64,000 nt of DNA from Halorussus gelatinilyticus (lineage in GTDB: Archaea > Halobacteriota > Halobacteria > Halobacteriales > Haladaptataceae). Both the position numbers and the translations under genes were made by a program. Shown here in pieces: positions 1 to 64,000 of the stretch. Each line of letters begins with the position of its first letter. Position 1 is the first letter of the stretch. The stretch spans positions 2,728,001 to 2,792,000 of the forward strand of contig NZ_CP096658.1 of the NCBI RefSeq assembly GCF_023238445.1, given 5' to 3'. Under the pieces are notes generated by a model that was not told where the DNA came from, did no database searches, and saw nothing but the letters and a program-made list of their open reading frames with translations.

Positions 1-13
1 CGACGGCGAGGGG

Positions 14-3000
14 ATGGCGCTCCCACGCGACGACGAGGGCGATGTCGTCCCCTTCGACCGGAGCGAGTGGCTCGGCCACGACGACGTCGGGGCCAGCGTC
101 TTCGAGGCCGGATGCGCCGTCACCGACCTCAGCGCCTCGTTCGAGGCGTGGCTCGACCCCGCGACGACGCCCGTCACGAAGGGCGAGTACTACTGGGAAC
201 ACTTCAAGTACGAGTACTACTACACCGACACCGACGTCACCGCGCCCGAGCGACCGCGGGACGACGAGGGCGAAATCGAGCGCTTCGAGAAGGAGGAGTG
301 GCTCGGCTTCCCCGAGGAGGACCTCGAATCACTCCTCGCGGAGGGCGCACACGACGCGCGAAAGCTCCTCGAAATCGAGGACGAGCGCACCCTCGACGTG
401 CCCGAGGAGTTAGACGAGGACGCCTTCTTCTCGACCGTCGAGGGCCACACCACGCTGGTCAATCGCTACGACCTCGAAAAGGAGGTCGCGCTCCCGAAGA
501 AACGCCACTTCCGGGAGGTTGACCGCTACTGGGTCAACAAGCCCTACTCGTTCGTCGTCATCTTCCACTCCGCGAAGGAGAACGAGACCAAGTACTATCT
601 CGTCGAGCCGTACTGCACCCCCATCGAGGACGACCTCAAGGAGTTCCTGACGAAGAAGCTTCGCTCCTCGATAAAGTACTCCAGCGACGACGTGGTGGTC
701 GAAGCCGAAGACGAAGAGCGCGCCGAAGTCATCGAGCGCGAGGCCCTGCAACTGCTCGCGCGCTACGACCTCTACGCCGAGAACGACGGCGAGCGCGCCG
801 AGCAGCTGAAGGAACTGCTCGACCGCTACGACGAGACCCGAGACGCCGTGAACGCCTACGTCGAACGCCTCCGCGAGGAGACCGACGAGGCGTTCGAACC
901 GGTCCGGGAGTTCGTCGAAGAGCGCCGCGAGCGACGCGCCGAGGCGGCCGACCGGGGGGATAGCGCAGAAGACGGCGAAGCCGAACCCGGAGACGCGGCG
1001 GAAACCGACCCGGAAGCGGTCGAGGGGGTCGAAGCGTCGCCGGACGTCGACGAGCAGACCGACCCCGACGCCGCGACCGACGGCGAGGAGATCGCCGCGG
1101 ACGGGGGCGCGGTCGGCGACGACCCGGACGCGGGGACCGACGCCGAAGTCGAGTCGCCCGGCGAACCGGACGCGGCCGTCGCGTCCGCGACTCCCGGCGA
1201 CGAGGTGACTGACTCGGACGAGGCGGCCGCGGACGCCGACCGACCCGCGCCGTGGAATCCCGACGAACCGGACGAGGAGAGCGACCTCCCGGCGACGACC
1301 GACGAGGCGACCGAACCGCGCATCCGACTCGACGAGTACTTAGACCTCGACTTCGAGGCTGAGGGGAGCCTCCGTGAGCAGGTCCGGGCCGCGGTCGAGG
1401 CCAAAATCGCGGCGTTGGAACCCGACGAGGAGGGCGGACTCGACGGCATCGCGGTCCGGCCCGAACCGGTCCTCATCGAAGAGGACAGCGACGACCTCTC
1501 GGAGTATCAGGCCGAGAAGCTGCTCTACTACCTCCGGCGGGACTTCGTGGGCTACGAGCGCATCGACGGCATCAAGCACGACATCAACGTCGAGGACATC
1601 TCCTGCGACGGGTACAACTCGCCGGTCTTCGTCTACCACACCGACTACGAGCAGGTCATCACGAACGTCTACCACGGGAAGGACGAACTGGACGACTTCG
1701 TGGTCAAGATGGCCCAGCGGTCGGGCAAGGGCATCAGCAAGCGCCAACCGCAGGTGGACGCCACCCTGCCGGACGGCTCGCGCGCACAGCTCACCCTCGG
1801 CCGCGAAGTGTCGGACCACGGGACCAACTACACCATCCGGCAGTTCAAGGACGTGCCGTTCACCCCGGTAGACCTCGTGAACTGGAACACGTTCTCGCTC
1901 GAAGAGATGGCGTTCATGTGGCTCGCCATCGAGAACCACAAGTCGCTCATCTTCGCCGGGGGTACCGCGTCCGGGAAGACCACCAGCCTGAACGCGGTCT
2001 CGCTGTTCATCCCGAGCAACTCCAAGATCGTCTCCATCGAGGACACCCGCGAGGTCGAACTGCCACAGCGCAACTGGATCGCCAGCGTGACCCGTCCCTC
2101 GTTCAGCGACGACGACAAGGGCGACGTGGACGAGTTCGACCTGCTGGAGGCCGCGCTCCGCCAGCGACCCGACTACATCGTGATGGGCGAGATTCGGGGC
2201 GAGGAGGGTCGCACGCTCTTCCAAGTCATGTCCACCGGGCACACGACCTACACGACGTTCCACGCCGACACCGTGGGCGAGGTCCTCAAGCGGTTCACCA
2301 CCGAACCCATCAACGTCAGCAAGACGCTGTTCACCGCGCTCGACCTGGTCTCCATCCAGACCCAGACCCGCGTGCAGGGGAGCAAGGTCCGCCGGAACAA
2401 GTCGCTGACCGAAATCAACGAGTACAGCGCCGAGAACGACGAGATAAACGTCCAAGACATCTTCCAGTGGCGCGCGGAGGACGACGAGTACATGCGCCTC
2501 TCGGGGTCGAACACGATGGACGAGATTATGTTCGACCGCGGGTGGGACCGCGACAGACTGGAGAACGAGATTCTGAAGCGCCGGGTCATCCTCGCGTACC
2601 TCATCAAGAACGGGCTGAACGAGTACAGGCAGGTCGCGGCCACCGTGCAGGCGTTCATCAACGACCCCGAGACCATCCTGACGCTGGTCGCCAACGAGAA
2701 ACTCGAAGAGAGTTTGCAGGACCTCCGGGAGATGGAGAGCGTCCAGATAGACGTGGACCCGAAGAAAGAGGAGATGGTCCCCCGGCCCGACCCGACCGAG
2801 GACATCTACGACCTCGCCAAGGGCATTCTCGCGGAGGCCGAGGACCGACTCTTGGACGACTACCGCGGGGCCGACGCCGACGTCGATGGTCTGGCCGTCG
2901 CGCTCGCGGAGTCGGCCGAACCCACCGACGCGCCCGCCGAAATCGAGGCCGACTCCGGCGAAGGCGACCGGTCCCGAGACGACCCGCCGAACGCCGACCC

Positions 3001-3343
3001 CGACGGTCCCTTCGGCGGCGACCTGCTCGACTCGACACCGCAAGACGGGGGCCCGGTTGAGGACACCGAATCGGTCGGCCCGGAGGACAGCGTCCGCAAC
3101 GTCAACGACGCCGGGGAACTCGGGAACTTCCCCGACGTGTACGACGAGAGCGAGGACGAGGCGAGCGACGGGTTCGACCCCGACGAGTTCGCGGACGAAA
3201 TCGTCGGCGCCGACTCGGTCGCCACCGACGACCTGGACGGTGATTCCGGCGACGAGAGCGGTTCCTTCGGCGACTTCGAGGCCGCCTTCGACACCGACGA
3301 CGAAGCCGGGTCGGACCCCGAGAGCGAGGAGGACGAGACATGA
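14..3343 (+). CDS. Type II/IV secretion (pilus assembly) ATPase, PilB-type
   Basis: Cytoplasmic hexameric ATPase expected to power assembly of pilin-like subunits. The 1109-residue product has an acidic N-terminal part and a long Asp/Glu/Ala-rich linker at about residues 305-440. A secretion-ATPase core follows, with Walker A GGTASGKTTS near residue 648, Walker B DYIVMGEIRGEEG near 719 and a His box STGHTTYTTFHA near 740-750. A second acidic, disordered tail of about 200 residues ends the protein. The start overlaps nothing visible, and the frame is open back to base 2, so the true start may lie before the window. The stop overlaps the next gene by 4 bp (ATGA), which suggests translational coupling. 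Family core enzymes are usually 500-600 residues; the extra length is linker and tail. The family call is firm, but the substrate is inferred from the pilin-like genes downstream. Confidence 0.93.
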   Translation: MALPRDDEGDVVPFDRSEWLGHDDVGASVFEAGCAVTDLSASFEAWLDPATTPVTKGEYYWEHFKYEYYYTDTDVTAPERPRDDEGEIERFEKEEWLGFPEEDLESLLAEGAHDARKLLEIEDERTLDVPEELDEDAFFSTVEGHTTLVNRYDLEKEVALPKKRHFREVDRYWVNKPYSFVVIFHSAKENETKYYLVEPYCTPIEDDLKEFLTKKLRSSIKYSSDDVVVEAEDEERAEVIEREALQLLARYDLYAENDGERAEQLKELLDRYDETRDAVNAYVERLREETDEAFEPVREFVEERRERRAEAADRGDSAEDGEAEPGDAAETDPEAVEGVEASPDVDEQTDPDAATDGEEIAADGGAVGDDPDAGTDAEVESPGEPDAAVASATPGDEVTDSDEAAADADRPAPWNPDEPDEESDLPATTDEATEPRIRLDEYLDLDFEAEGSLREQVRAAVEAKIAALEPDEEGGLDGIAVRPEPVLIEEDSDDLSEYQAEKLLYYLRRDFVGYERIDGIKHDINVEDISCDGYNSPVFVYHTDYEQVITNVYHGKDELDDFVVKMAQRSGKGISKRQPQVDATLPDGSRAQLTLGREVSDHGTNYTIRQFKDVPFTPVDLVNWNTFSLEEMAFMWLAIENHKSLIFAGGTASGKTTSLNAVSLFIPSNSKIVSIEDTREVELPQRNWIASVTRPSFSDDDKGDVDEFDLLEAALRQRPDYIVMGEIRGEEGRTLFQVMSTGHTTYTTFHADTVGEVLKRFTTEPINVSKTLFTALDLVSIQTQTRVQGSKVRRNKSLTEINEYSAENDEINVQDIFQWRAEDDEYMRLSGSNTMDEIMFDRGWDRDRLENEILKRRVILAYLIKNGLNEYRQVAATVQAFINDPETILTLVANEKLEESLQDLREMESVQIDVDPKKEEMVPRPDPTEDIYDLAKGILAEAEDRLLDDYRGADADVDGLAVALAESAEPTDAPAEIEADSGEGDRSRDDPPNADPDGPFGGDLLDSTPQDGGPVEDTESVGPEDSVRNVNDAGELGNFPDVYDESEDEASDGFDPDEFADEIVGADSVATDDLDGDSGDESGSFGDFEAAFDTDDEAGSDPESEEDET

Positions 3344-5361
3344 GCCACGGGGCGTCGAGTCCCGAGCGGTCGGCCGACTCGCTGGCCGACACGTTCTACC
3401 CCCTCTTCGACTACCTCTTCGACGAGGACGGCGACTTCGTGGCCGACGTGGAGACCAAACTCGCCGAGGCGCGGATGCCCGACACCGTCGAGTTGTACCT
3501 CTCGCGGGGGCTGGCGGTCGGCGTCCTCGCGGGCGCGCTCCTCTGGTTGCTCGGCACGCTCGTCGGCTACGTGCTGTTCATGACCGGCGTCATCGAGGTG
3601 GGCGTTCTCATCGGCGTGCCGGTGCCGAACCAGTTCGTCGCGTGGATAATCCGGACGTTCAAGATTCCCTCGCTGGTCGTCGCCAGCGGTCTCGTCTTCG
3701 GCGCAATCGGGTTCGCCATCGGCTTCGGCATCGTGGTCGGCATCCCGTACATGCGGGCCAGCGAGCGCGAGAGGGAGATAAACATGCTCCTGCCCGACGC
3801 CATCTCGTTCATGTACGCCCTCTCCATCGGCGGGCTGAACCAGTTGGAGATTCTGGAGGCGATGGCGAAGGCCGACGACACCTACGGCGAGGTGGCCCGC
3901 GAGTTCCAGTCCATCGTCCAAGAGACCGAGTACTTCGACACCGACTACCGGACCGCCATCCAGAAGCGGGCCTTGGAGACGCCGAGCGACGAACTCTCGC
4001 AGTTTCTGACGGACATGCTCTCCATCGTCAACTCCGGCGGGGACATGAGCGACTTCTTGGACGACAAGAAGGACAAGCACATGCGGACCGCCAAGCAGCA
4101 ACAGGAGATGACCCTCGAGACGTTGGAACTGTTCGGCGAGATGTACATGACCCTCTCGCTGTTCCCCCTGCTCCTCATCATCATCCTCGTCATCATGTCG
4201 ATGCTCGGGCAGGCCAAGGAGTCGATGCTGTACGCGACGGTGTACGGCCTGATTCCCCTGACGGGCGTCGGCTTCCTCGTGTTGGTCTCGACGGTCAAGC
4301 AGGACGACCCCGGCGACGGCTACCTCAACCCCTCGGACGCCGGCGACCGACTCGAAGCCTCGACCGGCGCGGGCCTGCTCCACCTCGGACTCATCGAGAC
4401 GTACGTCGGCGAGTTCTCGATCTTCGACCGCATCAAGAGCCGCGAAGGAACGTTCGAGACGGTCGAACTGCTCAAGCGACCGCACATCTTCTTCCGGGAG
4501 CATCCGCTGTTCATCCTCGGGCTGACGTTCCCGGCGTCGCTCGTGCTGGTCGGCAACGCGGTCTGGACCGGGGCCGCGCCCCGGACGTTTCAGGAGATGG
4601 TCGCCCGGCCCATCTGGGGCACGTTCATCTACGTCTACGTCCCGGTGTACGTCAACTTCCTCCCCCTCGCAATCTTCCACACGTGGAACGTCAGGTCCCG
4701 GCAGGCCGTCATCAGCAAGCTCTCGGACAACCTGCGGAAGCTCTCGTCGGCCAACGACACCGGCCTGACCCTGCTCGAATCCATCCGGACGGTCGCCGAC
4801 ACCTCGACCGGGAAACTCGCCGACGAGTTCGACGTGATTCACGCCAAGGTCGAGTACGGGATGAGCCTGAAGGCCGCGCTCATCGAGTTCAACAACCGGT
4901 ACCACATCCCGCGACTCGCCCGGACCGTGAAGCTGGTCTCGAAGGCGCAGGAGGCCTCCAGCCAGATTACGGCGGTCCTCTCGACCGCGGCACAGGCCAG
5001 CGAGAATCAGGACGACATCGCCCGCGAACGCAAGTCCCGCTCGCGGATGCAGGTCGTCATCATCATCATGACCTACCTCACCCTGCTGGCGGTGATGGCC
5101 ATCCTGAAGGTGAAGTTCCTCGACGTGATGGCCGGCCTCGCCAGTCAGGCGTCGTCGAGCGGCGGCGGGGCCGGGTCCTCGCAGTTCGGCGGCGGCATCG
5201 ACACCACGCTCCTGTCGATGCTGTTCTTCCACGCCGTGACCCTGCAAGCGATTCTGTCGGGGTTCATCGCGGGCTACATCCGGGACGCCTCGCTCATGTC
5301 CGGCGTGAAGTTCGCCGTCGTCCTCCCGACGGTCGCGCTGATAACCTTCGCGTTCATCTGA
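3340..5361 (+). CDS. Type II secretion system F family (TadC/PilC-like) membrane platform protein
   Basis: Inner-membrane platform protein that partners the upstream ATPase. The 673 residues hold about nine hydrophobic segments (near 56-90, 110-137, 270-291, 295-318, 389-409, 427-449, 571-593, 625-648 and 655-673). Two T2SSF-type cytoplasmic domains can be seen. The first starts near residue 150 (PDAISFMYALSIGGLNQLE) and the second near 465 (NLRKLSSANDTGLTLLESI). The duplicated architecture matches archaeal TadC-like proteins. The gene overlaps the ATPase stop by 4 bp and is followed after 2 bp by the first pilin-like gene. This pairing of ATPase and F protein defines archaeal type IV pilus-like systems. 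The family assignment is strong. Confidence 0.92.
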   Translation: MSHGASSPERSADSLADTFYPLFDYLFDEDGDFVADVETKLAEARMPDTVELYLSRGLAVGVLAGALLWLLGTLVGYVLFMTGVIEVGVLIGVPVPNQFVAWIIRTFKIPSLVVASGLVFGAIGFAIGFGIVVGIPYMRASEREREINMLLPDAISFMYALSIGGLNQLEILEAMAKADDTYGEVAREFQSIVQETEYFDTDYRTAIQKRALETPSDELSQFLTDMLSIVNSGGDMSDFLDDKKDKHMRTAKQQQEMTLETLELFGEMYMTLSLFPLLLIIILVIMSMLGQAKESMLYATVYGLIPLTGVGFLVLVSTVKQDDPGDGYLNPSDAGDRLEASTGAGLLHLGLIETYVGEFSIFDRIKSREGTFETVELLKRPHIFFREHPLFILGLTFPASLVLVGNAVWTGAAPRTFQEMVARPIWGTFIYVYVPVYVNFLPLAIFHTWNVRSRQAVISKLSDNLRKLSSANDTGLTLLESIRTVADTSTGKLADEFDVIHAKVEYGMSLKAALIEFNNRYHIPRLARTVKLVSKAQEASSQITAVLSTAAQASENQDDIARERKSRSRMQVVIIIMTYLTLLAVMAILKVKFLDVMAGLASQASSSGGGAGSSQFGGGIDTTLLSMLFFHAVTLQAILSGFIAGYIRDASLMSGVKFAVVLPTVALITFAFI

Positions 5362-5363
5362 CC

Positions 5364-5927
5364 ATGCCCCGAGAATCCCCCTCTCCGGAAGACGGCCGAT
5401 CCCCCGACGAGCGCGAACGCCGACCGGCCGGTTCCGAGCCCCTTCCCCGAGCACAGACCAGCATCGACTTCGTGGTCGGGATGAGCGTCTTCCTGCTGAC
5501 GATAGCGTTCGTCGTCGCGTTCCTGCCGGGCGTCTTCGAGCCGTTCACCGCCACCGGGTCGGGCGACGTGCTGGCGGCCGACCGGACCGCCGGACTGCTG
5601 GCCGAGCAGTTGCTCGCCGACCCGACGTCTCCGGGGGTGTTCGACTCGGCGTGTACCGCCGAGTTCTTCGACGCCGCGGGCGACGGCGCGGCCGGCGTCG
5701 CGGGATGTCAGTACGCGACCGACGCCGCGGACTTGGACGCCGCGCTCGGTCTCGGTCCCGCGACGGCGGTCAACCTGACGATAGAGAACGACGGGACCGT
5801 CCAGTCGAGGCGCGGGGTCACGCTCGCGGCCGGACCGACCCCGCCGCGGTCCGAGAGCGTGGTCGTCTCCCGCCGAGTGATTCTGCTGGGCGGCGACGAC
5901 GCGGACCTCTACGTGAGGTTGTGGTAG
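5364..5927 (+). CDS. Pilin-like haloarchaeal protein (DUF7287-type)
   Basis: A 187-residue protein with a charged, Pro-rich N-terminus. A motif RAQTSIDF near residue 29 is followed directly by one hydrophobic helix (about 34-58) and then an Ala/Asp-rich extracellular part. The R-A-Q before a hydrophobic stretch resembles the archaeal class III (prepilin peptidase) signal, so it is probably a minor pilin or pseudopilin. It starts 2 bp after the TadC-like gene and ends 1 bp before the next. Two cysteines, in SACTAEF and AGCQYA, could form an extracellular disulfide. From memory this is a DUF7287 member; no function is established for that family. Confidence 0.85.
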   Translation: MPRESPSPEDGRSPDERERRPAGSEPLPRAQTSIDFVVGMSVFLLTIAFVVAFLPGVFEPFTATGSGDVLAADRTAGLLAEQLLADPTSPGVFDSACTAEFFDAAGDGAAGVAGCQYATDAADLDAALGLGPATAVNLTIENDGTVQSRRGVTLAAGPTPPRSESVVVSRRVILLGGDDADLYVRLW

Positions 5928-5928
5928 C

Positions 5929-6561
5929 GTGTCGGCGAACGCTCCCCCCGACCGCGGGAATCGGGTCCGAACGCGGTCCCGCGGGCAGGTCCACACCCTC
6001 GAAGCGTTCACGGCCGCGCTACTGGTCGTCTCGGGCGTGCTGTTCGCGCTACAGGCGACCGCGGTCACGCCGCTGACCGCCAGCACGTCGAACCAGCACA
6101 TCGAGAACCAACATCGGACCGCGGCCGCCGACGTGCTGTCGGCCGGGGCGGAGAACGGCACGCTCCGTCCCGCGGTGACGTTCTGGGACCCGGACGACTC
6201 GGCGTTCGTCGCGGCCGGCAGTCGCGGCTTCTACACCAACGGCGGGCCGCCCAACGCCTTCGGGGCCGCGCTGAACGACACGTTCGGCGGTCTCTCGACC
6301 GCCGGGCGACGCATCGCGTACAACGTCGAAGTTAGATACCGGACGCCCGACGGCGACACGCGCAAGCAGACGATGGTCTACATGGGGTCGCCCAGCGACA
6401 ACGCGGCGGCCGCGACCCGGACCGTCGTCCTCGCCGACGATACGCCGCTCTCGGGCGCGAGCGGCAACGTCTCGTCGGCGAACTTCTACGCGCCGGACGC
6501 CGCGCCCAACGCGAGTTTCTACAACGTCATGGAGGTGCGCATCGTCGTATGGCAGATGTGA
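5929..6561 (+). CDS. Pilin-like haloarchaeal protein (DUF7288-type)
   Basis: A 210-residue product from a GTG start placed 1 bp after the preceding stop. The N-terminus has R-S-R-G-Q at residues 16-20 directly before one transmembrane helix (about 25-48), again like an archaeal prepilin cleavage signal. The remainder is Ala/Asn/Thr-rich with several N-x-S/T sequons, as expected outside the cell. It overlaps the next gene by 13 bp, so the unit is tightly coupled. Probable minor pilin of the same apparatus, by context; no enzymatic motif was seen. Confidence 0.84.
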   Translation: MSANAPPDRGNRVRTRSRGQVHTLEAFTAALLVVSGVLFALQATAVTPLTASTSNQHIENQHRTAAADVLSAGAENGTLRPAVTFWDPDDSAFVAAGSRGFYTNGGPPNAFGAALNDTFGGLSTAGRRIAYNVEVRYRTPDGDTRKQTMVYMGSPSDNAAAATRTVVLADDTPLSGASGNVSSANFYAPDAAPNASFYNVMEVRIVVWQM

Positions 6562-7574
6562 GGCATCGACTCCGCGGCAGTCGCGGAGACCGGGACCGAG
6601 AAGGCGGTGGAGGCGACCGGCGCGACCGCGGTCAACTCATCCTCGTGACCGGTCTCGCGGTCGCGGTGACGCTGGTCGCGCTGGTCCTGCTATTGAACAC
6701 GGTCATCTACACACAGAACCTCGCCACCCGCGGGGCCGAAGTCGAAGACGACGCCGCAGTCTCGTTCCGACAGGAGGCCATCGCGGGCGTCGGCGAGGTC
6801 GTGGACGCCGAGAACCGCGCGGAGTACCAGACTCGCGCGAAGGTGGAGGCGAACGTCACCGCGGGCATCGAGCGCTACGACAGCGTAGCGTCGCGCTACC
6901 GCGCCGAGCGCTCGACCATCGCGCAGGTCGATACCGGAACGCTCTCGCTGACCGAGGGGCGCATCCTCCGCCAGACCAACGCCTCGCGGAACTTCACGAG
7001 CGCCGGGGGAGCGAACGGGTGGACGCTCGTCGAGGACGCCGGGTCGGGCACCGCGCCGGGCGTGCGCCGCTTCAGACTGACGGTCAACCGCGACGAACTG
7101 AGCCAGACGAAGAGCGACGCGTTCACCGTCGTCGCCGACGGAAGCTCGCGAGAGTGGCGCGCCCGCATCTACAACCCCAGCGGAGGTGCGACCGTCGCCG
7201 TCGCGGTGAAGAACGGGAGCGAGGGGACCGCCGATACGGTCTGTTCGGTGACGGCGGCGTCGGCGACCGTGGACCTCACGTCGGGCCGACTCGGCGGCGA
7301 GCGGTGTCCGGCGCTCGACTGGGCGAAGGGCGTCGCCGCGCCCTACGACGTCAGGTTCGAGCGCGCCGACGACGCGACCGGGACCTACGAGGTCACGGTC
7401 GACACGTCGGCGGCCGGGACCGCCGTCCAGACCGGGAACTTCGCGGGGCCGGGAGCCGGCCAGTCGCCGCGGTGGGCACCCGCGGTGTACGCCGCCGAGT
7501 TCGAGATTCACTTCGAGACGCCGAACGTCGCGTTCCACACCACCGTCCGGGCCGCGCCGGGTGAGCCGCGATGA
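6549..7574 (+). CDS. Pilin-like haloarchaeal protein (DUF7261-type)
   Basis: 341 residues. An Arg/Asp/Gly-rich leader ends in R-D-R-G-Q-L at about 25-30, followed by a single hydrophobic helix (about 30-53) and a large extracellular domain with many N-x-S/T sequons and no obvious catalytic motif. The leader and helix match the pilin-like neighbours. The long body resembles a tip or scaffold subunit rather than a shaft pilin. The start overlaps the upstream gene by 13 bp and the stop overlaps the downstream start by 4 bp. The DUF assignment is from memory. Confidence 0.84.
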   Translation: MADVRHRLRGSRGDRDREGGGGDRRDRGQLILVTGLAVAVTLVALVLLLNTVIYTQNLATRGAEVEDDAAVSFRQEAIAGVGEVVDAENRAEYQTRAKVEANVTAGIERYDSVASRYRAERSTIAQVDTGTLSLTEGRILRQTNASRNFTSAGGANGWTLVEDAGSGTAPGVRRFRLTVNRDELSQTKSDAFTVVADGSSREWRARIYNPSGGATVAVAVKNGSEGTADTVCSVTAASATVDLTSGRLGGERCPALDWAKGVAAPYDVRFERADDATGTYEVTVDTSAAGTAVQTGNFAGPGAGQSPRWAPAVYAAEFEIHFETPNVAFHTTVRAAPGEPR

Positions 7575-8056
7575 CGGGGAGAACGCCCGACTCCCGGCGG
7601 CTCCGCGACGACACCCGGAGCGTCTCGATCACGGTCAACTACGCGCTCAACCTCGTCGTGGCGACGATGCTCATCGGCGGGGTGTTGACCGCCACGGGCG
7701 GGATGGTTCAAGACCGGCGGGAGTCGGCGGTCCGGACCGAACTCTCGGTCGTCGGCGAGCGCGTCGCGAGCGACCTGATGGCCGCCGACAGGTTGGCCGA
7801 AGTCGGGAGCGCCGGGCCGGGCACCGACCCGACCGTCTCGATTTCGGTGACGCTCCCCGAGCGCGTCGGCGGGACGCGCTACGACGTGTCGATTCGGACC
7901 TCGCCCGCGGTAATCGTCCTCCGGTCGGACACCCCCGAGGTGACGGTCCGGGTCGGGTTCCACCACGACACGCCGGTCGAGGAGACCACGGTCCGGGGCG
8001 GGAACCTCCGCATCGAGTTGGCCGGCGACGGCGACGTGGAGGTGGTGGCGGCGTGA
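7571..8056 (+). CDS. Pilin-like haloarchaeal protein (DUF7266-type)
   Basis: 161 residues with a short charged leader, a motif TRSVSITVNYALN at about 15-27 and one hydrophobic helix, then a compact beta-rich extracellular region. The prepilin-like R-G-Q is not preserved here (R-S-V instead), so processing is less certain than for its neighbours. It is coupled by 4-bp overlaps on both sides (ATGA upstream, GTGA downstream), so it belongs to the same transcript. Probable pseudopilin by context. Confidence 0.82.
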   Translation: MTGRTPDSRRLRDDTRSVSITVNYALNLVVATMLIGGVLTATGGMVQDRRESAVRTELSVVGERVASDLMAADRLAEVGSAGPGTDPTVSISVTLPERVGGTRYDVSIRTSPAVIVLRSDTPEVTVRVGFHHDTPVEETTVRGGNLRIELAGDGDVEVVAA

Positions 8057-8847
8057 CCGACGGCCGCGCGAGGACCCGACGCGGACTGCTGGACCGCCGG
8101 GGCGTGAGCGAGACCATCGGCTTCGTCTTCGTGTTCGCCCTGGTGACGGCCTCGGTCGGCGTCGTCTACACGACCGGCATCGGCGGGCTCGAAGACGCCC
8201 GCCAGGACGAGCAGTTGACCAACGCGGTCCGGGCGTTCGACGTGCTGGACGACAACGTCGGGGACCTGACCCGCGAGGGCGCGCCGAGTCGGGCGACCGA
8301 ACTCAAACTCTCGGACGCGACGCTCGGGTTCGGCGACCCGGTGAGCATCGAAGTGCAGGTCAACCACACCGCCACGGACGCCAACGCGACGTACTCGGCG
8401 ACGACCCGACCGCTGGTCTACTCCGGCGCGGCGGGTGACGTGGTGTACTCGGCGGGCGCGACGTTCCGCGTGGACGGGGGCAGTGCCGCGATGCGGGCCG
8501 AACCCGGCCTGCTCGTGGACGACCGGCGCTCGATGGTGCCCATGCTGGTGACGTACCCGCGTTCGGACTCGGGCGGCGTCGGCGGCTCCTCGACGGTCCT
8601 GCTGGTCGCCTACCGCCAGTCGCAGAACCTCGACGGCTCCTTCGATACCGGCCCCGACGCGGCCGACGAGGCGCGGGTCAACGTGACGGTGGATTCGCCC
8701 CGCGCCGCGGCGTGGGGACGCTACTTCGAGGATAAGGGAATGACGGCCATCGACGGCGACGCGACCGACGGCGACGTGACCTACCAGTTCCGGACCGACC
8801 ATCTGCTGGTCTCCGAGACCGTCGTCGAGTTCGACGTGAAAGGCTGA
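8053..8847 (+). CDS. Pilin-like haloarchaeal protein (DUF7289-type)
   Basis: 264 residues from a GTG start that overlaps the previous stop (GTGA). The leader ends R-R-G-V-S-E-T-I-G-F at residues 15-24, very close to classic archaeal pilin N-termini (R-G-V-S with a following hydrophobic helix). The body contains a conserved-looking AWGRYFEDKG segment that also appears, as EAWGRFFEQ, in the convergent 592-residue protein at 8916-10694. The two are therefore related. This is the last gene of the plus-strand pilus-like operon. Confidence 0.84.
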   Translation: MTDGRARTRRGLLDRRGVSETIGFVFVFALVTASVGVVYTTGIGGLEDARQDEQLTNAVRAFDVLDDNVGDLTREGAPSRATELKLSDATLGFGDPVSIEVQVNHTATDANATYSATTRPLVYSGAAGDVVYSAGATFRVDGGSAAMRAEPGLLVDDRRSMVPMLVTYPRSDSGGVGGSSTVLLVAYRQSQNLDGSFDTGPDAADEARVNVTVDSPRAAAWGRYFEDKGMTAIDGDATDGDVTYQFRTDHLLVSETVVEFDVKG

Positions 8848-8854
8848 GTCGGAG

Positions 8855-8866
8855 TTTTTGTAATTT
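8855..8866 (+). terminator. T-rich transcription terminator of the pilus-like operon
   Basis: A T5 run followed by G-TAA-TTT lies 8 bp after the last stop codon in otherwise GC-rich DNA. Archaeal termination mainly needs such U-tracts, so this probably ends the plus-strand operon before the convergent gene. Confidence 0.45.
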
Positions 8867-8915
8867 CCGGATGCGAACCGACGGCGGTTCTCAGCGACTG
8901 AGAATCCGTCTCGGC

Positions 8916-10694
8916 TCAGGCGCTCGTCACGTTCACGTGGCTGACGCTGATGTGGAGGTAGGTCAGTCGCGGGACGTTGTCCGCCGCGCCGACGACCGGG
9001 TCCACCGACCGGAGCGCCCGGTCGAAGTGAATCGACCCGCCCGCCTGCAACAGGGTACTGCCGCCGCCGACGACGCCGCCGAACAGTTGCGCGTGGGTCT
9101 GAATCGTAATCGACCCGGACTGGCTGTCGGTGCCCGGCGCGTAGATGAGACCGACGAACGTCGCGTGGTCGTCGAGTAACACGTCGAGACCCGGCTTGGC
9201 GTACACGCGGAACGTGGGCGAGTGGTGAGTCGCCGTGTCGCCGACCTCGCCGCCGATTACGTGGAACTTCGAGCCGGTGGTGTAGAGTTTCACCATGCCG
9301 CCGTCCGGGTCGGTGACCTCGACGGTCACGTCGGACCACACCACGTCGTCGTCTACGACGAGCGTGATGTCGCCGCCCGAGTTGTCCAACACCAGCGTCT
9401 GAGAGGAGTCGAGGTTGTCGTCGTCGATGTAGTACGCGCCCGAGGGCAGGGTGAGCGTCGATTCCGACTGGTTCCACTGTTCGCCGTCGATGGCAGTCAC
9501 GGCGTCGTTGTCGTTGTTCGAGGCCTTGCTGTACGTCGCGGCCTTCGCCGTCACCGTGTCGCCGATGGGGCTGATTTCCGGAACCGTCCCGTTGTTGGCC
9601 TGCCAGCCGGACACCGCACTACAGTCGGAGTTGCCGCCACCGCCGTTACAGTCGATGGTGCCGCCGTAGGAGACGTTGCCGTGAACCGTGACGCCGCCCC
9701 CGAACTCCACCGTGCCGCCGCCGGTCCGCAGGTCGCCGTAGACTTCGGCCCCGCCGGTGAGCTTGACGCTCCCCTTCGTGACGATGGTGCCGTCGTAGGG
9801 CGGCGACGGACTGCCGGGGTACGCCCCGTCGGAGGAGTTGTAGCTGTCGGTGAACGACGACCCGCCCGCGCCCTTGATGGTCATCTGGTCGGGCGTGGTT
9901 CCGGCCAGCGCGTTCGTGACGTTGCGGGTCCGGGTCGGGACGACCAGCGTGATGAACACGCGGTCGCTGTCGTGGTCGTAGGAGACGCGCCCGCCCGTCC
10001 GTTGCTCGAAGAACCGACCCCACGCCTCGTAGTACTCGCTCTGGACCGTGACGTTGACCTCGCCGTTCTCCAGCGGGTTCCGGAAGTCGGGGTTGCCCTG
10101 CTTCGGGAACTTCGATTCGGTTGGACCCCCCTGGGTCACGCGGACCGTCCCGTCGAGCGAGTCGGTGCCGTTGACTGTGACCAGCGGGAGCGTCAGCGTC
10201 GTGCCCCGGTAGTGGAACTCCGGCGGCGAGACCATCGTACTTCCGCCGCCGGTGCGCTTCCAGACGCCGCCGCCCTGATAGGCGATGCTGGTGTCGCCGT
10301 TGGCGTAGATTATCGCGCCGAGCGTCTGATTCATCACGACGTGTTCGGTCGTCCCGTCGGTCCGGTTGACCACCCTGACGCGCATCCACCCGCTTCGGTT
10401 CTCGACGGCGACGCTATCGACGCCGAGCGAGGTTCGCTGGACGGGCGACGACCCGATGCCGACCAGACTCGCCTTCGAGTCGAGTTGCGTCATCGCGTTC
10501 TCCGCGCTGTCTATCTCCGAGGCCTGTTTCGCGTCGTTCAGCGCCGACGACCCGAACGACACGATGAGGCCCGTGCCGACGATGGTGATAGCGAGCAGGA
10601 GGACGACGCCCAGCACCTCCGACTGGCCGCGACCGCCTGCACCCGTCGCTCGTCTTCGCGTCCCCGAAAGCTCGAACCCTCGCCGACCGGTCAT
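8916..10694 (-). CDS. Large pilin-like surface protein with glycine-rich beta-repeat body (DUF7289-related)
   Basis: 592 residues. The leader ends G-R-G-Q-S-E-V-L-G-V at about 21-30, followed by one hydrophobic helix, a strong match to a haloarchaeal prepilin. The ectodomain has an EAWGRFFEQ motif shared with the convergent gene. It also has a long Gly/Thr/Val-rich region (about 300-560) with repeated turns such as GGAEVYGDL, GGTVEFGGGVTVHG and ASITIQTH-like strands, which suggests a beta-solenoid. Four cysteines could form disulfides. A perfect GTTTATAAAC box sits about 26 bp upstream of the ATG, fitting a leaderless transcript. It is convergent with the pilus operon and probably a surface or tip component. 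The fold is inferred. Confidence 0.83.
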   Translation of the reverse strand: MTGRRGFELSGTRRRATGAGGRGQSEVLGVVLLLAITIVGTGLIVSFGSSALNDAKQASEIDSAENAMTQLDSKASLVGIGSSPVQRTSLGVDSVAVENRSGWMRVRVVNRTDGTTEHVVMNQTLGAIIYANGDTSIAYQGGGVWKRTGGGSTMVSPPEFHYRGTTLTLPLVTVNGTDSLDGTVRVTQGGPTESKFPKQGNPDFRNPLENGEVNVTVQSEYYEAWGRFFEQRTGGRVSYDHDSDRVFITLVVPTRTRNVTNALAGTTPDQMTIKGAGGSSFTDSYNSSDGAYPGSPSPPYDGTIVTKGSVKLTGGAEVYGDLRTGGGTVEFGGGVTVHGNVSYGGTIDCNGGGGNSDCSAVSGWQANNGTVPEISPIGDTVTAKAATYSKASNNDNDAVTAIDGEQWNQSESTLTLPSGAYYIDDDNLDSSQTLVLDNSGGDITLVVDDDVVWSDVTVEVTDPDGGMVKLYTTGSKFHVIGGEVGDTATHHSPTFRVYAKPGLDVLLDDHATFVGLIYAPGTDSQSGSITIQTHAQLFGGVVGGGSTLLQAGGSIHFDRALRSVDPVVGAADNVPRLTYLHISVSHVNVTSA

Positions 10695-10715
10695 ATCCGC
10701 CTCATGGAACCACTG

Positions 10716-10725
10716 GTTTATAAAC
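10716..10725 (-). promoter_or_regulatory. TATA box of the large pilin-like gene
   Basis: The perfect palindrome GTTTATAAAC is centred about 26 bp before the ATG at 10694, the spacing expected for a leaderless haloarchaeal transcript. Confidence 0.6.
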
Positions 10726-10980
10726 TAACCCGCCACGTATCGGTAAAAATTCAACAGCGCGCTGACGCGACCGGCGGGGCGGACGGTCTCGGTCGTCCTC
10801 TCGGCACGAGTGCGGGCGTCGCCGATTCGACCGGAAATCCGGTCGTGTTCGGCGGTCGGTGACCACCGGACCGTCCGCGAATCCCGCCCGTCGAATCACC
10901 CGCTCTCGGCGCTCTGTCCGGCGATTCGACGCACCGGAAAGTCTTTGTACGCCGCCCACTGATAACGGGTAGCAACCAGA

Positions 10981-11310
10981 ATGAGTATGTCGAGAAAGAA
11001 CATCGATCCTGTGGAAATCGAATCTACCGCCGAAAACGGCGACTCCAACTCTACCTACGTCTTCGACATCAGCCAGCACATGCTCGACGGGGAGGTGTGT
11101 ACGGGTATCGCGCTCGCACTCTCGGAGGTGGTCGAGCGAGACCCCGCACAGATGACGCCGCTCAGTTCCGTGGTGGACTGCGACGCACTCCAGTTGTTCT
11201 TCCGAACGCGGCGATACGGCGACCTCCGCGACGACGTGTCGGTGTCGTTCCCCTACGACGTCTACGAGGTCACGGTCCGTTCGAGCGGTCGCATGCTCGT
11301 GCACGGCTAA
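10981..11310 (+). CDS. HalOD1 output domain-containing protein
   Basis: 109 residues that match the haloarchaeal HalOD1 domain. An N-terminal acidic stretch is followed by a helix (GIALALSEVVERDPAQMTPL), the L-x-S-V-V-D-C-D-A-L element, then a beta hairpin ending in YEVTVRSSGRMLVHG. HalOD1 domains are predicted output modules of haloarchaeal signal transduction and often occur alone, as here. The 286-bp stretch upstream holds the divergent pilin promoter and a TTTGTA element about 35 bp before this ATG; nothing else was recognised there. The molecular target is unknown. Confidence 0.85.
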   Translation: MSMSRKNIDPVEIESTAENGDSNSTYVFDISQHMLDGEVCTGIALALSEVVERDPAQMTPLSSVVDCDALQLFFRTRRYGDLRDDVSVSFPYDVYEVTVRSSGRMLVHG

Positions 11311-11412
11311 CCGCGGGAGTTCGCTTCGGCCGACGCCGAGTTCACCGGTTCGCGTTTTCGACCCGACTCCGACCGCCAACAGTGATTACTCCGGCGCGCG
11401 TACCACCGCGAG

Positions 11413-11601
11413 ATGCGCGACCTCCTCGGACCGACGTCCCTGAACCTCGCGGCGCTCGCGGTCGTCGCGGCGGTCCTCGGCGTCGCCTACGTCGCGTCCT
11501 CCCCGCTGGTCCGCTACGGCGCGTGGCTCGTCGCGTTCGCGGTCTGGATGGCGTGGTTCGTCGTCGTCGCGCGCGAGTGGATTTCGCGGGCCGACTTCTG
11601 A
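11413..11601 (+). CDS. Small two-helix membrane protein
   Basis: 62 residues with two hydrophobic helices (about 9-28 and 34-53) and a short charged tail REWISRADF. It lies between the HalOD1 gene and aIF1A in the same direction, with no RNA or protein signature. Codon use matches its neighbours and the frame is the only one giving a plausible membrane protein. Function unknown. Confidence 0.6.
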   Translation: MRDLLGPTSLNLAALAVVAAVLGVAYVASSPLVRYGAWLVAFAVWMAWFVVVAREWISRADF

Positions 11602-11670
11602 CTCGCGCGTCGCTCCGCTAGTCGCCCGGCGAGCGAACCCAGCGTGGCGTTCCCACGCACGATGCAACCC

Positions 11671-11677
11671 TTTAAAA
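11671..11677 (+). promoter_or_regulatory. TATA box of aIF1A
   Basis: TTTAAAA is centred about 26 bp upstream of the GTG start at 11700, which supports a leaderless GTG-initiated transcript. Confidence 0.6.
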
Positions 11678-11699
11678 GTGTAGAGTACTTATTCTGGGT

Positions 11700-11987
11700 G
11701 TGAGTGAAAATTCTGGGCGACGGAACCTCCGCATGCCCGACGACTCCGAACAGTTCGCTATCGTGACCGAGATGCTCGGCAAGAACCGCGTTCGCCTTCG
11801 CTGTAACGACGGCGTCGAGCGCATGGGCCGGATTCCGGGCCGGATGCGAAAGCGAATCTGGATTCGACGCGACGACATCGTGCTGTGCGAACCGTGGGAC
11901 TGGCAGGACGAGAAGGCCGACATCGAGTGGCGCTACGACGGGTCCGCGCAGGACCAGCTCCGACGCGAAGGTCACATCAACGTCTGA
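11700..11987 (+). CDS. eif1A: Translation initiation factor aIF1A
   Basis: 95-residue S1-like OB-fold factor that binds the 30S A site and supports scanning and initiator tRNA placement. Diagnostic segments are [31 protein letters not shown] and [10 protein letters not shown]. Length equals the archaeal norm. The GTG start is supported by a TATA box at the leaderless distance. It is a single gene, not part of a ribosomal-protein operon here. Confidence 0.97.
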
Positions 11988-12116
11988 TACTCCCGCATCT
12001 TCTGCGAGTCACGTTCCGGACGACCAGCCCCGGTTGTCGCTCGCGGGTTACTATTCGTGCGAGTCGTCGGTCTCGATCTTCGGAAACTCGATAAATCGGT
12101 CACGAGGGGTCGGCGT

Positions 12117-12443
12117 ATGGAAGACGACGGTATCGAAGCGGTTCTCGACGGTGACGAGAGCGTAAGCGACCTCGACGACGAGCAGATCGAGGCGGTGTTG
12201 GACGATATCGACGACGCCGTCGCGCGTATCGACGCGACTATCGAGTCGCTGAACCGGCACAAGCGGACGCTGCGGGAGAAGGCCGACGAACTCCGGACGT
12301 TCCAGAAACAGCGTGAACTGTTCCCGGAAGACGCAGTCGAGAGCCTCGATAATCTCGTCGATACAGTCTCGACGCTCGAATCGGAGGACGACGCCGACGG
12401 CGCGACATCCCTGATTGGGGACGAAACGGACCGAAGAGAGTAG
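12117..12443 (+). CDS. Acidic coiled-coil haloarchaeal protein of unknown function
   Basis: 108 residues, very acidic. A central amphipathic helix spans about residues 20-75 (DEQIEAVLDDIDDAVARID, then LNRHKRTLREKADELRTF) and is likely to form a coiled coil. No catalytic or zinc motif was seen. An ATAAAT element centred 24 bp upstream of the ATG supports this start over an in-frame upstream codon at 12057. It lies between aIF1A and a tRNA gene on the other strand. Confidence 0.65.
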   Translation: MEDDGIEAVLDGDESVSDLDDEQIEAVLDDIDDAVARIDATIESLNRHKRTLREKADELRTFQKQRELFPEDAVESLDNLVDTVSTLESEDDADGATSLIGDETDRRE

Positions 12444-12491
12444 TTTCCGACGGAATCGAGACGATGCTTGGGACGAAGCGACGGGAAGAAG

Positions 12492-12563
12492 TGGACTCGT
12501 CGGGATTTGAACCCGAGGCCTTCCCCGTGCCAGGGGGATGATCTACCGCTGATCTACGAGCCC
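12492..12563 (-). tRNA. tRNA-Ala (anticodon GGC)
   Basis: The reverse complement folds as a 72-nt tRNA. The acceptor stem is GGGCTCG/CGAGTCC with one G-U pair, the D stem GATC/GATC, the anticodon stem TCCCC/GGGGA with loop CTGGCAC (anticodon GGC), and the T stem TCGGG/CCCGA with loop TTCAAAT. The discriminator base is A, and the 3' CCA is not encoded. No intron was seen. A GGTTTATCA element lies about 35 bp upstream of the 5' end. Confidence 0.95.
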
Positions 12564-12594
12564 TCGAACGCATTTCTTCGTTGGCCGGGGGTAC

Positions 12595-12603
12595 TGATAA
12601 ACC
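12595..12603 (-). promoter_or_regulatory. TATA-like element of tRNA-Ala
   Basis: GGTTTATCA on the minus strand, about 35 bp before the mature tRNA 5' end, compatible with a short pre-tRNA leader. Confidence 0.45.
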
Positions 12604-12727
12604 TCTCGGATTCTATCCACCAGCGGGGAGCGACGTGAGGAAGCGGAGGGTGACGTTTCCGGACTCGGTTCTCGACCCGAGAAAGTCGGCGACGAGGAAA
12701 CAACCTCTAGCGGCGAAAGCGACAACG

Positions 12728-12735
12728 ACTTAAAG
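12728..12735 (+). promoter_or_regulatory. Probable promoter of the rpsO operon, giving a long leader
   Basis: ACTTAAAG is the only good TATA candidate in the 385 bp between tRNA-Ala and rpsO. It lies about 215 bp before the rpsO ATG, so transcripts from it would carry a leader of roughly 190 nt. This is unusual for haloarchaea. Confidence 0.4.
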
Positions 12736-12820
12736 TGGCCTCCGCAATTCCTTGCTACGGGAACAGCACAGCCGCAAATCTGACTCGTCGGGTGCTCGCG
12801 GGCGTCGCCCGCTCGCGACC

Positions 12821-12844
12821 GAGGTCGTTCGACCTCGCCTTTTT
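12821..12844 (+). terminator. Terminator-like hairpin with U-tract inside the rpsO leader
   Basis: The perfect 6-bp stem GAGGTC/GACCTC with tetraloop GTTC is followed by GCC and five T residues on the plus strand, about 105 bp before rpsO. It could be an attenuator of the ribosomal-protein operon. It could also end an upstream transcript. Confidence 0.4.
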
Positions 12845-12948
12845 CCCGACTCGGGATTGCGGACGTGCGCCGCGTCAGACCGACGCATCAGCACGCGACG
12901 CCTCTCTGCGTCAGCTACCAGCGGCCTGTGCAGTTCCAATCAGAAATT

Positions 12949-13413
12949 ATGGCACGAATGCACACCCGCCGCCGCGGCTCGTCGGACTCCGACAAGCCCG
13001 TGGCAGACGAACCGCCGGAGTGGAGCGACGTAGACGAAGACGCAATCGAGGAGCGCGTAGTCGAACTGGCCGAGCAGGGCCACAGCCCGAGCCAGATCGG
13101 CCTCAAACTGCGCGACGAGGGCGTGAAGGGCACGCCGATTCCGGACGTGAAGCTGGCGACCGGCAAGAAGGTCACCGAGATTCTCGACGAGAACGACGCC
13201 GACGACGACCTGCCGGAAGACCTTCGCAACCTCATGAAGCGCGCGATCCGCCTGCGCGAGCACATGGACGAGAACCCGCAGGACGCCCAGAACAAGCGCG
13301 CGCTCCAGAACACCCAATCGAAGGTCCGCCGTCTCGTGGACTACTACCGCGGCGACGAACTCGACGCCGACTTCAAGTACTCCTACGAGAACGCGAAGGA
13401 ACTCCTCGAATAG
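12949..13413 (+). CDS. rps15: 30S ribosomal protein uS15 (S15P/S13E)
   Basis: 154 residues with the archaeal/eukaryotic-type S15 layout. The N-terminal extension starts MARMHTRRRGSSDSDKP. A middle section reads G-H-S-P-S-Q-I-G-L-K-L-R-D-E-G-V-K-G, and the C-terminal S15 helices contain LRNLMKRAIRLREHMDENP and KVRRLVDYYRG. The ATG at 12949 gives the conserved MARMHT start; an upstream in-frame ATG at 12865 adds an unrelated Arg/His-rich stretch and was not used. The stop TAG touches the next ATG, so it heads the four-gene unit rps15, recJ-like, pcc1, rps3ae. Confidence 0.97.
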   Translation: MARMHTRRRGSSDSDKPVADEPPEWSDVDEDAIEERVVELAEQGHSPSQIGLKLRDEGVKGTPIPDVKLATGKKVTEILDENDADDDLPEDLRNLMKRAIRLREHMDENPQDAQNKRALQNTQSKVRRLVDYYRGDELDADFKYSYENAKELLE

Positions 13414-14694
13414 ATGTCCACCTCGGGTCGAAGCGGAACCGACGGGGCAGCCCCCTCCGCCAGCGACGTGGCCGCCGGACTGCGCGAGGCCGACTTCGTT
13501 CGGGTCCTCGCGCGCGCCGACGGCGACTGCCTGGCGGCCGCGGGACTGCTCGCTCGCGCCTGCGCCGACCGCGCGACGCCGTACCAAGTTCGGGTCGGGC
13601 GCTTCGGCGAGACGCTGGCCGGCCCCGACGACGCCGATTCGACCGACCGCGACGACGCGACCGACGCCGACGACACCACGGTCGCAATCGGGCTCGACCC
13701 CGCGGCCGACGTTCACCTGCCGGCCGCCGAGACCCCGGCGAGCGTGACGGCCTACGACGCCGCGGGCGAACTCGGTGCGACCCCGGACGCCGTGCTGGCG
13801 CTCGCGGGCGTCGTCGCCACCGGTCGCCCCGCGAGTACGGGCGAGAGCGCACACGTCCTCGAACGTGCTCGCGAAGCCGGAGTCGCTCGCCGACCCGGCG
13901 TCGGCGTGCCGACCGACGACCTCGTGGACGGACTCGCCCACTCGACGCTCGCGCACGCCGACTACTCGGGCGACGGGGAGGCCGTGCAGGCCGCGCTGGC
14001 CGAACTCGGTCTCCCGGCCGAACTCGACGAGGCGGCCCACCGCGCGGTCGCCTCGGAGTTCGCACTCGCGGTCACGGGAGCCGAAACCGCGACCGACCGC
14101 GCCGCGGAAGCCGTCGAGCGTGCGCTCCGACCGCACGCGATTCCGAGCGCGGGGTCCGGAGACTCGTCGGGCGACGAACCCGGTAACGAGTCCGACGGCG
14201 CGAGCGCGTCCGGCGAGGTCTTGCCGGACGCGCTCGCACCGTTCGCCACGGTCGAAGGCTACGCCGACGTGCTGGAGGCGGTCGCGCGCGAGCGACCGGG
14301 GGCCGGCGTCGCGCTGGCGCTCGGCCACGACGCGCGCGCCGACGCGCTCGACGCGTGGCGCGACCACGGAGAGCGCGCTCACGCCGTCCTGCGCGAGGCC
14401 ACGACGGGCCGGTACGACGGCCTCTTCGCGCTTCGCACGGACGACGCGCCGGTCGAGACGGTCGCCCGTCTCCTCCGGGACTTCCGGTCGCCAGAACCCG
14501 TCGCACTCGTCGTCGGCGAGTCGGAAGCCGCCGCGACGGCGGTCGAAGATTCGGCCGTCGGCGCGGCGATGACCGAGGCCGCGCAGTCGGTGGGCGGCAC
14601 CGGCGGCGGGACGCTGTCCCGCGGCTACGCCCGCTTCGACCCCGAGACGGACGCCAAGGAGTTCCTCGCCGCCTTCCGGGAGGCCAGACCGTGA
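13414..14694 (+). CDS. RecJ/GAN-like (archaeal Cdc45-like) protein, probably catalytically inactive
   Basis: 426 residues in the position where archaea commonly carry a RecJ-family gene (GAN, the proposed Cdc45 orthologue) between uS15 and eS1. The N-terminal motif reads R-A-D-G-D-C-L-A-A-A-G-L-L (about 34-46) instead of H-x-D-x-D-G. No DHH triplet is visible in the following region, and no GGGH motif of DHHA1 is seen at the C-terminus (GGTGGGTLSRGYARF instead). It is also rich in acidic and Ala linkers (about 70-90 and 245-270). By context it may be a replisome scaffold (CMG-like) partner of GINS and MCM rather than a nuclease. It begins directly after the rps15 stop and overlaps pcc1 by 4 bp. 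Confidence 0.75.
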   Translation: MSTSGRSGTDGAAPSASDVAAGLREADFVRVLARADGDCLAAAGLLARACADRATPYQVRVGRFGETLAGPDDADSTDRDDATDADDTTVAIGLDPAADVHLPAAETPASVTAYDAAGELGATPDAVLALAGVVATGRPASTGESAHVLERAREAGVARRPGVGVPTDDLVDGLAHSTLAHADYSGDGEAVQAALAELGLPAELDEAAHRAVASEFALAVTGAETATDRAAEAVERALRPHAIPSAGSGDSSGDEPGNESDGASASGEVLPDALAPFATVEGYADVLEAVARERPGAGVALALGHDARADALDAWRDHGERAHAVLREATTGRYDGLFALRTDDAPVETVARLLRDFRSPEPVALVVGESEAAATAVEDSAVGAAMTEAAQSVGGTGGGTLSRGYARFDPETDAKEFLAAFREARP

Positions 14695-15026
14695 CCCGAC
14701 GCCCAGACTCCGACGAGTCGGCCGAGCGCGCGGACGACGAGTCCGCCGGTCGCTCGGCGACGATTCGGACCGAACTCGACGACGCCCCCATCGTGGCGGC
14801 GTCGGTTCGCCCGGACAACACGCCCGAAATCGACACTCGCGTCGAGGAGTCCGGCGACGACGGTGGCGCGGGCGACGGAGCGGTCGTCACGACCGTCGAG
14901 CGCGAGACGACCGGCGGTCTTCGGACCACGGTGGACGACTACGTGGTGAACCTCGCGGTGGCGCAGGAAGTGGCACAGGCAGGCAACCGATTCGCAGACC
15001 AGCAGTCAGACACAACCCAACCATGA
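14691..15026 (+). CDS. pcc1: KEOPS complex subunit Pcc1
   Basis: 111 residues from a GTG start overlapping the previous stop (GTGA). Pcc1 dimerises within KEOPS, which makes N6-threonylcarbamoyl-adenosine at tRNA position 37. The typical C-terminal element is present: LRTTVDDYVVNLAVAQEVAQ. The preceding beta-strand I-V-A-A-S-V-R-P-D-N-T-P-E-I-D-T fits the family's L-x-P-D-N pattern. The N-terminal 20 residues are a haloarchaeal acidic extension. The stop overlaps the rps3ae start by 4 bp, keeping tRNA modification and ribosomal-protein genes on one transcript. Confidence 0.9.
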   Translation: MTRRPDSDESAERADDESAGRSATIRTELDDAPIVAASVRPDNTPEIDTRVEESGDDGGAGDGAVVTTVERETTGGLRTTVDDYVVNLAVAQEVAQAGNRFADQQSDTTQP

Positions 15027-15658
15027 GTGAACGATCCGTATCCAAGCAGAAACAGGAAAAACGGTGGTACACCATCCACGCTCCCGAGCAGTTCGACCGA
15101 CAGGAGCTCGGTGGCACCCCCGCAGACGAACCGGACAAAGTTCTCGGTCGTAACATCGAGACGACGCTGGGCGAGCTGAAAGGCGACGCCAGCGAGAACA
15201 ACACCAAGCTCACGTTCAAGATCAACGACGTGGGCAGCGACTCGGCGTACACCGAGTTCATCAAGCACGAGCTGACCCGCGACTACCTGCGGAGCCTCGT
15301 GCGCCGCGGTGCCTCGAAGATCGAGGCGTACATCACGGTCCTGACGACCGACGACTACCGCGTTCAGATTCAGCCCGTCGCGTTCACGACCAAGGACGCC
15401 GACGCGAGCCAAGAGCAGGCCATCCGCCGAACGATGATCGACATCGTGGAGGAGGCCGGGAAGGACCGCACCTTCGAGGACCTCATCGACAGCGTGGTCG
15501 AGGGTCGGCTCTCGTCGGCCATCTACGGCGAGGCCAAGACCATCTACCCGCTGCGCCGCGTCGAGATTCAGAAGGCGACGCTGGAAGCCCGTCCCGAAGA
15601 GGTCGCCGCCGAGGAAGAGACCTCCGTGGACGTGGACGAAGAAGAAGTCGAAGTCTGA
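15023..15658 (+). CDS. rps3ae: 30S ribosomal protein eS1 (S3Ae)
   Basis: 211 residues, normal length for archaeal S3Ae. Diagnostic stretches are KQKQEKRWYTIHAPEQF, G-R-N-I-E-T-T-L-G-E-L, HELTRDYLRSLVRRG and the Tyr-Pro-Leu-Arg-Arg-Val-Glu-I element (IYPLRRVEIQKA). The C-terminus is an acidic tail typical of halophiles. It is the last gene of the rps15 operon, translationally coupled to pcc1 by a 4-bp overlap and followed by a T-rich terminator. Confidence 0.97.
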   Translation: MSERSVSKQKQEKRWYTIHAPEQFDRQELGGTPADEPDKVLGRNIETTLGELKGDASENNTKLTFKINDVGSDSAYTEFIKHELTRDYLRSLVRRGASKIEAYITVLTTDDYRVQIQPVAFTTKDADASQEQAIRRTMIDIVEEAGKDRTFEDLIDSVVEGRLSSAIYGEAKTIYPLRRVEIQKATLEARPEEVAAEEETSVDVDEEEVEV

Positions 15659-15683
15659 ACGCGGCGCTTCCGACGGCACTCGA

Positions 15684-15697
15684 TTTCTCGTTTTCTT
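15684..15697 (+). terminator. T-rich terminator of the rps15-rps3ae operon
   Basis: TTTCTCGTTTTCTT, 26 bp after the rps3ae stop and just before the convergent halocyanin gene. Confidence 0.45.
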
Positions 15698-15711
15698 CGC
15701 GTTGGGAGTCG

Positions 15712-16137
15712 CTACTCCGTCACGACGACCTTCCCGACCATCCCGGTCGGCTCGTGGGGGATGCAGAAGTAGTGGTACTCGCCGGGAATCTCGAAGGTCC
15801 GCTCGTAGGTCCCGCCGGGGCTGATGTGGCCGTCGAAGCCGCTCCGCCACCCCTCGCGCGCGGCCGCCTCGGTCTCGAAACCGCCCGACGCGAAGTACTC
15901 GGCACCCTCCGGAATCTGGCCCTCGTAGGCCGTGACGGTGTGTCTCCGGTTGCCCGTGTTCGCCCAGACGACGGTGTCGCCCGCCGCGACTTCGAGGGTT
16001 TCGGGCCGGAAGAACGCCGACCCCATGCCCACGTCGTAGTCGCTCGGCGCGTCGGCCCCGCCGCCGAGGGCGGTACACCCGGCCAGACCGACTGCTGTGA
16101 CGCTCGCGGCCCCGGCAAGGAAGGTTCGGCGGTCCAT
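15712..16137 (-). CDS. Halocyanin-like blue copper lipoprotein
   Basis: 141 residues. MDRRTFLAGAASVTAVGLAGC is a twin-arginine signal with a lipobox (Cys21), so the protein is exported folded and anchored to the membrane. A plastocyanin/azurin-type domain follows with all four copper ligands: His66 (R-R-H-T-V), Cys125 and His128 (YFCIPHE) and Met133. It probably carries electrons at the outer face of the membrane. It is convergent with rps3ae and preceded by an oxidoreductase-fold gene in the same direction. The donor and acceptor are not evident from the context. Confidence 0.92.
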   Translation of the reverse strand: MDRRTFLAGAASVTAVGLAGCTALGGGADAPSDYDVGMGSAFFRPETLEVAAGDTVVWANTGNRRHTVTAYEGQIPEGAEYFASGGFETEAAAREGWRSGFDGHISPGGTYERTFEIPGEYHYFCIPHEPTGMVGKVVVTE

Positions 16138-16200
16138 ACCCCTGCCTCGGACTTCGAGCGATTTAGGTCATGCGGAACCCGCTCGCTCCTGTCTCGGCGC

Positions 16201-16740
16201 TCACTGGTTCTCGTCCTCGAATCGCCACCGCGTCGCGTCCGCGGGGTAGTCGCGCCACGCCAGCACCGTCTCGGGCCGGACCGCGAAGAACGGCGTTCCG
16301 TGGCGAATCCCGTACTTCTCGTCGTACGCCGCGTCGATGCGCTCGATTCGCTCCGGGTCGGCGGTCTCCTCGTCGATTCGCTCGGCGGTGCCCTCGACGA
16401 TGACGACCGCCTCGCCGCTCTCGCGGTGGACCGCGACCTCGGGGTTCGCCGCGAGGTTGCGGACCCAGCGCGTGCGCTCGCCGCCGCCACAGTGGAACCG
16501 GTCGTCCACCCAGACTCCCCAGACAGGTCGCGCGTGAGGGCGGCCGTCCGGTCTCGTGGTCGAGAGCCAGTAGGTCCGGTCGTCGGCCATCCGCGACGCG
16601 ACGAACTCCCACGACAGCAGGCCCTCCTTCGTCGCGGGGATGCCGTAGCTCGCTTCGGTCTCGGGGCGGTCCCGGCGCGCGTCGGGAGTCGCGTCGGGCG
16701 AGTCGGTCGCTCCGCCCGCCGGGTCGTCTCGGTCGGTCAT
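16201..16740 (-). CDS. Pyridoxamine 5'-phosphate oxidase-fold (FMN/F420-binding) protein
   Basis: 179 residues. After an acidic 30-residue extension comes a split-barrel domain with YWLSTTRPDGRPHARPVWG (about 57-75), V-D-D-R-F-H-C-G-G-G, R-N-L-A-A-N-P-E-V-A-V-H and a C-terminal WRFEDEN. This matches the PPOX-class family whose members use FMN or F420 on unknown substrates. The ATG at 16740 gives the shortest plausible N-terminus; the open frame upstream is Arg-rich and overlaps the divergent gene. The substrate is unknown. Confidence 0.85.
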   Translation of the reverse strand: MTDRDDPAGGATDSPDATPDARRDRPETEASYGIPATKEGLLSWEFVASRMADDRTYWLSTTRPDGRPHARPVWGVWVDDRFHCGGGERTRWVRNLAANPEVAVHRESGEAVVIVEGTAERIDEETADPERIERIDAAYDEKYGIRHGTPFFAVRPETVLAWRDYPADATRWRFEDENQ

Positions 16741-16823
16741 CGGGGCGAGTACGACCCGCGAAGGCAAAACGTCGCCCGTCCGGTGGACTCGCGGACTTGT
16801 CCGACGGCCGAGAGTCCGCCGGA

Positions 16824-16830
16824 TATAAAG
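16824..16830 (+). promoter_or_regulatory. TATA box of the archaetidylserine synthase gene
   Basis: TATAAAG centred about 36 bp before the ATG at 16863, in the 122-bp divergent promoter region shared with the PPOX-fold gene. Confidence 0.45.
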
Positions 16831-16862
16831 ACGTATCAACGGCCGTCGCACACCCGACACGT

Positions 16863-17708
16863 ATGGAACCCCGGTTCGTCGGTCGGCTCGGCGTCGCCGA
16901 CGCGGTGACGGTCGCAAACGCCGCGCTCGGCTTCCTCGCGGCCGTCGCCGCGACTGTCGAGCCGGAACTGGCCGCTCGACTGGTGTTGCTCGCCGCGGTC
17001 GCCGACGGTCTCGACGGCGTCGTCGCCCGGAAGCTGGGAAGCACGCCAGCGGGCGAGTATCTGGACTCGCTGGCCGACGTGGCCTCCTTCGGCGTCGCGC
17101 CGGCGGTGCTGGTGTTCGTCGTCGCGCGCGGGCGGTGGCCCCTCTCGGAACCGTCTGCGACGACGATTGCGGTCTTCTCGGTGCCCGCGCTGTTCGTGGC
17201 GATGGCGGTCGTCCGGTTGGGGCTGTACACCGCCTACGACGTGGGCAACGGTCACACTGAGGGCGTGCCGAGTACGCTCTCGGGCACGATTCTGGCCGCG
17301 AGCGTACTGGCTGGCGTCGAGAACGCCGCGGTCCTGCTCGCGGCCGCGGGAGCCTTCGCGTACCTGATGGTGACGCGCGTGACCTACCCGGACCTGTTCG
17401 CCCGCGACGCGCTGGCGATGGGCGGCTTGCAAGCGCTGGCCATCCTCGCCCCGGCCGCGTTCGGGCGGACGTTCCCCCGACTGCTCCTCGGGGCGGCGCT
17501 CGCGTACCTCCTGCTCGGCCCGCGGTTCTACTGGCGGGAGACCGACCGTGACGATTCGACCGCCGATGCCGTTCCCGGCGACTCCGCTTCCGACGACTCC
17601 GCTCTCGGCGACCCTTCCCTCGACGAGTCCGCTTCCGACGACTCTGCCCCCGACGAACCGGACGTGCGGGAAGTCGAGGGCAGAGAGGTCGGCGACCCGC
17701 GAGGGTGA
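16863..17708 (+). CDS. pssA: CDP-alcohol phosphatidyltransferase, archaetidylserine synthase type
   Basis: 281-residue membrane enzyme that would condense CDP-archaeol with serine (or a related alcohol) in polar-lipid synthesis. The complete CDP-OH-P motif is present at residues 48-72: D48-x2-D51-G52-x2-A55-R56, G64-x3-D68-x3-D72. The last Asp is the presumed catalytic base and the others bind divalent metal. About seven hydrophobic helices follow. The C-terminal 60 residues are a hydrophilic Asp/Ser tail with a degenerate S-D-D-S-A-x-G-D-P repeat. Serine as the acceptor is inferred from family similarity; inositol-phosphate or glycerol acceptors cannot be excluded. Confidence 0.87.
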   Translation: MEPRFVGRLGVADAVTVANAALGFLAAVAATVEPELAARLVLLAAVADGLDGVVARKLGSTPAGEYLDSLADVASFGVAPAVLVFVVARGRWPLSEPSATTIAVFSVPALFVAMAVVRLGLYTAYDVGNGHTEGVPSTLSGTILAASVLAGVENAAVLLAAAGAFAYLMVTRVTYPDLFARDALAMGGLQALAILAPAAFGRTFPRLLLGAALAYLLLGPRFYWRETDRDDSTADAVPGDSASDDSALGDPSLDESASDDSAPDEPDVREVEGREVGDPRG

Positions 17709-17781
17709 AGGGAAACGCTCTTGAAGTGTACGCACCGAGTTTTGCACATATGAGTCCGGTAAGCCTTGCGGGGTGGGAAGA

Positions 17782-19086
17782 ATGAGCGACGAGGAAGAGG
17801 CCGACGAGACCGAAACCGAGGAGACGCCGGAAGCGGACGAGCAGACCGAGGAGACGGAACTCGACACGACGCCGCTCTCCGAGGAGGAGATCGAAGCGGA
17901 ACTCGACGAGGCCGAGGCGGAACTCGAAGACGCCGAGACCGAGGCCGACTTAGACGTGGTGGAGGCGCACCTCGACGAAATCGAGGGCCACGTCGAAGAC
18001 GCCGACCTGCCGGAACCCGACGACGAGGACGAGGAGGGTCCCCGCGAGCAGTTCGAGGACCGCCTCGCGGACCTCCGGAGCGACCTCGAAGAACAGCGCG
18101 GCCCCTACGCCGAGGACGTGGTCGAGGACGTGAGCGCGGCCGGAACCACCGTCGAGGAGACCGAGTGGACCGACGACGGCCGCGAGGAACTTGTCGAAGT
18201 GGTCGAGGCGTTCGTCGCCGACGTCGAGGAGATTCTCGGCGTGACCATCTCCGCGCCCATCTCGGCCGACATCGAGGACCTCGCCAGAGCCATCGAGGAC
18301 GCCGCGGTCGAAATCGGCGAGGCGGGACTCGACCCCGACGAGGACGAAGCGACCATCGCGGAACTCCAAGACGCCGCGTCGGACCTCGAAGGCGGCGTCG
18401 ATGCCGCCGAGGAGTGGGACGACCTCGAAACCCGCGAGCAGTTGCAGGCGCAGGGCTACTACGAGGTCCTCGACCACCGCAAGGATTACCCGCCGGAGTG
18501 GCACGCCCTGAAGGTCTGGGAGAAGCGCGGCCGGGCCGACATGGTCCTGCTCGCGCTCGACAGCTTCCAGTCGAACTTCATGGAGGAACACTGCAAGGAC
18601 GCGCTCGAACGGATGGGTCACCCCGACTCGCTCGACAAGATGAAGGAACTCGCCCAGCGTCGGGACGAGTCCGCCATCCGCACTATCGGGAAGATCGGCG
18701 ACGAGGACGGTCTCGACGCGGTACTGGACTACGTTGACTCGGACCCCGGTCTCGCCAAGCCCGCGCTCAGAGCGGTCGGCGAAATCGGGAGCGAGGAGGC
18801 GACCCAAGACGTCGCCGAGCAGCTCGCGTCCGACGAGTCCTCGATTCGGAGTCAGGCCGCCCGCGCGCTCGGTCTCATCGGCGACACGCGCGCCATCGAA
18901 CCGCTGGCGGACCTGCTCGAAGACGACGAGGCCGACGAGGTCCGCGCAAGCGCGGCGTGGGCACTCAACCAAATCGGCACCGAGCGCGCGCTCGACGCGG
19001 TCCGGCCCTACGCCGACGACCGGGCGTACCTCGTGCAGGCCGAGGCCGAGAAAGCCGTCGAGAGCGCGAGCCGACCCGCGGCGTAA
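17782..19086 (+). CDS. HEAT-repeat protein with acidic N-terminal region
   Basis: 434 residues. The first 200 are extremely acidic and probably helical (EEEIEAELDEAEAELEDAE). From about residue 225 there is a segment RKDYPPEWHALKVWEKRGR, followed by four to five HEAT/PBS-like repeats (for example SIRTIGKIGDEDGLDAVLDY, ALRAVGEIGSEEATQDVAEQ and AARALGLIGDTRAIEPLADL). Such solenoids serve as protein-binding scaffolds or, in phycobilin-lyase relatives, cofactor attachment. Nothing indicates the latter. An in-frame GTG at 17773 would add three residues; the ATG was preferred. Function unknown. Confidence 0.85.
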   Translation: MSDEEEADETETEETPEADEQTEETELDTTPLSEEEIEAELDEAEAELEDAETEADLDVVEAHLDEIEGHVEDADLPEPDDEDEEGPREQFEDRLADLRSDLEEQRGPYAEDVVEDVSAAGTTVEETEWTDDGREELVEVVEAFVADVEEILGVTISAPISADIEDLARAIEDAAVEIGEAGLDPDEDEATIAELQDAASDLEGGVDAAEEWDDLETREQLQAQGYYEVLDHRKDYPPEWHALKVWEKRGRADMVLLALDSFQSNFMEEHCKDALERMGHPDSLDKMKELAQRRDESAIRTIGKIGDEDGLDAVLDYVDSDPGLAKPALRAVGEIGSEEATQDVAEQLASDESSIRSQAARALGLIGDTRAIEPLADLLEDDEADEVRASAAWALNQIGTERALDAVRPYADDRAYLVQAEAEKAVESASRPAA

Positions 19087-19219
19087 GCACCGATTACCGA
19101 CTCGCTCGTATTACGACGACCGTCGGTCGGTCGATTCAGTACGACGTTACCGCTTCGATTCCGAGATTACCCACACCATAACAAAGCTACGGCTCTGCGA
19201 CGTAATACGTACGCGAATC

Positions 19220-19375
19220 ATGGCGTACGAACCGCAAACGGTCGGGCGCTGCCCCAACTGCGGCGAATCGATCACCCGCGACTACCTCCTCATCGAATAC
19301 GAGTCCGAGGGCCGCCCCGCTCGCTTCGCCGAGTGTCCCGACTGCCGGGACGTGGTTCACCCGTCAGGCGAGTAG
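19220..19375 (+). CDS. Small CPxCG-type zinc-binding protein
   Basis: 51 residues with two C-P-x-C knuckles, CPNCGES at about 11-17 and CPDCRDV at about 39-45, forming a single zinc ribbon. Haloarchaea encode many such micro-zinc-finger proteins (this resembles the DUF7837 type, from memory). The last 12 bp overlap the end of the convergent membrane-protein gene. Function unknown. Confidence 0.75.
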   Translation: MAYEPQTVGRCPNCGESITRDYLLIEYESEGRPARFAECPDCRDVVHPSGE

Positions 19376-19606
19376 CGCCGCGACGAACTGGATGGTGAAC
19401 GCGACGATGAGGAGAAACGCGCCGATGCGACCGATCCACGTGTGTTCGGTCACCTCCATCGGCGAGATGTCGACGCTGTAGTCGTTGTACTCTTCGCTGT
19501 ACTCGACGTAGCTCGGCAGTTGGAAGAACTCGAAGAACACCAACGCCGCGCCGAGCGCGCCGAGCGCGGATCCCGCGAGTTCGAGTGCCAGCACCAAGTC
19601 CACCAT
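19364..19606 (-). CDS. Small two-helix membrane protein
   Basis: 80 residues with one hydrophobic helix at about 4-28, a Tyr/Glu-rich loop (QLPSYVEYSEEYNDYSVD) and a second helix at about 58-79. The ATG at 19606 gives this clean membrane topology. Upstream codons in frame belong to the antisense of the next gene. The 3' end overlaps the convergent zinc-ribbon gene by 12 bp. No recognised family; function unknown. Confidence 0.65.
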   Translation of the reverse strand: MVDLVLALELAGSALGALGAALVFFEFFQLPSYVEYSEEYNDYSVDISPMEVTEHTWIGRIGAFLLIVAFTIQFVAALLA

Positions 19607-19654
19607 ATTCACACCGGCGAACCTATCGAGCAAAAAGCCACCGGTCCCCGAGGG

Positions 19655-19661
19655 TTTAAAT
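19655..19661 (+). promoter_or_regulatory. TATA box of the phospholipase D-family gene
   Basis: TTTAAAT centred 28 bp before the GTG at 19686, supporting a leaderless GTG start. Confidence 0.5.
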
Positions 19662-19685
19662 CGAAACGGGCGACCAACCCCGCCC

Positions 19686-21368
19686 GTGCGCTCTTCGCCT
19701 CTCACGCCGACGCTCGTCGCCGTCGTTCTCGTCGCTGTCGTCGCCGGAGCGGTGCCGACCACCGCCGCGAGCGCGGTCGAATCGACTGCGGAGGTCGATT
19801 CGACCGCAAACGCCGCCGACTCGCCCGAAATCGTCGCCGTCTTCCCGAACCCCGTCGCGGACGGTGACACCGGGGAGTCCGTCGCGCTACGCGTTTCCGG
19901 TCAGACGAATCTCTCGGACTGGGCGCTCGCCGACGGCGAGGCGACCGTCTCGCTCCCGAACGCGACCGTCTCGGGCCGGGTCGCGGTCTCGACGTCCCCG
20001 CGAGTCGCACGGAACCGGACCGACGCCCGCGTTCTCGCGCTCGACGGCGGCCTCTCGCTGGCGAACGGCGGCGAGACCGTCCGACTGGTCCGCGGGAACG
20101 CGACGGTCGGACGCGTCTCGTACCGAGACGCGCCCGAGGGCGAGCGGTGGCACCGAACCGACGAGGCCCGCTGGCGGTGGACGCCGCTCGGCGCGACCGA
20201 CTTCGGCGTCGCCCGGACCGGCCCGACCGAGGCCCGCGCGTTCGTCCTCCCCGACGCGCCCGAAGTCCCGGTCGAGACGCTCCGTCGGGCCGACCGGCGC
20301 ATCCTGCTGGCGGGCTACAGTTTCGCCTCGCCGCGCGTCGCCGACCTGCTCGCCGACGCCGTACGCCGGGGAGTCGCGGTTCGCGTGCTGGTGGACGGCA
20401 CGCCGGTCGGCGGCCTGTCGCGGCGGTCGGCGAAGATTCTGGACTCGCTGGTCGCCCGCGGCGTCGAGGTTCGGGTCCTCGGCGGACCGCGCGCCCGCTA
20501 CGACTTCCACCACGCGAAGTACGCCGTCGCCGACGACCGGGCGCTCGTGATGACCGAGAACTGGAAGCCGGCGGGCACCGGCGGCCACGCGAGTCGCGGG
20601 TGGGGCGCGGTCGTGCGGAGCGAGGCGGCCGCGGGCCGCCTCGCGGCCCTCTTCGAGGCCGATGCCGGTTACCGGGGCGCGAAGTCGTGGTCCGACTTCC
20701 GCCGCGGAGAGAGTTTCACCCCCGCCGAGGGTTCGCCCGCGAACGAGACCTACCCCGCGACGTTCGCGCCGAACAGTGTAAACGTTTCTCAGACTAAGGT
20801 TTTGATTGCTCCAGACAACGCAGAGGCGGCGCTACTCGACCTGCTGGACTCGGCGAACCGGTCGATTCGCGTCCAACAGGTCGCAATCGGCGGGCGGAAA
20901 CACTCGCTGCTGCGAGCGACGCTCCGGGCCGCCCGCCGAGGCGTCGAGGTGCGAATCCTTCTGAGCAGCGCGTGGTACGTCGCGGAGGACAACCGGAAAC
21001 TCGTCCGATGGCTGAACGACCGCGCGACGGCCGAGAACCTGTCGCTCGACGCCCGACTCGCCGACCCCCGCGGGCGCTACGGGAAGATTCACGCCAAGGG
21101 CGTCGTGGTGGACGGCGAGGCCGCGGTGGTCGGCAGCCTGAACTGGAACAACCACTCGGCTCGGAAGAACCGAGAGGTCGCGGTCGTGTTGCGCGGCGAG
21201 GAAGCGGGCGGGTATTACGCGAACACGTTCGACGCCGACTGGAAGGCGAGCGCGGGCGACGGGAGCGGCGGGCCGAACCGCGTGCCGGTCGGCCTACTCG
21301 CGGCGGTCGCCGTCGGAGCAATCGTCGCAATCGCGGTCGCAAAACGAGAGGTGGTCTTCGAGAAGTGA
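19686..21368 (+). CDS. Surface-anchored phospholipase D-family protein with N-terminal beta domain
   Basis: 560 residues. A signal peptide (about 1-28) is followed by an Ig-like/lamin-tail-like beta region (about 45-140, P-E-I-V-A-V-F-P-N-P). Two PLD domains carry HxK motifs at His276-Ala-Lys278 (HHAKYAVADD) and His469-Ala-Lys471 (IHAKGVVVDG, then GSLNWNNHS). One C-terminal helix and a K-R-E tail complete it. The paired HKD motifs make a phosphodiesterase (nuclease or phospholipase) active site facing outside. Lamin-tail plus PLD combinations are seen in secreted bacterial nucleases. The first half-site has TENWKP in place of the usual G-S-x-N, so the two sites are asymmetric. Substrate unknown. 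Confidence 0.85.
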   Translation: MRSSPLTPTLVAVVLVAVVAGAVPTTAASAVESTAEVDSTANAADSPEIVAVFPNPVADGDTGESVALRVSGQTNLSDWALADGEATVSLPNATVSGRVAVSTSPRVARNRTDARVLALDGGLSLANGGETVRLVRGNATVGRVSYRDAPEGERWHRTDEARWRWTPLGATDFGVARTGPTEARAFVLPDAPEVPVETLRRADRRILLAGYSFASPRVADLLADAVRRGVAVRVLVDGTPVGGLSRRSAKILDSLVARGVEVRVLGGPRARYDFHHAKYAVADDRALVMTENWKPAGTGGHASRGWGAVVRSEAAAGRLAALFEADAGYRGAKSWSDFRRGESFTPAEGSPANETYPATFAPNSVNVSQTKVLIAPDNAEAALLDLLDSANRSIRVQQVAIGGRKHSLLRATLRAARRGVEVRILLSSAWYVAEDNRKLVRWLNDRATAENLSLDARLADPRGRYGKIHAKGVVVDGEAAVVGSLNWNNHSARKNREVAVVLRGEEAGGYYANTFDADWKASAGDGSGGPNRVPVGLLAAVAVGAIVAIAVAKREVVFEK

Positions 21369-21369
21369 G

Positions 21370-23268
21370 TCAGTCGTCCTGCTCGTGGCCGACCGTCGTA
21401 CTCTGTAGCTCCTCGTCGAGTTCGGCGTCGGCCATCTTCTCGACCAGTGCGTCCAGCACTTCCTCGCGCATGCCGGGGACGAACTTGATGGAACCGACCA
21501 CCAAGTGCCCGCCGCCCGAGACGCCGCCGCCGACTACCTCCTCGTTCAACTCCGTGACCATCTCGGGGATGTCGAGGCGCACACCGTCCGAGCGAAGGAC
21601 CGCGAAGTCCGGCCCGTAGCCGATGGTGATGACCGGTTCGCCGGTCTCCTGCACCTTGCGATCGTGAATCTCGCCGGTCGTCTTCCCCGGCGCGGGGTAG
21701 GTGAACCGGTGGGCGTGGTTCTCCACGTCGATGCGGTAGAGGTGGGCGTCGCTCTCCAGTCGCTCGTGTTCGACGTGGGGCATGGCGGCGTCGAGTTGGT
21801 CCTCGACCTCCGACTCGGCGGTCTCCGAGAGGAACGAGACGAGTTCGCGGTGGCGCTCGTCGCCGTCCTCGTTGCCCACGTTCAGCACGTCGTTGATGAG
21901 GTTGCGCCCGGCGTCGTACTTCAGCCAGTGGGCCTCGTAGTCGAGCGCCTCGCCGACGTCCCGGAGGAACGTCTCCTCGTAGCCCTCCGACTCGGCCAGT
22001 TCCACGTAGTCGCTCATCGCGTCGGCCTTCGAGCGGTCGCACAGGCCCGCGACTGCGGGGACGTGGCGCAGTTCTTCGGTGATGGGCGGCCAGATCATCC
22101 GCGCGAGTTCGACGCACATCATCCCGGTCGTGATGCGGTAGTCCTCGTCGTAGAGGTACGGGTTGACGTGAGCGTCCACGTAGGGTTCGACCGCCTCGGG
22201 GTCGGGGTGGTGGTGGTCCACGACGACGATGGGGATATCGTAGTGCGCGAGGTTCTTGTACGCGGGCACGTCCTCGGCGGTACTCCCGTTGTCGAGCATC
22301 AGCAGGAGCGGGAGCTTCTGGCCGTGGCGGGCTTGGTCCTCCAGAGCGAAGTTGAGGTCGCGGGTCACGTCCTCCATCTCGTAGAAGGGAGCCTTGCTCG
22401 GCAGGCGCTTGAACAGGTGGCGCTTGGCCTCGGGGTCCTGATGGGTCTCTTGGATGAACTGCTCCAGCGCGTACTGGACCGGAATCGAGGCGCACATCCC
22501 GTCGCCGTCGGCGTGGTGGCGCACTCGAATCGGGCGGCTCTCGAGGACGGTCCGGCGGAGCTGTCGCGCGACTTCCTCCAGGTCGGGGAACATCTGGGTC
22601 AGCGCGGGCCACTCCACGAGCGGTTCGGTCTCGTGGGGCTCGGCCCGCTCTTCGAGGGCGGCCGAGAGGCGCTCGCGCACGTCGTCGGCGTCGCCGTCGG
22701 TCAGCACGTCGAGCGAATCGACCTCGACTTGGAGGGCGTTGTCGCGCTCGTCCACTTGTCCGGTCACGCGCACCACATCGTCGATTTCGACCTCGGGGTA
22801 CGCTCGGACGCCCGCCTCCTCGAACGCGGCGGACGGGACGACGCCCGTCTCGTCGCTGACGTGGAAGATGGTCGGGCCGCCGGTCTGCTTGATCTGGACG
22901 ATTTCGCCTTCGAGGTGGACGGTCTCGCCGACCGCGCCCGAGAGTTCGCCCGCGTCCGAGACGTCGTAGTCGTGGTCGACTTCGACGGTCTCGTAGTCGC
23001 CGAGTTCCACGGGGTCGAAGCTCAGGTCGCCGTTCTCCCGAATCTCGGTCAGTTCCACCACGAGGTCGTCGCCGACCTCGTAGCTTCCATCGTAGTTCGA
23101 CTCGTGGGCGAGTCCGGAGACCGAATCGGAGAGGTCCACGAACACGCCGTAATCGACCACGCCGTTGACGGTGGCGTGGTAGTAGTTGCCCTCAGAGACG
23201 TCTTCGAGGGTGCAGTCCGGGTCGAGGTCGTAGACGACGACCTCGCCCGAGTCAGCGGATGCAGTCAT
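21370..23268 (-). CDS. DHH-family phosphoesterase (RecJ-like) with S1 and OB domains
   Basis: 632 residues. An N-terminal S1 RNA-binding domain spans about 25-90 (Y-H-A-T-V-N-G-V-V-D-Y-G-V-F-V). An OB-fold nucleic-acid domain follows at about 110-195 (HLEGEIVQIKQTGGPTIFHV). The DHH domain has R-H-H-A-D-G-D-G at about 248 and VVVDHHHPD at about 350, and the DHHA1 domain has GGGVSGGGHL at about 590. All catalytic motifs are intact. This domain order is typical of archaeal DHH nucleases acting on RNA or single-stranded DNA. It contrasts with the degenerate RecJ-like protein at 13414-14694. The substrate is not determined. Confidence 0.9.
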   Translation of the reverse strand: MTASADSGEVVVYDLDPDCTLEDVSEGNYYHATVNGVVDYGVFVDLSDSVSGLAHESNYDGSYEVGDDLVVELTEIRENGDLSFDPVELGDYETVEVDHDYDVSDAGELSGAVGETVHLEGEIVQIKQTGGPTIFHVSDETGVVPSAAFEEAGVRAYPEVEIDDVVRVTGQVDERDNALQVEVDSLDVLTDGDADDVRERLSAALEERAEPHETEPLVEWPALTQMFPDLEEVARQLRRTVLESRPIRVRHHADGDGMCASIPVQYALEQFIQETHQDPEAKRHLFKRLPSKAPFYEMEDVTRDLNFALEDQARHGQKLPLLLMLDNGSTAEDVPAYKNLAHYDIPIVVVDHHHPDPEAVEPYVDAHVNPYLYDEDYRITTGMMCVELARMIWPPITEELRHVPAVAGLCDRSKADAMSDYVELAESEGYEETFLRDVGEALDYEAHWLKYDAGRNLINDVLNVGNEDGDERHRELVSFLSETAESEVEDQLDAAMPHVEHERLESDAHLYRIDVENHAHRFTYPAPGKTTGEIHDRKVQETGEPVITIGYGPDFAVLRSDGVRLDIPEMVTELNEEVVGGGVSGGGHLVVGSIKFVPGMREEVLDALVEKMADAELDEELQSTTVGHEQDD

Positions 23269-23362
23269 TCTTGTCCGTGGTTTCGGTTCGCCCGATTTTA
23301 AGGGTTTGCAACTGGGTTCGTGTCGGCGGGCGAGCCACGGAACCGCTCTCGATTCGGGACGA

Positions 23363-23917
23363 CTACCGCTCCGCTCGCCACTCGTCGCGCAGGAGACCGT
23401 AGCAGAACATGTCGTGATACTCGCCGCGGAACCACGCCGCCTCGCGGAGCGTCCCCTCGCGCTCGAATCCGAGCGACTCCAACAGGCCGATGGAGGCGTC
23501 GTTGAAACTGCCGACCTGCGCGTTCATTCGCCGAAGGTTACGGTCCTCGAAGGCGTACGCTATCATCGTCTCGGCGGCGTCGGAGCCGTACCCCTGCCCG
23601 TGGTGTTCGGGCGCGAACCAGTAGGCGAGTTCGGCGTCGCGCGAGCGGGCAGTCTCGCTGGGACCGTACTGCGACTCGGTTAGCGTGACGATTCCCAACG
23701 GCTCGTCGCCGTCGCAGGCGAGGCAGTGGACGCTGCCCTCGCCCGAGACGACGTTCTCGAAGAACTCCTCGCACTGGTCGTAGTTGGTCGGATTGACGTC
23801 GAGGGCGGGTCGCCACACGCGAGGGTCGTTCATGCTCCGCTGGATGAACTCGATGTCGGACGTTTCGGCGGGTCGAAGGGTTACTTTCTCACCCTCCAGG
23901 AAAACTGGTCCAGGCAT
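23363..23917 (-). CDS. GNAT family N-acetyltransferase (RimJ/RimL type)
   Basis: 184 residues. The RimJ-type start is MPGPVFLEGEKVTLRPAETS. The acetyl-CoA pyrophosphate loop E-H-H-G-Q-G-Y-G-S-D-A lies near residue 118, and the closing motif S-I-G-L-L-E-S-L-G-F near 150. It probably acetylates a protein N-terminus or small amine. The ATG at 23917 was chosen because the open frame upstream is antisense of the next gene. It stands alone, divergent from the JAMM gene. Confidence 0.88.
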   Translation of the reverse strand: MPGPVFLEGEKVTLRPAETSDIEFIQRSMNDPRVWRPALDVNPTNYDQCEEFFENVVSGEGSVHCLACDGDEPLGIVTLTESQYGPSETARSRDAELAYWFAPEHHGQGYGSDAAETMIAYAFEDRNLRRMNAQVGSFNDASIGLLESLGFEREGTLREAAWFRGEYHDMFCYGLLRDEWRAER

Positions 23918-24067
23918 ATCGAACGAGACGGAGGGCGCCGAGTAAGTGTTTTCTGAAATACGTGACCGAGTGTCGTCCGAACTCCCGCCCGCGGCGCGCC
24001 GTCTCCGTGCCGAGGTCGCGGGTGGTGGTTCGCAACCTTTAGAACGCGCCCGCACGGAGATTTCACC

Positions 24068-24577
24068 ATGCGGTTGTTCCGGTCGAGCGAGATTCTCGGC
24101 ATCGCCGAGGATGCCCTCCAGTTCGCCTTGGCGGCGTCGGAAGACGCCCACCCTCACGAGTACATGGGCTTCCTCCGCGGCGAGGACGCCCGGTCGCTCG
24201 GACTCGAACGCGACGGGACGGTCATCACCGACGTGCTGGTCATCCCCGGCACCGAGTCCAACAGCGTGAGCGCCACGGTCAAGACCAGCCAGATTCCCAA
24301 CGACTTCAACTCGGTCGGGTCGGTCCACTCCCACCCGAACGGCGTTCTGAAGCCGAGCAAGGAAGACCTCGCCACCTTCGGCAGAGGCAAGGTCCACATC
24401 ATCATTGGCTACCCATACGAGCGCGAGGACTGGCAGGCGTTCGACCGGAACGGCGACCCGACGGAACTGGACGTGCTCGACGTGTCGCTCCCCGAGGGCG
24501 AATCGTTCTTCGACTTCACACAGGCGGACATCGACGCGGAACTGGACTACGACTTCGACGACGAGGCGGACCCATAA
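24068..24577 (+). CDS. JAMM/MPN-fold (Mov34) metal-dependent isopeptidase-like protein
   Basis: 169 residues with the full JAMM metal motif: Glu31, His87-Ser-His89, Ser97 and Asp100 ([14 protein letters not shown]). Archaeal relatives remove SAMP ubiquitin-like modifiers (HvJAMM1 type) or sulfur-carrier tails. This copy is slightly longer, with an acidic C-terminus D-Y-D-F-D-D-E-A. It is followed 19 bp later by FAD synthase. Desampylase activity is plausible but inferred. Confidence 0.88.
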
Positions 24578-24596
24578 TGAGAGACGAGGACACAGC

Positions 24597-25067
24597 ATGA
24601 CCGGCGAGGACGCAGCACCGAGCGACGAGCAGAGCGCGACTCACGTCGTCGCACAGGGGACCTTCGACCTACTCCACCCCGGACACGTTCACTACCTCCG
24701 GGACGCCGCGGCGTTCGGCGACCGCCTCACAGTCATCGTCGCCCGCCGGGAGAACGTCACGCACAAGGAGCCGCCGATTCTGCCGAACCGCCAACGCCGC
24801 GACGTGGTGGCGGCGCTAGACCCCGTGGACGACGCCCGCGTGGGCCACCCCGAGGACATCTTCGCGCCCATCGAGGAGTTGGACCCGGACGTCATCGCGC
24901 TGGGTCACGACCAGCACCACGACGAGGCCGCCATCGAGGACGAACTCGCGCGGCGGGGCGTCGAGTGCGAGGTCCGGCGGGCGAGTCCGCGAGAGCCGGA
25001 ATACGAAGGCGAACTCCTCTCGACGGGCCGAATCATCGACCGGATTCTGGACGAGCGCGGCGACTGA
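24597..25067 (+). CDS. ribL: FAD synthase / cytidylyltransferase-like nucleotidyltransferase (RibL)
   Basis: 156 residues of the HIGH-type nucleotidyltransferase fold. [14 protein letters not shown] contains the H-x-G-H signature (His27, His30), and the RibL-like segments [21 protein letters not shown] and [10 protein letters not shown] follow. Archaeal RibL adenylates FMN to FAD. The closely related glycerol-3-phosphate cytidylyltransferases cannot be fully excluded. Start ATG at 24597; an ATG at 24577 that overlaps the previous stop reads only seven codons and is rejected. It is probably co-transcribed with the JAMM gene. Confidence 0.85.
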
Positions 25068-25267
25068 CCGCTCGGCCTGCGACCGCTCACGTCGCTGCGT
25101 CCGACGTCGCCCGGAGATCGAACGCCACGAGTAGCCGCGGACTCCGACGGAGAGCGGTCGAGAACCAAGACCGCGGACACGCCGTCGTCTCCGCGCCCGG
25201 TCTGGCACCGCGAGTCGGTCGCGAGCGCAGTAGAAGACTTGTACCACGTCCAGACGACGCCGGACCC

Positions 25268-26665
25268 ATGCCCTCCCGCAGACGATTCCTCCTCGGCGTC
25301 GGCCTCGCATCGGGACTCGCCGGATGCACCGGCAGCGAACGCTCCGATTCGACCGGGAGCGACGCGACCGGTCACGGAAACGGAACTCGGCTGACGGCCG
25401 ACGGACCCCCGACGACCGGCGGGGGAACCGCGACCGACGCCGGTACGGCGACCGAACCGACGCGAGAGACGCCCCGACACGAAGCGGTCCGCTGGCGAGT
25501 CGCCTTCGACGCGCCCGTCGAGCGACGACCGGCCATCGGCGGCGACGCGGTGTACGTCGGAGTCGGGGAGGCCGGTCTCTCCGCGAACGGGAGCGATGCC
25601 CGGTCGAGCGGTTCGCTCGCCGCACTCGGCGCGACCGACGGGACGCCCCGATGGACGAGCGCGCTCCCCGCCGCGCCCGCGCGCCGCCCTCGGGTCCGCG
25701 ACGGCGAGGTCTACTGCGTCGCGGGTCGAAGCAACGGGTTCCACGGCGTCGACCACCGCCTCCTCCGGTTCGGAACCGACGGCACCGAGCGGTGGCGGAC
25801 CGACGGAATCGACCAGTTCCTCGACCTCCTGGCGGTCGGCGGCGGTCGCGCCTACCTCGGAACCTGCGACGACGCCCTCGGACTCGACGGCCAGCGACTG
25901 TTCGCGGTTGGCCGCTCGGGTGGTGACGCCCGGTGGTCGGTCGAGACCGGCGACGCCTTCGGGGGGAGGTACCTCGATGGGTCGCTGCTGGTCGGCCTCG
26001 GCGGTCGCGCGGTCGCGCGCCACGACGCCGCCACCGGCGAACGGCAGTGGCAGAAACGGGTCGAAGGCGTGAGGTCGTCGGACGGGTCGTTCGTCGTCGC
26101 CGACGACGCGGTGCTGGCCGGTGGACCTCCGGACGGCGACGGCCGACTCGCGGCCCTCGACCTCGCCGACGGGAGCCAGCGGTGGACCTACGCGGAGGGC
26201 GGCGGCCGAGCGTTCGTCCCGTCTGGCGCGGCACTCGCCGGCGACACGGTCGTCGGAACCGAGTACGACGGTCGCGTCTTCGCGCTGACCGTCGGAGACG
26301 GACGCGAACGGTGGGCGACCGACCTCGACGGTGAGACCCGTCGAGCGCCGGTGGTCGCGGACGGAACCGTCTTCGTCGGCGGGTATCGAAGTAACGCGGC
26401 CGACGTGATTCACGCGCTCGACGCGGAGACGGGAGCGAAGCGGTGGCGTGCCGACGTGCCCGGTTTCTCCGGGGGGATTCACCCGACCGGCGAGACGGTC
26501 GTGGTCCGGGCCGGCGACGGCCGGGCGGTGCGGTCGCTCGATGCGGCCGACGGTTCGGTCCGGTGGTCGTTCGAGGCGAGCGAACCGCTGTCGGCGCCGG
26601 TCGTCGGCGACGGCGGCGTCTACGCCGCGAGCGAGAGCGGAATCGTACGGAAGTTCGAGAAGTGA
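25268..26665 (+). CDS. PQQ-repeat beta-propeller lipoprotein
   Basis: 465 residues. MPSRRRFLLGVGLASGLAGC is a Tat-type signal with lipobox (Cys20). A Thr/Gly-rich linker comes next. About seven WD-like propeller blades then end in W-R/W-T/W-S motifs (for example G-T-P-R-W-T, T-E-R-W-R-T, G-D-A-R-W-S, E-R-Q-W-Q-K and A-K-R-W-R). This resembles the BamB/PQQ-like outer scaffolds common in haloarchaea. The catalytic residues of quinoprotein dehydrogenases are not seen, so it is probably a binding protein. The 200 bp upstream hold no other gene. It is convergent with the NDH-2-like gene, 10 bp apart. Confidence 0.87.
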   Translation: MPSRRRFLLGVGLASGLAGCTGSERSDSTGSDATGHGNGTRLTADGPPTTGGGTATDAGTATEPTRETPRHEAVRWRVAFDAPVERRPAIGGDAVYVGVGEAGLSANGSDARSSGSLAALGATDGTPRWTSALPAAPARRPRVRDGEVYCVAGRSNGFHGVDHRLLRFGTDGTERWRTDGIDQFLDLLAVGGGRAYLGTCDDALGLDGQRLFAVGRSGGDARWSVETGDAFGGRYLDGSLLVGLGGRAVARHDAATGERQWQKRVEGVRSSDGSFVVADDAVLAGGPPDGDGRLAALDLADGSQRWTYAEGGGRAFVPSGAALAGDTVVGTEYDGRVFALTVGDGRERWATDLDGETRRAPVVADGTVFVGGYRSNAADVIHALDAETGAKRWRADVPGFSGGIHPTGETVVVRAGDGRAVRSLDAADGSVRWSFEASEPLSAPVVGDGGVYAASESGIVRKFEK

Positions 26666-26675
26666 GCGACCGAAC

Positions 26676-27845
26676 CTACAGCGAGTCCCACGCCTTCAGC
26701 GCCGTGGGCACTGAACCCACGTCGGCGATCCAGCGCGCGGCGATGGCCTTCTTTAGGAACTTCGCGGGGTAGGAGTTGAACGTCCGGATCGGAACCGTCA
26801 CGCCGCCGGCCTGTACGTCGTGGGCGACCGCCTTGTCGCCGATGGAGATGACCGTCCCCTTGTCCTCGTGAGTCCACGTCTTGAGCGGCTGGTCGTTGAT
26901 GGCGCGGGCGACGTTCTCGCCGACGACCTCCGCGGCCTGCCACGCCGCCTGCGCGGTCGGCGGTGCCGGGTTCTCGCCTTGGTCGACGATGGCCGAGTCG
27001 CCGACCGCGAAGACGTTCTCGTCGCTGGTCTGGAAGTCCGACTCGCAGGTGACGCGGTTGTGTTCGTTGTCGAGGTTACAGCCGTCGAGCGCGTCCTGTC
27101 CGGTGATGCCGCCGGTCCAGACGAACACGTCGTAGTCGAGCGGGTCGCCCTCGTCGAAGTGGATGGCGTCCTCGTCGGCCTCGGTGATGGGGTCGTCGGT
27201 CAGAATCTCGACGTCGGCCTCTTCGAGGTGACGTCGGACCGTACCCTGAAGCTCGGAGTCCTGTCCGGGCATGATCTCTTCGAGCGCCTCCACGAGGTAG
27301 ATGTCGATGGGCGCGCGGTGCTCGTCGCGGTACTCCGCGATTTCGCCCGCGCTCTGGATGCCCGAGAGACCCGCGCCGCCGATGACGACCTGAGCGGGGT
27401 CGTTGCGCGAGGCCTGCGAGGCGGCCTCCTCGACCTGCCGGTGAATCTCGTGGGCGTCGTCGAGTCCCTTGAGGGTGAGGGCGTTCTCCTCCATGCCGGG
27501 GATGCCGTAGTAGGCGGTCTGGCTCCCGAGCGCGACCAACAGGTAGTCGTACTCGACGGCGTCGTCGCCGTCCAACTCGACGGTCTGGTCGTCGGTATCG
27601 ACGCTCTCGACGCGGGCCTGCACGAACTCCGTACTCGGGCTGGCGATCTCGCCGACCGGAATCTTGATGTCGTCTTCGACGCTCGGGTCGCGGATGACGC
27701 GGTGGGCCTCGTGGAGAACGAGGTGGTAGTTGTTCTCGGAAATCCACGTCAGTTCCGCGTCCGCGTGTTCTAACTCGGCTTCGAGACTCTGGACTGCGCC
27801 TGCCCCGGCGTAACCCGCGCCGAGTACGACGACCTTCTCAGTCAT
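26676..27845 (-). CDS. NAD(P)/FAD-dependent oxidoreductase, type II NADH dehydrogenase-like
   Basis: 389 residues with the FAD Rossmann motif VVVLGAGYAGAGAV at about 4-17 and the NAD-binding motif VIGGAGLSGIQSAGE at about 155-169. The closing FAD motif is T-S-D-E-N-V-F-A-V-G-D-S-A near 300. The C-terminus (KFLKKAIAARWI) is amphipathic, as in monotopic membrane quinone reductases. It probably transfers electrons from NADH to menaquinone without pumping. Sulfide:quinone reductase is an alternative, but the conserved SQR cysteines are not visible. Start ATG at 27845. Confidence 0.88.
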   Translation of the reverse strand: MTEKVVVLGAGYAGAGAVQSLEAELEHADAELTWISENNYHLVLHEAHRVIRDPSVEDDIKIPVGEIASPSTEFVQARVESVDTDDQTVELDGDDAVEYDYLLVALGSQTAYYGIPGMEENALTLKGLDDAHEIHRQVEEAASQASRNDPAQVVIGGAGLSGIQSAGEIAEYRDEHRAPIDIYLVEALEEIMPGQDSELQGTVRRHLEEADVEILTDDPITEADEDAIHFDEGDPLDYDVFVWTGGITGQDALDGCNLDNEHNRVTCESDFQTSDENVFAVGDSAIVDQGENPAPPTAQAAWQAAEVVGENVARAINDQPLKTWTHEDKGTVISIGDKAVAHDVQAGGVTVPIRTFNSYPAKFLKKAIAARWIADVGSVPTALKAWDSL

Positions 27846-27975
27846 ACCAGGAACTCCGAAGTCCTCGGATACAAAGGCTTTGAAACCCCGGAACGAATGC
27901 GTGAGAGTCCCACCCACGAAAAAGTGGAAGACAGCTATCTGGTCGGGGACCGGGGCGTCGAAAGAGAGAGCGACG

Positions 27976-28509
27976 TTAGTGGTCGGGTTCCTCGGCGGGG
28001 GCTTCCATCGACTCGATTTTGAGAATCACGATGTTGTTGGTGTCGTCCTTTCCGTTCACCGACCCGGTGACGACGAGTTTCGAGAGCGGCGTGGGACCGA
28101 CGCGGACGTGGTCGCCCTCGTGGAATTTTCCGAGCGACCCCCGGACGTGAATCTCGGCGCGACAGAGTTCCGGGTGGTGGACGCTGGCGAGGTCTATCTC
28201 TTCGACGTTGACGTCCTCGACGGGTTCGTCGCCGAGGAAGATGGGGACTTCGGCCTCTTGGTCCATGTCTTGGACTCCGAGGGCGTCGAACGCGTTGGCG
28301 GTCGGCTTGTACCCGCCCTTCGGACCGGGGACGCCTTCGACGAGTTGGAGGGCCTTGAGACTCTGCATCTGGTTCCGGATGGTGCCGGGGTTTCGGTCGA
28401 CTTCGTCGGCGATGTCTTCGCCCTTGACCGCGTCTTCGGTCTCGCGGTGGAGGTCCACGAGCGCGCGGAGGATCTTCTTTTGACTCGCCGTCAGTTCGAT
28501 TGTAGACAT
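27976..28509 (-). CDS. Winged helix-turn-helix transcriptional regulator
   Basis: 177 residues. The N-terminal HTH (about 4-70) has the recognition element G-E-D-I-A-D-E-V-D-R-N-P-G-T-I-R-N-Q-M and an Rrf2/MarR-like wing GPKGGYKPT. The C-terminal part is beta-rich (about 105-170) with E-G-D-H-V-R-V-G-P-T-P and could bind a ligand. No Fe-S cysteines typical of Rrf2 proteins were seen. The ATG at 28509 is preferred over a TTG two codons upstream because a TTTAAG box is centred 29 bp before it. It lies downstream of a divergent epimerase gene. Targets unknown. Confidence 0.82.
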   Translation of the reverse strand: MSTIELTASQKKILRALVDLHRETEDAVKGEDIADEVDRNPGTIRNQMQSLKALQLVEGVPGPKGGYKPTANAFDALGVQDMDQEAEVPIFLGDEPVEDVNVEEIDLASVHHPELCRAEIHVRGSLGKFHEGDHVRVGPTPLSKLVVTGSVNGKDDTNNIVILKIESMEAPAEEPDH

Positions 28510-28534
28510 TAGCAAATCGTTGGCGATAGATTGG

Positions 28535-28541
28535 CTTAAAT
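28535..28541 (-). promoter_or_regulatory. TATA box of the wHTH regulator
   Basis: ATTTAAG on the minus strand, centred about 29 bp before the ATG at 28509. Confidence 0.5.
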
Positions 28542-28655
28542 GCGACGAACCGAAGGACGGTACGCCAAAATTCGGCGAGTCGGACCGGCGCGCGTCCGCC
28601 TGCTTTCGAACGGAGGAGCGACAGCGATTTGACGGTGGCGGAGGTGGAAGCAGAT

Positions 28656-29576
28656 ATGCACGGAAAACGAGTCCTCGTCACCGGCGGTGCGGGATTCATC
28701 GGATCGAACTTGGCGAACCACCTCGCCGACGACAACGACGTTCTCGCGGTAGACGACTGCTATCTCGGCACGCCCGATAATCTGGACGAGGGAGTCGAGT
28801 TCCACGACGTGAGCGTGGTGGACGACGACCTGCCGACCGAGGACGTGGACGTGCTGTTCCACCTCGCGGCGCTGTCGTCGTACCCCATGCACGAGGAGGA
28901 CCCGACGAAGGGCGCGCGCGTCAACGTCGAGGGCTTCGTCAACGCGGTCGAACAGGTCCGGGAAGACGGCTGTGACACCGTGGTCTACGCCTCGACGTCC
29001 TCCATCTACGGCGACCGGACCGAACCCTCGCCCGAGGACATGGAGGTGACCGCTCGGACGGGCTACGAGGCCTCGAAACTCGCGCGGGAACGCTACGGCG
29101 AGTACTTCGCGTACCACTACGACATGAACGTAGCCGGGATGCGCTTTTTCAGCGTCTACGAGGGCTTCGGCGGCGCGGAGGGACACAAAGACGAGTACGC
29201 CAACCTCATTGCGCAGTTCGCCGACGAAATCGCCGACGGCGAGGCTCCGGTCATCTACGGCGACGGCACCCAGACGCGGGACTTCACCCACGTCTCGGAC
29301 GTCGCCCGCGGCCTCGAACTCGCCGCCGACCACGAACTCACCGGCATCTACAACCTCGGAACCGGCGAGTCCTACAGTCTGAACACGCTGGTCGAGCGAC
29401 TCAACGACGAGTTGGGTACCGACGTCGAACCCGAGTACGTCGAGAACCCGATTCCGGAGAAGGTGTACGTCCACGACACGATGGCCGACGCCTCGAAGAT
29501 GCACGAGGCGACCGGATGGGAACCCCGGATTAGCTTCGAGGAGGGCCTGAAACGCGTCTGTTCGTACTACCAGTAG
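28656..29576 (+). CDS. NAD-dependent epimerase/dehydratase (extended SDR), sugar-nucleotide type
   Basis: 306 residues. Extended-SDR cofactor motif TGGAGFIG at residues 9-16 and catalytic Tyr137-x3-Lys141 (YEASK) with preceding S-T-S-S-I-Y-G. Downstream segments R-F-F-S-V-Y-E, G-D-G-T-Q-T-R-D-F-T-H-V and N-L-G-T-G place it near UDP-glucose 4-epimerase and dTDP-glucose dehydratase. It may supply sugars for S-layer or pilin glycosylation, but no glycosyltransferase is nearby. It is divergent from the regulator, with 146 bp between them. Confidence 0.9.
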   Translation: MHGKRVLVTGGAGFIGSNLANHLADDNDVLAVDDCYLGTPDNLDEGVEFHDVSVVDDDLPTEDVDVLFHLAALSSYPMHEEDPTKGARVNVEGFVNAVEQVREDGCDTVVYASTSSIYGDRTEPSPEDMEVTARTGYEASKLARERYGEYFAYHYDMNVAGMRFFSVYEGFGGAEGHKDEYANLIAQFADEIADGEAPVIYGDGTQTRDFTHVSDVARGLELAADHELTGIYNLGTGESYSLNTLVERLNDELGTDVEPEYVENPIPEKVYVHDTMADASKMHEATGWEPRISFEEGLKRVCSYYQ

Positions 29577-29658
29577 ACGAAGCGTCGCGCTCGCTCGGCA
29601 AGTCTCGCGGGAAGCGGAAATCACGTCTTCTTTACCCCGGCCCCTCCAACGCCGTCGT

Positions 29659-30579
29659 ATGAACGAACAGGTTCGAATCATCGGCGTCCCGATGGACCTC
29701 GGCGCGGACCGACGCGGCGTGGACATGGGGTCGTCTACCATCCGATACGCCGGACTCGCCGACGAACTCGACGCCCTCGGTATCGACGTGACCGACGCGG
29801 GCGACCTGCCGGTCCCCCGCGCCGAGGAGCGCGACCCCGAGGCCGAGCAACCCGCCGAAGGCGAGGCGAAGTTCCTGCGCGAGACCGCCGACGTGTGTAC
29901 CCGCCTCGCCGACGAGGTGGCCGACACCATCGACGCGGGCCAGTTTCCCCTCGTCCTCGGCGGCGACCACTCCATCGCCATCGGGACCGCCAAGGGCGCG
30001 GCCCGAGACGCCGACCTCGGCGTGGTCTGGTTCGACGCCCACGGCGACTTCAACACGCCCAAGACCTCGCCGTCGGGCAACGTCCACGGGATGCCGCTGG
30101 CGGCGCTCCTCGGCATCGGGGACTTCGCCGACACCGAGTGGGCCAACGCGCCGAACATCCGCGAGGAGAACGTCGTACTGGTCGGTCTCCGGAGTCTGGA
30201 CGACGACGAACGGCGGGCCATCCGCGAGAGCGACGTGACCGCCTACACCATGTCGGACATCGACGAGCGCGGCGTCACCCCGGTCGTCGAGGACGCGCTG
30301 GACGTGGCGACCGACGGCACCGACGGCATCCACGTCAGCCTCGACATGGACTGGCTCGACCCGAAGGTCGCGCCCGGCGTCGGGACGCCGGTCCGCGGCG
30401 GCGTCAACTACCGCGAGGCCCACCTCGCCTTGGAGAAGGTCGCCGAGCGCGACGAGAACGAGGGCGTCCTCCGGTCGCTCGAAGTCGTGGAGGTCAACGC
30501 GATTCTGGACGAACACAACGAGACCGCGGAGTTGGCGACCGAACTGGCCGCGAGCGGGCTCGGAAAGCGCATCCTGTAG
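29659..30579 (+). CDS. rocF: Arginase
   Basis: 306 residues, the usual arginase length. Manganese-binding motifs are GGDHSIAIG, WFDAHGDFNTP and S-L-D-M-D-W-L-D-P, and the substrate loop is S-P-S-G-N-V-H-G-M-P-L. The R-x-G-V-D-M-G-S-S start region is typical of arginases rather than agmatinases. The enzyme hydrolyses L-arginine to ornithine and urea. No urease or ornithine genes lie beside it. The 105 bp between this gene and the next show nothing notable. Confidence 0.93.
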   Translation: MNEQVRIIGVPMDLGADRRGVDMGSSTIRYAGLADELDALGIDVTDAGDLPVPRAEERDPEAEQPAEGEAKFLRETADVCTRLADEVADTIDAGQFPLVLGGDHSIAIGTAKGAARDADLGVVWFDAHGDFNTPKTSPSGNVHGMPLAALLGIGDFADTEWANAPNIREENVVLVGLRSLDDDERRAIRESDVTAYTMSDIDERGVTPVVEDALDVATDGTDGIHVSLDMDWLDPKVAPGVGTPVRGGVNYREAHLALEKVAERDENEGVLRSLEVVEVNAILDEHNETAELATELAASGLGKRIL

Positions 30580-30684
30580 CGACGATTTCTCTCCGACCGA
30601 CGGGCGCTTCGCGCCGTACACCGGCGGTCCGCGCCGGCCGCGAACCGGCACCGTGAAGACCGTCCCGCGAGCCCACTGTGACTA

Positions 30685-31350
30685 ATGCCCGACTACGACG
30701 CGATTCTGTTCGACAACGACGGCGTGCTGGTCGAACCGCCGAGCGACGAGACCCTGCGGACGGCGGCCGAGGACGCCTTCCGCGCGGTCGGCGTCGAGTC
30801 GCCCGACGAGGAACACGTCGCGGAGATACTCCGCGGCGTCACGCCCGAGAGTCTGGATGCGGTCTGTGGCGTCTACGATTTGGACCCCGACGAGTTCTGG
30901 ACGGCGCGCGACCGCCACGCGTCGGCGGCCCAGCGCGGCGAGTTCCGCGAGGCGACGCGAGCGCGCTACGACGACGTGGCCGCCATCGAGGAGCTATCCC
31001 ACGACTTCGGCGTCGTGAGTTCCAACCAGCACGCGACTATCGAGTTCGTTCTGGACCACTGCGAGTTCCGCGACCTGTTCGACACCTACTACGGCCGCGA
31101 GTTGGGCCTCGAGAGCCTCGACAGGAAGAAGCCGAACCCCCACTACCTCGACCGCGCGATGGCCGACCTCGGGGCCGAGACCGCACTCTACGTTGGCGAC
31201 AGCGAGAGCGACGTGGTGGCGGCCCACCGCGCCGGTCTCGACTCGGCGTTCGTCCGGCGCGACCACTGCCGAGGTGTCGAGTTGTCGGTCGAACCGGACT
31301 ACGAGGTCACGGACCTGTGGGGCGTCGAAAAGATAGTGAACGGCGGGTGA
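30685..31350 (+). CDS. HAD-superfamily hydrolase (phosphatase)
   Basis: 221 residues. Motif I is ILFDNDGVLVEPP (nucleophile Asp9, acid Asp11). Motif II is V-V-S-S-N-Q. The Lys motif is D-R-K-K-P-N-P-H-Y-L, and motif III/IV is LYVGDSESDVVAAHRAG. A helical cap follows motif I (subfamily I). This resembles phosphoglycolate phosphatase or beta-phosphoglucomutase relatives; substrate not predictable. Confidence 0.9.
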   Translation: MPDYDAILFDNDGVLVEPPSDETLRTAAEDAFRAVGVESPDEEHVAEILRGVTPESLDAVCGVYDLDPDEFWTARDRHASAAQRGEFREATRARYDDVAAIEELSHDFGVVSSNQHATIEFVLDHCEFRDLFDTYYGRELGLESLDRKKPNPHYLDRAMADLGAETALYVGDSESDVVAAHRAGLDSAFVRRDHCRGVELSVEPDYEVTDLWGVEKIVNGG

Positions 31351-31392
31351 CGCCGCCGTCGGGCCGGCGCGGTCGCTCCGACTACCGCTCGA

Positions 31393-33110
31393 CTACTCGA
31401 TGGTCACGTCGTTGAAGTACGCGCTTTCGCCCGACCCGAGGTAGGCGTCGAAGCCGACCCCGCCCGAGGACCACGTCGTGTCGGTGGTCGAAACTTGGGT
31501 GAGTTGGCTCCCGCTACTGTCCAACAGCGTGAGGGTGTGAGTGCCGTCGGTCGCCCACTGGACTTCGAGTTCGTACCACGCGTCCTGCGAGAGCGCCGGG
31601 GTGGACCAGTCGGCCGCGAGTTCGGTACTCGACCCGCCCTCCAACCGGTAGAGCGCGAGGTTGTCGGCGGAGATGTTGACCCGCACGAAGTAGCGATTCG
31701 TGTGGTCTTGGACGCCGTAGCTCAGGTTCGTCTTGGCCGCGCCGCCGCTCCCGCGGACCCAGAAGCTCACCGTGTCGCCCGCCGAGGGGTAGGCGTTCAG
31801 CCCGGAGGTGCTGATGGCCTCGGTGTTCGTCCCGGCGTATTCGAGGGCGTGGGACCCCGAGTGAGTGGGCGACGAGACCACGCTCGCGCCGGAACTTCCG
31901 CGGTCGAAGCCGTACTCCGAGAGGTTGCCGTCCTCGAAGTCGTCCACGACGGTTGCGGAACTCCCGCCGCCGCCGATGTCCGACGGCTGAATCTCCGACC
32001 CGTTGACCGAGAGCGTGTAGTCGGTCTCGGCGTGGTCCGACGACCAGTTGCCGAGCGACCCGTCGTAGTCGTAGGTGTCGCCGTAGCCGTTGCCGGTGAT
32101 GCCGTCGACGGTGTAGGTGCCGTCGCCGTTGTCGGTGATGGTGTCGGCGGTGCCGTCCTCCGCAGAGTTGTCGCCGTTGGAGAGATTCTTCGAGACGTTC
32201 CCGTACACGTCGAACGTGTAGGTCACGTCGCTCGCGCCCGAGGCCGCGACGATTTCGAGTTGGTCGCTCGAACTACCGCCGCCTCCCTTGTCGTTCTGAG
32301 GCCCGTTGGCTGCCCCCTCGGCGGTCGTCGGCACTCCGCTGGGGACGCTCACGTCGGGGCTGCTGCCGACGTTCGTCTTGTTGATGGTGCCGCAGTTGGT
32401 GTAGTACACGCCGTCGGCACCGCAACAAGCGTCCAGTTGCGAGTCAGTGACGTCGACCGTCGCGCACTCGGTGTCGTCGTCTTCGTGGAGACAGTTGCCC
32501 GCTTGGTCGTGTTCCAACAGCACGTCGCAGTTATCGACGGTCAGCGGGGAGCCACCTTCCTTCGCCCATATCCCGCGAGCGTAGGTGCCGCCGTTGTCCG
32601 CCGCGACGGGAACGTCGTCCACGTGAGCGACCGAGTCCTTCACGTACGAGTTGTCGCTGCCGATTCGGTACTGCTGGACGTTGTTGTTGCGGGCGTAACA
32701 GTTCTCGATGCGGACTTCGCCGCCCTCTCCGTTCAACCCGTTGTTTCCGGGGTCGCTCGCGTAGATTCCCTCCTCCAGTCCGCGGAGGTAGAGGTTCCGT
32801 ATCGTGAGCGTCCCGGCGTGTTGTGGTAGACGTAACACGCGGCGGTACCGCCGTCGATGGAACCGTCCCCGATGTAACAGTTCTCGATGAGTCCGGTGTC
32901 CCCGCTGTTCGGGCACTCCGGTAGGAGGACGTGTTCTGCCTCCGGATGGTCGAGTCGGCCCTTGACACCGATGTCACGAACCGTCCAGCCGTCTCCCTCC
33001 GCGTAGATGGTCACGCCGGACTCCGACGCGGTAACGTCGAAGAGGTAGTTCTCGAACGTTTCGCCCGAGCTGACGGTGTACGTCAGGTGTTCGCCCGAAC
33101 TGGTATTCAA
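31393..33110 (-). pseudogene. Frameshifted right-handed beta-helix protein with carbohydrate-binding-like C-terminus
   Basis: Two overlapping frames encode one protein family. The first (33110 to about 32815, TTG start) carries V-S-S-G-E-T-F-E-N-Y-L-F-D and W-T-V-R-D-I-G-V-K-G. The second (from about 32825 to 31393) continues with A-G-T-L-T-I-R-N-L-Y-L-R-G, parallel beta-helix rungs, a Gly/Ser linker and a C-terminal jelly-roll-like module (F-E-D-G-N-L-S-E-Y, then E-Y-A-G-T-N and SAYFNDVTIE). The break sits in ...CACAACACGCCGGG..., where an expected second ACGC copy seems lost. No signal peptide precedes the TTG: a TGA stop lies four codons upstream. It is either a decaying surface polysaccharide-binding gene or a sequencing error. 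Confidence 0.72.
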
Positions 33111-33181
33111 ATAAATATATCAGATAACGAAACGTCTGCCCCGGCGATTCCCGCTCGAAAATAGAGGCGTGCGCTGGCCGA

Positions 33182-35671
33182 TTACTTCTCGCGCTCGACG
33201 GTCTCGGTCGGCCTGTCGCCGTTCGCGTCCGGCACCACGTCCACGGTGGCAACGCCGTCGTCGCCTTCGAGTTCCATCACTTTCACGCCCATCGTGTTCC
33301 GGCCGACCCCGGAGATGTCCGCGGCCCGAATCCGCATGATTTGGCCGCCTTCGCTCATGATGATGAGGTGGTCGGTCGGGCCGACCGCCTTGACCGACGT
33401 GACCCCTCCGTTCCGGTCGCCGGTCTTGATGTCCACGAGTCCCTTCCCGTTACGGGACTGCTTGCGGTACTCGGTGAGGGGCGTCCGCTTGCCGTAACCG
33501 TTCTCCGTGACCGTCAGCAGGTCCTGTTCGGTCTCGTCCTCGACCGCGACCATCCCGGCGACCGTATCGTCGCCTTCGAGGTCGATTCCTCGGACGCCGC
33601 GGGCGTTGCGACCCATCTCGCGGGCCTCGTCCTCGTCGAACCGAATCGACATCCCGTCGCGGGTGGCGACCAGCAGGTCGGTCGAACCGTTCGTCACCTT
33701 CACGTCCACGAGTTCGTCGCCGTCCTCCAACTTCGCCGCGATGATGCCCGTCGAGAGGATGTTGTCGAACTCCGAGGCCGCGGTCCGCTTGACGTAGCCG
33801 TCGCGCGTGACCATGCTCAGACACTCCTCGTCCTCGAAGTCGTCGGTGTTGACGACCGCGGTTATCTCCTCGCCGTCGTCCAGGTCGAGCAGGTTGATAG
33901 CCGACTTGCCCCGCGCAGTCCGGGACATCTCGGGAATCTCGTAGGTCTTCAGACGGTAGACCTGCCCCTGATTCGTGAAGCAGAGGAGATAGTCGTGGGT
34001 GTTCGCCCGGAACACCTTCGACACCCGGTCGCCCTCCTTGATGTCGCCGCCGATGATGCCCTTGCCGCCGCGGTTCTGGGCGTCGAACTGCGAGACGGGC
34101 ATCCGCTTGACGTAGTCCTGCTCGGTGACGACCACGACCACGTCCTCCTCGGCGATGAGGTCCTCGCGGGTCACTTCGTCGGTGTCCTCGATGAACGAGG
34201 TCCGGCGGTCGTCGTCGTACTCGTCTTTGATGGCCAGCAGTTCCTCTTCGATGACCGCGAGGAGTTCGTCCTCGTCGCCCAGAATCGTCTCCAGGCGCTC
34301 GATTCGGGCCTGCACTTCCTCGTACTCGTCTTCGATTTCGGCGGCCTCCATCGATGTGAGACTGCCCAACTGCATCCGGACGATGTGGTCGACTTGGTCG
34401 TCCGAGAAGTCGTAGGCCTCCTGTAGCGCGGCCTTCGCGTCGTCGCGGTCCTCGGCGTCTTGGATGATGTCCACCACGTCGTCGGCGTGTTCGAGCGCCG
34501 TGAGCCGGCCTTCGAGGATGTGAGCGCGGTCTTCCTTCTCGTTGAGTTCGTACTGACTGCGCCGCCGGACGACCTCCTTGCGGTGGTCGAGGTAGTGTCT
34601 CAGGGTCTCCTTCAGCGTGAGGACCTGCGGTTGGCCGTCCACCAGCGCGAGGTTGATGACGCCGAAGGTCTTCTCCAAGAAGCTCTCGAGCAGTTGGTTC
34701 TTGACGACCTCCGCCATCGCGTTCTGCTTCAACTCGACCACGATGCGGATGCCGTCGCGGTCCGACTCGTCGCGGAGGTCCCGGATGCCCTCGATGGACC
34801 CGTCGTTGACCGCGTCGGCTATCTTCTCGACCATCCGGGCCTTGTTGGTCTGGTAGGGAAGCTCCGTGATGATGATGCGGTCGCTCCCGTTCTCGCGCTC
34901 TTCGACCTCGTACTCGGCTCGGACCCGGATGCGCCCGCGGCCGGTCTTGTACGCGGCGTGGACCGCGTTGTGGCCCACGATGTTCGCGCCGGTCGGGAAG
35001 TCCGGTCCCTTCACGTGGTCCATCAGGTCCTCGACGGTCGCGTCGGGGTTCTCGATGAGTTCGACGGTCGCGTCGATAATCTCGCCGAGGTTGTGCGGCG
35101 GGATGTTCGTGGACATCCCGACCGCGATGCCCGACGAGCCGTTGACCAGCAGGTTCGGGAACGCGGCCGGAAGCACGTCGGGTTCCTGCAAGCGGTCGTC
35201 GTAGTTGGCCGAGAAGTCCACCGTGTCCATGTCGATGTCGGCGAGCAACTCCTCGGCGATGGGGGCCATCCGGGCCTCCGTGTACCGCATCGCGGCCGGC
35301 GGGTCGCCGTCCACCGAGCCGAAGTTGCCCTGCCCGTCCACGAGGGGGTAGCGCATCGAGAAGTCCTGAGCCATCCGGACCATCGCGTCGTAGATGGGGC
35401 TGTCGCCGTGCGGGTGGAAGTTACCCATCGTCTCGCCCACGATGGACGAGGACTTCCGGTGGCTCGACCCGCTGGTGACGCCCTCCTCGTGCATCGCGTA
35501 GAGGATGCGCCGGTGGACGGGCTTGAGACCGTCCCGGACGTCCGGCAAGGCTCGACCCGCGATGACGGACATCGCGTAGTCGATGTAGCTCTGCTCCATC
35601 TCGTCTTCGATGCGAGCGGTGTCGATACGTGCAGCGTCCACGTCTGTCGGTTCGGGTACGTCTGAACTCAT
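33182..35671 (-). CDS. gyrA: DNA gyrase subunit A
   Basis: 829 residues. Breakage-reunion domain with catalytic Tyr130 in MRYTEARM, followed by the expected D-G-Q-G-N-F and [16 protein letters not shown] motifs. A coiled-coil arm comes next. The C-terminal beta-pinwheel contains a GyrA-box variant K-Q-S-R-N-G-K-G at about 735, which marks gyrase rather than topoisomerase IV. It introduces negative supercoils together with GyrB. It lies 40 bp downstream of gyrB on the same strand. Haloarchaeal gyrase is the classic novobiocin and quinolone target. Confidence 0.97.
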
Positions 35672-35711
35672 GTGTCGTGTTGGTGTCGGTGGTGTGTTCG
35701 GCTGCCGACGG

Positions 35712-37727
<2,016 letters not shown>

Positions 37728-38642
37728 TTACTCCCCGGTCACGTCCGCTCGGTCGAGTTGACTCGCCTCCTCGACGGAGATGCCGCCCGTGAGTTGCCGG
37801 TAGGGGTAGGGCATCTCGATGTCCTCGGCGTCGAAGCGCTCCTTGACGCCCTCGACGTGTTCCGAGAGGACCGACTTGAACTTCCCCCGGCCGGGGTCGT
37901 CTATCCAGATGCGGGATTCGAGACCGACGTAGGAGTCGGCGAGTTCGGTCGTCCGGACCGTCGGTTCGGGGTCGTCCAGCACGTCGGGGAGCGAGCGGGC
38001 GTCTTCGAGGACGATGTCGCGGGCGGTAGCGATATCGTCGTCGTAGCCGATGCCGAAGACGAACTGGAGTCGGAGGCGGTCGTTGGCCATCGCGTTCGTG
38101 ACCGCGTTGTTGGCCAGCGTCGAGTTTGGCACCGTGACGACCTCGTTGTTGAACGTCTCGACCTTCGTCACTCGGAGGTCCACTTCCCGGACGACGCCCG
38201 ACGAGTCGTTCCACTCTATCCAGTCGCCGACCTCGAAGGGCTTGTCCTTGAGGATGAACACGCCCGCGACGAAGTTTGCGATCAAGTCCTGCGCGGCGAA
38301 CCCGAGCGCCAGCGCCGAGGCACCGCCCAGCGTGGCGAACGCCGCCAGAAAGCTCCCGAACCCCGCGACGGTGAACGCGACGGCGACCGCCACGAACAGC
38401 GCGACCGCGCCCGCCGTCGTGGTCGCCAACTGCACGACCGCGGTGTCGAATCCGCGGGCCGACAGCGACCGCCCGACGAGCCGCACCAGCACGTAGCGGC
38501 CGAGGAGATAGACCACCGCGAACGCGACGACGAAGACGGCCACGTCCCAGAGCAGGTCGCCGAACTGAGCGAGGAACTCCTCGGTCGTGGTCGGCCACTC
38601 GAACTGCTGTAACGGAACCATCTCGTCCCAAGTCACCGACAT
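37728..38642 (-). CDS. mscS: Small-conductance mechanosensitive channel (MscS family)
   Basis: 304 residues with three hydrophobic helices (about 33-55, 75-100 and 107-140). The third is the MscS pore helix (T-L-G-G-A-S-A-L-A-L-G-F-A-A-Q-D-L-I-A-N). The beta domain F-E-V-G-D-W-I-E-W-N-D-S-S-G-V-V and the V-V-T-V-P-N-S-T-L motif follow. It protects cells against hypo-osmotic shock. ATG at 38642 chosen; the upstream open frame is Arg-rich. Same strand as gyrBA but 99 bp upstream of it, with its own start region. The 242 bp before it are shared with a divergent gene. Confidence 0.92.
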   Translation of the reverse strand: MSVTWDEMVPLQQFEWPTTTEEFLAQFGDLLWDVAVFVVAFAVVYLLGRYVLVRLVGRSLSARGFDTAVVQLATTTAGAVALFVAVAVAFTVAGFGSFLAAFATLGGASALALGFAAQDLIANFVAGVFILKDKPFEVGDWIEWNDSSGVVREVDLRVTKVETFNNEVVTVPNSTLANNAVTNAMANDRLRLQFVFGIGYDDDIATARDIVLEDARSLPDVLDDPEPTVRTTELADSYVGLESRIWIDDPGRGKFKSVLSEHVEGVKERFDAEDIEMPYPYRQLTGGISVEEASQLDRADVTGE

Positions 38643-38884
38643 TCGGTAAATGGATTCGGGCCGAAACGAGCGATTACGACCGGGAGCGGTCCGCACCGTT
38701 CGTCTCCTGCCGGCCGAGAATCCTCTGCTCGCCCGCGGTTGGCGGCGTTCGAAGACGCGCTCGGGACGCGCCGGCGATTCCGTTGCGTGAAACGGTCGTC
38801 GCCGTCCGAACGAGTGCTTGAAGCTTGCAACCGAAAGCAACGGATTTGGTCGCTTATCCCGCTCCCCGCGTTTGCTTTCGAAGC

Positions 38885-39817
38885 ATGGTTCACGGCCACG
38901 GAGAGCGGAACATTTCTGACGAACAGCGCCGGGAGTTCCTCAAGGCACTCGGTGCCGGGGGCGCGGTCGCGGCCGGGGGCGCGACCCTCGGCGACGTCCG
39001 GGACGCAATCGAATCGGGAACGAGCGACGAACTCGCGTCCGTCGGCGAAGCCATCCGAAACGACTTGGCGGGGTCGCTCGACGCCGACCTGCTGGCGAAG
39101 GGACGCGCCGACCTCGCCGGTGCGGCGGCCGACCTGACCGCAGTACCCGACCGGGGAGTCCCCGGCATGAACGAGGGGCCGCGCGAGGAGTTCGCCGCGG
39201 TCGCGTCCGCCGCCCGCCCGACCTACGAACACCTCGGCGAAGTCGGCTTCTTCGAGAGCACGACCGAGCGACTGCCGGAGTTCGCGCCCGAGTACATCGA
39301 GGACAGCGTTCGCCGATTCGTCGTGAGCGACGGGGCGGCCACGCTGTCTGACCACGGCTTCTCCGAGCAGGAACTCGTAGACCTGCTGGCGACGGTGGTG
39401 GGCCACCGCGAGCGCATCGGCGAGCGCCACTGGGTCGCCACCGACCAACTCCCCCGCGAGCAGATGGAGATGGTCGAACACGTCCCCGCGATGACGAAGG
39501 CGGCCGCGGGCGGCGTCCTGCTCTGGTTGGAGGACTTGGACGAACACATCTGGACGAACGCGGTGTTACTGACCGACGACATCCTGGCCGACGCGGCGTG
39601 GGACGCCCGCGCGATGGCGGCCGGGTTCGACCTGATGGCCGACGGCGCGCGGCGCATCGCCGAAGCCGACGGTACGGGCGACGAGGAACTCGCGGGCTTG
39701 CTGTCGTCCGGGTTCGCGCTACAGACCATCGCGCAGAACCTGCTGCCCGAGGACGCCTACTGGATAGACGAGCAGGCCCGCGCCGAGCGAAACAACGACT
39801 TGGAGATTCCTAACTAA
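38885..39817 (+). CDS. Tat-signal haloarchaeal protein, probable partner of the quinoprotein
   Basis: 310 residues. The N-terminus contains E-Q-R-R-E-F-L-K-A-L-G-A-G-G-A-V-A-A-G-G-A, a twin-arginine signal starting near residue 14. The mature part is helical, acidic and rich in Ala/Asp/Glu, with no cysteines and no known cofactor motif. It ends 2 bp before the cupredoxin-PQQ dehydrogenase gene, which has no signal of its own. The two may therefore be exported as a complex. The size and helical content recall small subunits of periplasmic dehydrogenases, but no family was recognised. Confidence 0.78.
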   Translation: MVHGHGERNISDEQRREFLKALGAGGAVAAGGATLGDVRDAIESGTSDELASVGEAIRNDLAGSLDADLLAKGRADLAGAAADLTAVPDRGVPGMNEGPREEFAAVASAARPTYEHLGEVGFFESTTERLPEFAPEYIEDSVRRFVVSDGAATLSDHGFSEQELVDLLATVVGHRERIGERHWVATDQLPREQMEMVEHVPAMTKAAAGGVLLWLEDLDEHIWTNAVLLTDDILADAAWDARAMAAGFDLMADGARRIAEADGTGDEELAGLLSSGFALQTIAQNLLPEDAYWIDEQARAERNNDLEIPN

Positions 39818-39819
39818 CG

Positions 39820-41922
39820 ATGCCCGCCGATATCGACCCCGAGAACGAGGAGATCGAACCGGAAGAGCGACCGCACTACATCGACACCGGGCCGGAGGCC
39901 CGCGGCGAGGACGAACACGTCCGCTTCATGCCGGAGTACGACACGGAGTTCGTCTTCGGCGGCGGCATCTCCGGGTGGCACGCGCGCCAGCCACAGCGGT
40001 TGGAGGGGCAGGTCAACCCGACCCTCAACCTGGAGGCCGGCAACCGGTACCGGGTCCGCTGGGAGAACATCGACGGCGCACCGCACAACTTCGTCATCCA
40101 GGACGCGGACGGCAACAGACTGGTGGGGACCGACGTGTACTCCTCGGAGGGCGCGACGGCTAACTTGGTGTTCACCGCGACCGAGGAGATGTCCCAGTAC
40201 ATCTGCACCATCCACCCCAACTCGATGGTCGGCAACATCGAAATCGCTGGCGAGGAGCCGAGCCCCAACGCACAGCAGGGCGGCCAACTCCAACAGCCGC
40301 CGGGTCCGGGTGCGGCGGAGGGCGACATACCGAAGCTCTCGGTGACGACGAACATGCTCCGAGAGGACGGCGAGCGCCGCGACTCGTGGCTCCACTACGA
40401 CAAGGGGCTCGGCCAGCGCGGGTTCACGCCCGTCGACCGACTCGACCCCGAGAACGTCGCCAGCCTCGAACAGAAGTACACCATCCCGACCGACAGCGCG
40501 GGCATCGAGACGAACCCCATAATCGTCCCGAGCGACCCGCCGGTGATGTACTACACGACGAGCAACCTCTCCATCGTCGCGGCCAACGCCAGAAACGGGA
40601 AGAAGTACTGGCAGTTCAAGTACGCGCTCCCGGAGGACGCGGTGGGCCAGACCGGCCGGAACCGGGGCGTGGCGGTCTGGAAGGACAAGGTGTTCTTCGC
40701 CACGACCGACACGCATCTAGTGGCGCTCAACCGCTACACCGGCGAGAAGGAGTGGGACACCAACATGCTGACCGAGCGCCAGAAGCGCGAGATGGAGTAC
40801 CCCAAGCGGATGTCCATCAGCCAAGCGCCCATCGCCTACGACGGCCGGATTCTCGTGGGCATGAGCGGTGACTTCGGGGGCTGGTGCGTCGCCTCCTCGG
40901 TCGATGCGGAGTCCGGCGACGTCCGGTGGACGGTCAACATGGCACCGGAGGACGCGTGGGTAGACGAGAGTTGGCGGTTCGCCAGCGCCGCGCCGTGGAT
41001 GAGTCCCTCCATCGACCCCGAGACGAACAACGTCTTCTACGCGGTGGGCAACCCCTGCCCGATGATGAACGGACTCGTCCGGCCCGGACCGAACCACCAC
41101 TCGAACTCCATCGTCGCGGTCGATCTGGACTCGGGCGACATCGAGTGGGCCAGCCAGCAGATTCCCCACGAACTGTGGGACTACGACAGCCACGCCACCC
41201 CGACCGTCTTCGACATCGAGGTAGACGGCGAGACCCGGCGGGCGGTCTCGACCGACCAGAAGGCCGGCTGGACCTACGTCTACGACGCCGAGACCGGCCG
41301 ACTCCTCGAACGCACCGCGCCGTGGACCAAGCAGGACCACGAGTGGGCCGAACAGTTCCTCGCGCTCCCGCCGCGGGGCGAAGAGAACGCCGCGACCTGC
41401 TGGCCGGGCACCATCGGCGCGACCGAGTGGCCGCCGTGCGCCTACGACCCCGACACCGGCATGCGGTACATCGCGGCGGTCGAGGCGGCCCAGCGGGTGT
41501 CCTACGACCCCGACTGGGAGTACACGACCGAAGGCGACATCTCGCTCGCGGAGGGAGGGTCGCGGTTGGCCTCCGAGGACACGACCCACAGCGCGTACGT
41601 GCAGGCGGTGGACCCCGCGAGCGGCGACCTCGCGTGGCGGACCGAACTCCCCGACGTCAACCCCGAGTGGTCCCACTGGCGCATCTGGCCGGGCGGGACG
41701 ACCGCGACCGCGGGCGGCGTCCTGTTCGTTCCCTCGTCGGGCGGGCACGTCTACGCGCTCGACACCGAGACCGGCGAGCGCATCTGGAGCGCCCAGACCG
41801 ACGCCGACCGCATCACCCCCGCGCCGGTGGTGTGGGACGACCCGGTCGAGCAGACCCAGTACGTCGCGGTGGCCGCCGACGACGAGATAACCGTCTGGTC
41901 CTCCGGCGGATTCGAGGACTGA
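39820..41922 (+). CDS. Cupredoxin-fused PQQ-dependent dehydrogenase-like quinoprotein
   Basis: 700 residues. A cupredoxin domain at about 40-150 has ligands His89, Cys129, His132 and Met136 (PHNFVI; YICTIHPNSM). After a Gln/Pro linker, an eight-bladed quinoprotein propeller follows (about 200-695). It keeps the GNP segment near 408 and the WDYD motif at 453-456, which carries the family's proposed catalytic aspartate, with Q-K-A-G-W-T-Y-V after it. The fused copper domain could accept electrons from PQQ internally. In the position of the usual Glu ligand it reads S-G-D-F-G-G-W. No signal peptide precedes it. A coupled Tat gene lies 2 bp upstream. Alcohol or sugar substrate unknown. Confidence 0.85.
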   Translation: MPADIDPENEEIEPEERPHYIDTGPEARGEDEHVRFMPEYDTEFVFGGGISGWHARQPQRLEGQVNPTLNLEAGNRYRVRWENIDGAPHNFVIQDADGNRLVGTDVYSSEGATANLVFTATEEMSQYICTIHPNSMVGNIEIAGEEPSPNAQQGGQLQQPPGPGAAEGDIPKLSVTTNMLREDGERRDSWLHYDKGLGQRGFTPVDRLDPENVASLEQKYTIPTDSAGIETNPIIVPSDPPVMYYTTSNLSIVAANARNGKKYWQFKYALPEDAVGQTGRNRGVAVWKDKVFFATTDTHLVALNRYTGEKEWDTNMLTERQKREMEYPKRMSISQAPIAYDGRILVGMSGDFGGWCVASSVDAESGDVRWTVNMAPEDAWVDESWRFASAAPWMSPSIDPETNNVFYAVGNPCPMMNGLVRPGPNHHSNSIVAVDLDSGDIEWASQQIPHELWDYDSHATPTVFDIEVDGETRRAVSTDQKAGWTYVYDAETGRLLERTAPWTKQDHEWAEQFLALPPRGEENAATCWPGTIGATEWPPCAYDPDTGMRYIAAVEAAQRVSYDPDWEYTTEGDISLAEGGSRLASEDTTHSAYVQAVDPASGDLAWRTELPDVNPEWSHWRIWPGGTTATAGGVLFVPSSGGHVYALDTETGERIWSAQTDADRITPAPVVWDDPVEQTQYVAVAADDEITVWSSGGFED

Positions 41923-42223
41923 CCGACCCGCAACCGAGCGTCGAGGCTCCTCTTTTTGCGACGTCACCGCTCGACTGGCGAGGCCCGGCTAAAATCCGGC
42001 GACCGTTCCGCGCCGGTCGCGTCCGTTTTGCCGGCGTAGTGACCGCTTCCCGACGACAGGTCGTCGGGACCGCCGCGCGACCGACGACGGTCGTTCTCCG
42101 GGGGTAAGCCGACTGTAACGACGCCCGCGCGGTCGTAATCCGCCTGTACTTCGGAACGGTGCCGACGGAGACCCGGAAGCGTCTCGGCCGTTTATCCCCG
42201 GCGTCGGCGTACCGAATCGCGGA
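41923..42223. other. Intergenic region with terminator-like T-run and a perfect hairpin
   Basis: No gene was seen. A T5 run (41953-41957) lies 30 bp after the quinoprotein stop. A perfect 9-bp inverted repeat CCCGACGAC/GTCGTCGGG with a 2-nt loop lies at 42049-42068. A CGTTTATC box about 33 bp before the next ATG (42190-42196) is its likely promoter. Confidence 0.5.
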
Positions 42224-43252
42224 ATGAGCGACACGACGACACTGATAGCACTGATAGCGACGCTGGTCGTCCTCGCGGGCGGCGTCGCGTTCGGCGCGAC
42301 CGGTTCGCTGACGGCCGGGACCGCCGATTCGGTCGGACAAGAAACGACGCAGACGACGACCACGACCACCGCGGAGGGTGAGGCCACGACCACGCTTCCC
42401 GCGGAGGCCCGGAGCGGCGCGACCGACGAGGGGACCACCACCGCCGCAGACGGCAGGACGACCGCCGCCGACAACGGGACGACGACCGCCGGAAACGCGA
42501 CGCAGACGACCGCGCAGGCCGGCGGCCAGCAGGGAGCGACGAACGTGACCGCCCGGAACGTCACCATCGAACGGCTAGTCCTCCGGAACGTGACCGTCCT
42601 CGACACCAACATCGGGGAGCTGACGGTCCAGCACGAGTCGGGCGGGAACACGACGAACCGAACGTACAGCGACGTGTCGATTCGGCGCATCGAGACCACG
42701 GGCAACGTGACCGACCTGACGCTCACGAACGTCAGCATCAACAACGAGGCGCTGGCGACCGCGTTGGTCGGCGAGTCGGGCCGCCTGCGCATCGAGACCC
42801 GACTCGTCATGGACGAGGCGGTCCTGCGGAACCAGACCGTGAACGGTCTCGAAATCGAGCAGGCGACGGTCCGAGCGAGCGCGGCCGCGAACGTCTCGGT
42901 GACCACCGACGCCGGGACCGGTAACGCCTCCGGGACCCAGACCGACGGCCAGCCCGCCATCTCGGCCGAGAGCGCGGTCGTGGAGGAGGCGAACCTCACG
43001 GCGCTGAACGTCTCGGGCGTCTCGACGGGTGCCGAGACGGCGCAGGCGAACCAGACCGCTACGGAGACGACCGAGACGACCCAAACCACCGCGCAGGCGA
43101 CCCAGACCACCGCGGCCGCGAGCGGAACGGCCCAGACCACCGCGGCCGCCGACGAGACGACCGAAACGCAGACGACTCCGGCGGAGGCCAGAAGCGGTGC
43201 CACGGACGAGGGAACGGCCACCACGGAGACCAATCAGACCGACAGAAACTGA
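42224..43252 (+). CDS. Thr-rich secreted surface protein
   Basis: 342 residues. A signal peptide (about 5-30) is followed by a Thr/Ala/Gly-rich segment, a central domain with repeated V-x-N/L-x-V-T turns (about 100-270) and a second Thr-rich, repeat-like tail. At least ten N-x-S/T sequons and long T-T-T stretches point to heavy glycosylation. The 13-residue peptide PAEARSGATDEGT occurs twice, at 59-71 and 319-331, bracketing the central domain. No transmembrane anchor or archaeosortase motif was seen at the C-terminus. Function unknown; probably cell-surface. Confidence 0.72.
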   Translation: MSDTTTLIALIATLVVLAGGVAFGATGSLTAGTADSVGQETTQTTTTTTAEGEATTTLPAEARSGATDEGTTTAADGRTTAADNGTTTAGNATQTTAQAGGQQGATNVTARNVTIERLVLRNVTVLDTNIGELTVQHESGGNTTNRTYSDVSIRRIETTGNVTDLTLTNVSINNEALATALVGESGRLRIETRLVMDEAVLRNQTVNGLEIEQATVRASAAANVSVTTDAGTGNASGTQTDGQPAISAESAVVEEANLTALNVSGVSTGAETAQANQTATETTETTQTTAQATQTTAAASGTAQTTAAADETTETQTTPAEARSGATDEGTATTETNQTDRN

Positions 43253-43398
43253 ACTCGGACGGAGTCGGGTTCACCGACACGACTGAGTTCGACCGGACCC
43301 GCCGACGGAACTGGGTCCGATCGGCCCATCCGCTCGGTCTCGCCCCGCGGTCTGCCCGAACGATTATGTCGCTGACAACCGTGGTTCCGACGGAAACG

Positions 43399-44529
43399 AT
43401 GGGGGAGACACGACGACGATTCCTTCGAGCGACAGGTGCCTCGGCGGTCGGACTGACGGGAGCGGTCGGCGTCACGTCCGGCCAGTCGAGCGGCGTCTCG
43501 CTGCTGCTCAACTGGAAACCGAACGGGCTTCACGTGCCCTACTACGCCGCGAAGGCGCGGGGGTACTACGACGAGCAGGGCGTGAACCTGACCGGAATCG
43601 AGGCCGGGCAGGGGTCGGACTTCGCGGCCAAGCAGGTCGGACTGGGTAACACCCCGTTCGCCGTCACCGGCGCGAGCCAGATACTCAACGTCAACTCGCG
43701 GGGCCTCTCGCCCCGGTCGGTCGGCGTGATGATGCAACGGAGTCCGGTGGTGGTGTTCACCACCGGCGAGACCTTCGGCGGCGAGTTGACCAGCGCGGAC
43801 CAGCTCGCGGGCAAGACGGTCGGCACCGGTCCCGGAATGGTGAAGATTCTCACGAAACTGCTCCTCGAACGGCAGGGCGTCCTCTCGGAGGTCGAACTCG
43901 TAGACACCGGGTTCGACACGGTTCAGCAACTGCTCAGCGGGAAGATAGATGCCGCTGGCGGCGTCTTCGCGGACGCGGTGGTCGCCCGCCGGAAGGCCGA
44001 GACGGTCTCTTCGATTCCGGTGGCGAAGACCATCCCGTCCTACGGCCACGTCGTGGCCGCGAACGACGAGTTCGCGGCCGAGAACCCCGAGACCGTCCGC
44101 GGGTTCCTGAACGCGACGGCTCGGGGCGCGGCGTGGGCGACGGACAACCCCGAGCGGGCGACCGAGGCGCTAATCGCGGCCAACCCCGCCGTCTCGGAGA
44201 CCGCCGACGTCCAGCGCGCGAAGTGGGTCGAGATGGCGAGTCGGTACGTCCTCTCGGAGTCGGTCCGCCAGCACGCGTTCGGGTGGAGCGACGCGAAACC
44301 GTGGCAGACGATGTACGAGGCGCTCCGCGGGGCGGAACTCCTCGGCGGCGACGTGGACCCCTCGACCGTCTGGACCAACGAGTACCTCGACACGGACTAC
44401 CGGTACGTCGGGGAGTACGCCGCGCAGGTCACGCCGCCCGAGTCGAATCAGACTACGACCGGCGGTAGCGGAGGGAACTCCACGACCACTGGTGGCGGGG
44501 CAAACTCCGCAACCACTGGCCAGAACTGA
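43399..44529 (+). CDS. ABC transporter substrate-binding protein (NMT1/THI5/SsuA-like)
   Basis: 376 residues. The Tat signal is METRRRFLRATG-like (M-G-E-T-R-R-R-F-L-R-A-T-G-A-S-A-V-G-L). The NMT1-type fold follows: L-L-N-W-K-P-N-G-L-H-V-P-Y-Y-A-A-K-A-R-G-Y-Y, G-Q-G-S-D-F and G-T-G-P-G-M-V-K. The Asn/Thr/Gly-rich tail is likely glycosylated. Members bind thiamine precursors, sulfonates or nitrate-like anions; the ligand here is not clear. The second in-frame ATG was chosen because it puts the RRRFL motif at the very N-terminus; ATG 43366 is possible. The last base is shared with the permease start. Confidence 0.88.
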   Translation: MGETRRRFLRATGASAVGLTGAVGVTSGQSSGVSLLLNWKPNGLHVPYYAAKARGYYDEQGVNLTGIEAGQGSDFAAKQVGLGNTPFAVTGASQILNVNSRGLSPRSVGVMMQRSPVVVFTTGETFGGELTSADQLAGKTVGTGPGMVKILTKLLLERQGVLSEVELVDTGFDTVQQLLSGKIDAAGGVFADAVVARRKAETVSSIPVAKTIPSYGHVVAANDEFAAENPETVRGFLNATARGAAWATDNPERATEALIAANPAVSETADVQRAKWVEMASRYVLSESVRQHAFGWSDAKPWQTMYEALRGAELLGGDVDPSTVWTNEYLDTDYRYVGEYAAQVTPPESNQTTTGGSGGNSTTTGGGANSATTGQN

Positions 44530-45404
44530 TGACCGCCTCCGGGCCGCCCGCGCCCGACTCAGGGGCGTCAGGCGCGGACGTGTCGGGCACGGACGCGTCA
44601 GGCACAGGCGCGTCGAGTGCGAGCGCGTCGGACGCTCGCGTCCGACGCGCGGCCAGTTCCGCGTCCGCGCTGGGCGCGCGCGCCGGGCCGCCGCTCGCCG
44701 TCGCCGTCCTCGCGCTGGTCGCGTGGTGGGCCGCCGCCCGGACCGCCGCGGTCCCGGACGTCATCTTCCCGACGCCGTTCGACGTGGGCGCGGCGCTCGC
44801 GGCCCACTGGCCCGCGCTCGTCGGCGCGGCGGGCGTCACGGCGGCCACGGCGGGCCTCGGCGTCGGCGGAGGCGCGCTCGTCGGCGTCCTGCTGGCGGCG
44901 GCGATGACAGCCTCCGAGACGGCTCGCGCGGTGGTCCGGCCCTACGTCGTCGCGCTCCGGGTCGTCCCGGTCGTCGCCGTCGCGCCGCTGCTCTTTCGGT
45001 GGTTCGGCGACGGCGTTCCGGCGCGGGCGCTCCTCGCCGGCACGCTCGCGGTCTTCCCGGTGACGATAGCGACCCATCAGGGACTGGCCGCGACGCCCGA
45101 CGAGTACCTCGCGCTGGCGCGCTCGGTCGGTGCCTCGTCGGCGGCCCAGTTCCTCCGGGTTCGGCTCCCCGCGGCCGCGCCCCAAGCGTTCGCCGGGCTG
45201 AAAATCGCGGCCGCCGCGGGCGTCGTCGGCGCGGTGGTCGCGGAGTTCCTGACGCTGAAGGCGGGCATCGGCTACCGCGTCTTCCGGGCCTCGACGCGGC
45301 TCCAGACCGCCCGGATGGTCGCCGCGCTCGGCGTGCTGGCGCTGTTGGGGGTCGCGTTCTACCTCCTGCCGGCGCTGGTCGAGCGTCGGGTCGATCGGGG
45401 GTAG
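44529..45404 (+). CDS. ABC transporter permease (SsuC/TauC-like)
   Basis: 291 residues with an Ala/Ser-rich acidic N-terminal extension (about 1-50), then about six hydrophobic helices. The EAA-like coupling loop near 195-215 reads E-Y-L-A-L-A-R-S-V-G-A-S-S-A-A-Q-F-L. It starts on the last base of the binding-protein stop (TGATG). It resembles the convergent permease at 45420-46172 (for example G-A-V-V-A-E-F-L-T-L-K-A-G-I-G-Y against G-A-V-V-A-E-W-I-L-T-D-E-G-L-G-Y). The two probably form a heterodimeric channel. Confidence 0.88.
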   Translation: MTASGPPAPDSGASGADVSGTDASGTGASSASASDARVRRAASSASALGARAGPPLAVAVLALVAWWAAARTAAVPDVIFPTPFDVGAALAAHWPALVGAAGVTAATAGLGVGGGALVGVLLAAAMTASETARAVVRPYVVALRVVPVVAVAPLLFRWFGDGVPARALLAGTLAVFPVTIATHQGLAATPDEYLALARSVGASSAAQFLRVRLPAAAPQAFAGLKIAAAAGVVGAVVAEFLTLKAGIGYRVFRASTRLQTARMVAALGVLALLGVAFYLLPALVERRVDRG

Positions 45405-45419
45405 GGTCGATCGGGGTAG

Positions 45420-46172
45420 TCACCACGAGAGCCGGTTCTCGGCCGCCGCGACCGCGCCGTAGATAGCCATCCCCTCCGCGAAGAGGACGACGACGGCCGC
45501 CAGCACCACGTCGGTCTGGACGTTCTCCGAACCGACGAGGACCAGATACCCCAGTCCCTCGTCGGTCAGAATCCACTCCGCCACGACCGCGCCGACGACC
45601 GCGAGCGCGGCCGACTGCTTCAGGCCCGCGAAGACGTCGGGGAGCGCGGCCGGGACCCGGACGCGGAGGAACGTCTCGACGGGACCCGCGTCCACCGACC
45701 GGAGCAGGTCGAGGTACTCCTCGGGCGTCTCCCGGAGACCCGACGCCGAACTCACGAACGTCGGGAAGAACGTGATGAGCGCGACGAACGTCGTCGCGGT
45801 CCCCGCGCCGGTTCCGAGGTAGACCAGCAGGAGCGGTGCGACCGCGATTTTCGGCAGGACGCGCAACGTGACGAGGTAGGGAGCGAGCGCGTGCCGGAGG
45901 AACGTCGAGTGGACCACGACCCCGGCCGCGACGAACCCCCCGAGGACGCCGACCGCGCCGCCGGTGAGAATCGTCTCCAGCGTAATCGCCGCGTTCCGGA
46001 GGTAGAGACCCGGCCGCGCGACCAGTCGGTCTGCGACGGCGACGGGGGACGGCAGGAGATAGGGCGGCACGTCCAGCAGACCGACGACGGCCCACCACGC
46101 GAGGACGCCGACGGCGAGCGCGCCCGCCGGGAGCGAGAGGGTCGCGGCCGGTACGCGGTCGGCGTAGCTCAC
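45420..46172 (-). CDS. ABC transporter permease (second subunit)
   Basis: 250 residues with six hydrophobic helices and the coupling loop E-E-Y-L-D-L-L-R-S-V-D-A-G-P-V-E-T-F-L. Start GTG at 46172 overlaps the stop of a 35-codon micro-ORF. The frame is open upstream to the ATPase gene, but no other start codon is present there. It is convergent with the other permease gene, 15 bp apart. Together with the ATPase upstream it forms the minus-strand half of the importer. Confidence 0.88.
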   Translation of the reverse strand: MSYADRVPAATLSLPAGALAVGVLAWWAVVGLLDVPPYLLPSPVAVADRLVARPGLYLRNAAITLETILTGGAVGVLGGFVAAGVVVHSTFLRHALAPYLVTLRVLPKIAVAPLLLVYLGTGAGTATTFVALITFFPTFVSSASGLRETPEEYLDLLRSVDAGPVETFLRVRVPAALPDVFAGLKQSAALAVVGAVVAEWILTDEGLGYLVLVGSENVQTDVVLAAVVVLFAEGMAIYGAVAAAENRLSW

Positions 46173-46276
46173 GCCCTCTCCTCCGTCGAAATCGGTCCCG
46201 TCGCGGTTCCGGTTGGCGGGGTTCGGGTCAACGGGGTTCCAGTCAGCGGAGATCCGGTGAGCGGAGGCCCGGTCAT
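46169..46276 (-). CDS. Coupled Pro/Thr/Gly-rich micro-ORF between ABC ATPase and permease
   Basis: 35 codons. The ATG overlaps the ATPase stop (ATGA) and the TGA overlaps the permease GTG (GTGA). The product is a low-complexity peptide of repeated [SA/T]-P-L-T-G units (M-T-G-P-P-L-T-G-S-P-L-T-G-T-P-L-T). The exact coupling at both ends suggests that ribosomes translate through it to reach the permease. It may be a translational bridge rather than a functional peptide. Confidence 0.4.
   Translation of the reverse strand: MTGPPLTGSPLTGTPLTRTPPTGTATGPISTEERA
46192..46266 (-). repeat. Five degenerate 15-bp tandem repeats
   Basis: On the minus strand the units read CTCCGCTCACCGGAT, CTCCGCTGACTGGAA, CCCCGTTGACCCGAA, CCCCGCCAACCGGAA and a weaker fifth. 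The period is five codons, which keeps the micro-ORF frame open. The array fills the gap between the ATPase and permease genes. Confidence 0.6.
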
Positions 46277-47112
46277 CGAAGCTCGTACCCCTCGTGGAGC
46301 GCGGCCCGGACGCGCGCGACCTGTTCTTGGAACGCCGCGGTGCCGTACACGGATTCGTCGCGCGGTCGGGGGAGTTCCACGTCGAAGACGCCCTCGATTT
46401 CGCCGGGCTGGTCGCTCATCACGACGCACCTGTCGGCGAGGAAGACCGCCTCGGGGACGCTGTGAGTCACGAACAGGACGGTCTTGCGCTCCTCGCGCCA
46501 GACGCGCCGGACCTCGACGCCCATCTCCTCGCGGGTGAGTTCGTCGAGTTCGCCGAACGGTTCGTCCATCAGGAGAACCGAGGCCCCGAGGTGGAGCGCC
46601 CGCGCGATGGCGACGCGCTGGCGCATCCCGCCCGAGAGTTCGGCGGGTCTGGCGTCCGCGAACCCCGCGAGACCGACCGTCTCCAGCAGGTCGCGCGCTC
46701 GCTCGCGGTCCGGGGGCTTCCCGGCCAGCTTCCGCAGGAAGACGACGTTTTCGAGCGCGGACTTCCACGGGAGCAGGGCGTGGCGCTGGAAGACGAAGCC
46801 GAACTCGCCGGCTTCCCTCGCGCGGTCCGGCGGATGGCCGCCGACGCTGACGGTGCCCGCGGTCGGCGACTGGAGCCCGCCGACGACCCGGAGCGTGGTC
46901 GTCTTCCCGCACCCCGACGGTCCGATGACCGTGACGAACTCGCCGTCCTCGACCCGCAAATCCACGTCTGCGAGCGCCCGGACTCCCTCGAAATCGACGC
47001 TCACGCCGTCGAGTCGAATGGCCGTTCGGGGCGATTCGTCAGTATCGCCGTGTTGGTCGCTCTCGCGCTCCGATTCCGCCGTCGCTCGCGCGCCGGGTTC
47101 GTCTCCCGCCAT
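46273..47112 (-). CDS. ABC transporter ATP-binding protein (SsuB/TauB-like)
   Basis: 279 residues. Walker A is IGPSGCGKTTTLRVVGG, the Q-loop F-V-F-Q-R-H-A-L-L-P-W-K, the signature ELSGGMRQRVAIARAL, Walker B LLMDEPFGELD, and the H-loop FVTHSVPEA. The Q-loop and LPW motif are typical of sulfonate/taurine/nitrate-type importers. Start ATG at 47112 (M-A-G-D-E-P-G-A-R) with an acidic leader. It is upstream of the micro-ORF and permease on the minus strand. It probably energises both permeases encoded here. Confidence 0.93.
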   Translation of the reverse strand: MAGDEPGARATAESERESDQHGDTDESPRTAIRLDGVSVDFEGVRALADVDLRVEDGEFVTVIGPSGCGKTTTLRVVGGLQSPTAGTVSVGGHPPDRAREAGEFGFVFQRHALLPWKSALENVVFLRKLAGKPPDRERARDLLETVGLAGFADARPAELSGGMRQRVAIARALHLGASVLLMDEPFGELDELTREEMGVEVRRVWREERKTVLFVTHSVPEAVFLADRCVVMSDQPGEIEGVFDVELPRPRDESVYGTAAFQEQVARVRAALHEGYELR

Positions 47113-47249
47113 CGAGTTCGTGGAACGTAACGACCCGGAGCCATAGGTGGCTTTCGCCCGCCGGGGCCGCGCTCGCACGACGACCCGCGGTTCGCGCGAC
47201 CATCTCCGGTGGGGAGACTCGTCGGTTCGACGCGGCCGCTGGCTCTCGG

Positions 47250-47372
47250 CTACCCGACGGCGACGTCGAGTTCCCGGTTCGGCGACGCCGGAGTATCGAG
47301 GCCCGGACCGTAGTCACACGCCGGGTCGGCCTCGGGTGCGACCGACCAGTTGGCGAACAGCAACGAACAGCA
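47250..47372 (-). pseudogene. DUF2071 gene relic with large internal deletion
   Basis: A 40-codon open stretch reads C-C-S-L-L-F-A-N-W-S-V-A-P-E-A-D-P-A-C-D-Y-G-P-G-L-D. Its first part matches the N-terminus of the intact DUF2071 protein at 48157-48858 (R-Q-L-L-F-E-N-W-P-V-D-P). Its second part matches that protein's C-terminus (D-A-D-P-V-Y-Y-Y-S-P-G-L-D-V). At the DNA level, 20 of 23 bases agree in the first block and roughly 33 of 43 in the second. About 190 codons between them are missing. No start codon remains in place. The rest of the 298-bp gap before the ABC genes shows nothing further. Confidence 0.7.
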
Positions 47373-47410
47373 GGTGCCGCCGGCCCGCGCGTCGCGCTGA
47401 CACGGTCGAG

Positions 47411-47650
47411 CTACTGGTCGCGCGGAGGGTGTTCGACGCCCGCCCGCGGTTCGACTCCGGCCTCGACTTCGAGACGGCGCTCGACGGCTTCGGCGACGCC
47501 GTAGGCGACCCACCCGACCGCCGCCGCGAGGGTTCCCGCGCCGAGACCCGCGAGGAGGCCGGTCCGCCGGTCGCGCGTCCGCGACCCGAGGAGGTACGCG
47601 ACCGCGAAGGAACCGCACCAACTCAGGAGGGCGCTGACTCGTCTGCTCAT
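47411..47650 (-). CDS. Small membrane protein of unknown function
   Basis: 79 residues with two hydrophobic helices (about 5-22 and 31-52) separated by a basic loop (G-S-R-T-R-D-R-R-T), and a charged C-terminal tail (E-R-R-L-E-V-E-A-G-V-E-P-R). ATG at 47650; upstream in-frame codons lie in Arg/Pro-rich antisense-like sequence. It stands between the DUF2071 relic and a 506-bp non-coding stretch. No family recognised. Confidence 0.5.
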   Translation of the reverse strand: MSRRVSALLSWCGSFAVAYLLGSRTRDRRTGLLAGLGAGTLAAAVGWVAYGVAEAVERRLEVEAGVEPRAGVEHPPRDQ

Positions 47651-48156
47651 ACCGGTCGTTCGGCGACTGCGGACAAAAGCGTACGCCTCGTCTCGGGGTC
47701 GGAACTGTAGAAAGCCCGGCCGCCGGCGACCGGCCGCATTCGGTCCGCCCGGACGGCGGTCCGCGTCACCGAGCGCGAGCGTCGCGCCGGGGACATCGCC
47801 ACCGGAACATCGGGGGGTTCGACCCCGACGGAGGCCCTTCCGCGACAGTCGCGGTTCGGCGCTAAAGTGTATATAGAAATGCAAAAGCATTTTCTGGAAA
47901 TGTAAGAGGACGCTGTAGATTTCTTAGCGTCGCCTGCTCCGCGAAGTCCGCAAGCGCAGGCTCGAACTCCGAGAGTCGGCCGGCGTGACGAGGGCCGCGT
48001 CGGGGTTCGACGCTCGGACGCGACTGGCAGAGCGTTCGCTGTTTCTCGGCGTCAGCGTCCGCGGGTGAACGCGGAGTTCCGGACCTCCGCGCCGCGTTCG
48101 TGGCGTTCACTGCGCTCGCGGAGTCCGGCCGAGAACGTCGCCGACCGCGAGCGAAT
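47651..48156. other. Non-coding stretch with an AT-rich promoter-like patch and hairpins
   Basis: No gene was recognised. At 47866-47900 a patch of A/T (GTATATAG followed by the inverted repeat AAATGC-AAAA-GCATTT at 47877-47892) stands out from the GC-rich surroundings. An inverted repeat CGCGGAG/CTCCGCG (48070-48076, 48085-48091) lies farther on. Confidence 0.5.
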
Positions 48157-48858
48157 CTATCGGAGTTCGTCCGCACGTCTGCTCCGAGAGGCGACCACGT
48201 CGAGACCCGGACTGTAGTAGTACACCGGGTCGGCGTCCGGTCGTGCGAAGCCGTGGGCCGTGAGGAGCGTGTTCGTCTCGACGTCGGCGGTAGCGTGGTA
48301 CAGCGTCCACGGGTCGTGATCGACGGTCGTGTACCGAACCGACCCGTCCTGTGCCTCGGTGTGGAATCGGTAGCGCTCGACGAGAAACGCCGCGAACGGG
48401 TCGTCGGGTGCCGAGAACGGTTCGCCCGTCGGGCCGTACGTTCCCGCGTAGCGGGCGGGCCGCGAACCCGGATGCCGACGGCGACTGTCGAAGCGCACTC
48501 GGCCGTCGTCTTGGCTCAACGTGATTCGGGCGTAGTAGTAGGGCAGGTGGTGGAACAGGCGTGCGCCGAGGACGCTGGCGATACCCTGCGCGTCGAGGCT
48601 GAAGAAGTAGACGCTCGGGACGCCGTCGCGGGTGACGTACGTCCTGAGGTTGAGTTCGGGGAGCCGAATACCGAACGGTTCGGGGAACCCTTTCGGCCGG
48701 ACGGCGACGTTAGTGAACGGGACCACCGAGAGCCACGCCGAACCGTCGTACACGTCGGGGACGAACCCGTCGGGCAGGTGGGCGTCCATCACCGCCGGAT
48801 CGACCGGCCAGTTCTCGAACAGCAGCTGTCGCCAGCCCATCTCCAGCGCAACGACCAT
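48157..48858 (-). CDS. DUF2071 (YqjF-like) family protein
   Basis: 233 residues with the family hallmarks: E-M-G-W-R-Q-L-L-F-E-N-W-P-V near the start, D-G-S-A-W-L-S-V-V-P-F, N-L-R-T-Y-V, G-V-P-S-V-Y-F-F-S-L-D-A and L-P-Y-Y-Y-A near the middle, and Y-Y-S-P-G-L-D at the end. The family has a beta-barrel fold related to acetoacetate decarboxylase; its role is not established. ATG at 48858; a second Met six codons later is possible. The upstream frame is AT-rich and unlike coding DNA. A truncated relative lies 0.8 kb downstream. Confidence 0.88.
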   Translation of the reverse strand: MVVALEMGWRQLLFENWPVDPAVMDAHLPDGFVPDVYDGSAWLSVVPFTNVAVRPKGFPEPFGIRLPELNLRTYVTRDGVPSVYFFSLDAQGIASVLGARLFHHLPYYYARITLSQDDGRVRFDSRRRHPGSRPARYAGTYGPTGEPFSAPDDPFAAFLVERYRFHTEAQDGSVRYTTVDHDPWTLYHATADVETNTLLTAHGFARPDADPVYYYSPGLDVVASRSRRADELR

Positions 48859-49060
48859 GGACCCACTCCGCGACCCGTACGAAAATCCTTTCGGGATACC
48901 TGATACTACCGACGCCGCGGTCCGAAGATAGGCGTACTGCCGGCTCACGCGGGGATTCGACGGGACGCCTCCGAAAGAACCGACGGCAGTGAGGGCGTAT
49001 TCTCTATAGCAAAATAGGATTTCTCCATGGTTTTTACTTCCGCTCTGGCACCGAGAAGCC

Positions 49061-49066
49061 TTTAAC
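49061..49066 (+). promoter_or_regulatory. TATA box of top6B-top6A
   Basis: TTTAAC about 30 bp before the top6B ATG; the leader would be a few nucleotides or none. Confidence 0.5.
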
Positions 49067-49093
49067 ATCTACGCGGCTACGACGTACTACAGA

Positions 49094-51505
49094 ATGCCAT
49101 CTATCCAGTCGACGCTCGGCGAGGAGGAGGGGATCGCCGAGGAGCTGGCCGAGAGCCAGCGGCAGATCTCCATCGCCGAGTTCTTCGAGAAGAACAAGCA
49201 CATGCTCGGGTTCGACAGCGGCGCCCGGGCGCTGGTGACGGCGGTGAAGGAGGCGGTGGACAACGCCCTCGACGCCACCGAGGAGGCAGGCATCAAGCCC
49301 GACATCTACGTCGAAATCGACGACTCGGGCGACTACTACACCCTCGTCGTCGAGGACAACGGGCCCGGAATCACGAAAGAGCAGCTTCCCAAAGTGTTCG
49401 GGAAGCTCCTCTACGGGTCGCGGTTCCACGCTCGGGAGCAATCGCGGGGCCAGCAGGGAATCGGGATTTCGGCGGCCGTTCTCTACTCGCAGCTGACCTC
49501 GGGCAAGCCGGCCAAGATTACCAGCAAGACCGAAGCCGGGTCCGAGCAGTACTTCGAGCTCATCATCGACACCGACGAGAACGAACCGGAGATCAAAGAC
49601 GAGTCCGACTCGCCGCCCGCGGGCAAACACGTCAACGACACCCACGGGACTCGCATCGAACTGGAGATGGAGGGCAACATGCGCGCCCGCCAGCAACTCC
49701 AGCGCTACATCAAGCACACGGCGGTCGTCAACCCCCACGCCCGCATCGAGTACCGCGAGCCGGGGATGGACGAACCCCAGCAGTTCCGACGCGCCGACGG
49801 TGCGGAACTCCCCGCCGAGACCGAGGAGATTCGCCCGCACCCCCACGGCGTCGAGTTGGGGACCGTCCTGAAGATGCTGGCGAGCACCGATTCCCACAGC
49901 GTCTCGGGGTTCGTCCAGGAGGAGTTCACTCGCGTCGGCCGCAAGACCGCAGACTCCATCCTCGACAACTTCCGGGACCGGCACTTCGGCCGGGAAGCGG
50001 CGTGGCAACCGCCGCAGTCCCACGAAAAGTCGGACCTCGCACGCGCCGTCGCCAACGCGGTCTCGAACAAGAGCGCGGACGCGACCGCCGCCTTCGGCGA
50101 CGAGGTGGCCGAGGCGGTCACCGCTCGCAACCGCGTCGCCCACAGCGAACTGGTCGAAATAGTCACCGAGACCGCCGAGTCGGTAGGTGAAGACTACGGC
50201 GAGACGTTCGGCGACACGGTACAGGAGAACGCCGTCGAAGCCGCGTGGGAACGGCTCACCGAGGGGCGCACGAGCGACCTCTACCAACTCGTGGACAAGG
50301 CGACCAGCACCCGGAAGGACGACGAGACGGTCCACGGCCTCGCCGAACGCCTCGCCAAGCGCTTCGAGAAGGGCCGCGAGCGAGACCGAGCGACTCACGA
50401 CGAACTGCGCGAGTACGTCGACAAGGCCGCCGACCAGACCGAGGAGTACGACGACGCGACCGTCGGCGACACCGCCCGCGAGAACGTCGTCATGGAGGTC
50501 TGGAACACGATGGTCACCGTCCCCGACGCCGTGCCGAAGGTCGGCGATTTCGTGGACGACCGCGACATGTCCAGCGACCTGCTGGAGGCGATGACCGAGA
50601 CCGACATCATCTCGCCCCCGACCAACTGCCTGTCGCCCATCACCGCGGAACTCGTGGAGGCGGGGCTGAAGAAGGAGTTCGACGCGGACTTCTACGCCGC
50701 CTCGACCCGCGACGCCGACGTTCACGGCGGCGACCCCTTCATCGTGGAGGCCGGAATCGCCTACGGCGGCGAGTTGGAGGAGGACGGCAAGGCCGAGGTC
50801 CTGCGATTCGCGAACCGGGTTCCGCTGGTCTACCAGCGCGGGGCCTGCGCGACGACCGACGTGGTGAAGTCCATCGGCTGGCGCAACTACAACCTCAGCC
50901 AGCCCGGCGGCTCCGGCATCCCGAACGGTCCGGCGGTCATCATGGTTCACGTCGCCTCGACCAACGTGCCGTTCACCAGCGAGAGCAAGGACGCCATCGC
51001 CAACGTCCCCGAAATCGAGGACGAAATCGAGTTGGCGATTCGGGAGGCCGCCCGCGAGTTGAAGTCGTACCTCAACAAGCGCAAGTCCCTCCAGAAGCGC
51101 AAGAAGAAGCAGAACGTCATCGCCTCCATCCTGCCGGAGATGGCCGAGAAGCTGGCCGACGTGACCGGCCAGAGCGAACCGCAGTACGAGGACGCGCTGG
51201 CCCGCATCATGAACAACGTTCTCGTGGAGCGCGAGGTGGAGGACGGCACCGTCAAACTCTCGGTCGAGAACAACTCTAGCACGAACGCCTCGCCCGAAAT
51301 CACCGACATCGTGAGCGTCGAGCCGCGGAACCTCTCTGACGGCGCGACCGCCGTGGACATGGACGGCGAGTGGTTCGTCAAGTGGTCGCCGACCGTCGGG
51401 AGCGGCGACGAGGCCGTACTGGAGTACGAAGTCGAGGGAGAGCCGACGTTCGACCCGGCGAACGTCGAAGGAATCGAGGACCCGAAACTCACTAACAACT
51501 CATGA
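49094..51505 (+). CDS. top6B: DNA topoisomerase VI subunit B
   Basis: 803 residues. GHKL ATPase with [12 protein letters not shown] (about 55), V-E-D-N-G-P-G-I-T and [19 protein letters not shown]. The transducer has [10 protein letters not shown]. The switch-lysine region is rich in Lys (about 660-680, [10 protein letters not shown]). Between about 310 and 500 there is a long acidic helical insertion made of two related units (see findings), which accounts for the length above about 530-620 residues in other archaea. It forms the A2B2 enzyme that relaxes and decatenates DNA. It overlaps top6A by 4 bp. Confidence 0.96.
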
Positions 51506-52593
51506 GCGCAGACAACGAAGCAGAAGCCCAAGAGAAACTCATCGACCTCGCCGCGGAGTTCTACGACCAGTTCGAGCGGGGCGACATCCCCGAGATGTCG
51601 GTCCCGACCCGGACCAAGAGCAACATCGTCTTCGACGAGGACGAGAACGTCTGGGTGTACGGCGACCGCGAGAGCACCCGGAGCGCCAACAGCGTCCGGG
51701 GCGCTCGTAAACTGTTGAAGGCGATATACACTATCGAGTTCCTCTCCGAGCAGTTGGAGGCGGACCGCTCTTCGACCCTGCGTGAACTGTACTACCTCAG
51801 CGAGAGCTGGGACGTGAACGAAGCGCAGTTCTCCTCGCAGGACGAGTCGAACCAGTTGGTCGAGGACTTGGAAATCGTCTCGGAGGTCACCCGCGAGGAC
51901 TTCCACATGCGCCCCGAGGAGTCGGGGGCGACCATCATGGGACCGCTCCACCTCCGCGAGCAGACCCGCCGCGGCGAGCGCGAGATTCACTGTCAGAAGG
52001 ACGTCGGCGAGGGCGGCTACCAGATCCCGAACAACCCCGACACCATCGAGTTCTTGGACCACGACGCGGACTTCGTCCTCTGCGTGGAGACCGGTGGTAT
52101 GCGCGACCGACTGGTCGAGAACGGCTTCGACGAGGAGTACAACACCATCGTCGTCCACCTCAAGGGTCAGCCGGCGCGCGCGACCCGCCGCATCACCAAG
52201 CGCCTCCACGACGAACTCGACCTGCCGGTCACGGTGTTCACTGACGGTGACCCGTGGTCGTACCGCATCTTCGGGTCGGTGGCCTACGGTTCCATCAAGT
52301 CCGCGCACCTCAGCGAGTACCTCGCCACCCCCGAGGCCCAGTTCATCGGCATCCAGCCCGAGGACATCGTGGAGTACGACCTGCCGACCGACCCCCTGAG
52401 CGACTCCGACGTCAACGCCCTCGAATCCGAACTGGAGGACCCGCGCTTCCAGACCGACTACTGGGAAGAGCAGATAGAGATCCAGTTGGACATCGAGAAG
52501 AAGTCCGAACAGCAGTCGCTCGCGTCTCACGGGCTGGACTTCGTGACCGAGACGTACCTGCCCGAGCGACTCGAAGCGATGGGCGTGCTGTAG
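51502..52593 (+). CDS. top6A: DNA topoisomerase VI subunit A (Spo11-like)
   Basis: 363 residues. The CAP domain carries the DNA-cleaving tyrosine in [10 protein letters not shown] (Tyr97/Tyr98). The TOPRIM domain has [10 protein letters not shown] and the metal-binding F-T-D-G-D-P-W-S-Y motif. It ends at the expected [11 protein letters not shown]. The start overlaps the top6B stop (ATGA), so the two subunits are co-translated. It is homologous to eukaryotic Spo11. The convergent neighbour begins 21 bp after the stop. Confidence 0.97.
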
Positions 52594-52614
52594 TCCGAAA
52601 ACAGCCGGCGTTCC

Positions 52615-53541
52615 TCAGGCGAACTCTCGCTCGCTCTCCCGACCGTTCTCGTCGCTTTCTCCGACGCCCTCGCGGACGAACGGGTCGCCGTTCGCGCACG
52701 CTCGGCAGTAGGTGTTCTCGCCCTCGTGGAGCGTCTCGACCGGGATGCCGGCGAGGTAGCGCTTCTCGGCGAAGGTCCGGCGCACGCCGGTTCCGACCGG
52801 ACGCGCGCAGGCCGAGCAGGGCCGGGTCGGTTCGTCGACGACGCGCTCGTCGGTCGTGCGGCGGCGACCGAACGTCGTCGGCGACTCGAACCCCGGCGCG
52901 AGTTGCGTGCTGAGCGGAATCGACGCCAGCGCCGCGAGCAGGCACGCGCCGGCGATGACCGTCGGCACGAGCGACGACGTGACCCACAGGAGCAGCGTCG
53001 CGACCAGCGCGAGACAGAATCCGAGCGTCAGCCCCGCGGCGACGCCGACCGCCGACTTCAGCGTCCAACGGCTGGCTTCGTCGCCCGAGCGGCGCTCGGT
53101 CCCGTCGGCGCGCAACTCGACGCGCTCGGCACCGGGCGAGTAGCGATACCACGCGTACAGCAGGTTGCCGACCGGACTGGTCGCCAGCAACAGGAAGGCG
53201 TGAATCCACGGCGACCCGAGCGTGCGGTTTATCATCACTACCCGGTCGCCGTCGTCGCGTTTCACGTCCCAGCCCTCGACGGCGTAGCGCTCGACGCGCC
53301 GGCGGAGGTCGGGGTTCGAGACCGGCGGACCGCGCGAGGAGGGCATCTCGGAGACGAACCGCTCGGCGGTCTCCGAACCGAGTCCCGCGGCGCGCTCGCT
53401 ACCGGACGCGCTGGCGTCCGTCCTCCCGGCGTCGCTCGACTCCCCGTCCACGGCCGTCCCGCACTTCGAACAGAAGGCGTCACCGGGCGACAGCGCAGAC
53501 CCGCACTGCGAGCAGAAGTTGGGTGTAGTCGGAGAACTCAC
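52615..53541 (-). CDS. Double zinc-ribbon membrane protein
   Basis: 308 residues. An N-terminal zinc ribbon reads F-C-S-Q-C-G-S, then F-C-S-K-C-G-T (about 9-30). A Ser/Ala-rich linker is followed by a segment with a DUF-like fold (Y-A-V-E-G-W-D-V-K-R-D-D-G-D-R-V-V-M). Two to three hydrophobic helices come next (about 113-130, 165-190 and 195-212). A second treble-clef-like ribbon is C-S-A-C ... Y-C-R-A-C near 245-285. The function is unknown. The gene is convergent with top6A. Confidence 0.75.
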   Translation of the reverse strand: MSSPTTPNFCSQCGSALSPGDAFCSKCGTAVDGESSDAGRTDASASGSERAAGLGSETAERFVSEMPSSRGPPVSNPDLRRRVERYAVEGWDVKRDDGDRVVMINRTLGSPWIHAFLLLATSPVGNLLYAWYRYSPGAERVELRADGTERRSGDEASRWTLKSAVGVAAGLTLGFCLALVATLLLWVTSSLVPTVIAGACLLAALASIPLSTQLAPGFESPTTFGRRRTTDERVVDEPTRPCSACARPVGTGVRRTFAEKRYLAGIPVETLHEGENTYCRACANGDPFVREGVGESDENGRESEREFA

Positions 53542-53717
53542 GTTCTAACTTGCCGGAGCCGGAATAAGTAGATTGTGTTGGATTTCCGAGAGTCAGCGCG
53601 AGAATCGGACGACGGGAACGGCGAGGACTCGGAACGCTGACGGTCGATACTCGCCGTCTTTCGAGGTCCCCGAGCCCGGCCTCGCTACTTATGTCCGAAC
53701 GCGTCGTAGCGCGCCCG

Positions 53718-53927
53718 ATGGCACTCAGCGCACGCAACCGACTCGCGGGAACCGTGAAATCGCTCGACACCGAGGGGCTGATGGCGGAAGTCGTCGTGGA
53801 GACCGACGAGGGAACCGAAGTCACGTCGATAATCACCGGCAACTCCGCGGACCGACTCGGCCTGGAGGAGGGCGCGGCGGTGAACGCGGTCGTCAAAGCG
53901 ACCGACGTGATGATAGAGAACGAGTAG
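53718..53927 (+). CDS. TOBE (Mop-type) molybdate-binding domain protein
   Basis: 69 residues. The single TOBE/Mop domain reads L-S-A-R-N-R-L-A-G-T-V-K-S-L, then A-E-V-V-V-E-T-D, then V-T-S-I-I-T-G-N-S-A-D-R-L-G-L, then V-N-A-V-V-K-A-T-D-V-M-I. Stand-alone Mop proteins (molbindins) bind molybdate or tungstate oligomerically. ATG at 53718 chosen; a further in-frame ATG at 53691 adds nine residues. No molybdate transporter is adjacent. The NMT1-type ABC system 7 kb away is not of the ModABC type. Confidence 0.8.
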   Translation: MALSARNRLAGTVKSLDTEGLMAEVVVETDEGTEVTSIITGNSADRLGLEEGAAVNAVVKATDVMIENE

Positions 53928-53958
53928 CGGGAGCAAGGGAACCGGAGTACAGGTCGGT

Positions 53959-54043
53959 TCGCTCGCGGTCGAATCGGTCACTCGCGGTCGAGCCAGTCGT
54001 CACTCACGGTCGAGTCAGTGGTCACCCGCGGTCGAACCACGCG
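53959..54043. repeat. 22-bp tandem repeats across a gene 3' end
   Basis: Three 22-bp units start at 53978, 54000 and 54022, with a 19-bp partial unit at 53959. The shared core is CGCGGTCGA (CACGGTCGA in the unit at 54000). The unit at 54022 contains the TCA that is the stop codon of the minus-strand gene. The other units repeat its last codons and stop outside the gene. Confidence 0.6.
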
Positions 54044-54465
54044 TCCAGCACTGCTTCGACGGCTTCGTCTTGCGACCGGACGTGTTCGCGCTCGGGGTCG
54101 CTCCGGTAGTCGAGGCTTCGCAGGTCGCCGACCGCCACGCGCTCGGCGTCGAGTCGCGCGGCCGCGGCGACTCGCTCGTCGTCCAGCGCGAACGAGTGAC
54201 CGCCCGTCGCGCGGGCGTCGGGGTCCACCAGCGTCCGGACCTCGTCGAGCGCGTCGATACCGGCCTCGGTCCAGCAGTCGTGACAGCACCGGAGTCGGAG
54301 AGTGCCGCTGTAGTCGCCGACCGCGGTGGGAGCGAGACCGCCGTCCATCGCCGCGCCCCAGACCAGACCGAGCGATTCCACCGTGACGTAGCGGTCGTCG
54401 TCGCTTCCGCAGGCCGCACAGACGGTCGGTTCGTCGGCGTATGGCCAGTCGTCGGGGACCTCCAT
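54022..54465 (-). CDS. Zinc-finger-like haloarchaeal protein of unknown function
   Basis: 147 residues. An N-terminal C-A-A-C-G-S-D-D-D-R-Y and a later L-R-C-C-H-D-C-W provide four or five cysteines for a zinc site. The remainder is acidic and helical, ending A-V-E-A-V-L-D-A-W-F-D-R-G. ATG at 54465 preferred to a TTG at 54492: a TATTTG element sits about 27 bp upstream of the ATG. The 3' end lies within a tandem repeat array. Function unknown. Confidence 0.72.
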   Translation of the reverse strand: MEVPDDWPYADEPTVCAACGSDDDRYVTVESLGLVWGAAMDGGLAPTAVGDYSGTLRLRCCHDCWTEAGIDALDEVRTLVDPDARATGGHSFALDDERVAAAARLDAERVAVGDLRSLDYRSDPEREHVRSQDEAVEAVLDAWFDRG

Positions 54466-54523
54466 GTCGGGAAGATGGAAGACCGACGACAAATACGTAC
54501 TCCTTCGAGCGCGGCGGACCGAC

Positions 54524-55345
54524 TCACGCCGTCAGAAACGCCTTCACCGTCCTGTCGAACGCGCGCTTTCGCTCTTCGAACGCGCCGTGGCCCGTGCCGT
54601 CTACGAGTTCGAGGCGCGCGTCGGGGACCGCCGCGGCGGTTTCGCGCAGAATCTCCGGCGGGAAGAAGTGGTCCTCGGTCCCGCCGACGACCAGCGTCGG
54701 CGCGTCCACGTCGCCGAGTCGGTCGGTGGCGTCGTGGTCGAGACACGCCCGGCACGACACCGCAACGTCCGAGACGGCGGCCGGTTCCGAGAGGAGGAGT
54801 CGTCCGACGGTCCGAATCAGCGGCGGGTAGAGCCACCGCCGGTAGCCGGTGTACGTCACCGGAATCGAGTCGATGTAGGCGTCGAACCACCACCCGCGGT
54901 CGGCCCACTCGGCCCACCGACGGAGGGTCCGGCGTCCGGCCTCGCCGACGCGGTGGCCCGAGACCCCGAGGACCAGTCGGTCCACGAGGTCCGGCGCGTC
55001 GGCCGCGAGGTACTGGGCGACGAGTCCGCCGAGCGAGACGCCCAGCACGTCGGCGGGCGCGATGTCGTGCGCGTCCAGCAGGTCGGCGTACTCCGCGGCC
55101 ATCTCGCGGGTCGTCGTGCCGGCGGGCAGGTTCCGTCGTCGGCCGACGACGTACACCGTAAACTCGTCGGCGAACAGCCGGTAGTAGTAGCGTTCGAGCA
55201 GGAGGCCCAGATACCTGGCCGGGCGCTCGGGTTGGAAGGCGTCGCTCAGTCCCGCGAAGACGACGAGGGTTCGGGGACCGGAGCCGAACGTCACGTAGGG
55301 GTATCGGCCTTCGGAACCGCGAAGGAGACCTCGTTCGCGTCCCAT
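54524..55345 (-). CDS. Alpha/beta-fold hydrolase
   Basis: 273 residues. The nucleophile elbow is G-V-S-L-G-G (Ser near 104), the acid G-G-T-E-D-H-F-F, and the His V-D-G-T-G-H-G-A-F-E near 255, so the Ser-Asp/Glu-His triad is complete. The cap region (about 130-200) is Trp- and Tyr-rich. Esterase or lipase-like; substrate unknown. It is separated from the zinc-finger gene upstream on the chromosome by 58 bp. Confidence 0.87.
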   Translation of the reverse strand: MGRERGLLRGSEGRYPYVTFGSGPRTLVVFAGLSDAFQPERPARYLGLLLERYYYRLFADEFTVYVVGRRRNLPAGTTTREMAAEYADLLDAHDIAPADVLGVSLGGLVAQYLAADAPDLVDRLVLGVSGHRVGEAGRRTLRRWAEWADRGWWFDAYIDSIPVTYTGYRRWLYPPLIRTVGRLLLSEPAAVSDVAVSCRACLDHDATDRLGDVDAPTLVVGGTEDHFFPPEILRETAAAVPDARLELVDGTGHGAFEERKRAFDRTVKAFLTA

Positions 55346-55423
55346 AACGGTGTCACGACGCCGAGAGAAAAAGCGGTTGGGGCGAGCGGGTCGCCGACGA
55401 GGGGCGCGGCGACGGTTGCGTCC

Positions 55424-55762
55424 TCACCGGAGCAGGACGGCCAGTCCCGCGAGCGTCCAGGCGACCAGTCCCAGCCCGTAGAACAGCATCTTGGCCCGGA
55501 CCGAGAGGTCGGAACTCGACCCCGGCAGCATCTCCATGCCCTCGGTCAGCCCGCCCATTCCGGAGTCCTCTGCCATGCCGAACCCCGAGGCGGGCGCGGC
55601 CCCGGCCTCGCCCGCCCCCAGCACGACGAGGAGGACGCCCGCCCCGGCGAGCAAGAGCAGCGTGAGTCCCGAGCTGAAGACGAGGTAGGCGACGCCGACC
55701 GTCGCCGCCGCGGCGACGAGGGTGTAACTGACCACCGGGGCGACGAGAGCGTTCCAGTCCAT
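55424..55762 (-). CDS. Small membrane protein with three hydrophobic segments
   Basis: 112 residues with hydrophobic helices at about 8-30, 32-50 and 92-111. Between them is a Gly/Met-rich loop (S-G-F-G-M-A-E-D-S-G-M-G-G-L) probably outside or flexible. ATG at 55762 gives a membrane start; codons upstream are not coding-like. No family recognised; it follows a broken membrane-protein gene on the same strand. Confidence 0.6.
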   Translation of the reverse strand: MDWNALVAPVVSYTLVAAAATVGVAYLVFSSGLTLLLLAGAGVLLVVLGAGEAGAAPASGFGMAEDSGMGGLTEGMEMLPGSSSDLSVRAKMLFYGLGLVAWTLAGLAVLLR

Positions 55763-55821
55763 AGCCGGAAGTTGCCAGTCGAGAACAAAAAGTTGGAGGG
55801 TCGCGCCTCTCGGGACCGAAC

Positions 55822-56233
55822 CTACGCGAGGGGGAGTCCGAGACCCGTCTGTCCGCGGAGCCACCGCTCGACCGCCGCGAGCGGGAGGTAGCCCGCGACG
55901 TACAGCGGCGCGAAGAGGAAGACGAAGGTGAATCCGGGCGCGTCGCCCTGCCCGCTCCCGACTGGCGGGTACTCGACGAGGACGTGCCAGAACAGCAGTA
56001 ACGCGGCCAGCAGCGCGACCGGACTCCGGAGCGGTAGCGGACCGCGAGCGCAATCGGCACGCCGACGGCACCGACTGCCCCGAAGAGCGCACCGGCAATC
56101 GTCAGCCAGAGCGGTGTCGAGAAGGCGATTTCAGACGACGCCGGAGGCTCCACGCGAGGACGAGGGCGGCGTAGAGCGCGCTCGCGAGTCCACCGAGGAA
56201 GGCGGCGCGGTGCCAGCGTCGGGACGAGAGCAT
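55822..56233 (-). pseudogene. Membrane protein gene broken by two frameshifts
   Basis: Three successive frames give one plausible membrane protein of about 137 residues. The first (ATG 56233) encodes L-S-S-R-R-W-H-R-A-A-F-L-G-G-L-A, then a helix. The second (about 56140-56040) encodes I-A-F-S-T-P-L-W-L-T-I-A-G-A-L-F-G-A. The third (about 56050-55822) encodes R-S-P-V-A-L-L-A-A-L-L-L-F-W-H-V-L-V-E, ending ...G-L-P-L-A then TAG. Read alone, the first frame stops after 43 codons. Either a decayed gene or two base-calling errors. Confidence 0.55.
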
Positions 56234-56278
56234 CTTCGAATCGAACGACGTAAGCGGCGAAAATAGTTCTACGGGAGG

Positions 56279-57040
56279 TTACTCGTCCAACACGACGGGG
56301 ACGCCGCGCGCGGCCACGTCCGCCGCGAACGCGCCCGAGTCGGCTTCGAGCGCCTCGAAGGTGTTGTAGTGAATCGGCAACACGAGGTCGGGGTCCATCC
56401 GTTCGGCGAGGTCGGCGGCCTCGCGGCGGTCCATCGTGAACGACCCGCCGATGGGCGGGCAGAACAGCGACACGTCGAGTTCGGCGTGGCCCGCCAGCGC
56501 GTCGGAGTCCCCCGGCCAGAACACCGTCACGTCCTCGGCGTTCCGGCCCGGCATCGTGAGGTGGTAGCCCACGCCGAAGCCCTCGGGGTGGAACGGTTCG
56601 CCGCTCGAATCGGTGTGGGGACCGTCGGGTTCGTTGTAGCCCGCGACCGACCGGACGATGACGTCGCCGAAGAGTCGGTCCTCCTCCTCGTCGACGTTCA
56701 CCACGTCGTAGGGCAACTCGTCGAAGTCCTCCACGTCGCGGTCGATTTTGGGCGGGTAGACCGCCTCGTAGACGACCAGCGTGGCCTCCTCGCCCGCGAC
56801 GCGCCGAATGCCGTCGGAGTCGTAGTGGTGGTCGTGCGTGACGAGGACCAGATCGCCGTCCTCGGGCCGGTAATCGCGCGCCTCGGGGTGGCCGACGTCC
56901 GGCGAGTCGGGCCGCCACTCACCCGTCAGGGTGCCGTACCGGCCGGGGTCGACGTAGACGACCGTGCCGTCGGGCGATTCGAGTCGGAGGCCGGCGTAGC
57001 CGAGCCACTCCGCGGTGAGTCCGTCGTGTCGAATCGTCAT
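56279..57040 (-). CDS. MBL-fold (UlaG-like) metallo-hydrolase
   Basis: 253 residues. Metal-binding loop L-V-T-H-D-H-H-Y-D-S-D-G near 68. Later ligand segments are V-F-W-P-G-D-S-D and a C-terminal L-P-I-H-Y-N-T-F. The layout matches the UlaG-type beta-lactamase-fold family, common in archaea with unknown phosphodiester or lactone substrates. ATG at 57040 chosen; a TTG nine codons upstream is possible. It lies next to the hairpin-rich intergenic element. Confidence 0.88.
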   Translation of the reverse strand: MTIRHDGLTAEWLGYAGLRLESPDGTVVYVDPGRYGTLTGEWRPDSPDVGHPEARDYRPEDGDLVLVTHDHHYDSDGIRRVAGEEATLVVYEAVYPPKIDRDVEDFDELPYDVVNVDEEEDRLFGDVIVRSVAGYNEPDGPHTDSSGEPFHPEGFGVGYHLTMPGRNAEDVTVFWPGDSDALAGHAELDVSLFCPPIGGSFTMDRREAADLAERMDPDLVLPIHYNTFEALEADSGAFAADVAARGVPVVLDE

Positions 57041-57530
57041 GTCGTCGGGTTGGAGCGCGCGAGTCAAAACGGTTCGGCATCGGGGCGACTGTGGAGTTGT
57101 TCCTGCGACGATAATCGTCGTCGGTGTGAAAGTAACTTCACGAGATTCGGTAGAGACCGGTTAGAAAGCCCCGCACGCTCGCGGTCGCTCCGCGGGATAT
57201 TTCGGGCGCGCAGTTCTGCGCGCCCGAAATACTGGCCCGCGCAGGGACCACGACGAACGCCGGAAGACAAACCGCGTCTTCCGAGGTCACACTCGCTTCG
57301 CTCGCGTGACCGCGAGCGCGCGGCCCCTTTCAGTCCGCCGGAAGACGGTCCTGTTCGGCCTCCGGCCTGCGCGGGCTGCGACTTCCGAGTCTGCGCTCGC
57401 TCCGCTCGCGCAGACACCCAGACCGGTTGTTCGTGGCGTCGGGCGTTCGCTGGTGGTCTGCGTCGTCGGGCGTTCGCTGGCTGGCGATCGGCCGGCAATC
57501 GCGGTCGAACCGGTCGCCGGCGTCGGGCGG
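57041..57530. other. Intergenic region between MBL-fold and methyltransferase genes
   Basis: No gene was recognised. It contains the 171-bp bounded element at 57163-57333, an inverted repeat TCTGCGC/GCGCAGA near 57390-57415, and a 17-bp direct repeat CGTCGGGCGTTCGCTGG at 57437-57453 and 57464-57480. Confidence 0.5.
57163..57333 (-). repeat. Hairpin-rich GC element bounded by CTGAAAGGGG and GGGGCTTTCT
   Basis: On the minus strand the segment runs from CTGAAAGGGGC to GGGGCTTTCT. Inside are a GGTCAC/GTGACC pair around CTCGCTTCGCTCG and a perfect 15-bp stem with 4-nt loop at 57198-57231 (arms TATTTCGGGCGCGCA). It has no open frame of its own. Similar hairpin-rich GC elements recur in haloarchaeal intergenic DNA, from memory. 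Confidence 0.45.
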
Positions 57531-58220
57531 TCAGTTCGGGCGGCGGAACGCCCGGAGCGTGTCGCGCTTGGTCGTGCGACACTCGACTTCCGCGAAGCCC
57601 AGTTCGGTGAAAATCCGGCTCCAGTCGCGGTAGTACAGCGGGAACTCCTCTCTCACGTAGTTGACGCCGCGGCGGGCCTCTTCCTCCACGTCGTCGGGAA
57701 CGTCGTCTTCGCCATCGCCCTCGGTGCGAGAAGCGGTCGCGTCGCCCTCTTGCGACTCGCCGTCGCGGTCCTCGTTCTCCACCGTGAGAAGCGCGTCGTC
57801 GGTGATTCGGGCCAGTTCCCCGAAGACCGCGTCGTCGTCGGGATGGATGTGCTGGAGCGTCTCGACCGAGAAGACGGCGTCGAACCGCCGGTCCGGGAAC
57901 TCCGGGGCGGCCGACTCGATGGCGTCGTGGTAGAAGGTCCCGGCCTCGGCGAGGTCGGGGTAGGCGTCGGCCATCACGTCGAAGGCCTCGTCGTTGATCT
58001 CGACGCCGTGGAGGTCCTCGAAGCCGTGGTCGTGGAGGTGCGCGAGGTGGCGGCCCGAACTGCACCCCAGTTCGAGGACCGCCGCGTCCGACCCGACGAA
58101 CGAGTCCAGTAGGTCCAAAATTAGGTCGCTCGTCTCGTTGGGACCGTAGTAGGCGTAGTAGCTCGGCGAGTACTCCCCCGACCGTTCGGCCCACTGTTTG
58201 CGGACTTCGTCAGAATTCAC
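57531..58220 (-). CDS. Class I SAM-dependent methyltransferase
   Basis: 229 residues. Motif I is A-V-L-E-L-G-C-S-S-G-R-H-L-A-H-L (about 47-62) with acidic loop G-V-E-I-N-D-E. The post-I motif is F-D-A-V-F-S-V-E-T-L-Q-H-I-H. An acidic insertion (about 145-180, E-D-R-D-G-E-S-Q-E-G-D) is halophile-specific. The GTG at 58220 precedes N-S-D-E-V-R-K-Q-W-A-E-R-S-G and is the best start; no ATG fits. The C-terminus F-A-E-V-E-C-R-T-T-K is a beta-strand of the fold. Substrate unknown. Confidence 0.88.
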   Translation of the reverse strand: MNSDEVRKQWAERSGEYSPSYYAYYGPNETSDLILDLLDSFVGSDAAVLELGCSSGRHLAHLHDHGFEDLHGVEINDEAFDVMADAYPDLAEAGTFYHDAIESAAPEFPDRRFDAVFSVETLQHIHPDDDAVFGELARITDDALLTVENEDRDGESQEGDATASRTEGDGEDDVPDDVEEEARRGVNYVREEFPLYYRDWSRIFTELGFAEVECRTTKRDTLRAFRRPN

Positions 58221-58356
58221 TACTGTCGGAACGGACCGCTGGCGTAAAGTCCCACCGGCTTCGGGACGTATCGGAGAGCGACCCGGCCCGCGACCCCGCC
58301 GATTCGGGCGCTCGCGCCGCCGGTCTTTTCCGACTCGCCGCCGCAGTTCCCGCGAG

Positions 58357-59400
58357 ATGGTCGTCTCGACGCTGATTCCGGTCGTCGTCTTCCTGGTCGG
58401 CATCGCGCTGGTCGTCTGGAGCGTCGAGGAGTTCGTCGAACACGTCGCCGAGGCCGCGGTGAATCTGGGCGTCTCGACGTTCCTGCTGACCGTCGTCCTC
58501 GCCGGGACCGACCTCGAAAACGCCGTGTTGGGAATCGCGGCCGCCGCGGGCGACCTGCCGGACGTGGCGCTGGGCACCGTCTTCGGCGAAGCCCTGTTCG
58601 TCCTCGGCGCGGCGGTCGGACTCGCGGGCGTGGCGGTCCCCTTCGAGGAGTCCACGCCCCGCGAGTATCTGGCGCTGACCGCGCTCTCGCCAGCGCTCCT
58701 CGCACTCCTTTCGCTCGACGGCCGACTCTCGCGGCTCGACGGCGCGCTCCTGTTGGTCGCGTTCGCGCCGCTCCTCTGGGCGGTGTATCGGTTGGAGTCG
58801 TCGCGCTCGACGCGGTTTCTGGAGGCCGAGGACGCCGAGGAAATCGAGGCGGACGGGAGAGGTGCCGACGCCGACGTTGACGCCGACGCAGACGCCGACG
58901 CCAATACCGACGCCACCGCGGACGCCACCGACGACGCCGACGACGCCGACGACGAGCGCGAACTGCTCGAAGTCGGTCTCGTCCTGCTCGCCATCGTCGG
59001 GATGACCGCGGGGTCCCAACTGGCCGTGATGGGTGCCCGCGACATCTTGGCCGCGTTCGACCTCGTGGGACTGGCGTTCGGCGCGACGGTGATGAGCTTC
59101 ATCGCCAGTCTGGAGGAGCTACTCCTCACGGTCGAACCCGTCCGCGAAGGGCGGCCCGCCGTCGGCATCGGCAACGTCGTCGGGAGCACGCTCTTCTTCG
59201 TCACGGCGAACGCGGGCGCGATCGCGCTCGTCCGGACCCTCGACCTCTCGGCGGCCGTCTTCGCGGTCCACTGGCCGTTCTTCCTCGGGGCGCTGGCGCT
59301 CGTGCTGGCGTTCCTCTTCCGCGGGCGCGTCGGCCGGGCGGAGGGCGCGGTCCTCCTCGCGGTGTACGCGGGGTACTGGGCCGCGAACTACCTGCCGTGA
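58357..59400 (+). CDS. CaCA-family (sodium/calcium exchanger-like) cation antiporter
   Basis: 347 residues with about ten hydrophobic helices in two halves. The alpha-repeat regions are L-A-G-T-D-L-E-N-A-V-L-G near 47 and M-S-F-I-A-S-L-E-E-L-L-L near 250. Both diverge from the canonical G-T-S-x-P-E motif: the Asp/Glu positions remain but the Thr-Ser-Pro is altered, so ion specificity is uncertain. The central cytoplasmic loop (about 155-205) is an Asp/Ala repeat of about 40 residues. ATG at 58357. Confidence 0.82.
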   Translation: MVVSTLIPVVVFLVGIALVVWSVEEFVEHVAEAAVNLGVSTFLLTVVLAGTDLENAVLGIAAAAGDLPDVALGTVFGEALFVLGAAVGLAGVAVPFEESTPREYLALTALSPALLALLSLDGRLSRLDGALLLVAFAPLLWAVYRLESSRSTRFLEAEDAEEIEADGRGADADVDADADADANTDATADATDDADDADDERELLEVGLVLLAIVGMTAGSQLAVMGARDILAAFDLVGLAFGATVMSFIASLEELLLTVEPVREGRPAVGIGNVVGSTLFFVTANAGAIALVRTLDLSAAVFAVHWPFFLGALALVLAFLFRGRVGRAEGAVLLAVYAGYWAANYLP

Positions 59401-59411
59401 CCGGCGTCCCA

Positions 59412-59930
59412 TCACGCGGACGATTCGTCCGCGTCGCCGGGTCGGACCGTCTCGACCGGAATCCCGCGCTCGCGGAAGCGGCGCTTCGCGCGCTCGAACT
59501 CCGACTCGCCGTACGAGAGCAGGCCCGAGGGCATCATCACGTCGCGGCGCTTCACCCCGCCGCCGCGCCAGTAGCGGACGACGAACCGGGGTCGGGTCAG
59601 CCAGTCGTCGCCCTCGACGGCGGCGACCGACTCCACGTCGTGGAGCGGGATGCGGTCGGCCGACCCGACCCCGCGGCGGCGATTGACCGTACGCCCGACG
59701 ACGAACAGGACGGTGACGGCGAGCGCGCCGACCGCTATTGCTCGCCAATCGCCGGCGCGGACGACCCGAACGGCGGCGACCGCGAGCGCACCGTACAGGC
59801 AGATATACCCCGCGAGAAGCGGTTTGTTCCCCTCCCAGTAGCGTCTGGCTTGCAGATAGAGTCCAGACTCTAGGCGGAGTTCGTCGTCGGTCAGCACGCA
59901 CCGGCCGCGCTTGGTTCGGAACGTCTCCAC
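59412..59930 (-). CDS. Haloarchaeal membrane protein, PH-like tandem paralogue 1
   Basis: 172 residues. It begins M-E-T-F-R-T-K-R-G-R-C-V-L-T-D-D-E-L-R-L, then Q-A-R-R-Y-W-E-G-N-K, two hydrophobic helices (about 38-58 and 66-84) and a beta-rich C-terminal domain (R-I-P-L-H-D-V-E-S-V, then R-P-R-F-V-V-R-Y-W) ending R-E-R-G-I-P-V-E. The fold suggests a PH-like domain on a two-helix anchor. It is clearly paralogous to the next gene. Function unknown. Confidence 0.75.
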   Translation of the reverse strand: METFRTKRGRCVLTDDELRLESGLYLQARRYWEGNKPLLAGYICLYGALAVAAVRVVRAGDWRAIAVGALAVTVLFVVGRTVNRRRGVGSADRIPLHDVESVAAVEGDDWLTRPRFVVRYWRGGGVKRRDVMMPSGLLSYGESEFERAKRRFRERGIPVETVRPGDADESSA

Positions 59931-59972
59931 GGGAGGTCGCTCGGGTGAATTTGGGCGTTACGGGGCAAGAAA

Positions 59973-60554
59973 TTACTGCCGAGACGGGGGATTCGGGAGG
60001 GCGGTCCGTTCGCCTTCGACCGCCCCGCCTTCGACCGGGATGCCGCGCTCGCGGAGGAGTCGAGTCGCGCGCTCGAACGCTTCGCCACCGTAGGCGAACC
60101 GGCGGGACGCCATCAAGAGGCGTCGGCGCTCCGGTCCGGGGTCGTCGTCGGAGTCGCTGTCACCGAGGTAGTCGTCGGGGTCGCGGTCGTCAGTTCGATA
60201 CTCGACGACGAATCGGGGATTACCCCACGTCTCGTCTACTTCGATGCGCTCTATCGCGTCGATCGGAATGCGGTCGTCGGTCGAAAACCCGCGGTAAACG
60301 CGGTAATAGGCGCGAGTGGCGACGAGAACGCCGATACCGTTTCCGGCGGAGGCGAGGAGCGTGGCCCAATCGCCCTCGCGGACGAACTCGACGCCGTACA
60401 GCAGTAGGAGTGCTGGCGTGAGGGCGTAGACGAAGGCGAAGAGGAGTTTGCTCCCTTCCCAGTAGCGTCTGGCCTGCGTCAGGAGGGTGGCCTCGACGCG
60501 CAGTTCGTCGTCGGTGAGGACGACCCGGCCGGTCTTCGTCCGGAAACTCGCCAC
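59973..60554 (-). CDS. Haloarchaeal membrane protein, PH-like tandem paralogue 2
   Basis: 193 residues. F-R-T-K-T-G-R-V-V-L-T-D-D-E-L-R-V, then Q-A-R-R-Y-W-E-G-S-K, two helices and the C-terminal R-I-P-I-D-A-I-E-R-I, N-P-R-F-V-V-E-Y and R-E-R-G-I-P-V-E match its neighbour in order. An acidic loop (D-S-D-S-D-D-D-P) is extra. GTG at 60554 is supported by a weak A/T box (AAACTATT) about 30 bp upstream. The pair probably arose by tandem duplication. Confidence 0.72.
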   Translation of the reverse strand: MASFRTKTGRVVLTDDELRVEATLLTQARRYWEGSKLLFAFVYALTPALLLLYGVEFVREGDWATLLASAGNGIGVLVATRAYYRVYRGFSTDDRIPIDAIERIEVDETWGNPRFVVEYRTDDRDPDDYLGDSDSDDDPGPERRRLLMASRRFAYGGEAFERATRLLRERGIPVEGGAVEGERTALPNPPSRQ

Positions 60555-60637
60555 GTCGATTCCGTCGACGCCGATTGGGGAATAGTTTACTGCGGTCGCG
60601 CGGAGTCCGGGCGTAGCAGAAGTCAGACGGTCGCGCA

Positions 60638-62431
60638 CTACTGCTCGTCGGCCAGTCGCTCGACGCGCGCCAGCGAGTCCGCGCTCTCGGGGTCCTTGTC
60701 GTCGCGCACGCCGAGGAACCGCGGGAAGCGCAGGGCGTAGCCCGACGAGTAGGTCGGGGACTCCTGAATCTCCTCGTAGCCCACCTCGAAGACGACTTCC
60801 GGGGCGATTTCGACCTCTTGGCCCTCCTGCTTGCGAACGTGGGGTTCCAGCAGTTCGGTCAGTTCTTCGAGTTCCTCGTCGGTGATGCCGGTGGCGACCT
60901 TCCCGAGCGTCTCGAAACTCTCGCCCGCCTCGACGCGCGCCGAGAGCAGGAACGTCCCGAGGAAACTCGCCCGGCGGCCCTCGCCCCACTCCGCGCCCGT
61001 GACAACGAGGTCGAGCGACTCTACGTCGGGTTTCCGCTTGAGCCAGTTCTTCCCCCGGCGGCCCGGCGAGTACGTCGAATCGGGGTTCTTGAGCATGATA
61101 CCCTCGTGGCCCGCGTCGAGGGCCTCGGCCTCTATCTCGGCGATTTCCTCGGGGTCGTCCGTGATGTGGAGCGACGAGACCGCCGACGCTTCCGACCCGT
61201 CCTCGGCATCTGACTCGCTCTCGGCGTCGAAGACCGATTTCAGTCGGTCGTGGCGCTCGGGCAGGGGCGTCCGGAGCAGGTCCTCGCCGGCGGCGTGCAG
61301 GCAGTCGAACGCGAACAGGTCGAGTTCCACCTCCTCGCGGGCCCGTGCCACGTCGTGCTTCCGGCGGAATCTCCGCAGGACTTCCTGAAACGGCAGCGGG
61401 TCGCCGTCCTCGGTGGCGACGACTTCCCCGTCGAGGATGGCCGGTCGGTCGAGGCGGTCAGCGACGTACTCGGCGATTTCGGGGAGCGGGTCGGTCACGT
61501 CCTCCATGTTCCGCGAGAAGATGGCGACCTCGCGGTCGGCAGTGGCGTCGCTCCGGGTCGGGTCCGCGCCGTCGTCGGCGGCGTCCCAACTCAGTCCGTC
61601 GGGGTCGTAGTGAATTTGGACGCGCGCGCCGTCGTACTTCCACTCGACGGCGGCCTCGTCCCAGTCGTCGAGCGCGTCGGCGACGGTTCCCGCCTGCGCG
61701 AGCATCGCCTGCACCGGGCGGCCGAGTTCGAGGTCCATCGCCGCGAGGCCCGACTCGCCCTCGTCGCGGGCGACGCGAGCGACCTCGCCGTAGTCGTTCG
61801 AGACCTGGAGCGCGCGCTCGACCGCCTCGACGGGCACCTCGAAGGCGTCGGCGGTGGCGTCGCGGACGGTGCCCTCGCCGACGCCGATGCGCATCTCCGA
61901 GAGGACGAGCCGGGCGAGATAGCGAGCCTCCGCCGAGCTAGCGCGGTTGAACAGCGCGAACAGCACGTCTATCTTCTTGTCCTGACTGCCCGACCCCTCG
62001 GCGGCCGCGAGCGCGTCGAGTTCCACGGCGACTTCCGCGACGGTCAGGTCGTTCGCGTCGGTTCCGCCGGAGCCGCCGCCTGCGCCGCCCGCACCGCCGC
62101 CGGTGAACGCGCCCAGTCCCTGCTGGCCGCCGAAGTCGTAGCTCGCGGCCACCTCGCCGACGTCGCCCACCTCGGCGAGGCGGTCCTCCACGTCGTCGGC
62201 CGAGACGTTCGCGCCGGCGGCCCGCGCGATGGCCTCGTAGCAGTAGTTCGGCCCGATGTCGAGCGTCCGCGAGGACCACGCCGGGAAGACGCGGCCCTGC
62301 ACGAACCGGGCCAGCACGGGGAGGTCGTCGCCGGCCTGCGCGAACAGTCTCGTGACCCGCTCGGTGATGTCGGTGTCGGCGCTCAGCTCCTCGATTTCGG
62401 CGGCGGTGTCGGCGAACTCCCCGAATTGCAT
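60638..62431 (-). CDS. lig: ATP-dependent DNA ligase
   Basis: 597 residues. N-terminal DNA-binding domain (about 1-230), adenylation domain with the AMP-accepting Lys265 in E-W-K-Y-D-G-A-R-V-Q-I-H. Nucleotidyltransferase motifs are S-R-N-M-E-D-V-T-D-P-L-P, I-L-D-G-E-V-V-A, E-G-I-M-L-K-N-P and N-W-L-K-R-K-P. The C-terminal OB domain ends near S-G-Y-A-L-R-F-P-R-F. A Gly-rich insertion (about 105-125) separates two N-terminal segments. It joins Okazaki fragments. ATG at 62431 has an ATTTAAT box 29 bp upstream. Confidence 0.95.
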   Translation of the reverse strand: MQFGEFADTAAEIEELSADTDITERVTRLFAQAGDDLPVLARFVQGRVFPAWSSRTLDIGPNYCYEAIARAAGANVSADDVEDRLAEVGDVGEVAASYDFGGQQGLGAFTGGGAGGAGGGSGGTDANDLTVAEVAVELDALAAAEGSGSQDKKIDVLFALFNRASSAEARYLARLVLSEMRIGVGEGTVRDATADAFEVPVEAVERALQVSNDYGEVARVARDEGESGLAAMDLELGRPVQAMLAQAGTVADALDDWDEAAVEWKYDGARVQIHYDPDGLSWDAADDGADPTRSDATADREVAIFSRNMEDVTDPLPEIAEYVADRLDRPAILDGEVVATEDGDPLPFQEVLRRFRRKHDVARAREEVELDLFAFDCLHAAGEDLLRTPLPERHDRLKSVFDAESESDAEDGSEASAVSSLHITDDPEEIAEIEAEALDAGHEGIMLKNPDSTYSPGRRGKNWLKRKPDVESLDLVVTGAEWGEGRRASFLGTFLLSARVEAGESFETLGKVATGITDEELEELTELLEPHVRKQEGQEVEIAPEVVFEVGYEEIQESPTYSSGYALRFPRFLGVRDDKDPESADSLARVERLADEQ

Positions 62432-62852
62432 CGTGCGTGGGTAGTGGACTGGCGAGATTAAATAGTTCGACTCCGGCTTCGGGGCGTCGTCTTTCGGCGG
62501 GGGTTGGTCGTGAGTTCTGACGAGTCTGGGATGGAGAGCGCGAGGGGGCGAGAATCGAGTCGGCAAGAGAGCGACGGTCAACGACGAACAGCAGAGAGCT
62601 AGCTTCAGGCTGGAGCACAGGAGTCTGCCGCAACCGTACCGCGCCGCGACCGCAGGCCTCACGCCTCCCCAACCTCCTCACTCCCTCGCTCCGCTCGGTC
62701 GTTCGTCCCTCGCGCGGTTGGCGAGTCGCCAGATGGCGACGCGCCAGCGCGCGCCGACCGCACCTGTTCGGGTGTGGTCTGCGCTCACCTACGAGCCGGA
62801 AATACGTCTTTGGAGAGTAGGAACACTGCTCCGGAGAATCGAAATCGGTGTC
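62432..62852. other. Intergenic region upstream of the ligase
   Basis: No gene was recognised. It holds the ligase TATA box and an imperfect hairpin at 62719-62746 with core GTCGCC-AGAT-GGCGAC. The stretch CTCGCTCCGCTCGG near 62693 is low-complexity GC sequence. The upstream synthase stops at its far edge. Confidence 0.5.
62457..62463 (-). promoter_or_regulatory. TATA box of the DNA ligase gene
   Basis: ATTTAAT on the minus strand, centred 29 bp before the ATG at 62431. Confidence 0.5.
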
Positions 62853-64000
62853 TCACTCCTCGACTGCTAGCTCTCGGTCGTCGCCGAGCGCGTCGTCCAT
62901 CGCGCGGACGAGCGCACGGCCCTTCGCCAGCGTCTCCTCGTACTCGGCGTCGGGGTCCGAGTCGTGGACGATGCCCGCCCCGACGCGCAGGTAGTAGCGG
63001 TCGCCGGCCCGGACCAGCGTGCGGATGGTCATGTTCAGCGTCGCGCGCTCGTCGAACCCGACGACGCCGATAGCGCCGGTGTAGGGGCCTCTCCGAGTCG
63101 ATTCGAGTTCGTCGATAATCTCCATCGTCCGGGGCTTGGGCGCGCCGGTGATGGTTCCGCCGGGGAAGACGGCGGCGACGGCGTCGGCGACCGAGGCGTC
63201 GTCGCGCCGGCGACCCACCACCTTCGAGACGGTGTGCATCACCTCGGAGTAGCGGTCGATGCGGCGGTACTCCGCGACCTCCACGGTGCCGTACTCGCAG
63301 ACCTTCCCGAGGTCGTTGCGCTCCAAGTCCACGAGCATCGCGTGTTCGGCGTGTTCCTTCTCGCTGTCGAGCAGTTCGCGCTCTAGTTCGCAGTCCGCCT
63401 CGGGCGCCTCCCCGCGCGGTCGGGTCCCGGCGATGGGTTCGGTCACGAGTCGGTCGCCCGCGCAGTCTATCAGGAGTTCCGGACTGGCGCTGACCAGATC
63501 GACGCCGGGGAACTCCACCAGCGCCGAGTAGGGCGCGGGGTTGACCCGCCGGAGCGCCGCGAACGCCGCGACGGGGTGGACCGCCGCGTGCGCGACGAGT
63601 CGCTGGGAGACGTTCACCTGAAACGTGTCGCCGTCGCGGACGAAGGCCTTCGTCCGACGCACGCGCTCGGCGTACTCCTCGCGGCCGACCTCGTTGCGGA
63701 ACGTCGCCGACTCCGCGTCGGCGGGCGGACCCTCGATTTCCGCGTCGCCCTCGCTCGCCCGACGGGCGAGGTCGCGGGCGCGCTCGACGGCCCGGTCGTA
63801 CGCCGCCGAGAAGTCCTCGTCCGGCGAAATCCGGGGGCAGCAGGTCACGCGCAACTCCGTCTGCTCCCCGTCCCGGGGTTCGCGCCACGCCGCCACGCGG
63901 TCGTAGACGCCCAACTGGAGGCGCGGGAGACCCCGCTCGTCGGTCGTCGTCTCGGGCAGGTCCTCCAACTCGCGGGCGAGGTCGTAGGAGAACCACCCGA
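62853..64000 (-). CDS. Anthranilate/aminodeoxychorismate synthase component I (start beyond window)
   Basis: The last 382 codons of a chorismate-binding enzyme; the reading frame continues past base 64000, so the start is missing. Catalytic segments are [41 protein letters not shown] and [23 protein letters not shown] matches TrpE-type enzymes, where PabB often has P-I-K-G-T, but this does not separate the two reliably. It makes anthranilate or aminodeoxychorismate with a glutaminase partner that should lie outside the window. Confidence 0.9.

Follow-up and report, generated by a model that had tools for sequence, protein, structure and literature searches.

To our knowledge, only a few Tat hitchhiking systems have been studied well, most of them in bacteria. 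In the FAD-glucose dehydrogenase of Burkholderia cepacia, the gamma subunit (Gluconate_2-dh3, PF13618) is a Tat hitchhiker protein: it is small and entirely helical, bears a Tat signal, is paired with the catalytic subunit and is held to be necessary for secretion of that subunit (PMC6719666). For the two-subunit haloarchaeal nitrate reductase NarGH, passage of the dimer on the one [ST]RRxFLK-type Tat signal of NarG has been proposed (PMC8301774). The PQQ-dependent alcohol dehydrogenases (TIGR03075; PedH, 6zcv; XoxF) combine a propeller with a metal-binding Asn, a catalytic Asp and a lanthanide-type D-x-D, a motif held to be diagnostic of lanthanide-type enzymes (PMC11996626).

The gene pair described here, encoding a helical partner and a quinoprotein, resembles each of these systems in the features named and differs from them in others. 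The passenger of the gamma subunit is a GMC flavoenzyme rather than a propeller, and the gamma subunit has 121 mature residues as compared with about 270 in the partner. There is no detectable sequence relation between the two: the partner has no PF13618 match at E ≤ 1, and hhalign gave a probability of 1.5% against nine haloarchaeal members of that family. In NarGH the signal is on the catalytic subunit, whereas here it is on a partner without a recognised catalytic domain. Unlike the window enzyme, the bacterial PQQ alcohol dehydrogenases have their own N-terminal signal and, in two loci, a cytochrome c gene directly downstream. The mechanism of Tat hitchhiking is already known; new in the present system would be a carrier family with no discernible link to PF13618, a propeller enzyme carried as the passenger, the fusion of an acceptor domain to the enzyme in one genus, and a series of natural variants that place the signal on different subunits.

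Gene Organization and the Partner Protein

The window, the whole stretch of 64,000 nucleotides that was analysed, comes from a haloarchaeal genome whose one contig is 3.67 Mb long. The partner gene (38885..39817, + strand; ATG at 38885, stop at 39815-39817) encodes an all-helical protein of 310 residues that bears a Tat signal and belongs to a conserved family. A two-base spacer (39818..39819, + strand) separates its stop codon from the start of the cupredoxin-quinoprotein fusion (39820..41922, + strand; ATG at 39820, stop at 41920-41922), which has 700 residues and no signal peptide. These coordinates and the helices predicted by AlphaFold2 confirm the initial annotation, which described a helical protein with the sequence RREFLKALG, encoded by a gene 2 bp upstream of the quinoprotein gene; its description of the 700-residue copper and propeller fusion as lacking a visible signal peptide is likewise correct. 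An upstream start that would give the quinoprotein its own signal, named there as grounds for refutation, does not exist at the window gene because the reading frame extends no more than two codons beyond the ATG on its 5' side ('LTM'); this check did not refute the proposal. A second pair is present in the same genome at C1:1835960-1838480. No structured RNA was found near the pair.

The Tat signal region of the partner comprises residues 10–36 (38912..38992, + strand; ISDEQRREFLKALGAGGAVAAGGATLG), in which RREFLKALG occupies residues 15–23 and the two Arg codons lie at 38927-38932. TIGR01409 only just exceeds its cut-off (16.9 as compared with 16.7 bits), and PF10518 is below its cut-off (16.4 as compared with 22.7). 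An RRx[FLIVMW] motif followed by at least 12 uncharged residues within the first 45 positions arose in 203 of 200000 shuffles of the partner (0.1%). In the signal-bearing relatives, which are only about 35% identical to each other, RR and Leu19 are present in 25 of 25 sequences and Phe18 in 24 of 25; judged from these sequences, the signal is under constraint.

The body of the partner (38990..39814, + strand) is modelled by AlphaFold2 as helices only, with a mean pLDDT of 83.8 and a pTM of 0.85. Neither Pfam nor NCBIfam has a family that covers it. The PDB offers no confident counterpart: Foldseek gave no match at E ≤ 0.001, and the best VIA match (Z 7.5) is within the noise expected for helical bundles. 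PF13618 is absent among the structural matches obtained with Foldseek and VIA-align, all of which are weak. A public Halomarina record labels the partner 'hypothetical protein' and calls the enzyme a 'PQQ-binding-like beta-propeller repeat protein', and a literature search found no paper describing the pair.

The Cupredoxin-Quinoprotein Fusion

The quinoprotein comprises an N-terminal type-1 copper (cupredoxin) domain (residues 41–145; 39940..40254, + strand), a Gln/Pro/Gly-rich linker recognised from the sequence (40255..40323, + strand), and a propeller of the PQQ-dehydrogenase type (residues 169–693; 40324..41898, + strand), assigned from PF01011 (E 1.5e-58) and from relatives in the PDB. 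The Pfam Copper-bind score of the copper domain is slightly under the cut-off (19.3 as compared with 21.2), and the type-1 set of His, Cys, His and Met ligands is complete: His89 (40084-40086), Cys129 (40204-40206), His132 (40213-40215) and Met136 (40225-40227). This domain is 39–48% identical to stand-alone cupredoxins of the same genome and at most 47% identical to those beside the pairs of relatives. The Tat-exported cupredoxins of haloarchaea (halocyanin type) have a signal, whereas the window copper domain is fused and has none of its own.

The propeller retains several residues of the PQQ alcohol dehydrogenases. Asn411 (41050..41052, + strand), the counterpart of their metal-ligand Asn, is invariant in the family; Asp454-Tyr-Asp456 (41179..41187, + strand), which provides the catalytic Asp and the second Asp of D-x-D, is invariant in 39 relatives; and Lys481 is also invariant. 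Other features differ. The adjacent Cys-Cys pair that forms a disulfide over PQQ, present in 58 of 86 relatives, is absent in the window clade (residues 269–283; 40624..40668, + strand; ALPEDAVGQTGRNRG). Comparison with relatives indicates that Asp351 (40870..40872, + strand) replaces the metal-ligand Glu, so the metal-ligand set consists of the expected Asn and Asp with Asp351 in place of Glu. TIGR03075 matches the protein with E 5.4e-84 and 282.7 bits, under its curated cut-off of 480.05.

PqqE was not found over the cut-off in any of 293 genomes, and 288 of the 293 contain sub-cut-off relatives only. A PqqC search of the window's own genome gave no match, but no positive control matched either. 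Cells can acquire PQQ from their surroundings, and for the window protein the cofactor would be PQQ together with either Ca or a lanthanide, the PQQ being probably obtained in this way. As judged from the sequence, the use of PQQ is plausible yet doubtful, because the Cys-Cys pair is missing, Asp stands for the metal-ligand Glu, and the sampled genomes have no recognisable PqqE. The PQQ chemistry assumed in the initial annotation is thus its weak point; the propeller is clear and the four copper ligands are present.

The same three observations would fit a cofactor-free propeller ('empty quinoprotein') acting as a scaffold or sensor beside the copper domain, and TIGR04528, which represents the empty quinoprotein group, also matches the window protein (E 1.2e-73, 248.6 bits, under its cut-off of 650). 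TIGR03075 nevertheless outscores TIGR04528, with both below their cut-offs, and the invariance of Asn411, Asp454, Asp456 and Lys481 and the possibility of PQQ uptake also argue for an enzyme with cofactor. We consider an empty propeller unlikely rather than implausible; it concerns the enzyme and not its export.

Conservation of the Pair

Searching 293 Halobacteriales genomes at E ≤ 1e-60 gave 71 quinoprotein matches, of which 69 have the partner as the immediately preceding gene on the same strand. Both exceptions come from one 77%-complete genome. The gap between the two genes in relatives is mostly −4 to +7 bases. Among 393 genomes sampled across the phylum, only those of Halobacteriales yielded the partner, and all 25 matches on GTDB contigs are from Halobacteria; the window clade includes a named relative, Halorussus halobius. 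The trees of partner and quinoprotein agree, with a mirror-tree r of 0.89 that is uncorrected for species history. The gene pairing, whose conservation the initial annotation proposed to search for, is nearly obligate, and the results strongly support partner and quinoprotein as an obligate pair.

A few loci depart from the usual arrangement. At L104 (G133:C83), from an incomplete genome, partner and quinoprotein are divergently oriented, in contrast to the usual placement of the partner upstream on the same strand. A partner fragment without a quinoprotein (L170, G124:C13:68956-69300), close to the window clade at 71%, is probably what is left of a pair that was lost. At L082:7439-9129 and L084:6621-7238 the quinoprotein is interrupted into a split frame, owing to either a frameshift or an error in sequencing.

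Distribution of Export Signals

Eighty-nine distinct pairs were scanned for signals, and 86 pairs were analysed on trees. An RR signal is absent from all 89 quinoproteins, whose N termini are hydrophilic, the highest mean hydropathy over 12 residues being 1.04; the proposal that the signal is carried by the partner alone is upheld in this respect. The six bacterial relatives have a signal-like N terminus of their own. About half of the partners in the 89 pairs bear a signal, consisting of RRxFLK and an uncharged run of 12–16 residues. In the signal-less group the same aligned segment lacks the run and mostly lacks RR; the partner of L179 has an intermediate sequence and was counted as signal-less. 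In total, 45 of the 86 pairs have no usable Tat signal on the partner, and the partner is therefore more than a signal carrier.

On both the quinoprotein tree and the tree of partner bodies, the signal state switches twice. With six bacterial PQQ alcohol dehydrogenases as the outgroup, the groups without a signal fall in nested positions, and the signal was probably lost twice rather than gained; this direction is probable and not certain because the outgroup branches are long.

Linked and Fused Cupredoxins

In 21 pairs a gene for a Tat-cupredoxin lies directly downstream of the quinoprotein. Seven of these are behind signal-bearing pairs (L078, L079, L080, L099, L100, L178 and L182), and 14 are behind signal-less pairs, namely 12 of a fifteen-member subclade together with L088 and L179. 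The other three members of that subclade have no readable downstream frame. One downstream Tat-cupredoxin has a PGF-CTERM surface anchor. In the genus of the window, the cupredoxin is fused to the quinoprotein in 8 of 18 genomes. Because other clades have a separate Tat-cupredoxin gene directly downstream, the window protein appears to be a fusion of an enzyme with its likely electron acceptor, and these linked and fused cupredoxins lend support to the initial suggestion that the copper domain accepts electrons.

A further 28 pairs lack a signal on the partner and, in readable flanks, also lack a neighbouring Tat-cupredoxin. No other Tat signal recurs in the loci of this signal-less 28-member subclade, save that of an ABC binding protein in some. 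For this reason some members of the family may stay cytoplasmic; the group may have turned cytoplasmic, or a cupredoxin gene at another place in the genome may serve it.

Probable Co-export of the Quinoprotein

Co-export of the quinoprotein by means of the Tat signal of its partner is the best reading of these results and, in our judgement, a probable one. From the gene order, the pairing, the positions of the signals, the copper ligands and the fused and unfused forms, we infer a physical complex that would depend on Tat. An AlphaFold2 model of the L078 pair, read through in frame with the stop as Gly, reached a pTM of only 0.63 with 27 rows and speaks neither for nor against an interface. 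The helical partner would bind the folded quinoprotein in the cytoplasm, and its RR signal would carry the quinoprotein, which has none, through the Tat translocase. Outside, the propeller would oxidise a small substrate and pass electrons to the type-1 copper, with the fused domain, joined at the N terminus of the enzyme, replacing the separate Tat-exported cupredoxin of related lineages. The enzyme should be outside because the likely acceptors are, as seen in the cytochrome c of the bacterial loci, the Tat-cupredoxins of haloarchaea and the PGF-CTERM anchor. The proposal in the initial annotation accordingly stands in its pairing, its partner-only signal and its likely acceptor, but the partner is more than a carrier, as the 45 pairs indicate, and the PQQ use is doubtful.

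The RR segment could alternatively be an ordinary N-terminal helix, with both proteins cytoplasmic and the partner a structural or maturation subunit. The segment does persist in 45 pairs without RR or a hydrophobic run, AlphaFold2 builds residues 12–21 of the partner as a fairly confident helix, and the Tat scores are marginal. Against it, RR, Phe18 and Leu19 are invariant or nearly so only where the uncharged run of 12–16 residues is kept and decay together with it elsewhere, the signal state switches only twice on the tree, and the adjoining cupredoxins bear clear Tat signals. We regard this alternative as improbable. Very improbable is separate export, in which the partner is exported alone and outside matures or docks a quinoprotein that leaves by another route, such as a non-classical signal or lysis: the L078 model did not show an interface, but no hydrophobic or RR segment was found in any of the 89 quinoproteins, and a signal-free Sec or Tat route would be exceptional.

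Both signal-losing lineages include pairs with a downstream Tat-cupredoxin, which could take the same complex out of the cell, and this suggests that in a folded enzyme of several subunits the export signal passes in evolution from one subunit to another, the signal-less partner being kept as a structural subunit. We put this forward tentatively, as a possibility somewhat short of probable; it rests on two losses only and is a pattern, not a statistical proof. It suggests that a complex needs no more than one signal, which may change hands. The natural variants of this archaeal family have the signal on the partner only, on the partner and the copper protein, on the copper protein only, or apparently nowhere, and they therefore make it directly testable whose signal takes a folded complex out and whether an escort still serves after its own signal has gone. 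This series of signal positions is more interesting than the single pair. The family also places quinoproteins with the lanthanide-type D-x-D, and copper proteins that replace cytochrome c as likely acceptors, in archaea without recognisable PqqE.

Neighboring Genes

An ABC transporter of the NMT1/SsuA-like type, with a Tat substrate-binding protein, two permeases and an ATPase, is encoded 1.4 kb downstream of the pair (43366-47178 of the window). In several other clades (L076, L077, L078, L079, L107, L108 and L110), similar ABC binding proteins with 41–61% identity are encoded no more than about 8 kb from the pair, and possibly hint at the substrate of the quinoprotein. At L083:3700-5568, and also at L081, L084, L085, L101, L102 and L105, the opposite strand near the pair encodes a Tat-cupredoxin fused to a quinoprotein of the glucose/sorbosone dehydrogenase type (PF07995), which is an independent cupredoxin-quinoprotein fusion. 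The downstream Tat-cupredoxin at L100:4581-5774 also contains a CHRD domain (PF07452), an unusual combination.
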